NCBI GenBank assembly: GCA_026195905.1 | Contig: JAPHRE010000059.1 | Coordinates: 1-53,820 of the forward strand | Reading direction: 5' to 3' | Source: Pseudopelagicola sp. | GTDB lineage: Bacteria; Pseudomonadota; Alphaproteobacteria; Rhodobacterales; Rhodobacteraceae | DNA length: 53,820 nt | Shown: positions 1-53,820 of the stretch, in pieces | How positions within the stretch are numbered: position 1 is the stretch's first letter | Layout: every line of letters begins with the position of its first letter | Notes under the pieces: generated by a model | Told to the model about the DNA's origin: nothing | The model's input: only the letters and a program-made list of their open reading frames with translations | The model's database searches: none | Program-made: the position numbers and the translations under genes

Positions 1-52
1 GCGGGGGGCCAGCCCCCCGCACCCCCCGGAGTATTTTAACCAAGATGAAGAA
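1..52 (+). repeat. Extragenic hairpin plus conserved GAGTATTTT tract
   Basis: Positions 1-20 form a near-perfect 9-bp inverted repeat of G and C runs with a 2-base loop. Positions 22-52 follow with C6-GGAGTATTTT and then CCAAGATGAAGA. The same tract, in reverse orientation and also beside GC hairpins, recurs at 20549-20574, and a shorter piece (CCCGAGTATTTTTG) lies at 3848-3861. All three are outside coding sequence. This looks like an interspersed extragenic repeat associated with gene ends; its function is unknown. Confidence 0.55.
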
Positions 53-94
53 TAGGGGCCAAACGCCCCGCCGCCCCAACAGGGAGACCGGAAC

Positions 95-2182
95 ATGAGT
101 AAAATGGAAGACTATGATGGCCCGATCCTTGAGATCGACAAGCTGTCCATCTCTTTCTTCACCCGCCTGCGCGAAATCCCGGCGGTGATGGATTTCTCCG
201 TCAACGTGATGCCCGGCGAAGCCGTTGGCCTTGTCGGGGAATCCGGCTGTGGCAAATCCACCGTGGCGCTCGGCGTGATGCAGGATCTCGGCAAGAACGG
301 TCGCATCGTCGGCGGCACGATCAAATTCAAGGGCCGCGACCTTTCTGAAATGAGCCCCGAAGAGCTGCGCAATATTCGCGGCAACGAGATCGCCATGATC
401 TACCAAGAACCAATGGCCTCTCTGAACCCGGCGATGAAAATCGGCAAACAGCTTATGGAAGTACCGATGATCCATGAAGGCGTGGGCGAAAAAGAAGCCT
501 ATCAACGCGCCCTGGAAGTCGTCACCGACGTGCGCCTGCCCGATCCCGAACGCATGCTGAACGCCTACCCGCATCAGCTTTCGGGCGGCCAGCAACAGCG
601 CATCGTCATCGCTATGGCGCTGATGTCGAAACCCTCGCTATTGATCCTCGATGAGCCCACCACCGCGCTTGATGTGACCGTCGAGGCCGCTGTGGTCGAG
701 CTGGTCAAGGATCTGGGCAAGAAATACGGCACCTCGATGCTGTTTATCTCGCACAATCTTGGCCTCGTGCTCGAGACCTGTGATCGCCTGTGCGTGATGT
801 ATTCCGGCGAGGCGGTGGAACGCGGCTCGATCGAGGACGTGTTCGACAACATGCAACACCCCTATACACAGGCGCTGTTCCGCTCAATCCCGCTGCCGGG
901 GGCGGACAAGAACGCCCATCCCCTGATCGCGATTCCGGGCAACTTCCCGCTGCCGCATGAACGCCCGCCGGGATGTAATTTTGGCCCACGCTGTGACTAT
1001 TTCGAGGCCGGGCGCTGCGATGCAGGGGCCATCTCGATGCAAGACGTGCCGGGCTTTGAGCGCCACGCCACCCGCTGCATCAAATTCAAGGACATCGACT
1101 GGGACGCGCCCCTGTCGCTGGCCGAAGAAAAGGAAAAACCCGAGATCGGCAAGGTCGTCCTCAAGATGGACAACCTGAAGAAATACTACGAGGTGTCGGC
1201 CAACGCCCTGTTCGGTGGCGGCGAAAAGCGGGTCGTCAAGGCCAACGAAACCCTCTCCTTTGAGGCCCATGAATCCGAAACCCTCGCCATCGTGGGCGAA
1301 TCCGGCTGTGGTAAATCCACCTTTGCCAAGGTTCTGATGGGGCTTGAAACAGCGACCGATGGGGAAATCCTGCTTGATGGCAACAACATCGAACAGACCC
1401 CGATCCAAAAGCGCGACACCAAAACCGTGGCCGATGTGCAAATGGTGTTCCAAAACCCGTTTGATACGCTCAACCCCTCGATGACCGTTGGCCGCCAGAT
1501 CATCCGCGCCCTCGAAATCTTCGGCATCGGCGAGAGCGAAGCAGACCGCCGCGCGCGTATGCTTGAGTTGCTGGATCTTGTGAAACTGCCGCGCGCCTTT
1601 GCCGACCGTATGCCACGTCAGCTTTCGGGCGGTCAGAAACAGCGCGTCGGCATCGCCCGCGCCTTTGCCGGCGGGGCGCGCATCGTGGTCGCGGACGAAC
1701 CCGTTTCGGCGCTTGACGTGTCGGTGCAGGCCGCCGTGACCGACCTCTTGATGGAGATTCAGCGCGAGGAAAAAACCACCCTCCTCTTTATCTCTCATGA
1801 CCTCTCGATCGTGCGTTACCTCTCGGATCGCGTCATGGTCATGTATCTTGGTCACGTGGTCGAACTCGGCACCACAGATCAGGTCTTCTCGCCCCCCTAT
1901 CACCCCTACACCGAGGCGCTTTTGTCGGCGGTGCCCATCGCCGATACCTCTGTCGAGAAAACCCATATCGTGCTGGATGGCGATATCCCGTCGGCCATGT
2001 CGCCGCCGCCCGGCTGTCCGTTTCAGACGCGATGCCGCTGGAAGGACCAAGTGCCCGATGGTCTATGCGACAAAGAGGTGCCGCCGGTGCGCGATATTGG
2101 CGATGGCCATCAGCTCAAATGCCACCTTGCCGAGGATATCCTCGCCCGCATGGAGCCGGTCATCAAGATCGCCGCAGAATAA
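95..2182 (+). CDS. Fused dipeptide/oligopeptide ABC transporter ATP-binding protein (DppD-DppF type)
   Basis: This 695-residue protein energises import of a peptide, or of another solute handled by the Dpp/Opp family, at the cytoplasmic face of the inner membrane. It carries two complete nucleotide-binding domains in one chain. The first has Walker A GESGCGKST at about 48-56, signature SGGQQQR and Walker B LLILDEPTTALD. The second has another GESGCGKST near 402, signature SGGQKQR and ADEPVSALD. Each half ends in the Cys-containing oligopeptide-transporter C-terminal region (GCNFGPRCDYF and GCPFQTRCRW). DppD and DppF are usually separate; fused forms are common in alphaproteobacteria. The permease and binding-protein genes are presumably upstream, outside the window. 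AGGGAGACCGG precedes the ATG. Substrate cannot be read from the sequence. Confidence 0.93.
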   Translation: MSKMEDYDGPILEIDKLSISFFTRLREIPAVMDFSVNVMPGEAVGLVGESGCGKSTVALGVMQDLGKNGRIVGGTIKFKGRDLSEMSPEELRNIRGNEIAMIYQEPMASLNPAMKIGKQLMEVPMIHEGVGEKEAYQRALEVVTDVRLPDPERMLNAYPHQLSGGQQQRIVIAMALMSKPSLLILDEPTTALDVTVEAAVVELVKDLGKKYGTSMLFISHNLGLVLETCDRLCVMYSGEAVERGSIEDVFDNMQHPYTQALFRSIPLPGADKNAHPLIAIPGNFPLPHERPPGCNFGPRCDYFEAGRCDAGAISMQDVPGFERHATRCIKFKDIDWDAPLSLAEEKEKPEIGKVVLKMDNLKKYYEVSANALFGGGEKRVVKANETLSFEAHESETLAIVGESGCGKSTFAKVLMGLETATDGEILLDGNNIEQTPIQKRDTKTVADVQMVFQNPFDTLNPSMTVGRQIIRALEIFGIGESEADRRARMLELLDLVKLPRAFADRMPRQLSGGQKQRVGIARAFAGGARIVVADEPVSALDVSVQAAVTDLLMEIQREEKTTLLFISHDLSIVRYLSDRVMVMYLGHVVELGTTDQVFSPPYHPYTEALLSAVPIADTSVEKTHIVLDGDIPSAMSPPPGCPFQTRCRWKDQVPDGLCDKEVPPVRDIGDGHQLKCHLAEDILARMEPVIKIAAE

Positions 2183-2210
2183 GACCGCAGAATAAGACCG
2201 CAGAATAAGA
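2172..2210 (+). repeat. Three tandem 13-bp copies spanning the stop codon
   Basis: The unit CCGCAGAATAAGA occurs three times in a row, perfectly, at 2172-2184, 2185-2197 and 2198-2210. The first copy contains the TAA that ends the ABC ATPase gene. Because the unit is 13 bp, the three TAA triplets (2180, 2193, 2206) fall in all three reading frames, giving a three-frame stop just before the terminator. It probably arose by slippage. Confidence 0.85.
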
Positions 2211-2218
2211 CCCAAACC

Positions 2219-2247
2219 GGGGGCGGCGCAAACCGCCCCCCTTTTTT
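2219..2247 (+). terminator. Intrinsic terminator of the ABC ATPase gene
   Basis: The stem GGGGGCGG (2219-2226) pairs with CCGCCCCC (2233-2240) around a 6-base loop and is followed by a run of six T. It closes the transporter transcript before the ABM gene. Confidence 0.88.
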
Positions 2248-2277
2248 CCTGCGCCCTCCCGCACTAGACTCTGTGCC

Positions 2278-2619
2278 ATGTCTCGCTTTGCCCCGCTTCC
2301 CGACCCGCCCTATTACGCCGTGATCTTTACCGCGCAACGCAGGGAAGGCGACCTTGGTTATGGTATGATGGCCGACCGGATGATGGCCTTGGCCGAAACC
2401 CAACCGGGCTATATCGGCGTCGAGAGCACACGCGACACAGACGGGTTTGGCATCACCGTCAGCTATTGGAAGGACGAAGCAAGCCTTCTGGCATGGAAGG
2501 CCGAGGCCGAACATCTCGCGGCGCAGACCTTGGGCAAGACCCGTTGGTATGCGCACTATTCCCTGCGCGTCGCCAAGGTTGAACGCGCCTATGACGGCCC
2601 TGAAGGGCGCGAGGCCTAG
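2278..2619 (+). CDS. Antibiotic-biosynthesis-monooxygenase (ABM) fold protein
   Basis: A 113-residue protein with the small ferredoxin-like ABM fold: the segment YYAVIFTAQR starts a beta strand, followed by a helix rich in Met (MMADRMMALAETQPGYIGVES) and the later ISYWKDEASLLAWK-like region (here VSYWKDEASLLAWK), which is typical of the family. Members include cofactor-free monooxygenases and heme-degrading or stress proteins, and most in bacteria are uncharacterised. The ATG at 2278 begins just after the upstream terminator. The gene is convergent with the cytochrome c peroxidase gene, and the two stop codons overlap by 4 bp. The specific reaction is unknown. Confidence 0.8.
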   Translation: MSRFAPLPDPPYYAVIFTAQRREGDLGYGMMADRMMALAETQPGYIGVESTRDTDGFGITVSYWKDEASLLAWKAEAEHLAAQTLGKTRWYAHYSLRVAKVERAYDGPEGREA

Positions 2620-3767
2620 TCCTCTTCAAGCAGCGCCTCATAGCGCGCATCGGTCAGCGTCTTCAAAAACGCCACCAGCGCATCCACCCGGTTGTCATCA
2701 AGCGCCGGCCCGGTCTCCAACTCTTCCATCGAAAGCGTGCCCTCGACCTCGGGCGCGCGCCACGGCTGGCCGGTCTCGGGGTTGACCTGACGCGCTTCGG
2801 CCTTTGAATTGTATTTGTTGTAAAACAGGATCACCGTGCGCAGGTCTTCGAATACACCATTGTGCATATACGGCCCCGTCACCGCGATATTGCGCAGGGT
2901 CGGCACCTTGATCTTGCCGCGCTGGGCCGGATCATCAATGCCCGGATGCGCCAATAGCCCCTCATCTCTGAAATCCGCCGCAACGCCATTGACCGCGCGC
3001 ACCGCCGTATTCATGGGCGTGCCAATGTTGTGATATTCATTATTGGTAAAGGTCTCGCGCGGATCAATCGCGCTCTGGCGCAGTTGGTGGCACATATTGC
3101 AATTGGTGAACTGCTGCGAAAAGAACAACAATTTCCCAAGCTCTTCTTCATGCGTAAACGCGACCTCGCCGCGCAGATACCGGTCATATTTGGAATCAAA
3201 GGGCGCGAATAGATCCGTGCGCTCAAAGGCGGCAATCGCCTGTGTCATACCGCGATAGGCCGCGTCCACATCCGCCATGACCTCTGCGCCAAACAGGCTC
3301 TGGAAACTCTCGACATAGGCCGGTTTTTCCTCAAGCCGCGCCACGACGCTCGCCTTGTCCGGCATCCCCATCTCAATCGGGTTGAGCGGCGGCCCCCCCG
3401 CCTGATCCTCCAGCGTCGCGGCCCGCCCGTCCCAGAACATACCGCCGACATAGGTGCCGTCGGCCTGCTGATGGAACGGCGGCACAAAGGCGGCATAGCT
3501 TGCTGTGGGGGCGCTGCGATCCCCAAGCGACTTGCCATCGTCGCCCAAAGAGACCGCTTTGCCGACTTCGGTCGGGCGCGAGTCCACAAACCCATAGTCC
3601 GGATCATGACAGGTCGCGCAGGATTGGGTGCGATTGGCCGAAAGGTCCGTATCAAAGAAAAGCACCTCGCCAAGGGCTTCAAGGCTCTCATAGGGTTGCG
3701 CCTGCGCGCTGCTTATACCCAGTATCACACCAAGCACAGCCCCCCGTGTAATCCCGATTTTCCTCAT
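2616..3767 (-). CDS. Di-heme cytochrome c peroxidase (CcpA/MauG family)
   Basis: A 383-residue periplasmic protein that reduces hydrogen peroxide with electrons from a small cytochrome c, or performs a MauG-like oxidation. A signal peptide occupies residues 1-24 (RKIGITRGAVLGVILGISSAQA). Two c-type heme motifs are present, CATCH at 50-54 and CNMCH at 223-227. The downstream segment GPYMHNGVF is the usual location of an axial or gating residue of the C-terminal heme. An ATG start at 3767 is preferred over the GTG at 3782 because AAGGGG lies six bases upstream of the ATG. The lytic transglycosylase gene lies upstream on the same strand, 94 bp away; no functional link is evident. Confidence 0.9.
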   Translation of the reverse strand: MRKIGITRGAVLGVILGISSAQAQPYESLEALGEVLFFDTDLSANRTQSCATCHDPDYGFVDSRPTEVGKAVSLGDDGKSLGDRSAPTASYAAFVPPFHQQADGTYVGGMFWDGRAATLEDQAGGPPLNPIEMGMPDKASVVARLEEKPAYVESFQSLFGAEVMADVDAAYRGMTQAIAAFERTDLFAPFDSKYDRYLRGEVAFTHEEELGKLLFFSQQFTNCNMCHQLRQSAIDPRETFTNNEYHNIGTPMNTAVRAVNGVAADFRDEGLLAHPGIDDPAQRGKIKVPTLRNIAVTGPYMHNGVFEDLRTVILFYNKYNSKAEARQVNPETGQPWRAPEVEGTLSMEELETGPALDDNRVDALVAFLKTLTDARYEALLEED

Positions 3768-3861
3768 CTGCGGCCCCTTCACACGATCAAGACGTCATGC
3801 GCCATTGCTAGCGCCCTGCCTTGCCGCAGACTTTGACCGATGTCAATCCCGAGTATTTTTG

Positions 3862-4446
3862 TCAGCTACCCCAGATCACCCGCACATAATTGCGGGTTTC
3901 TTGGTAAGGCGGCACCCCGCCATGACGACGCACGGCTTCGGGACCGGCATTATACGCCGCCAGCGCAAGACGCCATGAGCCGAAACTGCGATATTGCTGT
4001 GCAAGGTAGCGCGCCCCGCCATCAAGGTTCTGCGCCGGGTCAAGCGGATCAACCCCAAGACGGCGCGCCGTGCCCGGCATCAACTGTGCAAGCCCAAGCG
4101 CGCCCTTGTGCGACTGCGCCGTGGCATTCCAGCCCGATTCCTGCTGCACCAGTTTGAGAAAGAGATCAACCGGCACCCCATGACGCGTCGCCGCATCCTG
4201 CGCCAACGCGAGATACGGCCCGTTATACTTGCCCTGATAGCTGCCATCGCCCCATTTTGACGGGGTATAAACGGGGCGCGGCTCGATACGCACCGCACTC
4301 TTGGTTTCCGCCCGTTTGCGCTTGTCGATCACAGATGTCTGAGACCGAAACACGCCCGCCTTGGATTTCGACGTCAGGAAATCGGCCTTGACCGGCAAAG
4401 CCACCAACATCGCAACAATCAGCCCGGAAACCCCCGCACGTATCAT
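3862..4446 (-). CDS. Lytic transglycosylase, SLT domain
   Basis: A 194-residue exported protein that cleaves the MurNAc-GlcNAc bond of peptidoglycan with formation of 1,6-anhydroMurNAc. Residues 1-21 form a signal peptide ([16 protein letters not shown]). The C-terminal SLT domain (about 75-194) shows the catalytic Glu103 in QQESGW, then [13 protein letters not shown] and [11 protein letters not shown], all hallmark motifs. The longer open frame to 4557 starts with a non-hydrophobic, Arg-rich stretch, so the ATG at 4446, which exposes the signal peptide, is preferred. anmK elsewhere in the window could recycle its anhydroMurNAc product. Confidence 0.9.
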
Positions 4447-4679
4447 GGCAAACTCGCTCCAGATGCCCCTACATGAAGCCCTCTTAGCGAAAAACAGACG
4501 AAATTTCCAGAGCCTCCTGCCCACTCCTGCCCCTATCAGCCCTCGATCAGCGCACAATTGGCAGCTTTGCGCCGCCCGCGCCTCGACTTTTTGTCGGCTT
4601 TAGGCTTTCCTTAACCGGGATGGGATGGTCTATGCTGGCACGAAACCAGATTACAGATTCTTAAAATGGGGGGTGCCAC

Positions 4680-5201
4680 ATGGCCGGTTCCGTCAACAAA
4701 GTTATCCTCGTCGGCAATCTTGGCCGCGACCCGGAGGTCCGCACCTTTCAGAACGGCGGCAAAGTGTGCAACCTGCGCATTGCGACCTCTGAAACGTGGA
4801 AAGACAAAAACACCGGCGAACGCCGCGAACGGACCGAATGGCACACCGTCGCGATCTTCTCCGAGGGTCTGGTCCGGGTCTGCGAACAATACCTGCGCAA
4901 AGGCTCCAAGGTCTATCTTGAGGGCAAATTGCAAACCCGCAAATGGCAGGACCAATCCGGCAACGACCGCTATTCAACCGAAGTCGTCCTGCAAGGCTTT
5001 GACGGCACGTTGATTATGCTCGACGGTCGCAGCGGCGGCGGCGGCGGTGGCGGCGACTACGGCGGGGGTCAAGGCGGCGGTTACGGCGGCGGCGATCAGG
5101 GCGGCTACGGCGGCGGCTATGATAGCGGCCCCGGCGGCGGCGCAAATCAGGGCGGCGGCGGGTCGTCCTCGCGCGATCTCGACGACGAAATCCCATTCTG
5201 A
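4680..5201 (+). CDS. ssb: Single-stranded DNA-binding protein
   Basis: A 173-residue SSB that coats single-stranded DNA in replication, recombination and repair. The OB fold occupies roughly residues 1-112 ([44 protein letters not shown]). A glycine-rich linker with Gly-Gly-Asp/Tyr runs follows from about 118 to 163, and the chain ends in the acidic partner-binding tip DLDDEIPF. The linker is unusually Gly-pure and is encoded by GGC-rich sequence, which produces long spurious frames on both strands. The GGGGGG upstream of the ATG acts as the ribosome-binding site. Confidence 0.97.
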
Positions 5202-5275
5202 TCTCGCCTCACTGGTAAACCCGCTCTGGCCGCGATACCGTCACACCAAAGACGTTGGCAGCGAAAGGTTTACTC

Positions 5276-6358
5276 ATGGCTTGGTCCTTCTCTATAGGCC
5301 GTCTGTTCGGCTCTGACATCCGCGTGCATGCAACCTTTTTCCTGTTGCTGCTGTGGATCGGGCTGATGGCCTACGCCGAGGGCGGCACGTCTGCCGCCCT
5401 CGCCAGCGTGCTTTTTGTCGTGGCGCTCTTTGCCTGCGTTGTGGCGCATGAGTTCGGCCATGCCCTGACCGCGCGGCGCTACGGCATCCGCACCCCTGAC
5501 ATTACCCTCTTGCCCATCGGCGGCATGGCCCGGCTTGAAAAGATGCCGGACCAACCGGCACAGGAAATCCTCGTCGCTCTCGCTGGTCCGGCGGTCAATG
5601 TCGTGATCTGGGCCGTGCTGACGCTTCTGCTTGGCGCTCAAACCGGCGGTGCCTTGGTCAACCTGACCGATTTGACCCCGACCACTTTCCTGGCCCAGCT
5701 TGCGGCAGTGAACCTCTTTCTGGCAGTGTTCAACCTCCTGCCCGCCTTTCCAATGGACGGTGGCCGGGTGCTGCGCGCACTGTTGCAAACCCGGATGTCG
5801 CGCCCGCGCGCCACCGAAACCGCCGCCCATGCCGGACAGATCGTCGCCTTCCTGATGGCCTTCGCCGCGCTCGCCACCGGCAACATGATCCTGCTGCTCG
5901 TGGCGTTTTTCGTCTTTGTCGCGGGCAACGCCGAGAGCAAAGACGTCTCCATGCGCGCTCTGACCCGCCGCATGCAAGCGCGCGACGCGATGATTACCGC
6001 CTATGAAAGCCTCGCGCCCACCGACCCGTTGCAAACCGCCGCCACAACCCTCATCCGCACAACCCAGCATGAGTTCCCCGTGCTGGCTCCCGACGGGACG
6101 CTGCTCGGCTTCCTGACCCGTAGCGCGCTCTTTGCCGCGATGGCCGAGGACGCCGGAGCCATGCGCCATGTCGATACCCTTATGGAGCGCGACATACCGC
6201 GCGTGCGCCTTGAGACCAGCCTCGAAGACGTCACCGACGCCCTCTACAAAGGCGCGCCCGCCGTGGTTGTCTGTTCGCCCGAGGACAAGATGTTGGGCTA
6301 TATCACCCGCGAAAACCTTGGTGAATTGATGGTGCTACAAACCCGCCAAAGCGCCTGA
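5276..6358 (+). CDS. Site-2 protease-like M50 metalloprotease with two CBS domains
   Basis: A 360-residue polytopic membrane protein. The zinc-binding HEFGH is at residues 58-62 within a transmembrane helix, and the second metal motif NLLPAFPMDG is at 153-162. Four to six hydrophobic segments span residues 20-220. Two CBS domains follow in the cytoplasm (about 232-290 and 295-355), suggesting control by an adenine nucleotide. This architecture is the bacterial class of intramembrane proteases that cleave anti-sigma factors or similar substrates; the substrate here is unknown. The ATG at 5276 is favoured over the upstream in-frame start at 5255, because family members begin close to MAWSFSIGRLFG. 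Confidence 0.9.
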   Translation: MAWSFSIGRLFGSDIRVHATFFLLLLWIGLMAYAEGGTSAALASVLFVVALFACVVAHEFGHALTARRYGIRTPDITLLPIGGMARLEKMPDQPAQEILVALAGPAVNVVIWAVLTLLLGAQTGGALVNLTDLTPTTFLAQLAAVNLFLAVFNLLPAFPMDGGRVLRALLQTRMSRPRATETAAHAGQIVAFLMAFAALATGNMILLLVAFFVFVAGNAESKDVSMRALTRRMQARDAMITAYESLAPTDPLQTAATTLIRTTQHEFPVLAPDGTLLGFLTRSALFAAMAEDAGAMRHVDTLMERDIPRVRLETSLEDVTDALYKGAPAVVVCSPEDKMLGYITRENLGELMVLQTRQSA

Positions 6359-6478
6359 TGTGACCAAAACCAATTGCGCGCATTTTATGCATCATGCTAC
6401 CGCGACACTGCGTCCCATGATGCACGCCCGACTTTTGAGGAACTCTGGCAAACACGATTTTCAAGAAGGATAATGCGA

Positions 6479-7687
6479 ATGACATCTTATCTGAAGTCCC
6501 ACCCGACCCGCGATGGTTTCTTTGGAGACTACGGAGGGGCACAGCTTCCACCAGTGCTCGAGCCGCATTTCAAGGCCATCGACGAGGCCTATCAGAAGAT
6601 TTCAAAATCCGCCGAATTCATTCGCGATCTGCGCTATGTGCGCAAACATTTCCAAGGCCGCCCCACCCCGGTCTCCCACCTCAAGAACCTCTCGGATATG
6701 TGTGGCGGCGCGCAGATTTACGCCAAGCGCGAAGACCTGAACCATACCGGCGCGCATAAACTCAATCACTGCATGGCCGAGGCGCTCTTGGCCAAACATA
6801 TGGGCAAAACCAAGCTGATGGCCGAAACCGGCGCGGGTCAACACGGCGTGGCGCTGGCGACGGCGGCGGCCTATTTCGGCATGGACTGTGAAATCCACAT
6901 GGGCGAAATCGACATCGCCAAAGAAGCCCCCAATGTCACGCGCATGAAACTCCTCGGCGCCGAGGTCGTGCCGGTGGGTTTCGGGGGGCGCTCGCTCAAG
7001 GAAGCGGTTGATTCCGCCTTTGACTCTTATGTGCCACAGGCCGACACGGCGCTATTTGCCATCGGCTCTGTCGTGGGGCCGCACCCCTTCCCAAGAATGG
7101 TGCGGGATTTCCAACATATCGTCGGCATAGAATCCCGCGAACAGTTCCTCGAGATGACCGGCGGCCTGCCCGACATCGTCGCCGCCTGCGTCGGGGGCGG
7201 CTCTAATGCGATGGGGCTTTTCGCGGGCTTTATCGACGACGAGGACGTCGCGCTCTATGGGGTCGAACCGATGGGCACCTCCTCCAAGCTCGGCGATCAC
7301 GCCGCCACGATCACCTATGGCGAAGATGGTGACATCCACGGGTTCCGCACCTTGGTCCTCAAGGATGAGGCCGGGGAACCTGCGCCTGTGCACACCGTCG
7401 CCTCGGGGCTGGATTACCCCGGCGTCGGCCCGGAACACGCCCACCTGCACCGCTCAGGCCGGGCCAATTACACCTCGGCCAACGACAAGGAAGCCCTTGA
7501 TGCCTTCTACAAACTGTCGCGCCACGAGGGCATTATCCCCGCCCTCGAAAGCGCGCACGCCGTTGCCTTTGCCATGCGCGAAGCCGCCGATCATCCCGGC
7601 AAATCCATCCTGATCAACCTCTCGGGACGCGGTGACAAGGATATCGACTACGTCACCGAGACCTACGGCTTTAGCGTCGACGGCTAA
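6479..7687 (+). CDS. trpB: Tryptophan synthase beta chain
   Basis: A 402-residue PLP enzyme that condenses indole with serine to make tryptophan. The Schiff-base lysine is Lys94 in HTGAHKLN. The phosphate-binding loop GGGSNAMG and the family start [19 protein letters not shown] are present. AAGGA at 6466-6470 is spaced eight bases from the ATG at 6479, so this start is chosen over 6473 and over the much longer open frame from 6374. trpF and trpA are not adjacent, so trp genes are dispersed here or lie beyond the window. A strong terminator follows. Confidence 0.96.
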
Positions 7688-7712
7688 ACGCCGGATACCT
7701 CATTAAAGGAAA

Positions 7713-7750
7713 ACGCCGATGGACTTTCTTCCATCGGCGTTTTTTCTTTT
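7713..7750 (+). terminator. Intrinsic terminator of trpB
   Basis: An 11-bp perfect stem, ACGCCGATGGA (7713-7723) with TCCATCGGCGT (7730-7740), has a 6-base loop and is followed by TTTTT-C-TTTT. It lies between the convergent trpB and aroB genes. On the minus strand the run is less clean, so it acts mainly on trpB. Confidence 0.92.
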
Positions 7751-7775
7751 TATATCAGATAGAAAACTGCCCGAC

Positions 7776-8888
7776 CTAACGTGCGGCAAGCGCCTCTTCA
7801 AGAAGGGTCTTGACCGCCTCGCGTGGCACATCTGCGGTGACAAAAGCCTGCCCGATGCCGCGCGCAAGGATGAACCGCAATTGCCCGTCGACAACCTTCT
7901 TGTCCTGCGCCATGAGATCAAGAAGCCCCTCGGCATCCGGCAAGTCGCCCTCGATATCGCGAAGGTCAACCTTCATTCCCATCTGCGCCAGATGCGCCCG
8001 AACCCGGCTCGGCTCTTCCTGCGCACACAGCCCCAACCGCGCACTCAACTCAAACGCCAGGGCACAGCCGATCGCCACGCCCTCGCCATGCAAGAGCCGG
8101 TCCCCATAGCCCGTCGCCGCCTCCAGCGCGTGACAGAACGTATGGCCAAGGTTCAAAAGCGCCCGATCCCCCTGTTCGGTCTCATCGCGCGCCACGATCT
8201 CGGCCTTCATCTCGCAGGACCGCTTCACCGCCTGAATGCGCGCCGCCATATCCCCCGACGCCAGCGCCGGTCCCTGCCCTTCAAGCCAATCAAAGAATGT
8301 CGCATCGCCCAAAAGCCCGTATTTGACCACCTCGCCATACCCGGCCAGGAAATCGCGCGGGCGCAGCGTGCCGAGCACCTCTGTATCGGCCAAGACCAAC
8401 GACGGTTGGTGAAACGCCCCGATAAGGTTCTTGCCCTGCGGCGCGTTGATCCCGGTCTTGCCGCCCACCGAACTATCCACCTGTGCCAAAAGCGAGGTCG
8501 GGACCTGCACGAACCGCACCCCGCGACGCAAGACCGCCGCCGCAAACCCCGTCAGATCGCCAATCACGCCGCCGCCAAAGGCCACCACGATATCGCGCCG
8601 CTCGACCTTTTCGGCCAAGAGCCACTCCACCGTGCGTTCAAAATGCGGCCAGCTCTTGGTGCCTTCGCCCGCTGGCAGGACAAGCGTCTCCATCTCAACG
8701 CCTTGTGCCGCAAGCCCCGCGCGCAACGCTTCAAGATGGAGCGCCGCAACATTCTCATCCGTCACAACACGCACCGTCGGACGCTTGAGAAGCGGCGCAA
8801 TCAACGCCCCGGAACGGGCCAGAAGGCCGGGGCCGATCTGGATATCATAGGCCCGCGCGCCAAGCCCCACATGCACCGTTTCCATCAT
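7776..8888 (-). CDS. aroB: 3-dehydroquinate synthase
   Basis: A 370-residue NAD- and metal-dependent enzyme of the shikimate pathway that converts DAHP to 3-dehydroquinate. Diagnostic segments are GGGVIGDLTGFAAAVLRRG, the PTSLLAQVDSSVGGKTGIN-like loop, LNLGHTFCHALE and HGEGVAIG, with metal ligands in the last two. It starts one base after the aroK stop: GGAGG inside the end of aroK is nine bases from the ATG at 8888, which supports this start over the ATG at 8897. The aroK-aroB pair is therefore transcribed and probably translated together. Confidence 0.96.
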   Translation of the reverse strand: MMETVHVGLGARAYDIQIGPGLLARSGALIAPLLKRPTVRVVTDENVAALHLEALRAGLAAQGVEMETLVLPAGEGTKSWPHFERTVEWLLAEKVERRDIVVAFGGGVIGDLTGFAAAVLRRGVRFVQVPTSLLAQVDSSVGGKTGINAPQGKNLIGAFHQPSLVLADTEVLGTLRPRDFLAGYGEVVKYGLLGDATFFDWLEGQGPALASGDMAARIQAVKRSCEMKAEIVARDETEQGDRALLNLGHTFCHALEAATGYGDRLLHGEGVAIGCALAFELSARLGLCAQEEPSRVRAHLAQMGMKVDLRDIEGDLPDAEGLLDLMAQDKKVVDGQLRFILARGIGQAFVTADVPREAVKTLLEEALAAR

Positions 8889-8889
8889 C

Positions 8890-9435
8890 TTATACATCCT
8901 CCAACACGTCCGGGCGGCTCAAAAGCGCCTCGACCACGCGTTCCGCCATCTCTTCGATCGTGAACCGAGCATCAGCCTTGACCGTAAGGTCGGCCTGTCG
9001 ATAAATCGGCACCCGCGCCTCATATATTCCGGTCAATGTCGCCTTGGGGTCGGGGGTGCGCAACAATGGCCGCGTGTCCTTGTGGCGAACCCGATTCCAA
9101 AGAATATCAAGATCGGCATCAAGCCAAACCGCGACGCCTTTTTGAGAAATGACCCTGCGGTTGTCCGGCGCAAGATATGCCCCGCCGCCAGTCGACAAAA
9201 TACCGCGCTCCTCCTCAAGAAGCCGCGCAATAACCTGCGCTTCCTTATCGCGGAAAAACGCTTCGCCATCGCGGGCGAAAATCTCGGCAATGGTCATGTT
9301 GGCGGCTTTTTCAATTTCCGCATCGGAATCGAGAAACGCAACCCCAAGCCGTGCCGCAAGCGCCCGCCCCACAGCGGTCTTTCCGGCTCCCATCATCCCC
9401 ACGAGCACAACCGTCTTTTTCAATTTCAGCGTCAT
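8890..9435 (-). CDS. aroK: Shikimate kinase
   Basis: A 181-residue kinase that phosphorylates shikimate with ATP. The P-loop GMMGAGKT is at residues 13-20. LDSDAEIE provides the substrate/Mg Asp region, FRDKEAQVI the shikimate-binding Arg, and STGGGAYL the GGG substrate loop. The ATG at 9435 is preceded by GGGGA; the alternative start at 9468 is a TTG with no clear ribosome-binding site. Its stop lies one base upstream of the aroB ATG. Confidence 0.95.
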   Translation of the reverse strand: MTLKLKKTVVLVGMMGAGKTAVGRALAARLGVAFLDSDAEIEKAANMTIAEIFARDGEAFFRDKEAQVIARLLEEERGILSTGGGAYLAPDNRRVISQKGVAVWLDADLDILWNRVRHKDTRPLLRTPDPKATLTGIYEARVPIYRQADLTVKADARFTIEEMAERVVEALLSRPDVLEDV

Positions 9436-9569
9436 GTCGTCCCCGGTGAATGACCCATCATCGGCCAAGCCTTGCGCAAATTCAAACTTTCGCCCCTGAA
9501 TGACGTGATCTTGTGCAAAATGCCAGTTATAACTTGGGCAAAATAGAGCAGGCTCTTACTGGAGACGTC

Positions 9570-9725
9570 ATGGGCAAACTGATCCTCTTTCTCGTTGCGC
9601 TACTATGCGTCGGCGCCATTGCACTGGTGGGCTATGCCTACCTTGGGCCGTTGCTTGGCGTGGAATTTGCACCCGCGCCATCGGAAATACGCCAACCGCT
9701 GACGCTAAGCCCGACGGGCGGCTGA
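9570..9725 (+). CDS. Small single-span membrane protein
   Basis: A 51-residue protein with one strongly hydrophobic segment (residues 4-23, ILFLVALLCVGAIALVGYAY) followed by a short proline-containing tail (FAPAPSEIRQPLTL). GGAGACGTC precedes the ATG at 9570. It is divergent from aroK and lies 5 bp upstream of the next gene, so the two are likely co-transcribed. I do not recognise the family. The consistent spacing, strand and tail composition suggest a real gene. It could equally be read as an uncleaved signal anchor. Confidence 0.65.
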   Translation: MGKLILFLVALLCVGAIALVGYAYLGPLLGVEFAPAPSEIRQPLTLSPTGG

Positions 9726-9730
9726 CACTG

Positions 9731-11242
9731 ATGCAAATGCGGCTCGCCTCCCTCGCCTGTGTGTGTCTCGCCCTTCCGGCCTTGGCCCAAGAGGGCGACA
9801 CCGCGCCGCTCTCGGCGATTGACTGGCTTGCTCAGACGCCGACCATCACGCTGCAACTCAGCGAACCGCCCGTGGCCCAAGGCGTTGAGACGCCCGATAT
9901 TGCCGTCGATACCCTGACCGCGCCGGGGCGCGAAGGCGTGGGCCTGCTGCCAAGCCACGTCACCGGCCTGCCTGCTACGCTCTGGCAAAATAGCCGCGCC
10001 GATGTGCTCGCCAACCGCATCGCGGCGCTGAACCCGGATCGCCTGCCCGCCATGCAGGCGTTGCTCTATACGTTGCTGCTGGCCGAGACCAACCCGCCGG
10101 GGCTCTCGGAGGCTGCGCCCGAAACCCTGCTTCTGGCGCGAATCGACAAGCTCATAGAGATGGGCGCGCTCGATCAGGCCCAAGCCCTCGTCGAGGCGGC
10201 TGGCCCTGAAACCCCCAATCTGTTTAGCCGCTGGTTCGATATCAGCCTACTCCTTGGACAGGAAGAGACCCCCTGCACCGCGCTCATCAACGCGCCGCAC
10301 CTGTCGCCGTCCTATGCCGCACGGGTGTTTTGCCTTGCCCGCTCGGGCGACTGGCAAGCCGCAAGCCTGACGCTGGGAACCGCCAATGCCCTCGGCCTTC
10401 TGACCCACGAAGAAGACGCGCTGTTGTTGCGATTCCTCGACCCCGACCTCTTTGAGGGCGAACCGATCCTGACCATCCCGCGTGCCCTCACCCCCCTGAC
10501 CTTCCGCCTCTACGAAGCGATTGGCGAATCGCGTCCAACGACCGGCCTGCCGCTGGCCTTTGCTCAGGCCGATCTGCGCGAACGCGCTGGCTGGAAAGCA
10601 CGCCTCGAAGCCGCCGAACGCCTCGCGCGCACCGCCGCGCTCTCGGAAAACCGCTTGCTCGGGATTTACTCCGAGGGCAAACCCGCCGCCTCCGGCATGA
10701 TCTGGGACCGGGTTTCGGCGCTGCAATCCTTCGACGCCGCCTTGCAAAACGGCGATATGGCGGCGCTGTCCTATACGCTCCCCGCCGCGTGGGCGGCCAT
10801 GCGCTCTGTGCATCTCGAAGTGCCCTTCGCCCGCCTCTATGCCCCCCGCCTGACGACGTTATCGCTTTCGGGGACAACCGCGCGCCTGGCCCGCAACATC
10901 GCGCTTTTATCGCCAAGCTACGAACGCGCCGCATCCTTAGGGCCGCAGGATTTCCTCGCCGGTGTGGCCCGTGGCATGCCGCCCCGCTTGCCCCCCGATC
11001 CGCTGCAACGCGCCATTGCCGACGCGTTCCACGGCGCGGGCGTGCCACAGGATATCTCGACCATGCTCGCGCGTGGCCAACTTGGCGAAGTCATTCTCGT
11101 CGCGATGAAACTCATGGAAGATGGCGCGCTTGGCAATCCCGCCGCGCTGACCGAGGCGCTGGCGATCTTCCGTGCTGTCGGCCTTGAGGACACGGCCCGC
11201 CGCGCCGCACTTCAGACGCTTTTGCTCGATCTCAGGGGCTAA
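9731..11242 (+). CDS. Exported hypothetical protein, helical-repeat-like
   Basis: A 503-residue protein with a signal peptide in residues 1-22 (LASLACVCLALPALAQEGD). The mature part is Ala/Leu-rich with many short amphipathic helices and no cysteine clusters, suggestive of a TPR-like or alpha-solenoid periplasmic protein, but no family motif is certain. It follows the 51-residue membrane protein by 5 bp and precedes xerD by 4 bp, forming an apparent three-gene operon. An ATG at 9731 (or 9737) is chosen over the open frame from 9605 because only this start gives a signal peptide. Function is unknown. Confidence 0.75.
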   Translation: MQMRLASLACVCLALPALAQEGDTAPLSAIDWLAQTPTITLQLSEPPVAQGVETPDIAVDTLTAPGREGVGLLPSHVTGLPATLWQNSRADVLANRIAALNPDRLPAMQALLYTLLLAETNPPGLSEAAPETLLLARIDKLIEMGALDQAQALVEAAGPETPNLFSRWFDISLLLGQEETPCTALINAPHLSPSYAARVFCLARSGDWQAASLTLGTANALGLLTHEEDALLLRFLDPDLFEGEPILTIPRALTPLTFRLYEAIGESRPTTGLPLAFAQADLRERAGWKARLEAAERLARTAALSENRLLGIYSEGKPAASGMIWDRVSALQSFDAALQNGDMAALSYTLPAAWAAMRSVHLEVPFARLYAPRLTTLSLSGTTARLARNIALLSPSYERAASLGPQDFLAGVARGMPPRLPPDPLQRAIADAFHGAGVPQDISTMLARGQLGEVILVAMKLMEDGALGNPAALTEALAIFRAVGLEDTARRAALQTLLLDLRG

Positions 11243-11246
11243 ACCC

Positions 11247-12206
11247 ATGCCCGCCCTCTCCGACCGCCGCCAGATCGCAACCTTCCTCGATGCCCAGGCC
11301 GCCGAACTTGGCGCCTCCGAAAACACCCTCGCCGCCTATGGCCGCGACCTCGTGGATGCCGTGGACTGGGCCGAAACCCAAGGCCGCGCCCTTCTCGACC
11401 TCGCGCGCGGCGATATTGAATCCTACCTGATTCATTGCGCCGCACAGGGGCTTGCCAAATCAACCCGCGCGCGGCGTCTCTCGGCGCTCAAGCAATTCTA
11501 CCGCTTTGCCTTTGACGAAGGCTGGCGCGCCGATAACCCCGCGCTGCTCATCAAGGGGCCGGGGCGCGACAAACGCCTGCCCAAGACCCTCGACATTGAA
11601 GACGTCGACCGCCTGCTTGACGCCGCCCGCCATACCGGCCGAAGCCCCTCCGACCATTTGCGCAACACCTGCCTGATGGAGCTTCTCTACGCGACAGGAA
11701 TGCGCGTCTCCGAACTGGTCTCGCTGCCGGTCTCCGCCGCGCGCGGCGATCCGCGGATGCTGTTGGTGATGGGCAAGGGCGGCAAGGAACGCATGGTCCC
11801 GCTCTCGCCTCCCGCCCGCACCGCGCTGGCCGCATGGCTCAAGGCCCGCGACAAGGCCGAAGACGCCGCGCGCGAAAAAGGCCTGCCCGCCTCACGGTTC
11901 CTCTTTCCCTCACGCGGCAAATCCGGCCACCTGACCCGGCATCGTTTTTATGCGCTGATCAAGGAACTCGCCGTCGCGGGCGGCGTCTCTCCGGCCAAGG
12001 TGACGCCCCATACCCTGCGCCATGCCTTTGCAACGCATCTGCTCGCCAACGGGGCCGACCTGCGCGCCATCCAGACGCTTTTGGGCCACGCCGACATCGC
12101 CACTACCGAGATTTACACCCATGTCCTCGAAGACCGCCTGCGCGACCTGGTTCTGGACCATCATCCGCTCTCTGAGCGACGAAACCCCTCCAAGACCAAA
12201 TCCTGA
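11247..12206 (+). CDS. xerD: Tyrosine recombinase XerD
   Basis: A 319-residue site-specific recombinase that with XerC resolves chromosome dimers at dif. The N-terminal core-binding domain covers about 1-100. The catalytic set is complete: Arg153 (TGMRVSEL), Lys177 (GKGGKERMVPL), His255 and Arg258 (HTLRHAFATHLL), His281 (LGHADI) and the nucleophile Tyr290 (TEIYTHV). The spacing matches XerD rather than phage integrases. The ATG lies 4 bp after the preceding stop. No dif-like site is visible nearby, as expected for a gene far from the terminus. Confidence 0.94.
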   Translation: MPALSDRRQIATFLDAQAAELGASENTLAAYGRDLVDAVDWAETQGRALLDLARGDIESYLIHCAAQGLAKSTRARRLSALKQFYRFAFDEGWRADNPALLIKGPGRDKRLPKTLDIEDVDRLLDAARHTGRSPSDHLRNTCLMELLYATGMRVSELVSLPVSAARGDPRMLLVMGKGGKERMVPLSPPARTALAAWLKARDKAEDAAREKGLPASRFLFPSRGKSGHLTRHRFYALIKELAVAGGVSPAKVTPHTLRHAFATHLLANGADLRAIQTLLGHADIATTEIYTHVLEDRLRDLVLDHHPLSERRNPSKTKS

Positions 12207-12283
12207 CCGACTTATCGTCGCGCCCTCCCTTGATTGCGCGGCAACGGACCCCCATAACCATCCTGACGACAAAGGACAGGATT

Positions 12284-13591
12284 ATGGACGTAGCGACAGC
12301 CACCCTCGACTCAAGTTTCTGGATCACAGCCGGGGCCATTCTCGGCCTGCTCGTGTTGTCGGGCTTCTTTTCCGGGTCTGAAACGGCCCTGACCGCGGCG
12401 TCTCGCGGCAAATTGCGCATGCAGGCCGACAAGGGCAATCGCGGCGCCGCCCGCGCCCTCGACATCACCGAAGACAACGAACGCCTGATCGGCTCGGTCT
12501 TGCTTGGCAACAACCTCGTGAACATCCTCGCCGCCTCGCTGGCGACCGCGCTGTTTACCCGTGCCTTTGGCGAATCCGGCGTGGCACTGGCGACGCTGGT
12601 GATGACGCTGCTTGTGCTGGTCTTTGCCGAAGTCCTGCCCAAAACCTACGCCATTACCCGCCCCGAAGGCGCCGCCGCCGCCGCCGCCCGCCCGATTGGC
12701 ATCGTGGTGACGGTGTTTGCCCCCGTGGTCACGGCCGTGCGCTGGTTCGTGCGCGGTGTGCTGCGCCTCTTTGGCGTGCAGACCGACCCCGATAGCCACA
12801 TCCTCGCCGTGCGCGAAGAAATCGCCGGCGCGATCCAGCTTGGCCATTCCGAAGGCATCGTCGAAAAGGAAGACCGCGACCGCATCCTCGGCGCGCTCGA
12901 TCTGTCCGAACGTGCCATCGAGGAAATCATGCTGCACCGCTCCGGCATCCAGATGATCGACGCCAACGCACCGCCCGCCGAGATCCTCTCGCAATGTCTC
13001 GAAAGCCCGCATACCCGTCTGCCGGTCTTCAAGGACGAGCCGGAAAACATCATTGGCGTAATCCATGCCAAAGACTTGCTGCGCGCCATGCACAAACAGG
13101 TCGCAGACCCGCATGGAAGCTTTTCCGACCTGACCGAATTTAACATCGTCGAAGTCGCCAAAGAGCCGTATTTCGTCCCCGAGACGACATCGCTTGATGA
13201 CCAGATGCGCGAATTTCTGCGCCGCCACTCGCATTTTGCCCTTGTCGTCGATGAATACGGCTCGCTTCAGGGCTTGATTACCCTCGAAGACATCCTCGAA
13301 GAGATCGTGGGCGAAATCACCGATGAGTTTGATACCGATGACGAACCCGAAATCGCGACCGCCGAGGACGGCACCTACCTCATTGACGGGTCCATGACGA
13401 TCCGCGACCTCAACCGCGCGACCGACTGGTCCCTGCCCGATGAAGAGGCCAATACCGTTGCCGGGCTGGTGATCCACGAAGCCCAGATGATCCCCACCCC
13501 CGGACAGGTCTTCTCATTTCACGGCTTCCGCTTCGAGGTCGTCTCGCGCGAAGCCAACCGCATCACCCAGCTCAAGATCCGCCCGCTCTGA
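12284..13591 (+). CDS. CNNM/CorC-type transporter with DUF21, CBS pair and CorC_HlyC domains
   Basis: A 435-residue inner-membrane protein. The N-terminal DUF21 domain has about four hydrophobic segments (ITAGAILGLLVLSGFFSGSE; LVNILAASLATALF; LVMTLLVLVFAEVLPKT). It is followed by a Bateman CBS pair (about 205-330) and a C-terminal FAD-binding-like CorC_HlyC domain (INGxVDL-type segment, here YLIDGSMTIRDLNRATDW). Family members are implicated in Mg2+/Co2+ efflux; 'hemolysin' in older names is misleading. An ATG at 12284 is preferred over a TTG at 12230. Confidence 0.9.
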   Translation: MDVATATLDSSFWITAGAILGLLVLSGFFSGSETALTAASRGKLRMQADKGNRGAARALDITEDNERLIGSVLLGNNLVNILAASLATALFTRAFGESGVALATLVMTLLVLVFAEVLPKTYAITRPEGAAAAAARPIGIVVTVFAPVVTAVRWFVRGVLRLFGVQTDPDSHILAVREEIAGAIQLGHSEGIVEKEDRDRILGALDLSERAIEEIMLHRSGIQMIDANAPPAEILSQCLESPHTRLPVFKDEPENIIGVIHAKDLLRAMHKQVADPHGSFSDLTEFNIVEVAKEPYFVPETTSLDDQMREFLRRHSHFALVVDEYGSLQGLITLEDILEEIVGEITDEFDTDDEPEIATAEDGTYLIDGSMTIRDLNRATDWSLPDEEANTVAGLVIHEAQMIPTPGQVFSFHGFRFEVVSREANRITQLKIRPL

Positions 13592-13599
13592 TCGCGTGA

Positions 13600-13623
13600 C
13601 CATCACCGGGCCCATCACCGGGC
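13600..13623 (+). repeat. Perfect 12-bp tandem duplication
   Basis: CCATCACCGGGC is repeated twice head to tail immediately after the CNNM gene stop. It is most likely a slippage duplication; no T-run or stem makes it a terminator. Confidence 0.7.
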
Positions 13624-13734
13624 CTGATACCTGACCTCACGAAAAGCCATCGCCGCGCCGCGAAACAGGCTTGCCAAGCCGCGCCGCTTGGCGTCAAGAG
13701 GAAGGTTGTATAACTCAACGAATAGGGCGTGCGC

Positions 13735-14643
13735 ATGTCCTCTATGAACAACGTGACCGGCATTCTCCTTGTGATCTTCTCTATGGCGAGTTTCACAATG
13801 GAGGACATGTTCATCAAAACCCTGTCGAGCGACCTGCCCACCGGGCAGATTCTCTTGATCCTCGGCATTGGATCGGCCTCGGTCTTTGCCCTGCTGGCGA
13901 CCGCGCGCGGCCAGAATATCTTTGCCCGTGCCGCATGGCGTCCGCTGCCGGTGCTGCGCGCCGCCTGCGAGGCCGTGGCGGCTATGGCCTTTGCCTCGGC
14001 CCTTGCGCTGGTTGAGATTTCAACAGTCGCCGCCGTGTTTCAGGCCATGCCGCTGGCCATCACTATGGGCGCGGCGCTGTTTCTTGGCGAACAGGTCGGC
14101 TGGCGACGCTGGAGCGCCATCGCCTTGGGCTTTTGCGGTGTCTTGCTCATCATTCGCCCCGGTCTCGACGGGTTTGATCCCAATACCCTTCTGGTGCTGA
14201 TCTCCGTGGCCGCCGTGGCCCTGCGCGACCTGATTACCCGGCGCATCGACGTCGCCGTATCTTCCTTCGTGGTGTCGTTTCAGGGCTTTGCGTCGCTGAT
14301 CGTCGTCGCCCCTGTGATGCTTGCCCTGACGCCGGGCGGCGCGGCGGCGCTGTCGCCCTCTCACGTCTTGCAAATCTCCGGCGCAATCCTGTTTGGCGTG
14401 ATCGGCTACTGGGGCATCGTGACCGCGATGCGCGTCGGCGAAGCCTCGGTTGTTGCCCCCTACCGCTACACCCGGCTTTTGTTCTCGATCATCACCGGTG
14501 TGCTGGTCTTTGGCGAACGCCCCGATCTTCTAACGCTCATTGGCGCCTCGCTGATCATCGGCACCGGGCTTTATACCTTCCTGCGCGAACGCGCCCTCGC
14601 GCGCCCTGTCGCCCCGCTCTCGCCCGACTTTCCGCAAGACTAA
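13735..14643 (+). CDS. EamA/DMT-family permease
   Basis: A 302-residue protein with ten predicted transmembrane helices in two EamA repeats, typical of drug/metabolite exporters. Conserved features include the Glu/Asp-rich first helix (MASFTMEDMFIKTL), FQAMPLAITMGAALFLGEQVG and FLGEQVGWRRW in repeat one, and APYRYTRLLFSIITGVLVFGE in repeat two. The ATG at 13735 follows AGGG at a seven-base distance; a GTG at 13729 is possible. No substrate can be inferred. It lies alone between the CNNM gene and enolase. Confidence 0.85.
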   Translation: MSSMNNVTGILLVIFSMASFTMEDMFIKTLSSDLPTGQILLILGIGSASVFALLATARGQNIFARAAWRPLPVLRAACEAVAAMAFASALALVEISTVAAVFQAMPLAITMGAALFLGEQVGWRRWSAIALGFCGVLLIIRPGLDGFDPNTLLVLISVAAVALRDLITRRIDVAVSSFVVSFQGFASLIVVAPVMLALTPGGAAALSPSHVLQISGAILFGVIGYWGIVTAMRVGEASVVAPYRYTRLLFSIITGVLVFGERPDLLTLIGASLIIGTGLYTFLRERALARPVAPLSPDFPQD

Positions 14644-16059
<1,416 letters not shown>

Positions 16060-16094
16060 GCCCCTATAGGGCAGGTGTCCAACCCACACAAAAA

Positions 16095-16117
16095 GCCCCG
16101 CTCCGGCGGGGCTTTTT
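16095..16117 (+). terminator. Bidirectional intrinsic terminator after eno
   Basis: The stem GCCCCGC / GCGGGGC with a TCCG tetraloop is flanked by AAAA before and TTTTT after, so it can terminate eno on the plus strand and the convergent kinase gene on the minus strand. Confidence 0.93.
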
Positions 16118-16165
16118 CGTGTCAAACCGGGATGCATCCAAACACGCGCACACGCCTTGCCGCGC

Positions 16166-17959
16166 TTATTCCCCGCCCGCCGAAACCGGCACGTCGATAT
16201 GGAAGGTCGCCCCCATATCCGGGCGGCTCTCATAAGAAATCCCCCCGCCCATGCGCTCTACAAGGATCTTGGCGATGTGCATCCCAAGGCCCGACCCGCC
16301 AGGAACTTTCATCGACGCGCCATCCACCTGAATGAAGCGCCCAAACACATCGTCTTCCATGCCCTCGGGAATGCCAATTCCGCTATCCTTGACCGAGACA
16401 CGAAGCCGATCCCCCATAAGACGCATAGAACATATGACCTCCCCGCCCGCCGGAGAGAATTTTACGGCGTTCGAGATCACGTTCCCAACCACCTGCTTCA
16501 ATCGGTGCGGATCCACATAAAGCTGCGTCTCCGCGTCGTGCGCATCATTCACAAGCCGCACATCGGCCTCTGCTGCAAAGGCCTCATATTCCTCGATCAC
16601 ATCTCGCAGGAACTCCCCCGCATTCAGCTCTTGAAGGTCAAGTTTCATGGTCCCCAAATCGAGCTTTTGCAGATCGAGAACATCCTCCACCAACTTCAAC
16701 AACCGTAGGCTGTTACGCTGCGCAATGGTCAACAGGTTTCGAAGCGGATCGCTGATGTCGCCAACCGCCCCATGAAGCGCCAGATCAAGCCCCCCCTTCA
16801 CAGAGGTCATCGGTGTGCGCAATTCATGGCTGATCATGGCAAGGAACTGGGATTTTGCGTGATTGGCCGCCTCCGCCCGCCCCAACGCTTCGCGCAATGC
16901 CTCCGCCGAAAGCTCGCGTTCCGTAATATCAACAAACGAAACCGACCACCCAAGAATCGGCCTCTTGCTCTGGATCGGGCTTTCGATCGGAAGCACGCGC
17001 GCCTCAAAGGCCTGCCCGCCAAGCCTGACCGCCTCTGAACTGTCGAAATACCCTGTTGTCATGAAGGCGCGCAATCTCGCGCCAATGATCTCCAGCCCAT
17101 CCACAAGCTGCCCATAGCGCGGCATTTTCGACCGAAACAAGGCTTTGGCGGCGGGGTTTGCGTGGGCAATCCGCCCCTCCGCGTCAAGAATAATCACCGG
17201 GTCTTGGGTGGAATAGTAGAAAAGGTTCCGTCCCTGCGCGGCGGTGTCCATCATCGTATTGTTCAACAGCACCCAACTCAACGCAATGAGCGAGACCGCG
17301 AACATGAACGGCGTTGGGTCAAAGCCATAAAAAGTCACTTCCCCAAGCACATAGGACATATTGGCCGCCAGCGGCGCAATCGTGATAAGGAACAAGACCC
17401 TGAGGAAAGGCCGGATCACCTTTTTGGCTTTGTAATAGGCATAAATAAGCACCCCCAAAGCCCCGAGCACAAAGACATACAAGATCGAGGCCACCGCGTA
17501 AAAAAGCGGCCCGTGGGCAAAAAAGACGTATGTATACCCCTCCTCAACCACAAACCGGGTCTCGGTGCCATAAAGCAGATGGGTCTGATTATTCGTAAGC
17601 GCGATAAGCGCCACCACACACGGCACCGCGACATAGAACCAAAGCCGCCAAGGACGGTTTCCCTGATAGGTGCTCATCGTATAATCGTAGATGAAAAACG
17701 ACCATGCGATGGGAAGCAACGTGATCCCCGGCCAGGCCGCGATAGACCAGAACAGCTTACAGCTTTCCCCCGGCGACGCCAAATCCAAGGCAACCGTAAA
17801 GAGCCACCACAGCATCGCCACGAATGTCAGGACAAAAGCGGTTTTCCCTGCAAACCACTTTCTCTGCCCAACCCAAAAGACGATGCCGAAACAAATCAGC
17901 CACAAGACCGCTGCGGCCCCTGCGGCAAAGGTGACATCAAGATTTTGAAAACAGGTCAT
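16166..17959 (-). CDS. Orphan sensor histidine kinase with 7TM N-terminal domain and PAS
   Basis: A 597-residue membrane kinase. Seven hydrophobic segments fill about residues 10-235, resembling the histidine-kinase N-terminal 7TM sensor class. A PAS domain follows (STQDPVIILDAEGRIAHANPAA), then the HisKA dimerisation helix with phospho-acceptor His378 in ISHELRTPM, and an HATPase domain with N-box VVGNVISNAVKFS, G1 DSGIGIPEG, F-box VFGRFIQ and G2 GSGLGMHIAK. No receiver domain is fused and no response regulator is adjacent, so its partner is elsewhere. The ATG at 17959 is preferred over a TTG at 17974. It shares a terminator with convergent eno. Confidence 0.9.
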   Translation of the reverse strand: MTCFQNLDVTFAAGAAAVLWLICFGIVFWVGQRKWFAGKTAFVLTFVAMLWWLFTVALDLASPGESCKLFWSIAAWPGITLLPIAWSFFIYDYTMSTYQGNRPWRLWFYVAVPCVVALIALTNNQTHLLYGTETRFVVEEGYTYVFFAHGPLFYAVASILYVFVLGALGVLIYAYYKAKKVIRPFLRVLFLITIAPLAANMSYVLGEVTFYGFDPTPFMFAVSLIALSWVLLNNTMMDTAAQGRNLFYYSTQDPVIILDAEGRIAHANPAAKALFRSKMPRYGQLVDGLEIIGARLRAFMTTGYFDSSEAVRLGGQAFEARVLPIESPIQSKRPILGWSVSFVDITERELSAEALREALGRAEAANHAKSQFLAMISHELRTPMTSVKGGLDLALHGAVGDISDPLRNLLTIAQRNSLRLLKLVEDVLDLQKLDLGTMKLDLQELNAGEFLRDVIEEYEAFAAEADVRLVNDAHDAETQLYVDPHRLKQVVGNVISNAVKFSPAGGEVICSMRLMGDRLRVSVKDSGIGIPEGMEDDVFGRFIQVDGASMKVPGGSGLGMHIAKILVERMGGGISYESRPDMGATFHIDVPVSAGGE

Positions 17960-18070
17960 TCTGAAACCATACAACTCATACTTGTTTTTTGAAAACCTAG
18001 AAACGTATCCCCGTCAATATTTATGCGCCCCCGCCCTGCATGTGCCCCGCCTTTTCCCGGTCTGCGCCCC

Positions 18071-19192
18071 TTACCGTCTGGCCTCATCGCCCGGCTGGCT
18101 GAGCGTGCCGCCGCCAACCCGCGCCCTGACGCCTGTCGTGCCCGGACAAGAGGTCGCCATGCCCCGTGCCACACGCACCGCGAGATAGGCAAAGGCCTGT
18201 GCCTCAAGCATATCGCCATCAAGCCCGACCTCCTCGACCGCAAGCACCGGACAATCAAGCGAGACCCCCAGCATCTCCATCAATACCGGATTATGCCGCC
18301 CGCCGCCGGTAACAAGAACGCGCTCTGGCGGCACAGGACAATGCGCCATCCCCGCCGCAACACCAGCGGCACACATCGCTGTCAAGGTCGCTGCGGCATC
18401 CGCATCCGACAATTCCCCAACAAGCCCAACCATTTCAGAAAAATCGTTCCGATCCAGAGACTTGGGCGGCATTCTTGCAAAATACGGCTCGGCAAGGAAC
18501 AACTCCAACGCGCCTGTCTCAACCTCGCCTTGGCGCGCGATCCGGCCATCTTCATCGAAATCCAATCCCCGCCGTGCGCGCAATAGATCATTGAGCGGCG
18601 CATTGGCTGGCCCGGTATCAAAGGCAAGCAACGCGCCCTCGTCCTCGGCTTGGCTTTTGGTGGGGTCAACCCAGGTGATATTCGCCACCCCGCCAAGGTT
18701 AAGAAAACACAAAGGCGCCTCGGCCCCGATCCACCGCGCACAGGCGAAATGGAAAAACGGCGCCAACGGCGCGCCCTCGCCGCCCATCTGCACATCCGCA
18801 CTCCGAAAGTCCCAGACCACCGGCACCCCAAGCGCCTCGGCCAAGCCCTGCCCGTCGCCAACCTGCAACGTGCCGCGCCCGCGCGGCTCATGCGCAAGGG
18901 TCTGGCCGTGAAACCCGACGATCTCGACATCCTCAAACCGGCCAAGAACCGCCGCATGGGCGCGCTCGACAATCTCTGTCGCGGTCTCAACCTCCGGCCC
19001 GACCCATTTGCCAAGCGCGGCGGCAAGCGCCTTGCGCTCATCGCGTCCATAGGCCCGATAGTCCGTTTCGCCAAAGCCAAATATCTCGATGCCGTCCGTC
19101 TCGATGATCGCCGCATCCACCCCGTCAAGCGACGTGCCCGACATCGCCCCGAGCGCCCGCACCCGTTCCTTGCCCAATTTGGCCTTCATCAT
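18071..19192 (-). CDS. anmK: Anhydro-N-acetylmuramic acid kinase
   Basis: A 373-residue kinase that opens and phosphorylates 1,6-anhydroMurNAc to MurNAc-6-phosphate in peptidoglycan recycling. The N-terminal ATP-binding loop [16 protein letters not shown] is at about 15-30. Other family segments are [49 protein letters not shown] and [12 protein letters not shown]. The reading frame is open far upstream through the opposite-strand tyrS, but homology starts at [15 protein letters not shown], giving a start at 19192 (or 19189). The gene is divergent from tyrS with only 63 bp between starts, so the promoters overlap. Pairs functionally with nagZ and the lytic transglycosylase in this window. Confidence 0.94.
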
Positions 19193-19255
19193 GGCCTTTC
19201 CCTTTGTCGCCACGCCGCCTATACACGGCCCCGGAAAACATACGGGACCAATGCC

Positions 19256-20500
19256 ATGACCTACCACCCCAAATCGGACTTCATGACCATCATGATCGAA
19301 CGCGGCTTCCTCGCCGACTGCACCGATTATCAGGGTCTCGACGAGGCGCTGACAAAGGGGATGGTCACTGCCTATATCGGTTATGATGCAACGGCCCAGT
19401 CGCTGCATGTGGGGCATCTGCTGAACATCATGATGCTGCGCTGGTTGCAAAAGACCGGCCACAAACCGATTACTCTGATGGGGGGCGGCACGACGAAGGT
19501 CGGCGACCCCTCCTTCCGCGCCGATGAACGCCCCCTCCTGACGCCCGACCAGATCGACCAGAATATCTCTGGCATGCAGCAGGTCTTTGCCAAATACCTC
19601 GACTATGGCGACGCCGGCAACAAGGCCATGATGCTCAACAACGCCGAATGGCTCGATGGGCTCAACTACCTCGACTTCCTGCGCGACATCGGGCGGCATT
19701 TCTCGGTCAACCGCATGCTCTCTTTCGAGTCGGTCAAATCCCGTCTCGACCGCGAACAATCGCTGTCCTTCCTCGAATTCAACTACATGATCCTTCAGGC
19801 CTATGACTTTCTCGAACTGAACCGCCGCTATGGCTGCGTCCTGCAAATGGGTGGCTCGGATCAATGGGGCAATATCGTCAACGGCATCGACCTCACGCGC
19901 CGCGTTCTGGATCAGGAAATCTACGGCCTGACCTCGCCCCTCCTGACAACCTCGGATGGGCGCAAAATGGGCAAATCCCAGGGCGGCGCCATGTGGCTCA
20001 ACGCCGATATGCTCTCGCCCTATGAGTTCTGGCAATTCTGGCGCAACACGACCGACGCCGACGTGGGCCGCTTCCTCAAGCTCTATACCGAACTGCCGCT
20101 TGAAGAATGCAACCGCCTCGGGGCGCTCGAAGGCTCGGAAATCAACGCCGCCAAGATCATCCTCGCCAACGAGGTCACAACCCTGTGCCACGGGGCCGAG
20201 GCCGCCGCCGCCGCCGAGGCGACCGCGCGCGAAGTGTTCGAAAAAGGCGGTGTGGGCGATGACCTTCCGACCCTGACGCTCTCTGCCGACGACCTGCCCG
20301 CCTCCATCGTGCAATTGATCGTCAAATCCGGGCTTGCCAAATCCGGCAAAGAGGCCAAACGCCTGATCTCCGAGAATGGCGCGCGCCTTGACGACGCCCC
20401 ACTGACCGATGCCGGGCTGATGATCGACGCCGCCGCGCTCGCCGCCCCGATCAAACTCAGCGCGGGCAAGAAACGCCACGCGCTTGTGCAACTCGGCTGA
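19256..20500 (+). CDS. tyrS: Tyrosyl-tRNA synthetase
   Basis: A 414-residue class I synthetase charging tRNA-Tyr. The HIGH-equivalent is HVGH at residues 51-54, and the KMSKS-equivalent is KMGKS at 237-241. The tyrosine-binding region [18 protein letters not shown] and [15 protein letters not shown] are clear. A C-terminal S4 RNA-binding domain ([23 protein letters not shown]) completes the protein. The ATG at 19256 begins [10 protein letters not shown]; the frame is open much further upstream, but that part is opposite anmK and is not homologous. Confidence 0.97.
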
Positions 20501-20526
20501 GACCCGACGCACCCCAAAATCACCAA

Positions 20527-20551
20527 GGGGGCCACCACGGCCCCCTTTCTT
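20527..20551 (+). terminator. Intrinsic terminator of tyrS
   Basis: The stem GGGGGCC (20527-20533) pairs with GGCCCCC (20539-20545) around ACCAC and is followed by TTTCTT. It runs directly into the extragenic repeat. Confidence 0.85.
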
Positions 20552-20611
20552 CATCTTGGCAAAAATACTCGGGGTGAATTGAGCCGTAGGCTCAAGAGGG
20601 GCAACGCCCCT
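20549..20611 (-). repeat. Second copy of the extragenic GAGTATTTTTG element with hairpins
   Basis: Read on the minus strand, CCCCGAGTATTTTTGCC is followed by AAGATGAAGA (20574 down to 20549), matching the element at 22-52 with about three differences. Adjacent dyads GAGCC-gta-GGCTC (20581-20593) and AGGGGC-aac-GCCCCT (20597-20611) mirror the hairpin found beside the first copy. It lies in the 209-bp gap between tyrS and the SDR gene. Confidence 0.6.
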
Positions 20612-20660
20612 CCTCCCGCAGGGTCCGGCGCGGGGGGACCCGGCCCCGCCGGCGTTTATC

Positions 20661-20694
20661 TGAACATATGTTCATTTCATGACACGCATGTCAT
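20661..20694 (+). promoter_or_regulatory. Two adjacent palindromes upstream of the SDR gene (putative operator)
   Basis: TGAACATATGTTCA (20661-20674) is a perfect 14-bp palindrome. Five bases further, ATGACACGCATGTCAT (20679-20694) is an inverted repeat with 6-bp arms. They sit in an AT-rich island 16-49 bp before the ATG at 20710, between the extragenic repeat and the ribosome-binding site AGGGAGG. The layout suits a dimeric repressor, for example of the TetR type often controlling acyl-CoA genes. No regulator gene is adjacent; binding is inferred. Confidence 0.6.
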
Positions 20695-20709
20695 ACAGGG
20701 AGGATACCT

Positions 20710-21465
20710 ATGAAACTCGACCAAACCTGCGCCGTGATTACCGGCGGAGCCTCCGGCCTCGGTGCCGCCACCGCCCGTCACTTTGCTGAAAACGGTGCCA
20801 AGGTCGCCCTGTTCGACCTCAACGAGGAGGCGGGCGAGGCGCTGGCCAAGGAACTCGGCGGCACCTTCCACAAAGTCAACGTCACCGACGAGGACTCGGT
20901 CGCTGCGGGCATCAAGGCCGCCAAAGACGCAATGGGCACAATCAACGCCTGCGTGAACTGCGCCGGGATCGCCCCTGCCGCGACAACGCTGTCCAAGAAA
21001 GGCCCGCACCCGCTGCACACCTTCCAACAAACCATCGACATCAACCTTGTCGGCTCGTTCAACGTCGCCCGCCTCGCCGCCGAGGTGATGGCCGAAAACA
21101 CCTCCGCAAGCGACGGTGCGCGCGGCGTGATCATCAACACCGCCTCCATCGCCGCTATGGACGGCCAGCGCGGCCAAGCCGCCTATGCCGCCTCCAAGGG
21201 CGGGATTGTCGGCCTGTCGCTGCCTATGGCGCGCGATCTGGCCCGCTCGGGAATCCGCGTCATGGCCATCGCGCCGGGCATCTTCCTGACCCCGATGCTG
21301 CAAGGCCTGCCGCAAGAGGTGCAGGATCAACTGGCCGAGGACGTGACCTGCCCCAAACGCCTTGGCGATCCGTCCGAGTATGCCCGCCTCGCCGGGTTCA
21401 TCGTCGAGAACGGCTATCTCAACGGCGAGGTGATCCGCATCGACGGCGCATTGCGGATGCAATAA
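20710..21465 (+). CDS. SDR dehydrogenase, 3-hydroxyacyl-CoA dehydrogenase type II-like
   Basis: A 251-residue NAD-dependent short-chain dehydrogenase. The cofactor loop TGGASGLG is at residues 11-18, the structural NCAGIAP motif follows, and the catalytic pair is Tyr159/Lys163 in YAASKGG with Ser upstream in NTASIAAMDG. The overall sequence (GASGLGAATARHFAENGAKVALFDLN-like start, APGIFLTPMLQGLPQEVQDQL) matches the 3-hydroxyacyl-CoA dehydrogenase type II group used in fatty acid or branched-chain amino acid breakdown. AGGGAGGATACCT precedes the ATG. It is followed 8 bp later by a hypothetical gene. Confidence 0.88.
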   Translation: MKLDQTCAVITGGASGLGAATARHFAENGAKVALFDLNEEAGEALAKELGGTFHKVNVTDEDSVAAGIKAAKDAMGTINACVNCAGIAPAATTLSKKGPHPLHTFQQTIDINLVGSFNVARLAAEVMAENTSASDGARGVIINTASIAAMDGQRGQAAYAASKGGIVGLSLPMARDLARSGIRVMAIAPGIFLTPMLQGLPQEVQDQLAEDVTCPKRLGDPSEYARLAGFIVENGYLNGEVIRIDGALRMQ

Positions 21466-21473
21466 CCTGCCAC

Positions 21474-22079
21474 ATGCCCCTGCAAAACCGCGTTCAGCCC
21501 ACCGGCGACATCCTCGCGCATCCCGCGCGGGGGTGCATCATGGGCAATCGCGGCATCCTGCACGACCCCGACCAGCGGCTGACCCATCGCCGCTGGCGGC
21601 ATAAGGCTTGGGTCTGCTGTCGCCTCGCCTTCAAATCCCGCCGCCGCCCCCTGATGGCCCCCGGCGCTTATACCGAACTTTTCTTTCATGACGAAGCCGT
21701 GGCCCTCGCCGCCGGGCACCGTCCCTGCGCAGAATGCCGCCGCAGCGATTTTACCGCCTTCCTCGCCGCCGCCGATCATTCCGGCCCGGTGGCGCATTTC
21801 GATGCCCGCCTGCACGCGGCCCGCGCCGTCCCCCGCCGCTTTGTCCAACGCCGCGAGACCGCCGAGGCCGCATCGCTCCCCGATGGCGGTTTCCTCCTGT
21901 TGGACACCGGCCCCGCCCTCCTGTGGCACGACGCGCTCTACCCGTTTTCGCCGCATGGCTACGGCCCGGCCCAAAACCGCCCTTCAGGGAACGTGACCGT
22001 GTTGACCCCTACCCCGACCCTCAACGCCTTGCGCGCGGGCTACAAGCCACAGGTCGCCCTGTCGCGACCTCTTGCCTGA
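21474..22079 (+). CDS. Conserved hypothetical protein with Cys-x2-Cys motif
   Basis: A 201-residue soluble protein that starts 8 bp after the SDR stop and is probably co-transcribed. It contains GHRPCAECRRSDF near residue 85, recalling the Cys-containing metal-binding fold of Ada-like proteins, and further segments GNRGILHD, RRWRHKAW, YTELFFHDEA and LLLDTGPALLWHD. I recognise it as a pattern seen in proteobacterial hypotheticals, but no function is established. The two cysteines alone are too few for a confident zinc site; C-C in WVCCRL may contribute. Confidence 0.75.
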   Translation: MPLQNRVQPTGDILAHPARGCIMGNRGILHDPDQRLTHRRWRHKAWVCCRLAFKSRRRPLMAPGAYTELFFHDEAVALAAGHRPCAECRRSDFTAFLAAADHSGPVAHFDARLHAARAVPRRFVQRRETAEAASLPDGGFLLLDTGPALLWHDALYPFSPHGYGPAQNRPSGNVTVLTPTPTLNALRAGYKPQVALSRPLA

Positions 22080-22193
22080 AATATCTAACCGGGAATGAAC
22101 CGCGCGCGGCCCAGCGAGGCAACGCCCCCTGCGTGAACCATCGCGCGCAGCGTTAACCGTCGCGCGCTTTGTTCATATCGTGGTTTTGCGCAG

Positions 22194-22244
22194 GCCGCAC
22201 CGACGCAATACCGACGTTATACCGACGCGATACAGACCCACGTT
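22194..22244 (+). repeat. Degenerate 11-bp tandem repeat (CCGACGCGATA unit)
   Basis: In the 172-bp gap between two convergent genes, near-copies of an 11-bp unit occur head to tail: CCGACGCAATA, CCGACGTTATA, CCGACGCGATA, then CAGACCCACG. The same unit repeats in the gap before the M48 protease gene at 49188-49228. Neither tract is coding. The remaining part of this gap (22080-22193) contains GC-rich sequence with CGCGCG runs and no recognised feature. Confidence 0.65.
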
Positions 22245-22251
22245 TTCGCCG

Positions 22252-24063
22252 TTAACCCGCCTCGGATTTCTCTTCAAGAATCAGCCATTCCTCTTCGGCA
22301 TCCGACAGCGCCGTATGCCGCTCAACAAGCGCATCTGTGGCTTTCTGAAACTTCACCGGCTCCTTGGTAAAAAGCTCGGGATCCATGAGAAACTCTTCCA
22401 GCTTGGCAATCTCCGCCCCAAGCCGCTCGATGATCCCCGGAAGCGCCTCAAGGCGGTGTTTCTCGGTAAAGCTCAAACCCTCTTTCTGGGCCTTCTCCTG
22501 CTTTACCTTCTCGGCCTTAGCCTTTGATTTTTCTTTCTTTTCTGGCATAACCTCTGCGCCACGCTGGGCTTGGTAATCGCTCCAACCCCCGGCATAGACC
22601 ACGGCCTGGCCATTGCCCTCCATCGCCACCGTGGTGGTCGCCACCCGATCAAGAAAATCCCGGTCGTGGCTCACAAGAAGCACCGTGCCCTCATAATCGT
22701 CCAGGAGCTCCTGCAACAGGTCGAGCGTTTCGACGTCAAGATCGTTGGTTGGCTCGTCAAGCACCAGAATATTGCTCTCCCGCGCCATCAATTTCGCCAA
22801 CAACAACCGCGCCTTCTCGCCCCCCGAAAGGCTCCTGACAGGGGCTCTTGCCTGTTGGTCATCAAACAGAAATTCTTTAAGGTATCCAACGACATGCTTG
22901 GGATTACCGCGCACCATAACCTGATCGGATTTGCCCGAAACCCGCATCTCTGGATCGCCCGTAAGACTATCCCAAAGGCTCATCTCCGGGTCAAGCTGCG
23001 CGCGGCTCTGATCGAACACTGCCGGAAGCAAATTGGTCCCCAACGTCACCGTCCCCGCATCCGGCGCGACCTCGCCCATGAGCATCTTGATCAAGGTCGT
23101 CTTGCCAACGCCATTCGGCCCGACAAACGCCACCCGGTCGCCGCGCTGCACGGTCAACGAGAAGTCGGTGACAATGGGTTTTCCATCAAACCCTTTGCTC
23201 AACCCCTTGGCATCAATGACTTTTCGACCCGACTTTGGAGCGGAAGAAAAATCCATCGCCGCCGTGCCCTGACGTGCGATCATCCCAGCGCGTTCTTGGC
23301 GCAGGTCTTGCAAGGCCCGCACCCGCCCTTGGTTGCGCTTGCGCCGGGCGCTGATCCCTTCGACGGCCCAACGCGCCTCGGCTTTGATCTTGCGATCCAT
23401 CTTGTGACGCTGGAGGTCTTCCTCCTCCCAAATCTTATCGCGCCAGGCTTCAAACCCCTCAAACCCCTTTTCCTGCCGACGCACCATTCCCCTGTCAATC
23501 CAAAGGGTTGCACGCGTCAGTGCACGTAAAAAGGCGCGGTCATGCGAGATCAAAACAAAGGCCGCCCGCGTCGCTGATAGCTCGGCCTCAAGCCAGCCGA
23601 TCGCCTCGATATCAAGATGGTTGGTCGGCTCGTCCAAAAGCATCAATTCCGGCGCTTCCGCCATCAGCTTGGCCAATGCCGCACGCCGCCGCTCACCGCC
23701 CGATGCGGTCTCCACGGGGCGGTTGGGGTCAAACTTCAACCCCTCGCCAGCGCGCTCAACCTTATAGGCTTCCCCCGGTTCAAGCCCCGATGTCGCAAAC
23801 TCGCCAAGCGTCGAAAACCCTTTCATATCAGGGTCTTGCTCCATGTAGCCAACACTGACTCCCGGCGGCACGACAATGTCGCCCCGATCCGGTTCCACAA
23901 GCCCCGCCATGACCTTCATCAAGGTGGATTTCCCCGACCCATTGCGCCCGACAAGCGCCACACGGTCGCCGGGTTGAACCACAAGGTCCAGCCCATCAAA
24001 TATCGGATCGCCCCCAAAAGTGAGGGAAATGCCGTTCATCTGTAACAAGGGTATACGTGCCAT
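22252..24063 (-). CDS. ABC-F family ATP-binding protein (Uup-like)
   Basis: A 603-residue soluble protein with two ABC domains and no membrane segments. The first domain has Walker A GRNGSGKST (39-47), signature SGGERRRAALAK and Walker B LLDEPTNHLDIEAI. The second has GPNGVGKTT, SGGEKARLLLAK and VLDEPTNDLDVETL. The P-site-tRNA-interaction linker is short (WRDKIWEEEDLQRHKMDRKIKAEARWAVEG). A Lys/Glu-rich C-terminal coiled coil (about 520-603) places it with the Uup group, linked to ribosome rescue/assembly and, in E. coli, to excision of transposons. The ATG at 24063 is clear. Confidence 0.93.
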   Translation of the reverse strand: MARIPLLQMNGISLTFGGDPIFDGLDLVVQPGDRVALVGRNGSGKSTLMKVMAGLVEPDRGDIVVPPGVSVGYMEQDPDMKGFSTLGEFATSGLEPGEAYKVERAGEGLKFDPNRPVETASGGERRRAALAKLMAEAPELMLLDEPTNHLDIEAIGWLEAELSATRAAFVLISHDRAFLRALTRATLWIDRGMVRRQEKGFEGFEAWRDKIWEEEDLQRHKMDRKIKAEARWAVEGISARRKRNQGRVRALQDLRQERAGMIARQGTAAMDFSSAPKSGRKVIDAKGLSKGFDGKPIVTDFSLTVQRGDRVAFVGPNGVGKTTLIKMLMGEVAPDAGTVTLGTNLLPAVFDQSRAQLDPEMSLWDSLTGDPEMRVSGKSDQVMVRGNPKHVVGYLKEFLFDDQQARAPVRSLSGGEKARLLLAKLMARESNILVLDEPTNDLDVETLDLLQELLDDYEGTVLLVSHDRDFLDRVATTTVAMEGNGQAVVYAGGWSDYQAQRGAEVMPEKKEKSKAKAEKVKQEKAQKEGLSFTEKHRLEALPGIIERLGAEIAKLEEFLMDPELFTKEPVKFQKATDALVERHTALSDAEEEWLILEEKSEAG

Positions 24064-24104
24064 GAGAGGGGGCTAAACCGCCCGCATCATCCCGTCAACC
24101 GGCC

Positions 24105-24857
24105 TCATCCGCCAATCGCGCGCAGAAGTTTTTTGCGCCCCGGCGGAATGGCGCGAATCTCCAGCCCGGTAAAGACATGCAGCGTGTTCATATGGGTATC
24201 AATCACCGCATGATCGCTGACCCAACCGCCCATCATAAGATAGGTCCGCAAAAGCGGCGGCATCCGCATCTGGGCAAGTTTCAGGTTCGGTTTGCGCCGC
24301 AGCCGCGCTGCATAGCGAAACACCTTTGGCGCCTTGACCTTGGGCAACCAGCGTTTCGGCGCTAAGTGACGGTCGCGCAGCATGGCAAAGGCATCGAAAT
24401 ACTCTTTGGCATCCGTGCCCGAAAAAGAGGAACAGCCAAACAACATTTCCACATTGTTTTCATCGACATACGCGGTCATCGCCCCCCACGCTACGCGCAG
24501 GATATCTGGGTCCGTGACCTCTGGATGGATACAGAAACGGCCCATCTCGACCATCGGCCCATCAAACGCCCGCAGCGCGCTCAGCTCGTAAAACTGTGCC
24601 GAATACGAACGGTCAATTTCGCCCCCGCCCGCAAGCGGTAGAAACCGAAAGCAACAGACAAGCCGCCCGCTCTCGCGCTCTTCGACAAGCATATGGATAC
24701 AGATCGGATCAAAGCGATCCGCGTCGCCCCCTTGGGCCTCGACGCCATGAAACGCCATTTGCCGAAGCGCCTGCGCCGCGCGCAGATCATCACTCGTCGT
24801 CGCCACACGCACCGTGTAACGCCCTTTCGACAACGCCACCATGAGCCGTCCCGCCAT
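24105..24857 (-). CDS. L-ornithine N(alpha)-acyltransferase-like GNAT protein (OlsB type)
   Basis: A 250-residue acyltransferase that in characterised relatives attaches 3-hydroxyacyl chains from acyl-ACP to ornithine, the first step of ornithine-lipid synthesis. Supporting segments are the N-terminal YTVRVATTSDDLRAAQALR, the CFRFLPL strand, the hallmark MVEMGRFCIHPEVTDPDILR and the LFGCSSFSGT motif. A partner O-acyltransferase (OlsA) is not adjacent, although olsBA are often paired. The start is uncertain: ATG at 24857 or 24842; a GTG at 24911 adds a stretch unlike the family. Lies 42 bp upstream of the ABC-F gene on the same strand. Confidence 0.85.
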   Translation of the reverse strand: MAGRLMVALSKGRYTVRVATTSDDLRAAQALRQMAFHGVEAQGGDADRFDPICIHMLVEERESGRLVCCFRFLPLAGGGEIDRSYSAQFYELSALRAFDGPMVEMGRFCIHPEVTDPDILRVAWGAMTAYVDENNVEMLFGCSSFSGTDAKEYFDAFAMLRDRHLAPKRWLPKVKAPKVFRYAARLRRKPNLKLAQMRMPPLLRTYLMMGGWVSDHAVIDTHMNTLHVFTGLEIRAIPPGRKKLLRAIGG

Positions 24858-24955
24858 TCGTTCAGTCGCCCCTACATAGGGATTAAACCGTAACAGCCAA
24901 ATGACGACCACGCCACGCGCCTATGACATTTCCCGATGAAACATCCGGGCCGCGC

Positions 24956-25405
24956 CTAGAGCGATGGCCCGAAATTGCCGATGTTCTTGACCAGTTGCGC
25001 AATGATATTGATGTCGTCGATGCCATTGTCCGTCACGCGCCGCGTCAGAGCAACGGCTTGACCATCCTCAAGCCCGTATTCCGTAATATTGCGCACAACG
25101 CCCCGTTTATCAAAGGTGATGGCGACGATGCGGCGCTCAACCACTTCCGGCTTGCGGGCACCGAAATGGCGCACCTGCGTGCGCACATAGTAATAGCCGC
25201 TGTCGTTCAGCACACCGGCCGCCGACGGTGCCCCAACGGTTTCAAGCACGCTGTCACGCGTATCAACCCCAACCGTGACCTCTGCGAGATCCTCGGGCGT
25301 TGGGACATATCCGTGGTTGCGATACTGCGAGGTGCAGGCGCCCAGAATGACCAAAAAGCCGATTCCGACAACCGCCGATTTGAAACCCTTGCCCGGTGCG
25401 ATCAT
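24956..25405 (-). CDS. bamE: Outer membrane assembly lipoprotein BamE
   Basis: A 149-residue lipoprotein of the BAM complex that inserts beta-barrel proteins. A lipoprotein signal with LGAC puts the lipidated Cys at residue 24. The SmpA/OmlA domain follows with NHGYVPTPEDLAEVTVGVDTRDSVLETVGAPS and the YYYVRTQVRHFGARKPEVVERRIVAI-type strands. It is divergent from the yceD-rpmF operon, 86 bp apart, a common arrangement in alphaproteobacteria. Confidence 0.93.
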   Translation of the reverse strand: MIAPGKGFKSAVVGIGFLVILGACTSQYRNHGYVPTPEDLAEVTVGVDTRDSVLETVGAPSAAGVLNDSGYYYVRTQVRHFGARKPEVVERRIVAITFDKRGVVRNITEYGLEDGQAVALTRRVTDNGIDDINIIAQLVKNIGNFGPSL

Positions 25406-25491
25406 GACTGCCCTCTTGCTTTGGCTGCTACTGCCTTCTATCCCGCTTACAGAAGGAATGCCTCTGGTTCAAGAATGTATAAGCAGGCCCA

Positions 25492-26052
25492 ATGACGACA
25501 CAAACCGCTACCCTCCCCCCTTTTCGGGTCGACGATCTGCCGCAAAACCGTGTGACGCGGTTCGATCTCGTGCCCGATCAACGACGTTTGGCCGAGATAG
25601 CCGCCGATCTTGGCCTGCTTGGCCTGCAAAAACTGCGCTTTCAGGGGCTATTGCGCGCCTCCGGTCGCACCGACTGGCGGCTAGAGGCCCATCTCGGGGC
25701 CACCGTGGAACAGGCTTGCGTGGTGACGCTTGATCCGGTGCGCACCCGGATTGAGGTTGATATCACACGGCTTTTCCTCAAATCGCACGACCTGCCAGAG
25801 GAAATCGACGGCGAGGTTGAAATGCCCGAGGATGACACCACCGAAGACCTCAAGGCCGAAATCGACGTCGAACACATCATGCGCGAGTCGCTGGCGCTTA
25901 ACCTGCCGCTTTACCCGCGCAAAGAGGATGCAGAACTTGGCGAAGCGGTGTTTACCCAACCCGGAAAAGCCGCTATGCGGGACGAAGACGCACGTCCCTT
26001 TGCCGGGCTGGCCGCATTGCGCGACAAGCTTGGTGGGGATGGCGAAAAATAA
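25492..26052 (+). CDS. DUF177/YceD family protein
   Basis: A 186-residue acidic protein of the YceD family, co-encoded with rpmF across bacteria and in some species connected with 23S rRNA or L32 metabolism. The typical core is seen in LEAHLGATVEQACVVTLDPVRTRIEVDI and the late acidic run EMPEDDTTEDLKAEIDVEHIM followed by LALNLPLYPRKE. Only one of the two cysteines found in some YceD proteins (QACVVTLDP) is present. It heads the yceD-rpmF-plsX-fabH operon. Confidence 0.9.
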   Translation: MTTQTATLPPFRVDDLPQNRVTRFDLVPDQRRLAEIAADLGLLGLQKLRFQGLLRASGRTDWRLEAHLGATVEQACVVTLDPVRTRIEVDITRLFLKSHDLPEEIDGEVEMPEDDTTEDLKAEIDVEHIMRESLALNLPLYPRKEDAELGEAVFTQPGKAAMRDEDARPFAGLAALRDKLGGDGEK

Positions 26053-26203
26053 CTCTTGCGCATCTGCGAATTCAAAGTATTTTCGCGCGCTCATTCGGAA
26101 TTTAGGGTTGGACTCGGGTGCGCTTTGCGCGTAATGGCTCGGGACACTCAGGAAATCGGCCGCGATAGACTTCATCGGGCCCCAGTTAATCAAAGGTTGC
26201 GAC

Positions 26204-26410
26204 ATGGCTGTCCAGCAGAACAAAGTATCGAAATCGCGCCGCAACAACCGCCGTGCCCATGACGCACTTGTTGCAGCAAACCCCAATGAATGCTCCAACT
26301 GTGGCGAGCTGAAGCGCCCGCATCACGTATGCGCGTCCTGCGGCCACTATGATGACCGTGAAATCGTCTCGATGGTCGATGATATCGACCTAGACGAAGA
26401 CGCGGCATAA
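26204..26410 (+). CDS. rpmF: 50S ribosomal protein L32
   Basis: A 68-residue ribosomal protein. The N-terminal [19 protein letters not shown] is the conserved basic segment. It is the zinc-ribbon (C+) form, with CSNCG and CASCG pairs near residues 32-35 and 45-48. The 151-bp gap after the DUF177 gene has no strong terminator, so the genes may be co-transcribed or rpmF may have its own promoter. The tail is acidic ([10 protein letters not shown]). Confidence 0.97.
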
Positions 26411-26434
26411 ACAATCAATCGGGATTGCGCCCGC

Positions 26435-27535
26435 ATGACGGCATTGAGCGAAAACGCGAAAGCGGCAGCCGGGCGCACCGTCATCTCAGTTGATGCGATG
26501 GGCGGTGATCGCGGGCCGGCAGCAGTTGTTGCCGGCATTGCGCGTTCTGCCAAAAAGAATCCCGACATTGCCTTTATTCTGCATGGTCCAGAAAGCGATC
26601 TGACCCGGCTTGTCCGGCGCAAAAAGGCCTTGGCCGGTCGCGTCGAGATTCGCGATTGCGATGGTGTCGTCTCGATGGATGACAAACCAAGCCATGTCAT
26701 GCGCACCGGCAAGTCGACTTCGATGTGGTCGGCGATCGAATCCGTGCGCAACGGCGAGGCGGACGTGGTCGTCTCCTGCGGCAATACCGGCGCGTTGATG
26801 ATGCTTTCGGTGGTGCGCCTGCGCAAATTGCCCGGTGTAAACCGCCCGGCCATCGCCGTTCTCTGGCCGTCGCGGTCGGCCTCCGGGTTCAACATCATGC
26901 TGGATGTCGGGGCTGATATTCGCGCCGACGAACATGACCTGCTGCAATATGCGCTGATGGGGGCGTCCTATGCCCGCAACGGCATGGAGCTCGAACACCC
27001 GCGTATTGGCCTGCTCAATGTCGGCACCGAAGAACACAAGGGCCGCTCCGAGCTCAAACTCGCCCATGATCTGATCGCCCAAAACGCCGACGCCGCAAAT
27101 TACGAATTTGCGGGATTCGTTGAAGGCGGCGACATTCCCGGCGATGTGGCCGATGTGATCGTCACCGACGGGTTTACCGGTAATATCGCGCTCAAGACCG
27201 GCGAAGGCACCGCAAGCCTGATTGGCTCCCTGCTCAAGGAAGCGTTCAAATTCTCGCCCCTGTCGCGGCTTGCCGCCCTGCTTGCCTATACCTCGCTGCA
27301 ACGTCTCAACAAGCGGATTGATCCGCGTCGCGTCAACGGCGGCGTGTTCCTTGGCCTCAACGGCACCGTGGTCAAATCGCATGGCAGTTCCGACGCAACC
27401 GGCATCTCTGCCGCCGTCAAACTCGCCTTCAAACTGTCGCAGTCCGGCTTTTCGGAAAAACTTGCTGCACGGGTTGCATCCGCCGTGCGGCTGGACCAAG
27501 ATGCCGCAGCGTCAGGCGAAGGAAACGGAACATAA
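26435..27535 (+). CDS. plsX: Phosphate acyltransferase PlsX
   Basis: A 366-residue enzyme that turns acyl-ACP into acyl-phosphate for phospholipid synthesis. Signature segments are VISVDAMGGDRGPAAVV near residue 17, GNTGALMMLS, LDVGADIRADEHDL, PRIGLLNVGTEEHKG and VIVTDGFTGNIALKTGEG. It lies 24 bp after rpmF and 2 bp before fabH in the conserved lipid operon. Confidence 0.96.
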   Translation: MTALSENAKAAAGRTVISVDAMGGDRGPAAVVAGIARSAKKNPDIAFILHGPESDLTRLVRRKKALAGRVEIRDCDGVVSMDDKPSHVMRTGKSTSMWSAIESVRNGEADVVVSCGNTGALMMLSVVRLRKLPGVNRPAIAVLWPSRSASGFNIMLDVGADIRADEHDLLQYALMGASYARNGMELEHPRIGLLNVGTEEHKGRSELKLAHDLIAQNADAANYEFAGFVEGGDIPGDVADVIVTDGFTGNIALKTGEGTASLIGSLLKEAFKFSPLSRLAALLAYTSLQRLNKRIDPRRVNGGVFLGLNGTVVKSHGSSDATGISAAVKLAFKLSQSGFSEKLAARVASAVRLDQDAAASGEGNGT

Positions 27536-27537
27536 TC

Positions 27538-28512
27538 ATGACAAGACGCGCCGTCGTCAAAGGCGTTGGGCACTACCTGCCAGAACGCATTGTTCCGAAT
27601 TCGGAATTTGAAAAGACCCTCGATACAACCGATGAGTGGATTCGAACCCGGTCGGGTATTGAACGCCGCCATTTTGCCGCCGAGGGGCAGACAACCTCAG
27701 ACCTCGCCTTCGAGGCCACGCAAAAGGCGCTCGAAAGCGCGGGCATGTCCGTGGATGAGATCGACGCCATCGTTGTGGCCACCTCGACACCGGACCTGAC
27801 CTTCCCTTCCGTCGCCACCATGCTGCAAAAAAAGATCGGTATGACGCGCGGCTTTGCCTTTGATGTGCAGGCCGTCTGCGCCGGGTTTGTCTATGCCTTG
27901 ACCAATGCCAACGCGCTGATCCTGTCGGGCCAATGCGACACCGTGCTCGTGGTCGGCGCCGAAACCTTTAGCCGGATCATGGACTGGGAAGACCGCGCCA
28001 CCTGTGTGCTTTTTGGCGACGGGGCTGGCGCGTTGATCCTCAAGGCCGAAGACGGCGCAGGCGAGACAACGGATCGCGGCATCTTGTCCGCCGACCTCAA
28101 TTCCGATGGCCGTTACAAGGACATGCTCTTTGTCGATGGTGGTGTGTCGACCACGGGGCAATCGGGCAAACTGCGGATGCAGGGCAATGCCCTGTTCCGT
28201 CAGGCGGTTGAAAAACTGACCTCAACCGCCCACACCGCGCTGACCAAGATCGGTCTTGACGACAATGCCGTGGATTGGATCGTGCCGCATCAGGCCAATA
28301 TCCGCATCATCCAGGGCACAGCCAAGAAAATGGGCATCCCGATGGAGCGCGTGATCCTCACCGTGCAGGACCACGGCAACACCTCTGCGGCCTCGATTCC
28401 GCTTGCGCTTTCGGTCGGTGTTGAGCGCGGCCAGATCAAACAAGGCGACCTGATCGTCACAGAAGCCATCGGCGGTGGTCTGGCTTGGGGCGCGGTCGTG
28501 CTGCGCTGGTAA
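27538..28512 (+). CDS. fabH: 3-oxoacyl-ACP synthase III
   Basis: A 324-residue ketoacyl synthase that starts fatty acid synthesis by condensing acetyl-CoA with malonyl-ACP. The catalytic triad is complete: Cys114 (QAVCAGFVYA), His251 (VPHQANIRII) and Asn281 (HGNTSAAS). The entry segment TTDEWIRTRSGIERRH is typical. Its ATG follows the plsX stop by two bases, indicating translational coupling. The 107-bp gap to ihfA contains a possible TTGACT -35 at 28562 but no convincing -10. Confidence 0.97.
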   Translation: MTRRAVVKGVGHYLPERIVPNSEFEKTLDTTDEWIRTRSGIERRHFAAEGQTTSDLAFEATQKALESAGMSVDEIDAIVVATSTPDLTFPSVATMLQKKIGMTRGFAFDVQAVCAGFVYALTNANALILSGQCDTVLVVGAETFSRIMDWEDRATCVLFGDGAGALILKAEDGAGETTDRGILSADLNSDGRYKDMLFVDGGVSTTGQSGKLRMQGNALFRQAVEKLTSTAHTALTKIGLDDNAVDWIVPHQANIRIIQGTAKKMGIPMERVILTVQDHGNTSAASIPLALSVGVERGQIKQGDLIVTEAIGGGLAWGAVVLRW

Positions 28513-28619
28513 TCGCTTGCGCTTTCGCACCGTCTGAAGGCCCGCTGACAAGTCATTGATATTGACTCGGAAATTCCATTCGCCTTAAGCTTGTCCTCAA
28601 TAAAATCCCAGGGGGACCA

Positions 28620-28922
28620 ATGAGCGAAAAAACTTTGACACGAATGGACCTAAGCGAAGCCGTGTTTCGCGAAGTTGGTCTATCGCGAAACGATTCTGCC
28701 GATTTGGTCGAAAGCGTTCTCAATCATATGTCCGATGCACTGGTGCAAGGCGAACAGGTCAAGATCTCCTCGTTCGGCACGTTCAGCATCCGTGACAAGG
28801 CCGCGCGCGTGGGCCGCAACCCCAAGACCGGCGAGGAAGTTCCCATTGAACCGCGCCGTGTTTTGACGTTCCGCCCATCGCACCTGATGAAAGACCGCGT
28901 CGCGGCGGGTAACAAGAGTTAA
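28620..28922 (+). CDS. ihfA: Integration host factor alpha subunit
   Basis: A 100-residue DNA-bending protein that pairs with IHF beta. Family residues include [48 protein letters not shown] (the beta-arm with the intercalating Pro) and [27 protein letters not shown] gives a strong ribosome-binding site. The MerR regulator follows 16 bp later. Confidence 0.97.
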
Positions 28923-28937
28923 ACAAAGGCGGCACTC

Positions 28938-29864
28938 ATGGGGAAATCTCCCGACGCCTTTCGCACCATAAGCGAAGTTGCCGACTGGCTTGATACCCAG
29001 GCGCATGTGCTACGCTTTTGGGAAAGCAAATTTACCCAAGTAAAACCCGTCAAACGCGCGGGCGGGCGGCGCTATTACCGCCCTGCCGATATGCTGTTGC
29101 TTGGCGGGATCAAGAAACTGCTGCATGACGATGGCATGACCATCAAAGGGGCGCAAAAACTCCTGCGCGAAAAAGGCATCAAATATGTCGCGACCTTGTC
29201 ACCGCCGCTCGTGGATGACGACACTCTCGCCCCCGAGGATGAGATCGACCTTGCCGTCGTGTCCGCCCCCGTCGAGGAAGAGCGCGGCACGGTCCTGAGT
29301 TTTGAGCGACGCAACGAGGCTGAGGCACTGCCCCCCGACGCAGATGCCCCCGCACAGACCGCGCCAGAAGAACCCGCGCCCGAAGAGACCAAAGTGGACG
29401 ACGACGCCGAAATCGCCGCCAAAACACATGCCGATTCCAAATTTCTCCAAGACGCCGAGGGCGATACCTTCTCGTTCCGCCCGCCCCCCTCTGCCCCGGA
29501 GGACGAGTCGCCCGAAGCGCCGGACAGCATCCCATCCTTCGTGCAGCGCGTGGTCCCAAAGCCTCGCGCACAGGACGAAGTGCCCGCCTCTGTGACGTCC
29601 GCCGTCGATACGTCTGACGCGACCGGTGCCACCGAAGAGGACATCACCGCGCCGGAGCCGGATGAAACTCCCCCGCCCGCCGAAGACGTCACCGCCACGG
29701 AACCGACCGCAGACCCGAACGCGGACCCAGACCCAGAGCTGACTCTCCTGAGCGAGATTGCCTCAATGACTGCTGTTGCGCCGCAAAATCGGGGCGATGT
29801 GGCGGCGCTTTTGGATCGGATCACCGCGCTTTGTGATCGCATCGAAGCGGCGGAAAATGCCTAA
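28938..29864 (+). CDS. MerR-family regulator with long acidic tail
   Basis: A 308-residue protein. Residues 5-75 form a MerR helix-turn-helix with wing ([57 protein letters not shown]). The rest, about 90-308, is low-complexity Asp/Glu/Pro/Ala sequence ([25 protein letters not shown]) with no ligand-binding cysteines, ending in a short helix. This is the alphaproteobacterial MerR type encoded next to ihfA; its targets are unknown. Likely co-transcribed with ihfA and read towards tRNA-Pro. Confidence 0.88.
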
Positions 29865-29924
29865 AGCCTGTTTTCGTTTTTTGACTTGCCCCTGCCCTCA
29901 AATTCGCTATGAACACCCCATCGT

Positions 29925-30001
29925 CGGGCTATGGCGCAGCCTGGTAGCGCGTCCGTCTGGGGGACGGAAGGTCGCAGGTTCGAGTCCTGCTAGCCCGACC
30001 A
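29925..30001 (+). tRNA. tRNA-Pro (anticodon GGG)
   Basis: A complete 77-base cloverleaf with encoded CCA. The acceptor CGGGCTA pairs with TAGCCCG; the D arm is GCGCAGCCTGGTAGCGC; the anticodon stem TCCGT/ACGGA encloses loop CTGGGGG with anticodon GGG; the T arm is GCAGG-TTCGAGT-CCTGC. A terminator follows nine bases later. A minus-strand open frame over it is a shadow. Confidence 0.98.
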
Positions 30002-30009
30002 TTAAAAAC

Positions 30010-30041
30010 CGCCCGTGGCCCTCTGGGTCCGGGCGTTTTTT
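30010..30041 (+). terminator. Intrinsic terminator of tRNA-Pro
   Basis: The outer stem CGCCCG/CGGGCG encloses an inner GGCCC/GGGTC helix and is followed by six T. The following dcd gene therefore needs its own promoter or readthrough. Confidence 0.88.
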
Positions 30042-30065
30042 GTATCCATATCGCGGGAGGACACC

Positions 30066-31142
30066 ATGACAGGCGTATTGCCCAGCCAGACCATCGCCAC
30101 CATGCTTGAGAGCGGTGAGATCATCGCCAATCCCGCCCCCGTCGAAGGTCAGGTGCAACCCGCAAGCCTTGATTTGCGCCTTGGCACCGTCGCCTATCGC
30201 GTGCGCGCCTCGTTCCTTGCCGGGGCGGATCGGACCGTCGCGGACCGGCTTGATGAGTTCGAAATGCACCGCATTGATCTTACCGAAGGCGCGGTGCTCG
30301 AAAAGGGCTGTGTCTATGTCGTGCCGCTGATGGAGAGCCTCGCGCTGCCGCCCGAGGTCAACGCCGTCGCCAACGCCAAAAGCTCGACCGGCCGTCTGGA
30401 CCTACTGACCCGCACCATTACGGATGGCGGCGCCGAGTTTGACCGCATCCCGACCGGCTATACTGGCCCGCTTTATGCCGAGATTTGCCCGCGCTCGTTC
30501 TCGGTCCTCGTGCGCCCCGGTATGCGCCTCAACCAGATTCGCTTTCGCAACGGCCAAAGCATCCTGAGCGACGCCGACCTCTCCGTCTTGCACGACCGAA
30601 GCCCGCTTGTGGATGGCGAGGCGGTGATCGACGATGGGCTAGGGTTTTCCGTTGACCTCAAACCCGCCTCCGGCACGTTGGTCGGCTACCGCGCCAAACC
30701 CCATACCGGGGTGATCGACCTCGACAATATCGGCCATTACGACCCCGCCGAATACTGGGAAGAGGTCCGCAGCCACGATGGCCAGATCATCCTCGACCCC
30801 GGCGCGTTTTATATCCTCGTAAGCCGCGAAGCGGTACACATCCCGCCCGCCTACGCCGCTGAAATGGCGCCCTACCTTGCTATGGTGGGGGAATTTCGGG
30901 TGCATTATGCCGGATTTTTCGACCCCGGTTTCGGTCATGACGCCGCAGGCGGCACCGGCTCGCGTGGCGTGCTTGAGGTGCGCTGTCACGAAGCGCCCTT
31001 TGTCCTCGAACACGGTCAGGTGGTCGGTCGCCTTGTCTATGAACGCATGGCAGACGTCCCCGAGCAACTCTATGGCTCCGGGATCGCCTCAAACTATCAG
31101 GGGCAAGGCCTCAAGCTCTCAAAGCATTTCAAGACGCCCTGA
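30066..31142 (+). CDS. dcd: dCTP deaminase, long alphaproteobacterial form
   Basis: A 358-residue enzyme converting dCTP to dUTP, the main route to dTTP precursors. It is about twice the length of the E. coli enzyme (193 residues) and appears to contain two related trimeric-dUTPase-like halves: residues 1-180 with NAKSSTGRLDLLTRTITDGG and the second half with IILDPGAFYILVSREAVHIPP and GFFDPGFGHDAAGGTGSRGVLEV. GGGAGGACACC precedes the ATG at 30066. Readers may know this length class as '2'-deoxycytidine 5'-triphosphate deaminase'. Confidence 0.88.
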   Translation: MTGVLPSQTIATMLESGEIIANPAPVEGQVQPASLDLRLGTVAYRVRASFLAGADRTVADRLDEFEMHRIDLTEGAVLEKGCVYVVPLMESLALPPEVNAVANAKSSTGRLDLLTRTITDGGAEFDRIPTGYTGPLYAEICPRSFSVLVRPGMRLNQIRFRNGQSILSDADLSVLHDRSPLVDGEAVIDDGLGFSVDLKPASGTLVGYRAKPHTGVIDLDNIGHYDPAEYWEEVRSHDGQIILDPGAFYILVSREAVHIPPAYAAEMAPYLAMVGEFRVHYAGFFDPGFGHDAAGGTGSRGVLEVRCHEAPFVLEHGQVVGRLVYERMADVPEQLYGSGIASNYQGQGLKLSKHFKTP

Positions 31143-31168
31143 CCGGGCCTCTCTCGGGGTAACCTGCC

Positions 31169-31396
31169 TTAGAACTTGTTCATACGGCGCGCCATACGCG
31201 CGGCCCGGCGGGCCTGTTTGACGCCCTGTTGCGCGGATTGGTTTTGCCCCGGCGGAGTGCCGCGGTGTTCTTGGGGTGTGGCACGACCGGCGCTGTCTTT
31301 CTTGCCAAGGGCATTTACCCCGGCATTGACGCCGCTATTGATCGCTTTGCGCACGAACATGCGCAACACCATGTTGATGATGCTATTGGCATTCAT
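31169..31396 (-). CDS. Small basic hypothetical protein
   Basis: A 75-residue protein with an N-terminal hydrophobic helix (NANSIINMVLRMFVRKAINSG), a Gly/Pro/Gln-rich middle (TPPGQNQSAQQG) and a very basic C-terminal helix (ARRAARMARRMNKF). AGAGGGAA lies upstream of the ATG. It stands alone, convergent with dcd. I do not recognise a function. The composition could suit a membrane-proximal or nucleic-acid-binding small protein. Confidence 0.65.
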   Translation of the reverse strand: MNANSIINMVLRMFVRKAINSGVNAGVNALGKKDSAGRATPQEHRGTPPGQNQSAQQGVKQARRAARMARRMNKF

Positions 31397-31493
31397 GACA
31401 TCGGGTTCCCTCTGTTCGAAATTGTCTTGGGCATGCTACCCTCTAATTTAGGAAAAACTGTGGCAATTACAAATTTGCCTGCGCCACGCCTCA

Positions 31494-32198
31494 TCAATCC
31501 TCGAAAAGCTCTGATTGCCCTTCGCTGCTTTCTTCTTCGCCCTCATCGCCATCGCCAAGCGTCGGCATGGTGCCCGGCGGTGGCCTGCTCTCAAGAAGAC
31601 CCGCCGCCCGAAGCTCTTTCAACCCCGGCAGATCGCGCGTATTCTCAAGCCCGAACTGATCGAGAAAGACCTGCGTCACAACAAAGGTCACAGGCCGCCC
31701 CGGCGTCATCTTGCGCCGCCCAAACCGAATCCACTCCATCTCAAGAAGCTGATCCACCGTGCCGCGCGAAACGCTCACGCCCCGGATTTCTTCAATTTCG
31801 GCCCGCGTGATCGGCTGGTGATAGGCGATGATCGCCAAGGTCTCGATCGCGGCCCGGCTAAGTTTGCGGGTCTCTATCATTTCCTTTTGCATCAAGAACC
31901 CAAGGTCCGGCGCCGTGCGCATCGCCCAGGCATCGCCAACCTTGACCACCCGTACGCCGCGCCCCTCATACCGCTTGCGCAGATGTACCAATGCCTCCGC
32001 CGCATCACAGCCATGTGGCATCCGACTATTCAGCTCCTTGACCGTCACTGGCTCGGCGCTGGCAAACAGGATCGCCTCGCACATCCGCTCTTGCTCGGCC
32101 ATCGGCGGGGCTTCAAATAGGCTTTCCTCCGCGCCGCTATCCGCTGCGTCGCCTGCCTCTGCGCCAAAGCCTTCTTTCTTTTCAATATCTTCAGACAT
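31494..32198 (-). CDS. scpB: Segregation and condensation protein B
   Basis: A 234-residue winged-helix kleisin-interacting subunit of the SMC-ScpAB condensin. Family segments are CEAILFASAEPVTVKELNSRMP, TRKLSRAAIETLAIIAYHQPITRAEIEEIRGVSVSRGTVDQLLE and GRPVTFVVTQVFLDQFGL. The ATG at 32198 overlaps the end of scpA by 8 bp. In many alphaproteobacteria tatABC follows scpB; here a small hypothetical and dcd follow instead. Confidence 0.95.
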   Translation of the reverse strand: MSEDIEKKEGFGAEAGDAADSGAEESLFEAPPMAEQERMCEAILFASAEPVTVKELNSRMPHGCDAAEALVHLRKRYEGRGVRVVKVGDAWAMRTAPDLGFLMQKEMIETRKLSRAAIETLAIIAYHQPITRAEIEEIRGVSVSRGTVDQLLEMEWIRFGRRKMTPGRPVTFVVTQVFLDQFGLENTRDLPGLKELRAAGLLESRPPPGTMPTLGDGDEGEEESSEGQSELFED

Positions 32199-32988
32199 GA
32201 TCTTGATCTTTCTTGCGCAGCTCAATCGGCGCGAAACTCTCGCTTTGGCGGATTTCGACCTTGCCCTCTTTTGCAAGCTCAAGAGAGGCCGCAAACGTCG
32301 AGGCCGTGGCCGAGCGCCGCTTCTTGGGGTCGCTCTCCCACCCGGTCGGCAGATAGCTCAGGATATCGGTCCAATCCCCGGCATAGCCGATCAATCCGCG
32401 CATCCGCTCCAAGGCTTCTTCCATTGTAAAAACCGACTCCCGGTCCATAACAAAGGGGCGAAACTCATCCCGCGTCCTGAGCCGCGCATAGCCCTGCATC
32501 AGATCCAAAAGCGTCGCCGTATAGGTGATCTTGCGCACCCGCATGACATCTTCCGGCACACCGCGCGCAAAGAAATCCCGCCCCAACCTGTCGCGCGCCA
32601 TGAGCCGCGCCGCCGCATCACGCATCGCCTGAAGCCGCTCAAGCTGAAACGCCAAATGCGCCGCAAGCTCCTCGCCCGACGGCCCCTCTTCGCTTGGGTC
32701 CGGGGGCAACAAAAGCCGCGATTTCAGGAACGCCAGCCACGCCGCCATCACAAGGTAATCCGCCGCCAATTCGATCCGAAGCTGTTTGGCCTTCTCCACA
32801 AAGGCAAGATATTGCTGCGCCAGATGCAGGATCGAGATTTTGCGAAGATCAACCTTCTGCGTCCGTGACAAGGTCAACAAAAGGTCAAGCGGGCCTTCGA
32901 ACCCGTCCACATCGACAATAAGCGCCTCCGCAGCAAGCCGCGCGGCAACCTTGTCTTCGTGAAATGACTCCGTGTCGTCCTCAGACAT
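32191..32988 (-). CDS. scpA: Segregation and condensation protein A
   Basis: A 265-residue kleisin that links the SMC heads. Typical features are FEGPLDLLLTLSRTQKVDLRKISI near residue 30, DYLVMAAWLAFLKSRLLLP and the C-terminal winged helix (FAASLELAKEGKVEIRQSESFAPI). The ATG overlaps the nagZ stop by 8 bp, so nagZ-scpA-scpB are translationally coupled. Confidence 0.95.
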   Translation of the reverse strand: MSEDDTESFHEDKVAARLAAEALIVDVDGFEGPLDLLLTLSRTQKVDLRKISILHLAQQYLAFVEKAKQLRIELAADYLVMAAWLAFLKSRLLLPPDPSEEGPSGEELAAHLAFQLERLQAMRDAAARLMARDRLGRDFFARGVPEDVMRVRKITYTATLLDLMQGYARLRTRDEFRPFVMDRESVFTMEEALERMRGLIGYAGDWTDILSYLPTGWESDPKKRRSATASTFAASLELAKEGKVEIRQSESFAPIELRKKDQDHV

Positions 32989-33985
32989 ACCCTTGCCCTG
33001 AAAGAAGGGCTTCAAGTTCGGCACAGAGCGCCGAAATGTCAACAGGTGTGGGCGTCGGCCGCGCCGCAAGAACCGCTTCGGCGCGCCGCTCTGCGGCACC
33101 GCTCAACTGTCCTGTTGCGCTGGCAACCTCGGTCATCTCGTCGAAATCGCCGTTGCAATGCAGGATCACATCACAGCCCGCCGCAATGGATGCGCGTGAC
33201 CGCTCTGCCAACGTCCCCGAAAGCGCCTGCATCGAAATATCATCGGTCATGATCAGGCCATCAAACCCGATCTCCTCGCGAATAAGCCGCATCATCATAG
33301 GCGAGACCGTGGCAGGTTGATCGTCAAGCGCCTCATAGACAAGATGCGCCGTCATCCCCATCGCAAGATCGTTAAGCGCCTTGAAGGGCGCAAAATCGCG
33401 CGCCAAGGCCGCACGCCCGGCCGTCACGCGCGGTAGATCAAGATGGCTATCGGCCCGCGCCCGTCCATGACCGGGAATATGTTTGAGAACCGGATAAACC
33501 CCGCCCTCCATAAGCCCCTGCGCCACGGCCCGCCCAAGCCGCGCCACGGTATCGGCCTCAAACCCGTAACAGCGATCCTTGAGAAACGGGTGCGTCCCGG
33601 TTTCCGCGACATCCACCAAAGGCGCGCAATTGGCATCCACGCCACAGGCCCGAAGTTCGTCGGCAATAATGCGATAGCGCAGATACATCGCCCGCTCCGC
33701 CGCCGCGCCCGCCTGTGTCACAAACGCCAGCGGCGCGGGCCATTCGCGCCCCAAAGGCGGGCGAAATCGCTGCACGCGCCCACCTTCCTGATCAATCAGG
33801 ATCGGTGCATCGTGATCGACACAGGCCCGCAACTCGGCGCAAAGCGCACGCACCTGTGCGCAATCCTCGATATTGCGGGCAAAAAGGATAAACCCAAAGG
33901 GGCGCTGGTCGCGAAAGAAATCCCGTTCACGCGGTGAAAGACGTGGCCCTTCACAGCCAAAGATCACCGCGCCAAGCGCACTCAC
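32981..33985 (-). CDS. nagZ: Beta-N-acetylhexosaminidase NagZ
   Basis: A 334-residue family 3 glycosidase that removes GlcNAc from anhydro-muropeptides in the cytoplasm. KHIPGHGRARADSHLDLP is the GH3 Lys/His motif and the nucleophile Asp is in IMTDDISMQAL. A GTG at 33985 overlaps the SPOR gene stop as GTGA and matches the usual family start (SALGAVIFGCEG), so it is preferred over the GTG at 34036. Functionally linked to anmK and the lytic transglycosylase. Confidence 0.94.
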   Translation of the reverse strand: MSALGAVIFGCEGPRLSPRERDFFRDQRPFGFILFARNIEDCAQVRALCAELRACVDHDAPILIDQEGGRVQRFRPPLGREWPAPLAFVTQAGAAAERAMYLRYRIIADELRACGVDANCAPLVDVAETGTHPFLKDRCYGFEADTVARLGRAVAQGLMEGGVYPVLKHIPGHGRARADSHLDLPRVTAGRAALARDFAPFKALNDLAMGMTAHLVYEALDDQPATVSPMMMRLIREEIGFDGLIMTDDISMQALSGTLAERSRASIAAGCDVILHCNGDFDEMTEVASATGQLSGAAERRAEAVLAARPTPTPVDISALCAELEALLSGQGYV

Positions 33986-34872
33986 CGCGCCGTTACCGGG
34001 ATACAATCCGCGTTTTGCGCCTTGAGCGCCGAGCACAGCCGCCGTGCATCGCTCAGATCGGCAAACCCCATAACGCGCAGCCGATAAAAGGTCCGCCCGC
34101 CGCTCTGGGCTTTTTGGATCACGCGCGTCTTGTCGCCAAGATACTCGCCAAACCGCTTGTGGAGCTTATCCCACTCGCCGCGCGCAATATCGGCGCTACC
34201 GTAGGCGCCAAGCTGCACCATCCGCGTGCCGCTAGGCACCTCGCTGACCTCATCTACCGCAGAGGTATCGGCCCGCGCGACCGTATCGGTCGCGGGCGCG
34301 GACACAGTCGAAAGCGATGCGGGGCGTAGCTTGGGGCGCAAAGACCGGCCCAGACCGCCCTCAACCGTCGCCTCAGGCTGCGGCGCAGCGGCTGAAACCA
34401 CAACCGGCGCAGGCTCCTCAAGCGGCTTGGAATCCCCCGCAAGTTTGGCCGCGAACTCTTCGATATCGCCAATCTCTTGCGGTCCAAGCGGTGCCGGGGC
34501 GACAATTTCGGGTTGCCGCTCCCTGGCCACGGGCACGGCCTCTTCCGCGCCAAGATCAATCGGCGGCGGGGCAAGAACAAACCGATCCGCAGGCTTGCTC
34601 GCCGTCCCTTCTGCCGCAACCTCATTGACCGCAAGCCCTTGGTGGGCCGCTTGTCGCCCGCCAGGATCATCGGGTTGAATGCGCATCGGCCCCTCGACCG
34701 CGCGCACAACCGGAACCCCGGTCACATCCCGCACAAGAAGTTTGTAGCCCCAAACACCGGCCCCAATCACAAGACCAAGCGACAACGCCGCACCTGCCCA
34801 GTTCAAAAGAGGTGTCAAGGATCGGGGTTCATGCGCGGACATATGCTGCCCGGACATCGGAATCTCTGCCAT
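33982..34872 (-). CDS. SPOR-domain membrane protein
   Basis: A 296-residue single-pass protein. A transmembrane helix lies at about 24-45 (LNWAGAALSLGLVIGAGVWGY), followed by a long Pro/Ala/Glu-rich periplasmic linker and a C-terminal SPOR domain (about 215-296: GTRMVQLGAYGSADIARGEW; TFYRLRVMGFADLSDARRLC) that binds denuded septal glycan. It is encoded between argS and nagZ, as in related genomes, implying a role at the division site. Confidence 0.9.
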   Translation of the reverse strand: MAEIPMSGQHMSAHEPRSLTPLLNWAGAALSLGLVIGAGVWGYKLLVRDVTGVPVVRAVEGPMRIQPDDPGGRQAAHQGLAVNEVAAEGTASKPADRFVLAPPPIDLGAEEAVPVARERQPEIVAPAPLGPQEIGDIEEFAAKLAGDSKPLEEPAPVVVSAAAPQPEATVEGGLGRSLRPKLRPASLSTVSAPATDTVARADTSAVDEVSEVPSGTRMVQLGAYGSADIARGEWDKLHKRFGEYLGDKTRVIQKAQSGGRTFYRLRVMGFADLSDARRLCSALKAQNADCIPVTAR

Positions 34873-34955
34873 TGTATCGCCTCACTGCCTCGACGATACA
34901 ATGTCGCCGGGGTCGTCTTGCCATTTGCCTCAACCCCGCGCGACGTGTGGCTTTG

Positions 34956-36701
34956 TTACCGCATCTCTTGCGCAGGAGTTACGCCAAGAATACCAAGACC
35001 GGCGGAAATAACAATGGCAACGGACCGGGCAAGGGCAATTTTGGCTTGCGATGTGGCCGCATCGCCCTCCTGAATAAAGCGCAATGACGCATCATCATTG
35101 CCCTTATTCCAGAACGCATGCAGCTCACTGGCCAATTCATAGAGGTAAAAGGCGACGCGATGCGGCTCGTTGGTGCGCCCCGCGATCTCAACAAGGCGCG
35201 GCCATTCCGCAACCTTCTTGGCCACCGCGATCTCGGCCTCATGGCTGAGCTTGCCAAGGTCTGCCGCGATCAGCGTTTCATCATCAACCGCAATCCCGGC
35301 CTCGGCCGCCTTGCGCAGCACCGAACACACCCGTGCATGGGCGTATTGCACGTAAAAGACCGGGTTGTCCTTGGACTGCTCAAGCACCTTGTCAAAATCG
35401 AAATCCAGCGGCGCATCGTTCTTGCGCGTGAGCATCACAAAGCGGGTCACATCTGGCCCCACCTGCTCCACAACATCGCGCAGGGTCACGAAAGTGCCCG
35501 CCCGTTTCGACATCTTGAACGGCTGGCCATTCTTCCAAAGTTTCACAAGTTGCGTCAGCTTGATATCAAGCGGCACCTGCCCATCCGAAAGCGCCGACAC
35601 GGCCGCCTTCATGCGTTTGACATAGCCGCCATGATCCGCGCCAAATACATCAATTAGCGCGTCGAACCCTCTGGAAATCTTATCAAAATGATAGGCGATA
35701 TCGGGGGCGAAATAGGTCCAGCTTCCATCGGACTTCTTGACCGGGCGATCCACATCATCGCCATGATCGGTCGATCGGAAAAGCGTCTGTTCGCGCGGTT
35801 CCCAATCTTCGGGCGTCTTGCCCTTGGGCGGCTCAAGCACGCCCTCATAGATCAGCCCCTTACTCTCCAGCGCCGCAAGCGCCGCCTCGATCCGGCCCGT
35901 GCCATAAAGCGCCTTTTCCGAGAAGAATACATCCATCTCAACGCCAAGCGCCCGAAGGTCGTCGCGGATCAAATCCATCATCGCTTCGGTCGCAAATTCG
36001 CGCACTTCCACAAGCCAGACATCTTCGTCTTGGCCCACATAGGCATCGCCAACCTTGTCTTTGAGTGCTGCGCCCACCGGGATCAGGTAATCGCCCGGAT
36101 AGGTGCCATCCTCGAACGCAACCTCCTGACCATGCGCCTCAAGATAGCGCAGGTAAACCGAGCGCGCCAAAACATCGACCTGCGCGCCGCCGTCGTTGAT
36201 GTAATATTCGCGCGTCACATCATAGCCGACAAAATCCAGCAAGCTCGCCAGCGCATCGCCAAAGACCGCGCCCCGCGTATGGCCCACATGAAGCGCCCCG
36301 GTCGGATTGGCCGATACATATTCGACATTGACCTTTTTGCCCTGCCCCATCGTCGAGCGACCGAACTCTGCGCCGGTCTCAAGGACCGATGCCACCACCC
36401 CCTGCCAGAGCGCCGGCGCAAGCCGCAGGTTAAGGAACCCCGGCCCCGCCACCTCGGCGCTGGCAATCCGCGCATCGGTCGCTAGCTTTTCTGCCAGAGT
36501 CTGGGCAATATCGCGCGGCTTCATCTTCGCGGGCTTGGCCAGAACCATTGCCGCATTGGTCGCCATATCCCCATGCGCTGCATCGCGCGGCGGCTCGACC
36601 GCCACATTGGCGAAATCAAGCCCCTCAGGCAGCACGCCCTCGGCCTGCATATGTTCAAGCGATGCGATGACAAGCACGCGCATTTCGGTAAATAGGTTCA
36701 T
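34956..36701 (-). CDS. argS: Arginyl-tRNA synthetase
   Basis: A 581-residue class I synthetase. The HIGH motif is HVGH at residues 138-141 within [15 protein letters not shown], and KMSKR lies at 396-400. The N-terminal Add-1 tRNA-binding region and a C-terminal DALR anticodon-binding domain (from about 460, [15 protein letters not shown]) are present. The ATG at 36701 is chosen; the frame is open another 12 codons upstream without a better start. It leads the argS-SPOR-nagZ-scpAB cluster. Confidence 0.97.
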
Positions 36702-36759
36702 CGGAGCGATCCTCGTGATTTGTCGCGGGTTTATCATTCCCGGCGGTCAGGTCAACCGA

Positions 36760-37914
36760 TCACCCCTTGCCAACAAGCCGTTCATGCTCCTGAAGCGCAA
36801 AGCGATCCGTCATGCCCGAAAGGTAATCCGATACGATCCGCGCAAGCCCCGTCTTGCCCTTGGCCTGTGCGATCTCGTCCTGCCACCGCTCCGGTAGGCG
36901 CGACGGGTCGCCAAGGTAAAGCGGAAAGAGATCCTCAACGACCTGCGTCACCTCTTTGCGCATGACAACAACGGACGGCGCGCGATACATGCGCGTGAAA
37001 AGAAAGGCCCGGATCACCTTGAGATCCCCAAAAACTTGCGGCGAAAACTGGATCACCGGCGCGCCAAGGGCGCGGATGTCCTCCACCGAACTTGCCCCGC
37101 TGGCCTGCAACAAAGCGCGCGAGGTGTCGATCACATCCGCAACCATAACCCCGAACACCCGGCGCAGCGCCTCATGCCGCCGCCGGATCGCCTCAAGCCC
37201 CGGATAGGCCCGGTCCACCTCTGCAAAGGCCGCGCCCACAATCGGCAATTCGGCGATCTCTGCTTCTGTAAATAACCCCGCCCGAAGCCCATCAAGAAGG
37301 TCATGGTTATTATAGGCAATATCATCCGAAAGCGCGGCCACCTGCGCCTCGGCGCTGGCATATGTCCCAAGCTCAAGATCATGCACCGCGTTGTAATCGG
37401 CCAACGCATAGGGCAATGCGCCCAATACCGGCCCGTTATGCTTGGCAATCGCCTCAAGCGTCTCCCATGTGAGGTTCAACCCGTCAAACGCGGCATAATG
37501 GCGTTCGCGCGCGGTCACGATGCGGATCGCCTGGGCGTTGTGATCGAACCCGCCATAGGGCTGCATCAACGCATCCAGCGCATCCTCGCCCGTATGCCCG
37601 AATGGCGTATGCCCAAGATCATGCGCCAGCGCGACCGCCTCTGTAAGCTCCTGATTGAGTCCCAAAGCCCCGGCAATCGTGCGCGCCACCTGCGCCACCT
37701 CAATAGAATGTGTCAGCCGGGTGCGAAAACTATCGCCCTCATGTTCGACAAAAACCTGTGTCTTATGCTTGAGGCGACGAAACGCGCTGGAATGGATGAT
37801 CCGGTCGCGATCCCTTTGAAAACAAGACCGAAACGCGCTCTCTTCTTCCTTGACCTTGCGCCCGCGCGACCGCGCTGGATCGGAGGCATAGGCGGCTGGT
37901 GTCCTCGCTTGCAT
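36760..37914 (-). CDS. dgt: dGTPase-like HD-domain triphosphohydrolase
   Basis: A 384-residue dNTP triphosphohydrolase-like protein. Basic N-terminus DPARSRGRKVKEEESAFR, then RDRIIHSSAFRRLKHKTQVF, THSIEVAQVARTIA and the HD pair in ALAHDLGHTPFGHTGE, and later DIAYNNHDLLDG. The group includes the deoxyguanosinetriphosphate triphosphohydrolase-like proteins, substrate not certain. The ATG at 37914 replaces a TTG at 37953. It lies 58 bp upstream of argS and is divergent from erpA. Confidence 0.93.
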   Translation of the reverse strand: MQARTPAAYASDPARSRGRKVKEEESAFRSCFQRDRDRIIHSSAFRRLKHKTQVFVEHEGDSFRTRLTHSIEVAQVARTIAGALGLNQELTEAVALAHDLGHTPFGHTGEDALDALMQPYGGFDHNAQAIRIVTARERHYAAFDGLNLTWETLEAIAKHNGPVLGALPYALADYNAVHDLELGTYASAEAQVAALSDDIAYNNHDLLDGLRAGLFTEAEIAELPIVGAAFAEVDRAYPGLEAIRRRHEALRRVFGVMVADVIDTSRALLQASGASSVEDIRALGAPVIQFSPQVFGDLKVIRAFLFTRMYRAPSVVVMRKEVTQVVEDLFPLYLGDPSRLPERWQDEIAQAKGKTGLARIVSDYLSGMTDRFALQEHERLVGKG

Positions 37915-38024
37915 GGTCTCGGCCCCTTTGTCGGTCCTTGTCGCGTGTCTCAAGGATTTCTATATTGCACCGTAACGCCGGTTGAAACCGGTCAATTGTC
38001 ACGCGCCGCCTCAGGAGTCCTGCC

Positions 38025-38348
38025 ATGAACCTGCCGCCCAAAGTCACCGACCGCGCCTTTGCCCGCCTCGCCGAAATCGGCGCCGCCGCGCAGGGACAAG
38101 CTTTGCGCGTCGCCGTTGAGGGCGGGGGATGTTCCGGGTTCCAATATGAGATCAAGCTCGACGCCCCGGCAGAGGATGACATGATCCTTGAAGGTCAGGG
38201 TGAGCAAGTGCTCGTTGATAGCGTCTCCCTGCCGTTCCTGTCCAATGCGGTGATTGATTTTACCGAGGAATTGATCGGGGCGCGTTTCGTCATCGAGAAC
38301 CCAAACGCCACAAGCTCCTGCGGCTGCGGCACCAGCTTCTCGATGTAA
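38025..38348 (+). CDS. erpA: Iron-sulfur insertion protein (HesB/IscA/ErpA type)
   Basis: A 107-residue A-type carrier delivering Fe-S clusters to apoproteins. The three conserved cysteines are present: Cys36 (GGGCSGFQYEI), Cys99 and Cys101 (SSCGCGTSF). The length and ENPNATSSCGCG ending fit ErpA/IscA. The assignment to ErpA rather than another A-type carrier is by context (divergent from dgt) and not certain. Confidence 0.93.
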   Translation: MNLPPKVTDRAFARLAEIGAAAQGQALRVAVEGGGCSGFQYEIKLDAPAEDDMILEGQGEQVLVDSVSLPFLSNAVIDFTEELIGARFVIENPNATSSCGCGTSFSM

Positions 38349-38393
38349 TCAAGAGCGCCGCAATCGTCGCCCTTTCGTATACTCCTCAACACC

Positions 38394-39329
38394 TTATCGC
38401 ACACTCTTCATGCGCCGCATGAACACAACGAGCCGCGGCCAGGTCGGCATTGGCACGCCGCCGGGTTGCATCTGATCGTAAACAAGGAACACCCCCGACG
38501 CGATCACGATCGACACCCCAAGATAGATATGCCCGCCCGGCACCTCGCCAAAAATCACCGCCCCAAGGATCACCATCCAGACAAACTGCAAGTTCATCAA
38601 CGGCATGACCGCATAGGCTGCCAAAAGCCGCAGCGCCACGACCGAGACCCATCGCGCCGCAAACAGGGCCGCCGCATACGCCCCCACCCACACAAGATCG
38701 CCAACCGGCATGGGGCGATACACAAACGGCAACGCCAGCACCATCGTGAGGAAAAGGGCAAGGTTGGGATAAAACACCTGTGCGAGGGAATTGCTCTCAT
38801 GCTGGCCGATAAACCGCGCCAGCACCAGCGACAGCGCCCCACAAAGACAGGCCACAAGCGCCACGAGATGCCCAACCGTGACCGCCGCCAAACCACCCGG
38901 AAACAGGCACAACACCCCCACAAACCCCGCCGCCAGTGCCGCCCACGCCAGCGGGCGCACATGTTCGCCAAGGATTGCCCCCGAGAGCATCCCGGAAAAC
39001 ACCGGCATCAAGCCAATGAACACAAACACCTCGGCAAAGGGCAAAAGCCGAAACGCCTGAAAGAACGCCACTGACCCCACAACCGTTAGCGCCGCCCGCA
39101 CCGCCATAGCGCGCGGACAGGATGTGACCAAGGATTGCCCCGCGCCCCGCTTGATCCGCGCCCCGCCCCACGACAGGGCGACAACAACCGCCCCCGAAAA
39201 GGCAAACAACTGCGGCGCGCTATAGCCCTTGGCGATGAATTTCGTGATCGCATCCGCCGACGAAATCAGCAGCGTATAAAGAACAACAAGCCCGGTTCCG
39301 GCAAGGGCTGTCCGGTTGATCCCGCTCAT
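38394..39329 (-). CDS. EamA/DMT-family permease coupled to the unknown 357-aa gene
   Basis: A 311-residue ten-helix transporter of the drug/metabolite family. The first repeat shows VVLYTLLISSADAITKFIAKGY and PFAEVFVFIGLMPVFSGMLSGAILGE; the second has YAVMPLMNLQFVWMVILGAVIFGE and HIYLGVSIVIASGVFLVY. Its ATG overlaps the stop of the upstream gene (ATGA, 39326-39329), so its synthesis is tied to that protein. In this position it is the natural candidate to export something made by the repeat-protein locus, but the family moves many small molecules and the link is inference. Confidence 0.85.
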   Translation of the reverse strand: MSGINRTALAGTGLVVLYTLLISSADAITKFIAKGYSAPQLFAFSGAVVVALSWGGARIKRGAGQSLVTSCPRAMAVRAALTVVGSVAFFQAFRLLPFAEVFVFIGLMPVFSGMLSGAILGEHVRPLAWAALAAGFVGVLCLFPGGLAAVTVGHLVALVACLCGALSLVLARFIGQHESNSLAQVFYPNLALFLTMVLALPFVYRPMPVGDLVWVGAYAAALFAARWVSVVALRLLAAYAVMPLMNLQFVWMVILGAVIFGEVPGGHIYLGVSIVIASGVFLVYDQMQPGGVPMPTWPRLVVFMRRMKSVR

Positions 39330-40399
39330 CCGACGACCCGCGCCCCGCCTGCCCGCGCGAACCCCTCAAAGAACATATCGAAATTGTCGCTGGAATGTTC
39401 CGCCCGCGATAAAACCGCCTGCGCATCCTCGGATAGATGATTGAGTACGACCGGGCGCATTGCGCTCCAATCGCCGCTGCGATCTTCGAGGCGATACATA
39501 CATTCCGACAATTCCCGCAGCGGCCCCAACATCCCCGAAGGGCGCTGAAACACCATACCATCCCCCATCATCGCCTTGGAAAATCCCCGCTCTCCCGTGC
39601 AGAGCATGAGCCAGTTACATACCAGATATTCATGGTAATCATCCTGCACCGATGCCTCTTCCGGGCTTAGAACGGCAAAAAGATGCGTATGGCGCACAAG
39701 CCATGTTTCCCACGCTTCGGGAGCCTCAAACCCCGCAAAGCGAAGCGCGATACAGATTTCCGCAAGCAGGTCCGCATTCTGTTCAAGAAACGCCAAAAGC
39801 CCCGCAAATTCGAGAGAAAGCCGCGCGCCCTGCCCCAATTGCGGGTCGATGCGCCCATATTCCGAAAGGTAAAATACGGCATGGGTCAATTCATACGCCG
39901 CTTTCTTGTTCGGCATGGCAAACCCCGCCGAGCGCGCCATAAATCCCCGCACCCGATCCTCAAGGCCGCAATCCTCGGCCAGCGGATCAATCCCGCGCCG
40001 GATCATCAGGCGCCGCGCTTCCAATCGTTGCAAATCCGATAGCTCGGCCCGCGCAAACCCCTGCTGCGCGACCCACGCCACAAGCCCCTCGCCCTTGCCG
40101 CCCTCCATGCCAAGATCCTCAAGATCAAGACAGATCGACAGAAGAAAGCGGTAATATTGCGGAAAGAACCGAAGCCGCCTTTCGACGCCCGCGTAAAACC
40201 CGCGATAGGCCTCAAGATCATCCGCCGCAATCCCGCGTCCCGTGCATTCAAGAATGTTAAGAAGCTCCGCATTCTCCTTGAGCCAAAAGACATCATCGCC
40301 AAACCGGCGATGGCTGGCGAAACTCTGCATAAGGGCCGCGTGTCGCTGTGTCTCGGGCTGAACCCGTGCCGCGGGGGAAAAGGCTAGAACATTGGTCAT
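39326..40399 (-). CDS. Helical protein of unknown function, partner of the FTSGL-repeat protein
   Basis: A 357-residue, probably cytoplasmic or peripheral protein with almost entirely helical character and no transmembrane segment or signal peptide. Regions of note are WLKENAELLNILECTGRG, RRLRFFPQYYRFLLSICLDLEDLG, GFAMPNKKAAYELTHAVFYLSEYGR and a C-terminal Ser/Ala-rich stretch. About eight cysteines are scattered without CxxC pairs. I recognise no catalytic motif: no P-loop, ATP-grasp, radical-SAM, YcaO or lanthionine-synthetase signatures. It starts 91 bp after the repeat-protein stop, beyond a terminator, and is coupled by ATGA to the EamA gene. The ATG at 40399 is favoured over a GTG at 40438. 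Confidence 0.8.
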   Translation of the reverse strand: MTNVLAFSPAARVQPETQRHAALMQSFASHRRFGDDVFWLKENAELLNILECTGRGIAADDLEAYRGFYAGVERRLRFFPQYYRFLLSICLDLEDLGMEGGKGEGLVAWVAQQGFARAELSDLQRLEARRLMIRRGIDPLAEDCGLEDRVRGFMARSAGFAMPNKKAAYELTHAVFYLSEYGRIDPQLGQGARLSLEFAGLLAFLEQNADLLAEICIALRFAGFEAPEAWETWLVRHTHLFAVLSPEEASVQDDYHEYLVCNWLMLCTGERGFSKAMMGDGMVFQRPSGMLGPLRELSECMYRLEDRSGDWSAMRPVVLNHLSEDAQAVLSRAEHSSDNFDMFFEGFARAGGARVVG

Positions 40400-40443
40400 G
40401 GCGATCTCTCGGTTGGAAATGGGTCGGATAGAGTGCACCGGGC

Positions 40444-40479
40444 AAAAAACGACCGGGGCACATGGATCATGCCCCGGTC
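40444..40479 (-). terminator. Intrinsic terminator/attenuator after the repeat-protein gene
   Basis: On the minus strand the 10-bp perfect stem GACCGGGGCA / TGCCCCGGTC (9-base loop) is followed after one base by TTTTTT. It starts 11 bp past the stop of the repeat-protein gene and ends 45 bp before the next gene. It should make most transcripts monocistronic, leaving low readthrough into the two downstream genes. Confidence 0.93.
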
Positions 40480-40489
40480 AAAGCCTGCG

Positions 40490-40846
40490 TCAGAGGCCCG
40501 AGGTAAAGAGCTCCGCCCCTTCGCCAGTTTCGGCACGTGCATCGCCCTGTGGCGCAAGGCCCGAGGTAAACATCTGCACCAGACCCGAGGTAAACATCTC
40601 GGCCCCATCCCCCGCCATCCGATCATGCGCCGCCTGCGGCGACAGACCCGACGTGAACATCTGCACAAGGCCCGAGGTGAACATCGCGGCACCGTCCCCC
40701 GCCATAGCATCAGACGCAAACTCTGACGCAAGGCCCGAGGTGAACATCTCTGTTGCACCGCCATCGTGCATGTTCTCCTCACAGGCCACGAGCGCGGCTT
40801 GGTTAAAGGTTTCGTTAACCATTTTGACAGTTTGTTGAGCGAGCAT
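40490..40846 (-). CDS. FTSGL-repeat protein, putative multi-core precursor or self-assembling peptide
   Basis: A 118-residue protein of low complexity. Residues 1-33 are non-repetitive, with the only cysteine at 22 (LAQQTVKMVNETFNQAALVAC). The rest consists of 29-residue units: MFTSGL, a 15-residue spacer ending in a GDGA-type motif, MFTSGL and Val-Gln. Six hexapeptides lie at 34-39, 55-60, 63-68, 84-89, 92-97 and 113-118 (the last is LFTSGL), and the protein ends on the last one. An excellent ribosome-binding site (TGGAGGGA) is nine bases from the ATG at 40846; the longer frame to 40879 begins with TTG and is disfavoured. No signal peptide or membrane segment. Function unknown; a processed peptide precursor, an abundant storage/surface protein or a polymer-binding protein are all possible. 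Confidence 0.85.
   Translation of the reverse strand: MLAQQTVKMVNETFNQAALVACEENMHDGGATEMFTSGLASEFASDAMAGDGAAMFTSGLVQMFTSGLSPQAAHDRMAGDGAEMFTSGLVQMFTSGLAPQGDARAETGEGAELFTSGL
40493..40747 (-). repeat. 2.9 tandem copies of an 87-bp coding repeat with six 18-bp sub-repeats
   Basis: The hexapeptide codons occupy 40730-40747, 40667-40684, 40643-40660, 40580-40597, 40556-40573 and 40493-40510. Every other copy is exactly 87 bp apart, while neighbours alternate at 63 and 24 bp. Synonymous codons vary between copies (TTT/TTC, ACC/ACG, GGC/GGT, CTT/CTG/CTC), so the amino-acid pattern is conserved beyond the DNA identity. Confidence 0.92.
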
Positions 40847-41274
40847 TTTTTGGATCCCTCCAGTTGAAGTTTTGAGCAAGGCAACGCTTGCACGTTAAAC
40901 GGGTTTCTCCAAACATATTTTCCCTCTATGCGGTTTCTCTCCAAAAACGCTCACGCTCTGGCTGTGTGTCAAGCTGCTGTTTTTGTTTGATTTTTAGGAG
41001 AACCCACAACGCCAAATTTAGCGCCAAATTTTCGACGCATCTTTGCCACTTTCTCGCCACATTCTGACAATCTCCCCCTATGGCTGTGCGAAAATTGCAT
41101 CCCTCTCAGCCCGAATCGTCGCCCCTTTGGGCAACGCGGTTCCCCGAGATCCACGCCCATCACCGCCCCATCACCACCCCGCCACGCAACGCCGGCCGCA
41201 CCGCTTGCATGCCGCCCGCGCATGGCGGATACAGGACCCACAGGACACGGGTATCCGCAGGGGGGAAACCGACC
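40847..41274. other. 428-bp divergent intergenic region between the repeat-protein gene and xth
   Basis: It must hold the repeat-protein promoter (minus) and the xth promoter (plus). On the minus strand TTGACA occurs at 40971-40966, but the hexamer 17-18 bases downstream is T-rich (GTTTTT) and a poor -10, so that promoter is only a candidate. An imperfect dyad AACG-cttgca-CGTT lies at 40883-40896, 37 bp upstream of the repeat-protein ATG. GGGGGG before the xth ATG is the ribosome-binding site. Lower GC than the surroundings (40920-41090). Nothing else is recognised. Confidence 0.6.
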
Positions 41275-42090
41275 ATGAAAATCGCGAGCTTCAACATCAA
41301 CGGCATCAAGGCGCGCGCGCAGGCGCTACCGCAGTGGCTCGACGAGGCCGAACCGGACGTGGTCGTGCTGCAAGAGATCAAATCTATCGACGAAAACTTC
41401 CCCCGCGAGATTTTCGAAGAGCGCGGCTACACGGTCGAAACCCACGGCCAAAAGAGCTTCAACGGTGTGGCCATCCTCTCCAAGCTGCCGCTTGAGGACG
41501 TGACCCGCGGCCTACCCGGCGATCTGCCCGATGGCGCCCCCGACGCACAGGCCCGCTGGATTGAGGCCACGGTTATGGGCGACACTCCCATCCGCGTTTG
41601 CGGCCTCTACCTGCCCAATGGCAATCCGGTCGAGATCGAGAACGGCGCGCCCAAAGAGGGCGGCAAATACGCCTATAAACTGTCATGGATGAAACGCATG
41701 AAGGCCCGCGCCGAGGCGCTTCTCGCGCTCGAAGAACCGTTCCTCATGGCGGGCGATTATAACATCATCCCCCAAGACGAAGACGCCAAGCGCCCCGAAG
41801 CCTGGCAGGACGATGCCCTCGCCCGCCCCGAAAGCCGCGCCGCGTATCGCGAAATCCTCAACCTTGGATTTACCGATGCTTTCCGCGCCCGCACCCTTGG
41901 TCCGGGGCATTATTCTTTCTGGGATTATCAGGCCGGAGCCTGGAACCGCGACGATGGCATCCGCATCGACCATATCCTCCTCAGCCCCGCCTGCGCCGAC
42001 CTGCTGCGCGACTGTCAGATCGACAAGGAAATCCGGGGCCGTGAAAAACCATCCGATCACGTGCCAATCTGGGTCGACCTCGACGCCTAA
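41275..42090 (+). CDS. xth: Exodeoxyribonuclease III
   Basis: A 271-residue AP endonuclease / 3'-exonuclease of base-excision repair. MKIASFNINGIKAR is the canonical start; the metal-binding Glu is in LQEIKSIDENFP; AGDYNIIPQDED holds the catalytic Asp/Asn; RIDHILLSP and SDHVPIWVDLD carry the final Asp-His pair. The long open frame from 41080 is upstream noise. Stop codon is one base from that of the convergent marC gene. Confidence 0.96.
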   Translation: MKIASFNINGIKARAQALPQWLDEAEPDVVVLQEIKSIDENFPREIFEERGYTVETHGQKSFNGVAILSKLPLEDVTRGLPGDLPDGAPDAQARWIEATVMGDTPIRVCGLYLPNGNPVEIENGAPKEGGKYAYKLSWMKRMKARAEALLALEEPFLMAGDYNIIPQDEDAKRPEAWQDDALARPESRAAYREILNLGFTDAFRARTLGPGHYSFWDYQAGAWNRDDGIRIDHILLSPACADLLRDCQIDKEIRGREKPSDHVPIWVDLDA

Positions 42091-42091
42091 T

Positions 42092-42760
42092 TTACTCGAC
42101 AAGCACCTCGGGCGGCTGCACGGCCAATTCCAACACGCCCAAGGCATCAAGACCGCCAAGCATGGAATCCACGGCGATGGTCGCCAAAATGATTCCCATG
42201 ACGCGACTGATCACATTCGCGCCGGTGTTGCCGATGACCTTGTGAATGGCGCTCGCGACAAGCAAAACCACAAGCGTCAGCAGCAACACCAAAGCCAATA
42301 GCCCGGCTGTCGTCACCTGATCGGCAAGCGGTTCGGTATGATTGTCCGTCAGCACCACAAGCGCCAACATCGCCCCCGGCGAGGCAATCGACGGCATCGC
42401 AAGCGGAAAGACCGCCCCCGAAAGATGATCGCGCTCGGCCTGTTCAATTTCCCTTTCGGGCTTGGACTCGCCAAACACCATCATCATCGCGAAAATGAAA
42501 AGCACGATCCCGCCCGCAACCTGAAACGATCCAAGCCGCAATCCGAGCGTCTCAAGAAGAACCTGCCCTCCGACAAGGAACGCAAACAAGACCACGCTGG
42601 CAATAAGAACGGCGCGCATGGCATAGGAACGATGCAGGTGCTTGGGAATCCCCCGCACGGCAAAAAGGTAAACAGGGATGGTGCCAATGGGATCAATCAC
42701 GACAAGAAGAGTAACAAACTCACGTGTCAGTGAAGTGAAATCCATCGAGGTGAAATCCAT
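42092..42760 (-). CDS. MarC-family membrane protein
   Basis: A 222-residue protein with about six transmembrane helices, of the MarC/UPF0056 family, whose function is unsettled (once proposed in drug resistance). LLVVIDPIGTIPVYLF, FAMMMVFGESK, FPLAMPSIASPGAMLAL and NVISRVMGIILATIAVDSMLGGL are family segments. The N-terminus contains a 15-bp tandem duplication giving MDFTSMDFTS. AGGGA is ten bases before the ATG at 42760, and no site precedes the second ATG at 42745. Confidence 0.9.
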   Translation of the reverse strand: MDFTSMDFTSLTREFVTLLVVIDPIGTIPVYLFAVRGIPKHLHRSYAMRAVLIASVVLFAFLVGGQVLLETLGLRLGSFQVAGGIVLFIFAMMMVFGESKPEREIEQAERDHLSGAVFPLAMPSIASPGAMLALVVLTDNHTEPLADQVTTAGLLALVLLLTLVVLLVASAIHKVIGNTGANVISRVMGIILATIAVDSMLGGLDALGVLELAVQPPEVLVE

Positions 42761-42914
42761 CGTGTTCTAATCCCTGATCCTGGCCGCCATGCCTCCTATA
42801 TGCTGGCTGCGTTTCGCTCGTTCTGGATACAGGATCGGCGCCGGAAATGGAACCATGTCGCCCGGTTCATCTGTCGCAAATCAGCTCCAGATCGCCCACA
42901 CATAAGCAAACTGC

Positions 42915-44087
42915 CTAGCCTTTGGTCACATCATGCCGGTAGATCCAGTCATACTGCTGCATGAGGCGTTTGGGCGCGACATTCGAAAGCGCCCGAAGCC
43001 CCAGATGAGCACCAAACCGTAGCGGCCCAAAGGCGAGGTGGTATTTCCACGCGTTGCCGTTTGCCGCCGCAATCACCTTGCGCACCCGTCCCTCGCGGCG
43101 CGCCTGATAGGCGGCAAGCCCGCTCTCCACCGTGTCGGCCCGCGCAAGCGCATCCGCAAGAACCCACGCATCCTCCATCGCCATCACCGCGCCCTGCGCC
43201 ATGAACGGCAAGGTCGGATGCGCCGCATCGCCAAGGATCACCGCGCACCCTTTTTGCCAAACCGGGGCCACGGGATGGCGGAACAACCCCCAATACCCCA
43301 CGCGCTCGACCGCATCGAGCATCGCCTTCGCCTCACCGCCATACCCGGCAAAGGCTTTGCGAAGGTTTGCGGGGTCATCTTCGTGCATCCAGCCCTCTTC
43401 GGCCCAGCCCGTGCGCTCCTGCACCGCGACAAGATTGATGATCTCGCCGCCGCGGAGCGGATAACTCACCATATGCTGACGCGGCCCCATATGCACACGC
43501 GATACATTCGGATGCCCAATGACATTCGGAATCGTCGCGCGCCACGCGGTCTGACGGGTAAAGAACGGCGCCTGAACCCCGTTCAACGTCTGGCGTAGCT
43601 TTGAATGAAGCCCCTCTGCCCCGATCAAGAGCTTTGCGTTGACCACATCGCCATTAACCATATGCAAGGCAGGCCCATCCTCAAGCGTCACCCGCTCGAC
43701 CCTCTGCAAAAGCCGAAGCCGGATGCCCGCCTCGCGCGCGGCCTGCGCCAAAAGCGCAATAAAATCCGCGCGATGCACAAAGAAATAAGGCTGATCCTCG
43801 GGCAAAAGCTCAAGATCAAGCCGCGCCACAAGAGCGCCCGCGCGATAATCACGCAACTCAACCGCCGTGCCCCGCGTCGCAATGGCGCGAAACGCATCCC
43901 CAAGACCCAACGCCCGAAGCACGGCAAACCCATTGGGGCTGACCTGAATGCCCGCGCCGACCTCTCGGATGGCGTCGGCCTGTTCAAGAACCGTCACCTT
44001 GGCACCGCGTTGGCTGAGCGCGATCGCCGCCGTAAGCCCGCCAATACCGGCCCCGACGATCGTAATTTTTTGTCCCTGCAATCCCAT
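42915..44087 (-). CDS. FAD-dependent aromatic monooxygenase (salicylate/hydroxybenzoate hydroxylase-like)
   Basis: A 390-residue class A flavoprotein. The N-terminal dinucleotide motif GAGIGGL follows ITIV, and later motifs are the ribityl-binding GDAAHP (ILGDAAHPTLPFMAQGAVMAMEDAW) and a DG-like segment. Relatives hydroxylate salicylate, 3-hydroxybenzoate or similar rings with NAD(P)H. No ring-cleavage genes are nearby, so the substrate cannot be assigned. ATG at 44087 with GGGGG upstream is preferred over the GTG at 44090. Downstream of dksA on the same strand but separated by a terminator. Confidence 0.88.
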   Translation of the reverse strand: MGLQGQKITIVGAGIGGLTAAIALSQRGAKVTVLEQADAIREVGAGIQVSPNGFAVLRALGLGDAFRAIATRGTAVELRDYRAGALVARLDLELLPEDQPYFFVHRADFIALLAQAAREAGIRLRLLQRVERVTLEDGPALHMVNGDVVNAKLLIGAEGLHSKLRQTLNGVQAPFFTRQTAWRATIPNVIGHPNVSRVHMGPRQHMVSYPLRGGEIINLVAVQERTGWAEEGWMHEDDPANLRKAFAGYGGEAKAMLDAVERVGYWGLFRHPVAPVWQKGCAVILGDAAHPTLPFMAQGAVMAMEDAWVLADALARADTVESGLAAYQARREGRVRKVIAAANGNAWKYHLAFGPLRFGAHLGLRALSNVAPKRLMQQYDWIYRHDVTKG

Positions 44088-44104
44088 CACCGTCCCCCGG
44101 ATGG

Positions 44105-44133
44105 AAAAAGCGCCGGGTTTTCACTCCCGGCGC
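44105..44133 (-). terminator. Intrinsic terminator of dksA
   Basis: On the minus strand GCGCCGGG (44133-44126 side) pairs with CCCGGCGC around an AT-rich 8-base loop and is followed by TTTTT. It separates dksA from the monooxygenase gene. Confidence 0.9.
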
Positions 44134-44162
44134 CTCTGTCGTCTCTCCCCGCTCAAACCAGA

Positions 44163-44636
44163 TCAGTCGTCGCGGTGAACTTTTTCGCGCCGCTCGTGAC
44201 GCTCTTGCGCCTCAAGGCTCATGGTCGCGATTGGCCGCGCATCCAGACGCTTAAGCGAAATCGGCTCGCCAGTGACTTCGCAATAGCCGTATTCGCCTTC
44301 TTCAATCCGGCGCAGGGCAGAATCGATCTTGGCAACCAGCTTGCGCTGACGATCACGTGTGCGCAGCTCAAGCGCGCGGTCGGTTTCTTCGCTGGCGCGG
44401 TCGGCAATATCGGGAATGTTGCGCGTGCTGTCCTTCATTCCCTCAATCGTATCACGGCTACCTTCTAAAAGCTCATCTCGCCAATTCATGAGCTTGCGGC
44501 GGAAATATTCGATTTGCCGCTCATTCATGAACGGCTCGTCTTCTGCCGGACGGTAATCGTCTGGCAGGAACGTTTCTGCTTTCATATCTGTTCCCTTGTC
44601 GTGGCTAACGTCCGTCATAGTAATTTCCTCAGACAT
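44163..44636 (-). CDS. dksA: DksA-type RNA polymerase-binding regulator with reduced zinc site
   Basis: A 157-residue (or 140-residue) DksA homologue that inserts a coiled coil into the RNA polymerase secondary channel in the stringent response. FMNERQIEYFRRKLMNWRDELL begins the coiled coil; its tip holds the DxxDxA-type segment (NIPDIADRASEETDRAL). The C-terminal globule reads GYCEVTGEPISLKRLDARPIATMSLEAQ: compared with E. coli, only Cys119 remains, the other three being Thr, Ser and Ala. Both ATG 44636 (GAAGGGGGT upstream) and ATG 44585 (AAGGGA upstream) are plausible; the shorter matches related proteins. Confidence 0.92.
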   Translation of the reverse strand: MSEEITMTDVSHDKGTDMKAETFLPDDYRPAEDEPFMNERQIEYFRRKLMNWRDELLEGSRDTIEGMKDSTRNIPDIADRASEETDRALELRTRDRQRKLVAKIDSALRRIEEGEYGYCEVTGEPISLKRLDARPIATMSLEAQERHERREKVHRDD

Positions 44637-45038
44637 CAGGCACCCCCTTCACTCTGGCTCTGCCAATAGCTCAGAGCCGCCCGAATGTCACTAGTCAAAG
44701 CGCGGTTTTCACAACAACAACACCAACAGGGGCTGCGATTAAAAAATCCGTGAAAAAACATGCATATAGAAGACATTTTTGCACAATCATCACCACAAAC
44801 CCCAGGAACGCGCCACTGTCTTCAAGTTGGAAACAATGACTGAAATCCTCTCACGCGGCCTTCTCGCCTGCCATTTGGCGACGCAAGACCGGGCACAGCG
44901 TCCGTTCGGCCAATGCTCTGGCCTTCTGACACTTCGACGTCGCGGCGGTGCTTGCCAAAATGGGATTGTCGCTTTACCCAAATGCCCGACATATACATGA
45001 CGCGCAGATCCGGGTAGATCCGGCAGGAAGGACACCGC
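44637..45038. other. 402-bp divergent region between dksA and the moxR-like gene
   Basis: Promoters for both genes should lie here. An AT-rich stretch at 44735-44790 (with TTAAAAAATC and several TATA-like words) is the likely promoter zone. AGGAAGGACACCGC immediately upstream of 45039 is the moxR ribosome-binding site. A 73-codon plus-strand frame (44779-45000) starts with TTG, lacks a ribosome-binding site and is not convincing. No repeat or RNA gene is evident. Confidence 0.5.
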
Positions 45039-45884
45039 ATGACCCATCGCTTCGAAGGCACAAGCACCTATGTGGCCACCGACGATCTTACAATCGCAGT
45101 CAATGCCGCTGTGGCTCTGGAACGCCCGCTTCTGGTCAAGGGCGAGCCAGGCACCGGCAAAACCGAACTGGCCAAACAGATCGCCGACGGTCTCGGCCTG
45201 CGCATGATCGAATGGAACATCAAATCCACCACCAAGGCGCAACAGGGTCTCTACGAATACGACGCTGTCTCGCGCCTGCGCGATAGCCAACTTGGCGACG
45301 AGCGTGTGCATGACGTCAAAAACTACATCAAAAAAGGCAAACTCTGGGAGGCCTTCGACACCGATGAAAAAGTCGTTCTGCTGATCGACGAGATCGACAA
45401 GGCCGACATCGAGTTTCCAAACGACCTCTTGCAGGAACTCGACAAGATGGAATTTCACGTCTACGAGACCGGCGAGACGATCAAGGCCAAACAGCGCCCG
45501 ATCATGATCATCACCTCAAACAACGAAAAAGAACTCCCCGACGCCTTCCTGCGCCGCTGTTTCTTTCACTATATCCGCTTCCCCGATCACGACACGATGA
45601 AAAAGATCGTCGAAGTGCACCATCCCGGCATCAAGCCCGCGCTCCTGACCACCGCGCTGACCCAATTCTACGAGATCCGAGATACCGCTGGCCTCAAAAA
45701 GAAACCCTCGACCTCCGAAGTGCTCGACTGGCTCAAACTTCTGCTGGCTGAAGACCTTGATGCCGAGGACATCCGCCGTGACGGGGTTGACGCCCTGCCC
45801 AAACTGCACGGCGCGCTGTTGAAGAACGAACAGGACGTGCACCTCTTTGAGCGCCTCGCCTTCATGGCGCGCTCGCGGCGGTAA
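45039..45884 (+). CDS. MoxR-family AAA+ ATPase
   Basis: A 281-residue AAA+ protein. Walker A GEPGTGKT lies at 35-42, Walker B in VVLLIDEIDKAD near 115, sensor-1 in IMIITSNNEKELPDAFLRRC with the arginine finger following. MoxR ATPases act as chaperones for metallocofactor insertion or protein complex assembly, usually with a VWA-domain partner. The VWA gene is three genes downstream on the same strand. Confidence 0.92.
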   Translation: MTHRFEGTSTYVATDDLTIAVNAAVALERPLLVKGEPGTGKTELAKQIADGLGLRMIEWNIKSTTKAQQGLYEYDAVSRLRDSQLGDERVHDVKNYIKKGKLWEAFDTDEKVVLLIDEIDKADIEFPNDLLQELDKMEFHVYETGETIKAKQRPIMIITSNNEKELPDAFLRRCFFHYIRFPDHDTMKKIVEVHHPGIKPALLTTALTQFYEIRDTAGLKKKPSTSEVLDWLKLLLAEDLDAEDIRRDGVDALPKLHGALLKNEQDVHLFERLAFMARSRR

Positions 45885-45970
45885 TCTCTGGAACTTCGCG
45901 CGTTTCCGGCCATACTATTGCCCAGAACCCCGCCTAGTGTGGCGCGGTGATTTAATGACGGAGTCCGTCC

Positions 45971-46429
45971 ATGCCGCAGGATTTACAGGTTTCGATTCGC
46001 CCCCTGTCCCCCGAGGACGAGGCCGACTGGCGCCGCCTGTGGACGGGCTATCTTGCCTATTACGAAACCAGCGTTGCCGAAGAGGTCTACCAAAGCACCT
46101 TCGCGCGCCTGCTCGGGGATGATCCGCGCGACTTCTCCTGCCTTGTCGCCGAAGACCGCTCTGGCCGCCTCGTCGGGCTGACCCACTACCTGTTTCATCG
46201 CCACGCCTGGAAGATCGAGGAGGTCTGCTACCTTCAAGACCTCTACGCCGACCCGGATGCCCGTGGCCTCGGAATCGGTCGCGCCCTGATCGAGGCTGTC
46301 TACGCCGCCGCAGACGCCGCGGACGCGCCCGCGGTCTACTGGCTGACCCAAGAGTTCAACGCCACTGCGCGCAAACTCTATGACCGCATCGGCGTGCTCA
46401 CCCCCTTTCTCAAGTATCAGCGACCCTGA
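45971..46429 (+). CDS. GNAT-family N-acetyltransferase
   Basis: A 152-residue acetyltransferase. The start QVSIRPLSPEDEADWRRLW is typical, the acetyl-CoA-binding motif A is DPDARGLGIGRALIEAVY, and motif B is WLTQEFNATARKLYDRIG. It resembles small-molecule or amino-acid acetylating GNATs; the substrate is unknown. The start ATG lies 86 bp after the MoxR gene; the lipoprotein gene follows 5 bp later. Confidence 0.88.
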   Translation: MPQDLQVSIRPLSPEDEADWRRLWTGYLAYYETSVAEEVYQSTFARLLGDDPRDFSCLVAEDRSGRLVGLTHYLFHRHAWKIEEVCYLQDLYADPDARGLGIGRALIEAVYAAADAADAPAVYWLTQEFNATARKLYDRIGVLTPFLKYQRP

Positions 46430-46434
46430 CCGCC

Positions 46435-47799
46435 ATGAAGCGCGCCGTTCTTCCGTTCGTCCTTGCCCTCGGAGCCTGTGTCCCCACGACACAGAGTGAC
46501 GCCCCGACGCGCGCCGCCGTCTCCGAAAGCACCTTGCCGCCGATGAAGATTTTCGCCGTGCCGCATCCCGACCGTCCCATGCGCGCCAACCGCGATATGG
46601 CGCGGGATTTCCTCGATCTCGCCTTTACTATGGAAAGCGGGCGCACCCTGTCCACCATGACCCGCTTTGAAGAACCGATCACGGTGCGCGTCACCGGCAC
46701 GCCGCCGGTAAGCCTTACGCCCGACCTCAAACGCCTGCTGTCGCGCCTGCGCCGCGAAGCCGGGATCGACATTCGCCAGACCACAAACCCCGGCGCCTCG
46801 ATCACCATCGAGGCCGTCTCCCGCGACCGCATCCGCAAAAGCCTGCCCCAAGCGGCCTGTTTCGTGGCCCCCAACGTCTCAAGCCTGAGTGAATATCACC
46901 GCGCCCGCCGTGGTAGCGCGACCGACTGGGGCCAACTCAAACGCCGCGACCGGCTCGCCATATTCGTGCCAAGCGACTCCAGCCCGCAAGACCTACGCGA
47001 CTGCCTGCACGAAGAACTGGCCCAGGCGCTCGGGCCGCTCAACGACCTCTATCGCCTCTCCGATAGCGTGTTTAACGACGACAATGCCCATGCCGTGCTG
47101 ACCGGGTTCGATATGCTGATCCTGCGCGCCTATTACGATCCCGCGCTCACCAATGGCATGAGCCGCGCCGAGGTCGCCCGCCGCCTGCCCGCCGTCTTTG
47201 CCCGCATCAACCCCGGCGGCGACCGCATCTCGCCCCAAAGCCTGCCCGCAACGCCGCGCCCGTGGATCGACGCCATCCAGACCGCGCTTGGCCCCGGTGC
47301 TGGCCCGACCGAACGCCGCCGCGCCGCCGCCGCCGCCCTGCGCATTGCGCAGCGCGAAGGCTGGCGCGATCACCGCCTCGGCTTTAGCCACTACGCCTAT
47401 GGCCGCCTGATGCAGTCTTATGACGCCGACAAGGCCCATAGTCATTTCCTGCTCGCGGATCGCGCCTTGCGCCTTGCCGATGGTCCCGACTCTCCGCATC
47501 GGCTTTATGTCGCGACCCAACTCGCCGCCCATGCGCTTTCGGCCGGGCGCGGCAAAGAGGCGCTGGCCCGCGTGACACCGCTGTTGCCGGTGGCCGCCAA
47601 ACTTGAAAACGCGACCCTGCTGTCGACTCTGATGCTGCTGCGCGCCGAAGCCCTGGAATTGGAAGGTCGGGGCGACGAAGCAACCAATGTCCGTCTGGAC
47701 AGTCTGGGTTGGGCGCGATACGGATTTGGTTCGGACTGGGCCGTGCGCGCCAAACTGCGCGAAATCGCGGCTCTTAGCCCGCTGAAAGGGAGATACTGA
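46435..47799 (+). CDS. DUF2927-type lipoprotein
   Basis: A 454-residue predicted lipoprotein (lipobox LGAC, Cys15). The DUF2927-like region (about 35-250) includes FTMESGRTLSTMTRFEEPI and LRDCLHEELAQALGPLNDLYRLSDSVFNDDN. HEELAQ is compatible with a gluzincin-like HExxH variant, with the second His replaced by Gln, so classical zinc protease activity is doubtful. The C-terminal third is helical and Ala-rich. It sits between the MoxR and VWA genes. Confidence 0.78.
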   Translation: MKRAVLPFVLALGACVPTTQSDAPTRAAVSESTLPPMKIFAVPHPDRPMRANRDMARDFLDLAFTMESGRTLSTMTRFEEPITVRVTGTPPVSLTPDLKRLLSRLRREAGIDIRQTTNPGASITIEAVSRDRIRKSLPQAACFVAPNVSSLSEYHRARRGSATDWGQLKRRDRLAIFVPSDSSPQDLRDCLHEELAQALGPLNDLYRLSDSVFNDDNAHAVLTGFDMLILRAYYDPALTNGMSRAEVARRLPAVFARINPGGDRISPQSLPATPRPWIDAIQTALGPGAGPTERRRAAAAALRIAQREGWRDHRLGFSHYAYGRLMQSYDADKAHSHFLLADRALRLADGPDSPHRLYVATQLAAHALSAGRGKEALARVTPLLPVAAKLENATLLSTLMLLRAEALELEGRGDEATNVRLDSLGWARYGFGSDWAVRAKLREIAALSPLKGRY

Positions 47800-47804
47800 G
47801 CCAT

Positions 47805-47972
47805 ATGTTCGTTCTGCTTGGGGCACTGCTTGGTGCCATCATCGGTGCCACGATTGCCAAACGTCGCAAGGGAAAACGCCTCGACGTGCTGCAATATGCC
47901 GTGATTTATGCGATGATTTTTGCCATAGTTGGCCTCTTCATAACAATTGCCGTGCACAGGATGGCGCTCTGA
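47805..47972 (+). CDS. 55-aa two-helix membrane protein
   Basis: A 55-residue protein missed by length-based gene finding. Residues 2-17 (FVLLGALLGAIIGATI) and 32-49 (AVIYAMIFAIVGLFITIA) are hydrophobic, separated by a basic loop (AKRRKGKRLDVLQ), indicating a hairpin with the loop in the cytoplasm. The ATG at 47805 follows the lipoprotein stop by 5 bp, with AAAGGGAGATA as the ribosome-binding site; it ends 4 bp before the VWA gene. Co-translated spacing and non-random composition support a real gene, function unknown. Confidence 0.78.
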   Translation: MFVLLGALLGAIIGATIAKRRKGKRLDVLQYAVIYAMIFAIVGLFITIAVHRMAL

Positions 47973-47976
47973 ACCG

Positions 47977-49161
47977 ATGTTTCTTCCCTTTTTCGAAAAC
48001 CTCCGCTCTGGCGGCGTACCTGTTTCCCTTCGGGAATATCTGAGCTTTCTTGAAGGGGTCAAATCGGGCCTCACGACCTACGACATCGACGCCTTCTACT
48101 ACCTCGCCCGCGCCACTATGGTGAAGGATGAGCGCAACCTCGACAAATTTGACCGCGCCTTCGCGGCGACCTTCTCGGGGCTTGAAGCGATCTCGACGCA
48201 AGACATGGTCAACGCCGTCGACATTCCCGAAGAATGGCTGCGCAAAATGGCCGAGAAACATCTCAGCCCCGAGGAAATGGCCGAAATCGACGCGCTTGGC
48301 GGCTTTGACAAGCTGATGGAGACGCTAAAAGAGCGGCTCAAGGATCAGGAAGGCCGCCACCAAGGCGGCAACAAATGGATCGGCACCGCCGGCACCTCGC
48401 CCTTTGGTGCCTATGGCTACAATCCCGAAGGCGTGCGCATCGGCCAGAAAGAAAGCCGCCACAAGCGCGCGGTCAAAGTCTGGGACAAGCGCGAGTTCCA
48501 AAACCTTGATGACTCGGTCGAGCTTGGCACCCGCAACATCAAGGTCGCCCTGAAACGTCTGCGCCGTTGGGCCCGCGACGGTGCCCACGAAGAGCTGGAC
48601 CTCGACGGCACCATCCGCGCCACGGCCGAACATGGCTACCTCGACGTCAAAACCCGTCCCGAACGGCGCAACGCGGTAAAGGTGCTCCTGTTTCTTGATG
48701 TCGGCGGTTCTATGGACCCGCATATTCGCGTCGTCGAAGAACTCTTCTCCGCCGCTCGCGCCGAATTCAAACACCTTGAATATTTCTACTTCCACAATTG
48801 CCTTTACGAAGGTGTGTGGCGCGACAATCGCCGCCGCTGGCAGGCACAAACCCCGACGCATGAGGTCATGCGCACCTACGGGGCCGACTACAAATGTATC
48901 TTTGTCGGGGATGCCTCGATGTCACCTTATGAAATCGCCTATCCGGGCGGCGCCAGCGAACATTGGAACGCCGAGGCTGGCCAGGTCTGGCTCGAACGCG
49001 CCCGCGAGACATGGACCTCGAACCTCTGGATCAATCCGGTCCCCGAGAAATATTGGGGCCATACGCAATCCATTTCGATGATCCGCGACATCTTTGCGGA
49101 TCGCATGGTGCCGATGACCCTCAAAGGGCTTGAGGCGGGCATGAAAGACCTCGTGCGCTAA
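47977..49161 (+). CDS. VWA-domain protein (CoxE-like), MoxR partner
   Basis: A 394-residue protein with a C-terminal von Willebrand A domain. LLFLDVGGSMDPHIRVVEE is the MIDAS region, in DxGxS rather than the usual DxSxS form. An N-terminal helical region begins FFENLRSGGVPVSLREYL. Proteins of this type act with MoxR ATPases in cofactor or enzyme assembly. The ATG at 47977 starts 4 bp after the 55-aa gene. The acid patch and MIDAS variant suggest altered metal binding. Confidence 0.88.
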   Translation: MFLPFFENLRSGGVPVSLREYLSFLEGVKSGLTTYDIDAFYYLARATMVKDERNLDKFDRAFAATFSGLEAISTQDMVNAVDIPEEWLRKMAEKHLSPEEMAEIDALGGFDKLMETLKERLKDQEGRHQGGNKWIGTAGTSPFGAYGYNPEGVRIGQKESRHKRAVKVWDKREFQNLDDSVELGTRNIKVALKRLRRWARDGAHEELDLDGTIRATAEHGYLDVKTRPERRNAVKVLLFLDVGGSMDPHIRVVEELFSAARAEFKHLEYFYFHNCLYEGVWRDNRRRWQAQTPTHEVMRTYGADYKCIFVGDASMSPYEIAYPGGASEHWNAEAGQVWLERARETWTSNLWINPVPEKYWGHTQSISMIRDIFADRMVPMTLKGLEAGMKDLVR

Positions 49162-49187
49162 CCTGTTGCGCCCCAAAATCCCGCACC

Positions 49188-49228
49188 ACCGCGATACAGA
49201 CGCAATACCGACGCGATACCGACGTGGG
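49188..49228 (+). repeat. Second copy of the degenerate 11-bp repeat
   Basis: Near-copies of the CCGACGCGATA unit run head to tail: CCGCGATACAG, ACGCAATACCG, ACGCGATACCG, ACGTGGG. They lie in the 131-bp gap between the VWA and M48 genes, close to the M48 promoter region. The first copy is at 22194-22244. Confidence 0.65.
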
Positions 49229-49292
49229 ATTTTTGCCCTTCTCGGACCGCCCGGCCCTTGTCGCGCCTCTCCCGCTGCGCCATATCTTTTGC

Positions 49293-49982
49293 ATGTTACG
49301 CCTGACCCCGATCCTCCTTGCGCTGCTCTATGGCATCCTGCTCTACCGGTTCTCGGTCTGGCGCACCTCACGCGAGCTTGACGCCCGCTCTACCGAACTC
49401 GCGGACCCAAGCCTTGTGCCCTTGATCCGTGATATGGCCAACGCGCTCGACCTGCCCCGCATCCGCGTCCACATCTATGAAATCGAGCCCGTGAACGGCC
49501 TCGCCGCCCCGGACGGGCGCATTTTTCTCACCCGCGGTTTTTATAACCGATACCGTTCGGGCGAGGTCTCCGCCGACGAAATCGCCTCGGTGATTGCGCA
49601 TGAGCTTGGCCATGTCGCGCTTGGCCATTCGCGCCGCCGCATGATCGACTTTTCCGGCCAAAACGCCATCCGCACCGCGCTCAACATGGTCATCGGGCGC
49701 CTCCTGCCCGGCATCGGCCCATGGATCGTCAACATGGCCATGACCCTCGTCGCTGCCCGCCTCTCGCGCGCCGATGAATACGAGGCCGACGCCTATGCCG
49801 CCGCCCTTCTGGCCAAGTCCGGCATCGGCACAGCCGCGCAAAAATCCTTATTTCACAAGCTCGAAGACCTCACCGCCGCGCGCGGCGGGGCCATCCCGGC
49901 CTGGCTCATGAGCCACCCCAAAACCGAAGAGCGCATCAAGGCCATCGAAGCCCTTGAAGCCAAATGGGGTCTCGCCCCCTGA
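49293..49982 (+). CDS. M48-family membrane metalloprotease
   Basis: A 229-residue peptidase. A hydrophobic anchor (residues 3-19, RLTPILLALLYGILLY) precedes the catalytic domain; HELGH lies at 103-107 and the third ligand Glu in SRADEYEADAYAA. Substrate unknown; family members degrade unfolded outer-membrane or secreted proteins. The ATG at 49293 exposes the anchor and is preferred over an upstream in-frame codon at 49224. Separate promoter is implied by the repeats upstream. Convergent with the PIN gene. Confidence 0.9.
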   Translation: MLRLTPILLALLYGILLYRFSVWRTSRELDARSTELADPSLVPLIRDMANALDLPRIRVHIYEIEPVNGLAAPDGRIFLTRGFYNRYRSGEVSADEIASVIAHELGHVALGHSRRRMIDFSGQNAIRTALNMVIGRLLPGIGPWIVNMAMTLVAARLSRADEYEADAYAAALLAKSGIGTAAQKSLFHKLEDLTAARGGAIPAWLMSHPKTEERIKAIEALEAKWGLAP

Positions 49983-49992
49983 GCGCCTTGCC

Positions 49993-50538
49993 CTAGGTCG
50001 TCAACGCCTTGGCCAACCTCGGCAATCGCGCCTTCTTCAACAACCGCCGCATCTCCCAAGCCTCGCCCGAAAGCCGCTCGGCCTCTTGGCGCACGGCCTC
50101 TGCGACCGCGGCAACCTCCTGCGGTGAGCGCTCCCAAATGCCCCGCAAGAGCGTATCCGGGTCCACCCGCTCAAGCCCTTCTTCGGCAAGGGTATGGCGT
50201 GGGAAATCCTTGGCGTTCAACGTCACAATCGCATCCGCCGATCCGGCAATCGCGGCTGCCAGAACATGAATATCCGCCGCATCCGGCAGGTAAAGCCGCG
50301 CCTCCAACGAGGGTTTCCATGTAACCTCGGCGCGTGGCCACGCCGCCCGCACCAACGCGATCTCGCCGCGCGCCTGTGCCTCTCCTGTCGGGCCAATCTT
50401 GCGCGCCGCCCGCGCCCATTCCTCAAGGATGCGCTCGGACCAAAGCGGCTCAAACGCGCCGGTTTTCGCCACCCCAAGCAGAACCTCCCGCATCACCGTC
50501 GGGTAGATCACACAAGTATCCAGCAAAAGCCGCCTCAA
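49993..50538 (-). CDS. Solitary PIN-domain protein coupled to an rRNA methyltransferase
   Basis: A 181-residue PIN domain protein. The acidic core begins LLLDTCVIYP (first Asp) and continues with DAADIHVLAAAIAGSADAIVTLNAKDFP, placing three to four predicted Mg2+ ligands as in VapC-type ribonucleases. A TTG start at 50538 overlaps the rRNA methyltransferase stop (TTGA), pointing to translational coupling; a longer frame to 50712 lies inside the methyltransferase gene and lacks PIN homology. No antitoxin gene flanks it, so a plain toxin role is unproven. Confidence 0.78.
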   Translation of the reverse strand: MRRLLLDTCVIYPTVMREVLLGVAKTGAFEPLWSERILEEWARAARKIGPTGEAQARGEIALVRAAWPRAEVTWKPSLEARLYLPDAADIHVLAAAIAGSADAIVTLNAKDFPRHTLAEEGLERVDPDTLLRGIWERSPQEVAAVAEAVRQEAERLSGEAWEMRRLLKKARLPRLAKALTT

Positions 50539-51731
50539 AGCCGGAAAAACAACGACTTGAGATACCCGCTCTCCGCAAGCTGCGGCATGAGCGGATGATC
50601 CGGCCCGGCAAACCCGGTATGGATCAACTGTCCCTGCCGCCCCGCGCGCCCGATCCCGCGCAGGCAAGCCCCGCGAAACTTGGCAATATCCGCCGCATGC
50701 GAGCACGAGCACAACCCCAGATAGCCGCCCTCTGCCACCAAAGGCGCCGCAAGCCGCGCCACGCGCTCATAGGCCCGCAAGCCTTTTTCCAACGCCGGTT
50801 TCGACGGCGCAAAAGCAGGCGGATCACAAATCACAACGTCAAACTCTGCACCCTCTTCGGCCAATGCGGTCAGCACGTCAAAGGCATCGCCCTTGCGCGC
50901 CGAAAACCGATCGCCAAACCCAGAGGCCGCTGCGCCCGCCTCGGCCAACTCCAGCGCCGACGCCGAGCCATCCACCGCAAGCGCCGAAGCCGCCCCGCCC
51001 GCCAACGCCGCAAGCCCAAAGCCCCCCACATGGGAAAAGACATCAAGCACCCGCGCGCCATCGCAAAGCCCGGCGGCAAACCCGTGATTGGGGCGCTGGT
51101 CATAGAACAGCCCGGTCTTCTGACCGCCCATCAGGTCGGCCATATAGGTCGCGCCATTCATCCTCACAGGCACCGGCGCATCCGGCGCGCTGCCGATCAT
51201 TACCCGGCTGTCCTCGTCCAGCCCCTCAAGGCTGCGCGCCCGCCCCGATCCGTTCTTGAGCACCGTTGTCACGCCCGTCACCTCAACCAGTGCCGCAACG
51301 ATCTCATCAAGCAAGACCTCCGACCACGCGGCGTTGGGCTGAATGACCGCCACATCGCCGAACCGATCCACAACCACACCGGGCAGCCCATCGGCCTCGG
51401 CATGGATCAGGCGGTAGTAAGGCGTCGGGTAAAGACGCGCCCGCATCGCAAGCGCGCGGGCGACTTTCGCCACAAGCCATGCCCGGTCAATCGCCGCCTC
51501 GACATTGCGCTCAAGCATCCGCCCCGCAATCCGCGACTCCGCATTAAACGCGATTAGACCAAGCGGCCTGTGCTCATTGTCTTCGAGACAGGCAATACTT
51601 CCCGGCGCGATTTTCTTGGCGCGCCGATCAAGCACGAGTTCATTATCATACACCCAAGGAAACCCATGCCGGATGGCACGGGCGTTGGCTTTGGGTTTTA
51701 GGCGGACAATTGGAAAAGAGGACGGCATCAT
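50535..51731 (-). CDS. Class I SAM-dependent rRNA methyltransferase (RlmI-like)
   Basis: A 398-residue enzyme. The N-terminal PUA domain (about 1-80: RLKPKANARAIRHGFPWVYDNE) precedes a central region and the Rossmann methyltransferase fold: VLDVFSHVGGFGLAALAGGA (SAM motif I) and the catalytic motif IV VICDPPAF. This is the 23S rRNA cytosine-C5 methyltransferase (m5C1962) group of E. coli RlmI. AGGAGG precedes the ATG at 51731. The PIN gene starts inside its last codons. Confidence 0.9.
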   Translation of the reverse strand: MMPSSFPIVRLKPKANARAIRHGFPWVYDNELVLDRRAKKIAPGSIACLEDNEHRPLGLIAFNAESRIAGRMLERNVEAAIDRAWLVAKVARALAMRARLYPTPYYRLIHAEADGLPGVVVDRFGDVAVIQPNAAWSEVLLDEIVAALVEVTGVTTVLKNGSGRARSLEGLDEDSRVMIGSAPDAPVPVRMNGATYMADLMGGQKTGLFYDQRPNHGFAAGLCDGARVLDVFSHVGGFGLAALAGGAASALAVDGSASALELAEAGAAASGFGDRFSARKGDAFDVLTALAEEGAEFDVVICDPPAFAPSKPALEKGLRAYERVARLAAPLVAEGGYLGLCSCSHAADIAKFRGACLRGIGRAGRQGQLIHTGFAGPDHPLMPQLAESGYLKSLFFRL

Positions 51732-51778
51732 GCCGTCCTCCTAATCCTTTCCGGGGCGTGTGAAAAGCGCCGATTGCC

Positions 51779-52444
51779 TTAAAGCGGTTTGACCGTGGTC
51801 AGCGGCTCAACCCGCGCCGTTACGCCTTTGTCGGGCGCGACCCACCCTGTCGCAAGGCTCATCTCGTCGCGCACAACCTTTGCAAGGTGCTGCGTGATCC
51901 GGTATTTCTGCGTCAAACCACGCGCCTCTGCCTGAAGCGCCTTCGAGCCACCATAGCCCACAAGGTCCGCCTTGATCTCACGTGGGCCACGGATCACCGC
52001 GCCGGTCTGCGGATCGCGGATCGTCATGGTAAACTCGATCGAATGGATGCCGCCAACCGAATAGCGGGTCTTCTCGGTGAGCGCATGGAAGCGTTGCACC
52101 TCGATCTCTACGACGACGGGCATCGCCCCTTCCAGCGGCGCACCGCCAAGTTTGATCGCCTCTTCAAAAAGCGCGCCAACCTGCTCATAGCGGTTGCCAT
52201 AGACATCCCCGCGCCAGACGATATCGCCGCCAGGGTAATAGCTGTTGGCCTCCGAAACTTTGAGCGTCAGCGGCACATTCACATCAAACCCTGCAAGGCT
52301 GAAGGACGGGGCGGGCGCGGCCATTTCCGTTGCCGTGTGATCCATCGGCGCGTTCCGCGTCGCAGTATCAACCGAGGCACAGGCCGAAAGGCCAAGTCCA
52401 AGTCCAAGGGCCATCATCAGGGCGGTCATACGAGGCTTGTTCAT
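51779..52444 (-). CDS. Predicted outer-membrane/periplasmic lipoprotein, unknown function
   Basis: A 221-residue lipoprotein (LSAC lipobox, Cys22). The mature part has beta-strand patterns such as FDVNVPLTLKVSEANSYYPGGDIVWRGD and HALTEKTRYSVGGIHSIEFTMTIRD, with no enzyme motif. AGGAGACCCGTG precedes the ATG. It is 47 bp upstream of the methyltransferase gene on the same strand. I do not recognise a named family. Confidence 0.78.
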   Translation of the reverse strand: MNKPRMTALMMALGLGLGLSACASVDTATRNAPMDHTATEMAAPAPSFSLAGFDVNVPLTLKVSEANSYYPGGDIVWRGDVYGNRYEQVGALFEEAIKLGGAPLEGAMPVVVEIEVQRFHALTEKTRYSVGGIHSIEFTMTIRDPQTGAVIRGPREIKADLVGYGGSKALQAEARGLTQKYRITQHLAKVVRDEMSLATGWVAPDKGVTARVEPLTTVKPL

Positions 52445-52602
52445 CACGGGTCTCCTTGGAGAGAGTTATCTGCGGAGCAGAGTCGTCGCTCCTCATTGCT
52501 TTCCCGATGAAACTGCTCCTGAATTGAGGCATGATTTAGACAAATTGCGCGCCTTAAAAAGGTATTGCGCGCAAATGCCCCTACGCGGGCCGGGATCGCG
52601 GA

Positions 52603-52884
52603 TCAATGCCGTGTGCGACTACGCCATCCGCCGCGCCGCTTTGGGGTCTCCGAACGTATCAGACCCTCGCGCAAGATCGCTGTCATGGGATGATCCTCGG
52701 CCTCGCCGCCGTTCTCGCCCCCGTAGTGATCCAAAAGCGCCTGAATAGCGTGGCGCGTATTGGCCGCGTCCTCAAGCGCCAAGGCCCAGTCAAGGAAGAT
52801 GGTGCGACATTCGCCCGCCGATATCCCCTCGATCCGGTAGGCCTCGCGGATCAAGCCTTTTTTATCAACCTGTGCTTTTTCCAT
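52603..52884 (-). CDS. Conserved hypothetical protein downstream of glnE
   Basis: A 93-residue soluble, mainly helical protein (GLIREAYRIEGISAGECRTIFLDWALALEDAANTRHAIQALLDHYG, then an acidic GGENGGEAEDHP loop and a basic C-terminus). GGGGAGG is ten bases upstream of the ATG. The start is 5 bp after the glnE stop, so it is in the same transcript. Function unknown; the position suggests nitrogen regulation but that is inference. Confidence 0.7.
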   Translation of the reverse strand: MEKAQVDKKGLIREAYRIEGISAGECRTIFLDWALALEDAANTRHAIQALLDHYGGENGGEAEDHPMTAILREGLIRSETPKRRGGWRSRTRH

Positions 52885-52889
52885 GCGCT

Positions 52890-53820
52890 CTATGCCTCCC
52901 CTGCGCCAAGGGCTTTGTCGATGATCGCCCCGGCCTGCGCGGCCTGCGTGGCCATCTGCGTCCCAAGCGCATCAAGCGTCTCCGCCCCCGTCTCACGCAG
53001 CAAAAACGCTGCCCCGCCCCGTCCGATATCTTCAGGCCGTATCGGTTTTTCGCTCAACAGCTTCGACGCGACCTGCACCCTCCAAAACAACTCATAAGCG
53101 CTCACAAGGCATTGCGCGTCCTGCTCATTGAGCAAACCCACACGCGCCGCCGCATGAATCCCTTCCACAACACTCTGTGCCGCACAACCTTCGACAAGCG
53201 CGCCTGTTTGCGACACAAGTTCGATCTCCTGCAACCTGCCGCGCCCGATCTTGGCATCCCAAGGCCCGCTCGGGGCTTTGGCGGCGGCAATCCTCTCGCG
53301 CATCTGCTGCACGTCTTTACGCACCGATTTCACATCATGGACCCGCGCCAATAGCGCCTCACGAAACGCCGTGACCTCCGCCTGCAGCCCCTCCGTCCCC
53401 GCCACTGGCCGCGCCCGCGTCAGCGCAAGATGCTCCCAGGTCCAGGCCTCGTTTTCCTGATAGCTTTTGAACGACGCCAGCGAGGTCGCCACCGGCCCCT
53501 GTGTGCCCGATGGGCGCAGACGCATATCGACCTCATAAAGACGCCCCTGCGCCATAGGAGCCGAAAGCGCCGTGACCATAGCCTGTGTCAGGCGGGCATA
53601 ATAGACCCGCGCCGCCAAAGGCCGCCGCCCCTCCGAGGCCTCAACCCCGTCCGCATCATAAATCACGATCAAATCAAGATCCGACACCGCATTCAACCGC
53701 CGCGCCCCAAGCGATCCCATACCGATCACCGTCGCGCCGCGCCCCGGCATGTCGCCGTGTTTTTCCGCGAATTTCTCTGCCACCACCGGCCAAAGCACCG
53801 CCAACACCACGCCCGCGACA
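52890..53820 (-). CDS. glnE: Glutamine synthetase adenylyltransferase, C-terminal part (partial)
   Basis: The last 310 residues of GlnE, which adenylylates/deadenylylates glutamine synthetase in response to PII. The nucleotidyltransferase core is clear: GMGSLGARRLNAVSDLDLIVIYD with the SDLDL acid pair, then AAAVYYARLTQ-like helices and VDMRLRPSGTQGPVATS. The C-terminal helical bundle (IELVSQTGALVEG; AYELFWRVQVASKLL) is complete to GAGEA. The family is over 900 residues, so the gene continues leftwards in transcription sense beyond the window end; the GTG at 53810 is an internal Val. Confidence 0.94.
   Translation of the reverse strand, partial: VAGVVLAVLWPVVAEKFAEKHGDMPGRGATVIGMGSLGARRLNAVSDLDLIVIYDADGVEASEGRRPLAARVYYARLTQAMVTALSAPMAQGRLYEVDMRLRPSGTQGPVATSLASFKSYQENEAWTWEHLALTRARPVAGTEGLQAEVTAFREALLARVHDVKSVRKDVQQMRERIAAAKAPSGPWDAKIGRGRLQEIELVSQTGALVEGCAAQSVVEGIHAAARVGLLNEQDAQCLVSAYELFWRVQVASKLLSEKPIRPEDIGRGGAAFLLRETGAETLDALGTQMATQAAQAGAIIDKALGAGEA

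Follow-up and report, generated by a model that had tools for sequence, protein, structure and literature searches.

The locus considered here raises the question of what a small repeat protein ending in a run of hexapeptides does, and in particular whether it is a precursor from which several copies of a short peptide are made. The window, by which we mean the whole 53,820 nucleotide stretch of Pseudopelagicola sp. contig JAPHRE010000059.1 that was analysed, encodes this protein directly upstream of a gene of the DUF6902 family. We examined the frame and its neighbors in the window, the linkage of the two genes across related genomes, the variation within and between the arrays, and the relationships of the DUF6902 protein.

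The repeat frame and its neighbors in the window

The features of the locus are as follows.

40490..40846, minus strand: multi-core precursor-like protein of 118 residues, ATG at 40846 and stop at 40490
40748..40846, minus strand: non-repeat head of 33 residues, a possible leader, its extent taken from the translation
40493..40747, minus strand: core array of five MFTSGL and one LFTSGL, with lead-ins such as GDGA or GEGA and variable spacers
40450..40480, minus strand: hairpin with a trailing T6 in the interval separating the precursor stop from DUF6902 (z -3.44), a possible attenuator
39326..40399, minus strand: DUF6902 protein of 357 residues (Pfam PF21843, PF21836), the proposed maturase and a candidate peptide epimerase
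38394..39329, minus strand: EamA-family transporter (Pfam EamA, 3.6e-12), a candidate and optional exporter

The initial annotation described a 118-residue frame with a strong ribosome-binding site, a 33-residue non-repeat head and six (M/L)FTSGL hexapeptides, the last of which closes the protein, and each of these points was borne out. A GGAGGG motif precedes the ATG by 10 nt, the head is evident in the translation, and FTSGL occurs six times, five times after Met and finally after Leu, with the last copy forming the exact C-terminus. The ATG at 40846 was favored over a TTG at 40879 because the near relatives of the protein begin at the homologous Met (MLAQ, MLAE or MLAK). The proposed 29-residue unit carrying two hexapeptides fits the middle of the array but not the rest, as TRF returned an 87-nt period with 2.3 copies and 76% matches, and the Val-Gln joints said to connect the units are present but only twice. 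The copies do differ by synonymous codons as claimed, with five DNA versions among the six core strings. Modeling of the precursor predicted a disordered protein (mean pLDDT 46.3, pTM 0.14). TRF also found short tandem arrays elsewhere in the window, at 2172-2212 and 5036-5156.

Searches against Pfam and NCBIfam placed the window precursor far below cut-off (TssD, 12.2 bits; NF009351, 20.8 bits against a cut-off of 183). Among ten relatives, three matches exceeded the curated cut-off, Herpes_UL35 for L003 (39.6 against 25) and both zf-FCS (25.4 against 22.4) and the NCBIfam FlmA family RiPP (40.8 against 30) for L031, all with 0 matched stretches. These were treated as sums over repeats and a known family was set aside, as neither the window protein nor the ten relatives had a matched stretch above cut-off in either library. 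In the literature searched the name DUF6895 is found and the name DUF6902 is absent, and among the matches listed for Rhodobacteraceae or multi-core RiPPs none dealt with this system, which is no proof of absence.

Eleven neighboring window proteins were scanned and assigned to the exonuclease III, DUF6902, EamA, Fe-S_biosyn, HD (an HD phosphohydrolase), arginyl-tRNA synthetase, MarC, FAD-binding, DksA, AAA and SPOR families. Exonuclease III is encoded upstream of the precursor in the divergent orientation, and the EamA gene overlaps the DUF6902 stop by 4 bases. No lasso cyclase, lasso protease or ATP-grasp ligase was found among these 11 proteins. The statement that no known modifying enzyme is recognisable had overlooked the adjoining DUF6902, a relative of DUF6895. 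The hairpin between the two genes is strong and terminator-like in the window, yet a strict hairpin plus T pattern was present at only 2 of 79 other loci, which is the level of control stretches (0 to 2 of 74-80), and a conserved attenuator was ruled out.

Linkage of the repeat frame to DUF6902 across genomes

A search of relatives had been proposed as a check on the precursor reading. We analysed the best 80 of 336 DUF6902 relatives in named genomes, a set that is therefore biased to close relatives and in which contig ends truncate the arrays of L104 and L140 and the L136 array includes Ns. A related repeat ORF was present upstream of DUF6902 at 80 of 80 loci, 77 detected by script and three by reading translations (cores FVSGL, IMSAS and FPSGS), with variable spacers and cores that are nearly uniform within each array. 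The distance between the repeat ORF and DUF6902 was mostly 50-75 bp with outliers to 342. The loci came from Shimia, Marivita, Roseovarius and other genera, as well as from MAGs whose titles give Rhodobacteraceae, Rhodobacterales, Paracoccaceae or Alphaproteobacteria; the named genera are roseobacter-type and belong to the window's family.

Of the 394 genomes sampled from the family, 108 encode DUF6902. A profile built from two repeat units, scored as presence per genome, matched in 91 of the 108 genomes with DUF6902 and in 0 of the 286 without it (Fisher p 1.9e-72, a value that ignores relatedness). Of the 17 genomes missed by the profile, one had a contig end at the site and the other 16 were inspected; 14 of these 16 carry an upstream repeat ORF. 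Some of the missed arrays have usual cores, FSSGS (L200, L202), FTTSM (L199) and FTTSC (L203, L204), and others have the diverged cores YIAGL (L198), MMCCS, MMSCS, LSPSC, SSTC, STSSF, FISGS, MPTSN and AQSFS. Four of the missed repeat ORFs contain two clear copies only. The STSSF core accompanies the DUF6902 relatives L209 and L174 and has its aromatic residue last and not first. No repeat ORF was visible upstream of DUF6902 in L197 and L207, where the precursor may be lost or encoded elsewhere. The adjacency to the same partner at 80 of 80 loci, together with the tracking of DUF6902 across the family, argues that the array is beyond chance. Repeat-unit matches were also seen at the ends of two contigs per genome (G250:C4 and G250:C13; G027:C6 and G027:C20), suggesting that assemblies break within arrays and that draft genomes may understate array size.

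Within the window's genus DUF6902 was present in 15 of 25 genomes, and these same 15 gave hits to the precursor with E values of 2e-12 or lower; the best precursor match in the other 10 was E 0.00355. In seven of these 10 genomes the site between the exonuclease III and Fe-S_biosyn genes is empty, and in the other three EamA is there but the pair is not. Across the loci EamA lies directly downstream of DUF6902 in 60 of 77. Together these patterns indicate that precursor and DUF6902 are gained and lost together and that EamA is more loosely associated, and EamA was ruled out as an obligate exporter. At one Marivita locus a gene named Fe-S_biosyn-like by its likeness to the window's follows straight after DUF6902, and the smallest form of the system is thus two genes.

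Core uniformity, variation and selection

To describe the cores we counted 649 units in 81 arrays (the 80 loci and the window), with 3 to 20 units per array and a median of 8. The majority core of the array was found in 621 of 649 units and the 28 exceptions all differ in residue 1, usually with Y for F, in a count whose pattern limited the letters at positions 2-5 and dropped units with three or more mismatches. Using an anchor that left positions 2-5 free, identity at these positions was 0.96-0.97 within arrays as compared to 0.44-0.81 between arrays, and the flanks of the core varied within arrays. Only 14 of 654 units differed in this free-anchor test, of which 10 read as false anchors, three are a second core of L086 and one is FISGL in L126. 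Arrays with mixed cores are L086, L126, L031, L204 and L210; L086:5216-5929 has two core types (FTSGS and FTTSA) and L031 mixes FCSWS with FSSLS. At core position 3 every one of the 649 units has S, T or C, as the search pattern required. The 81 arrays have 19 distinct majority cores, and the protein's exact C-terminus is a core in 70 of 81. The head was compared in 73 arrays beginning with M, the window among them, with starts picked by a script. Ala occupies position 3 in 60 of 73 and Lys occupies position 6 in 59 of 73; the window head has Ala3 but Thr6.

The DNA underlying the cores differs between copies. More than one synonymous codon is used in 334 of 405 core columns, and of the 156 columns with Ser, 43 mix TCN and AGY codons. 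Every array (81/81) contains at least two DNA versions of its core, and identical DNA in adjacent 33-nt units was seen in just 18 of 568 cases, ruling out chance or a plain DNA-repeat artefact. Within-array dN/dS was 0.044 in the core, 0.28 in the lead-in, 0.20 just after the core and 0.64 in the spacer, which agrees with the earlier proposal that selection holds the peptide.

Between close relatives the core changes as a whole. L085 carries FSSGS six times and L089 carries FTSGS seven times, with DUF6902 proteins 95.5% identical, near-identical heads and several near-identical spacers. The window FTSGL is replaced by FVSGL (one copy YVSGL) in its close relative L063, with Val for Thr in all five copies and Val codons that differ. 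On a quick tree of the 81 DUF6902 proteins at least 27 core changes are needed. Uniform arrays combined with whole-array switches would be expected of a core that is itself the product, with mixtures presumably disfavored. The suggestion of a multi-core precursor is well supported by the family-wide arrays, the uniform cores within arrays, the cores differing between genomes, the strong purifying selection on the core and the single linked partner; the parts of that suggestion that dismissed a modifying enzyme and hinted at ester links did not stand.

The DUF6902 partner and the proposed peptide system

The window partner matched Pfam DUF6902 (PF21843) over profile positions 1-351 of 351 with 537.4 bits (cut-off 27, E 1.8e-161) and DUF6895 (PF21836) over positions 15-238 of 289 with 84.8 bits (cut-off 23.8, E 8.7e-24). 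Its structure model is confidently helical (pLDDT 91.5). The fold may be toroid-like, and its best structural matches are protein prenyltransferase beta subunits. Foldseek gave no match at E 0.001 or less in the structural libraries searched. Solved structures searched by sequence gave 0 matches up to E 10, and plasmid records gave no match to DUF6902. In an alignment of eight DUF6902 and DUF6895-type proteins, the distant ones at 16-17% identity, Y169, H173, A203, D210 and E214 are invariant in 8 of 8 and Y255-H256 is kept in seven, the eighth being a short frame. H173, D210, E214 and H256 are candidate catalytic residues, judged from this conservation.

Across 398 genomes of the phylum the DUF6895 profile matched in 13, with 11 above cut-off, and several of the matches are DUF6902 genes of the window's family. 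The wider region was inspected in five of the 13 genomes. All four DUF6895-type genes inspected (L170-L172 from other families and L173 from the window's) lie beside short or repetitive small ORFs and in this resemble DUF6902, which also adjoins a small precursor-like ORF. Among those listed were two tandem short peptides ending in ..GRWYVYVGTEE and ..GPWFVLAGDQT, a protein with GPWYIYK and GPWFVLK, an ORF with DWTFVSPNYVYKGS and DWTFISHNYVYKGS, and a short ORF with GWWAVVSDHCVVAGG. At L170:5490-9741 a DUF6895 gene and two tandem short precursor-like ORFs lie near an O-methyltransferase and a C70/C39-like protease, and this region may be a further RiPP-type cluster not described before.

The relation to DUF6895, the small-ORF neighbors and the kept residues point to DUF6902 as a probable peptide-modifying enzyme. 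Epimerisation would be the likeliest chemistry because a related DUF6895 member is called a lasso-peptide epimerase in the title of a recent report (Shi et al., ACS Catal. 2026, 10.1021/acscatal.5c08590, cited in PMC13352647). The window DUF6902 has the profile match and Y169, H173, D210 and E214 in common with the DUF6895 family. The setting differs, in that the scanned window neighbors include no lasso genes and the partner is a multi-core array.

We favor, with some confidence, a minimal multi-core RiPP-like cassette in which DUF6902 would act as the maturase, perhaps as an epimerase. The disordered repeat protein would be the precursor, in which a short head leads into 3 to 20 pentapeptide cores (six here) that read F-x-S-x-x in most genomes counted. 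DUF6902 would act on each core, C-alpha epimerisation giving a D-residue in each, and a general protease would release many copies of one short strain-specific peptide, perhaps exported by EamA where it is present. The pair appears to form a previously undescribed system of two genes for producing short peptides that vary in sequence between species. It is RiPP-like rather than a proven RiPP, with a ribosomal precursor that has a head and a repeated core.

Of the other readings, the one we take most seriously, though we think it unlikely, keeps the same precursor and has DUF6902 install a different modification, such as cyclisation or dehydration. In its favor, Ser, Thr or Cys is abundant in most cores (position 3 being restricted to these by the search pattern), and the possibly toroid-like fold has protein prenyltransferase beta subunits as its best matches; however, the diverged core YIAGL of L198 has no Ser, Thr or Cys, and the sole function named for the superfamily, in the title cited above, is that of an epimerase. 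A rather improbable reading makes the repeat protein an unmodified scaffold, an array of short binding motifs with DUF6902 as its binding partner. Motif arrays can bind a folded partner, and cleavage and modification of the precursor are themselves inferred. However, the core switches array-wide while the partner stays similar (pairs 95.5% and about 78% identical), which would be odd for a fixed motif, and the frequent placement of a core at the exact C-terminus also argues against a scaffold.

A folded, structural role for the repeats, as in a beta-solenoid or an adhesin, would account for the regular spacing of units, 20 or 21 residues in 502 of 568 cases. The spacing is 8 in another 52 of 568, the precursor is predicted to be disordered and no Pfam or NCBIfam family matched a stretch of the window protein or of the ten relatives above cut-off, making this explanation very improbable. 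The ester-linked, graspetide-like peptide hinted at by the initial annotation has Thr and Ser in the cores and Asp and Glu in the repeats on its side. It is hardly credible given the neighbors scanned, which lack the ATP-grasp ligase, and given a core without Thr or Ser (L198).

With the cassette of precursor and DUF6902 maturase as the preferred reading, comparison can be made to known systems. We take the lasso epimerase MslH to be of a different enzyme family from DUF6902. MslH is reported to epimerise a residue of a ribosomal peptide, as proposed for DUF6902 (PMC10406935). Multi-core microviridins are reported to be made from one polypeptide and resemble the window in having one precursor, several cores and an adjoining maturation gene; they differ in that the window has DUF6902 and no adjoining ATP-grasp gene, with arrays of 3 to 20 near-uniform cores (PMC5934393). 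Fungal Kex2-processed repeat proteins reportedly hold many cores per repeat protein and have cores that differ between species, whereas the window system is bacterial and tied to DUF6902 (PMC7329392, PMC9769878).

These data give DUF6902 a candidate substrate and a genetic setting and tie it to DUF6895. The two-gene form could easily be rebuilt in a laboratory host. Because cores are uniform inside an array yet differ among close relatives, the idea of selection for one peptide product can be tested directly. The bacteria of the family are mostly marine. If the proposal is true, this would be a common peptide system in the family, as 108 of 394 sampled genomes carry DUF6902. More tentatively, and as a possibility we lean against for now, the loci may represent an undescribed Rhodobacteraceae-wide RiPP class in which near-uniform arrays of hypervariable pentapeptides and a stand-alone DUF6902 epimerase would yield D-residue pentapeptides serving as strain-specific signals or weapons, with whole-array core replacement reflecting selection for a uniform product.
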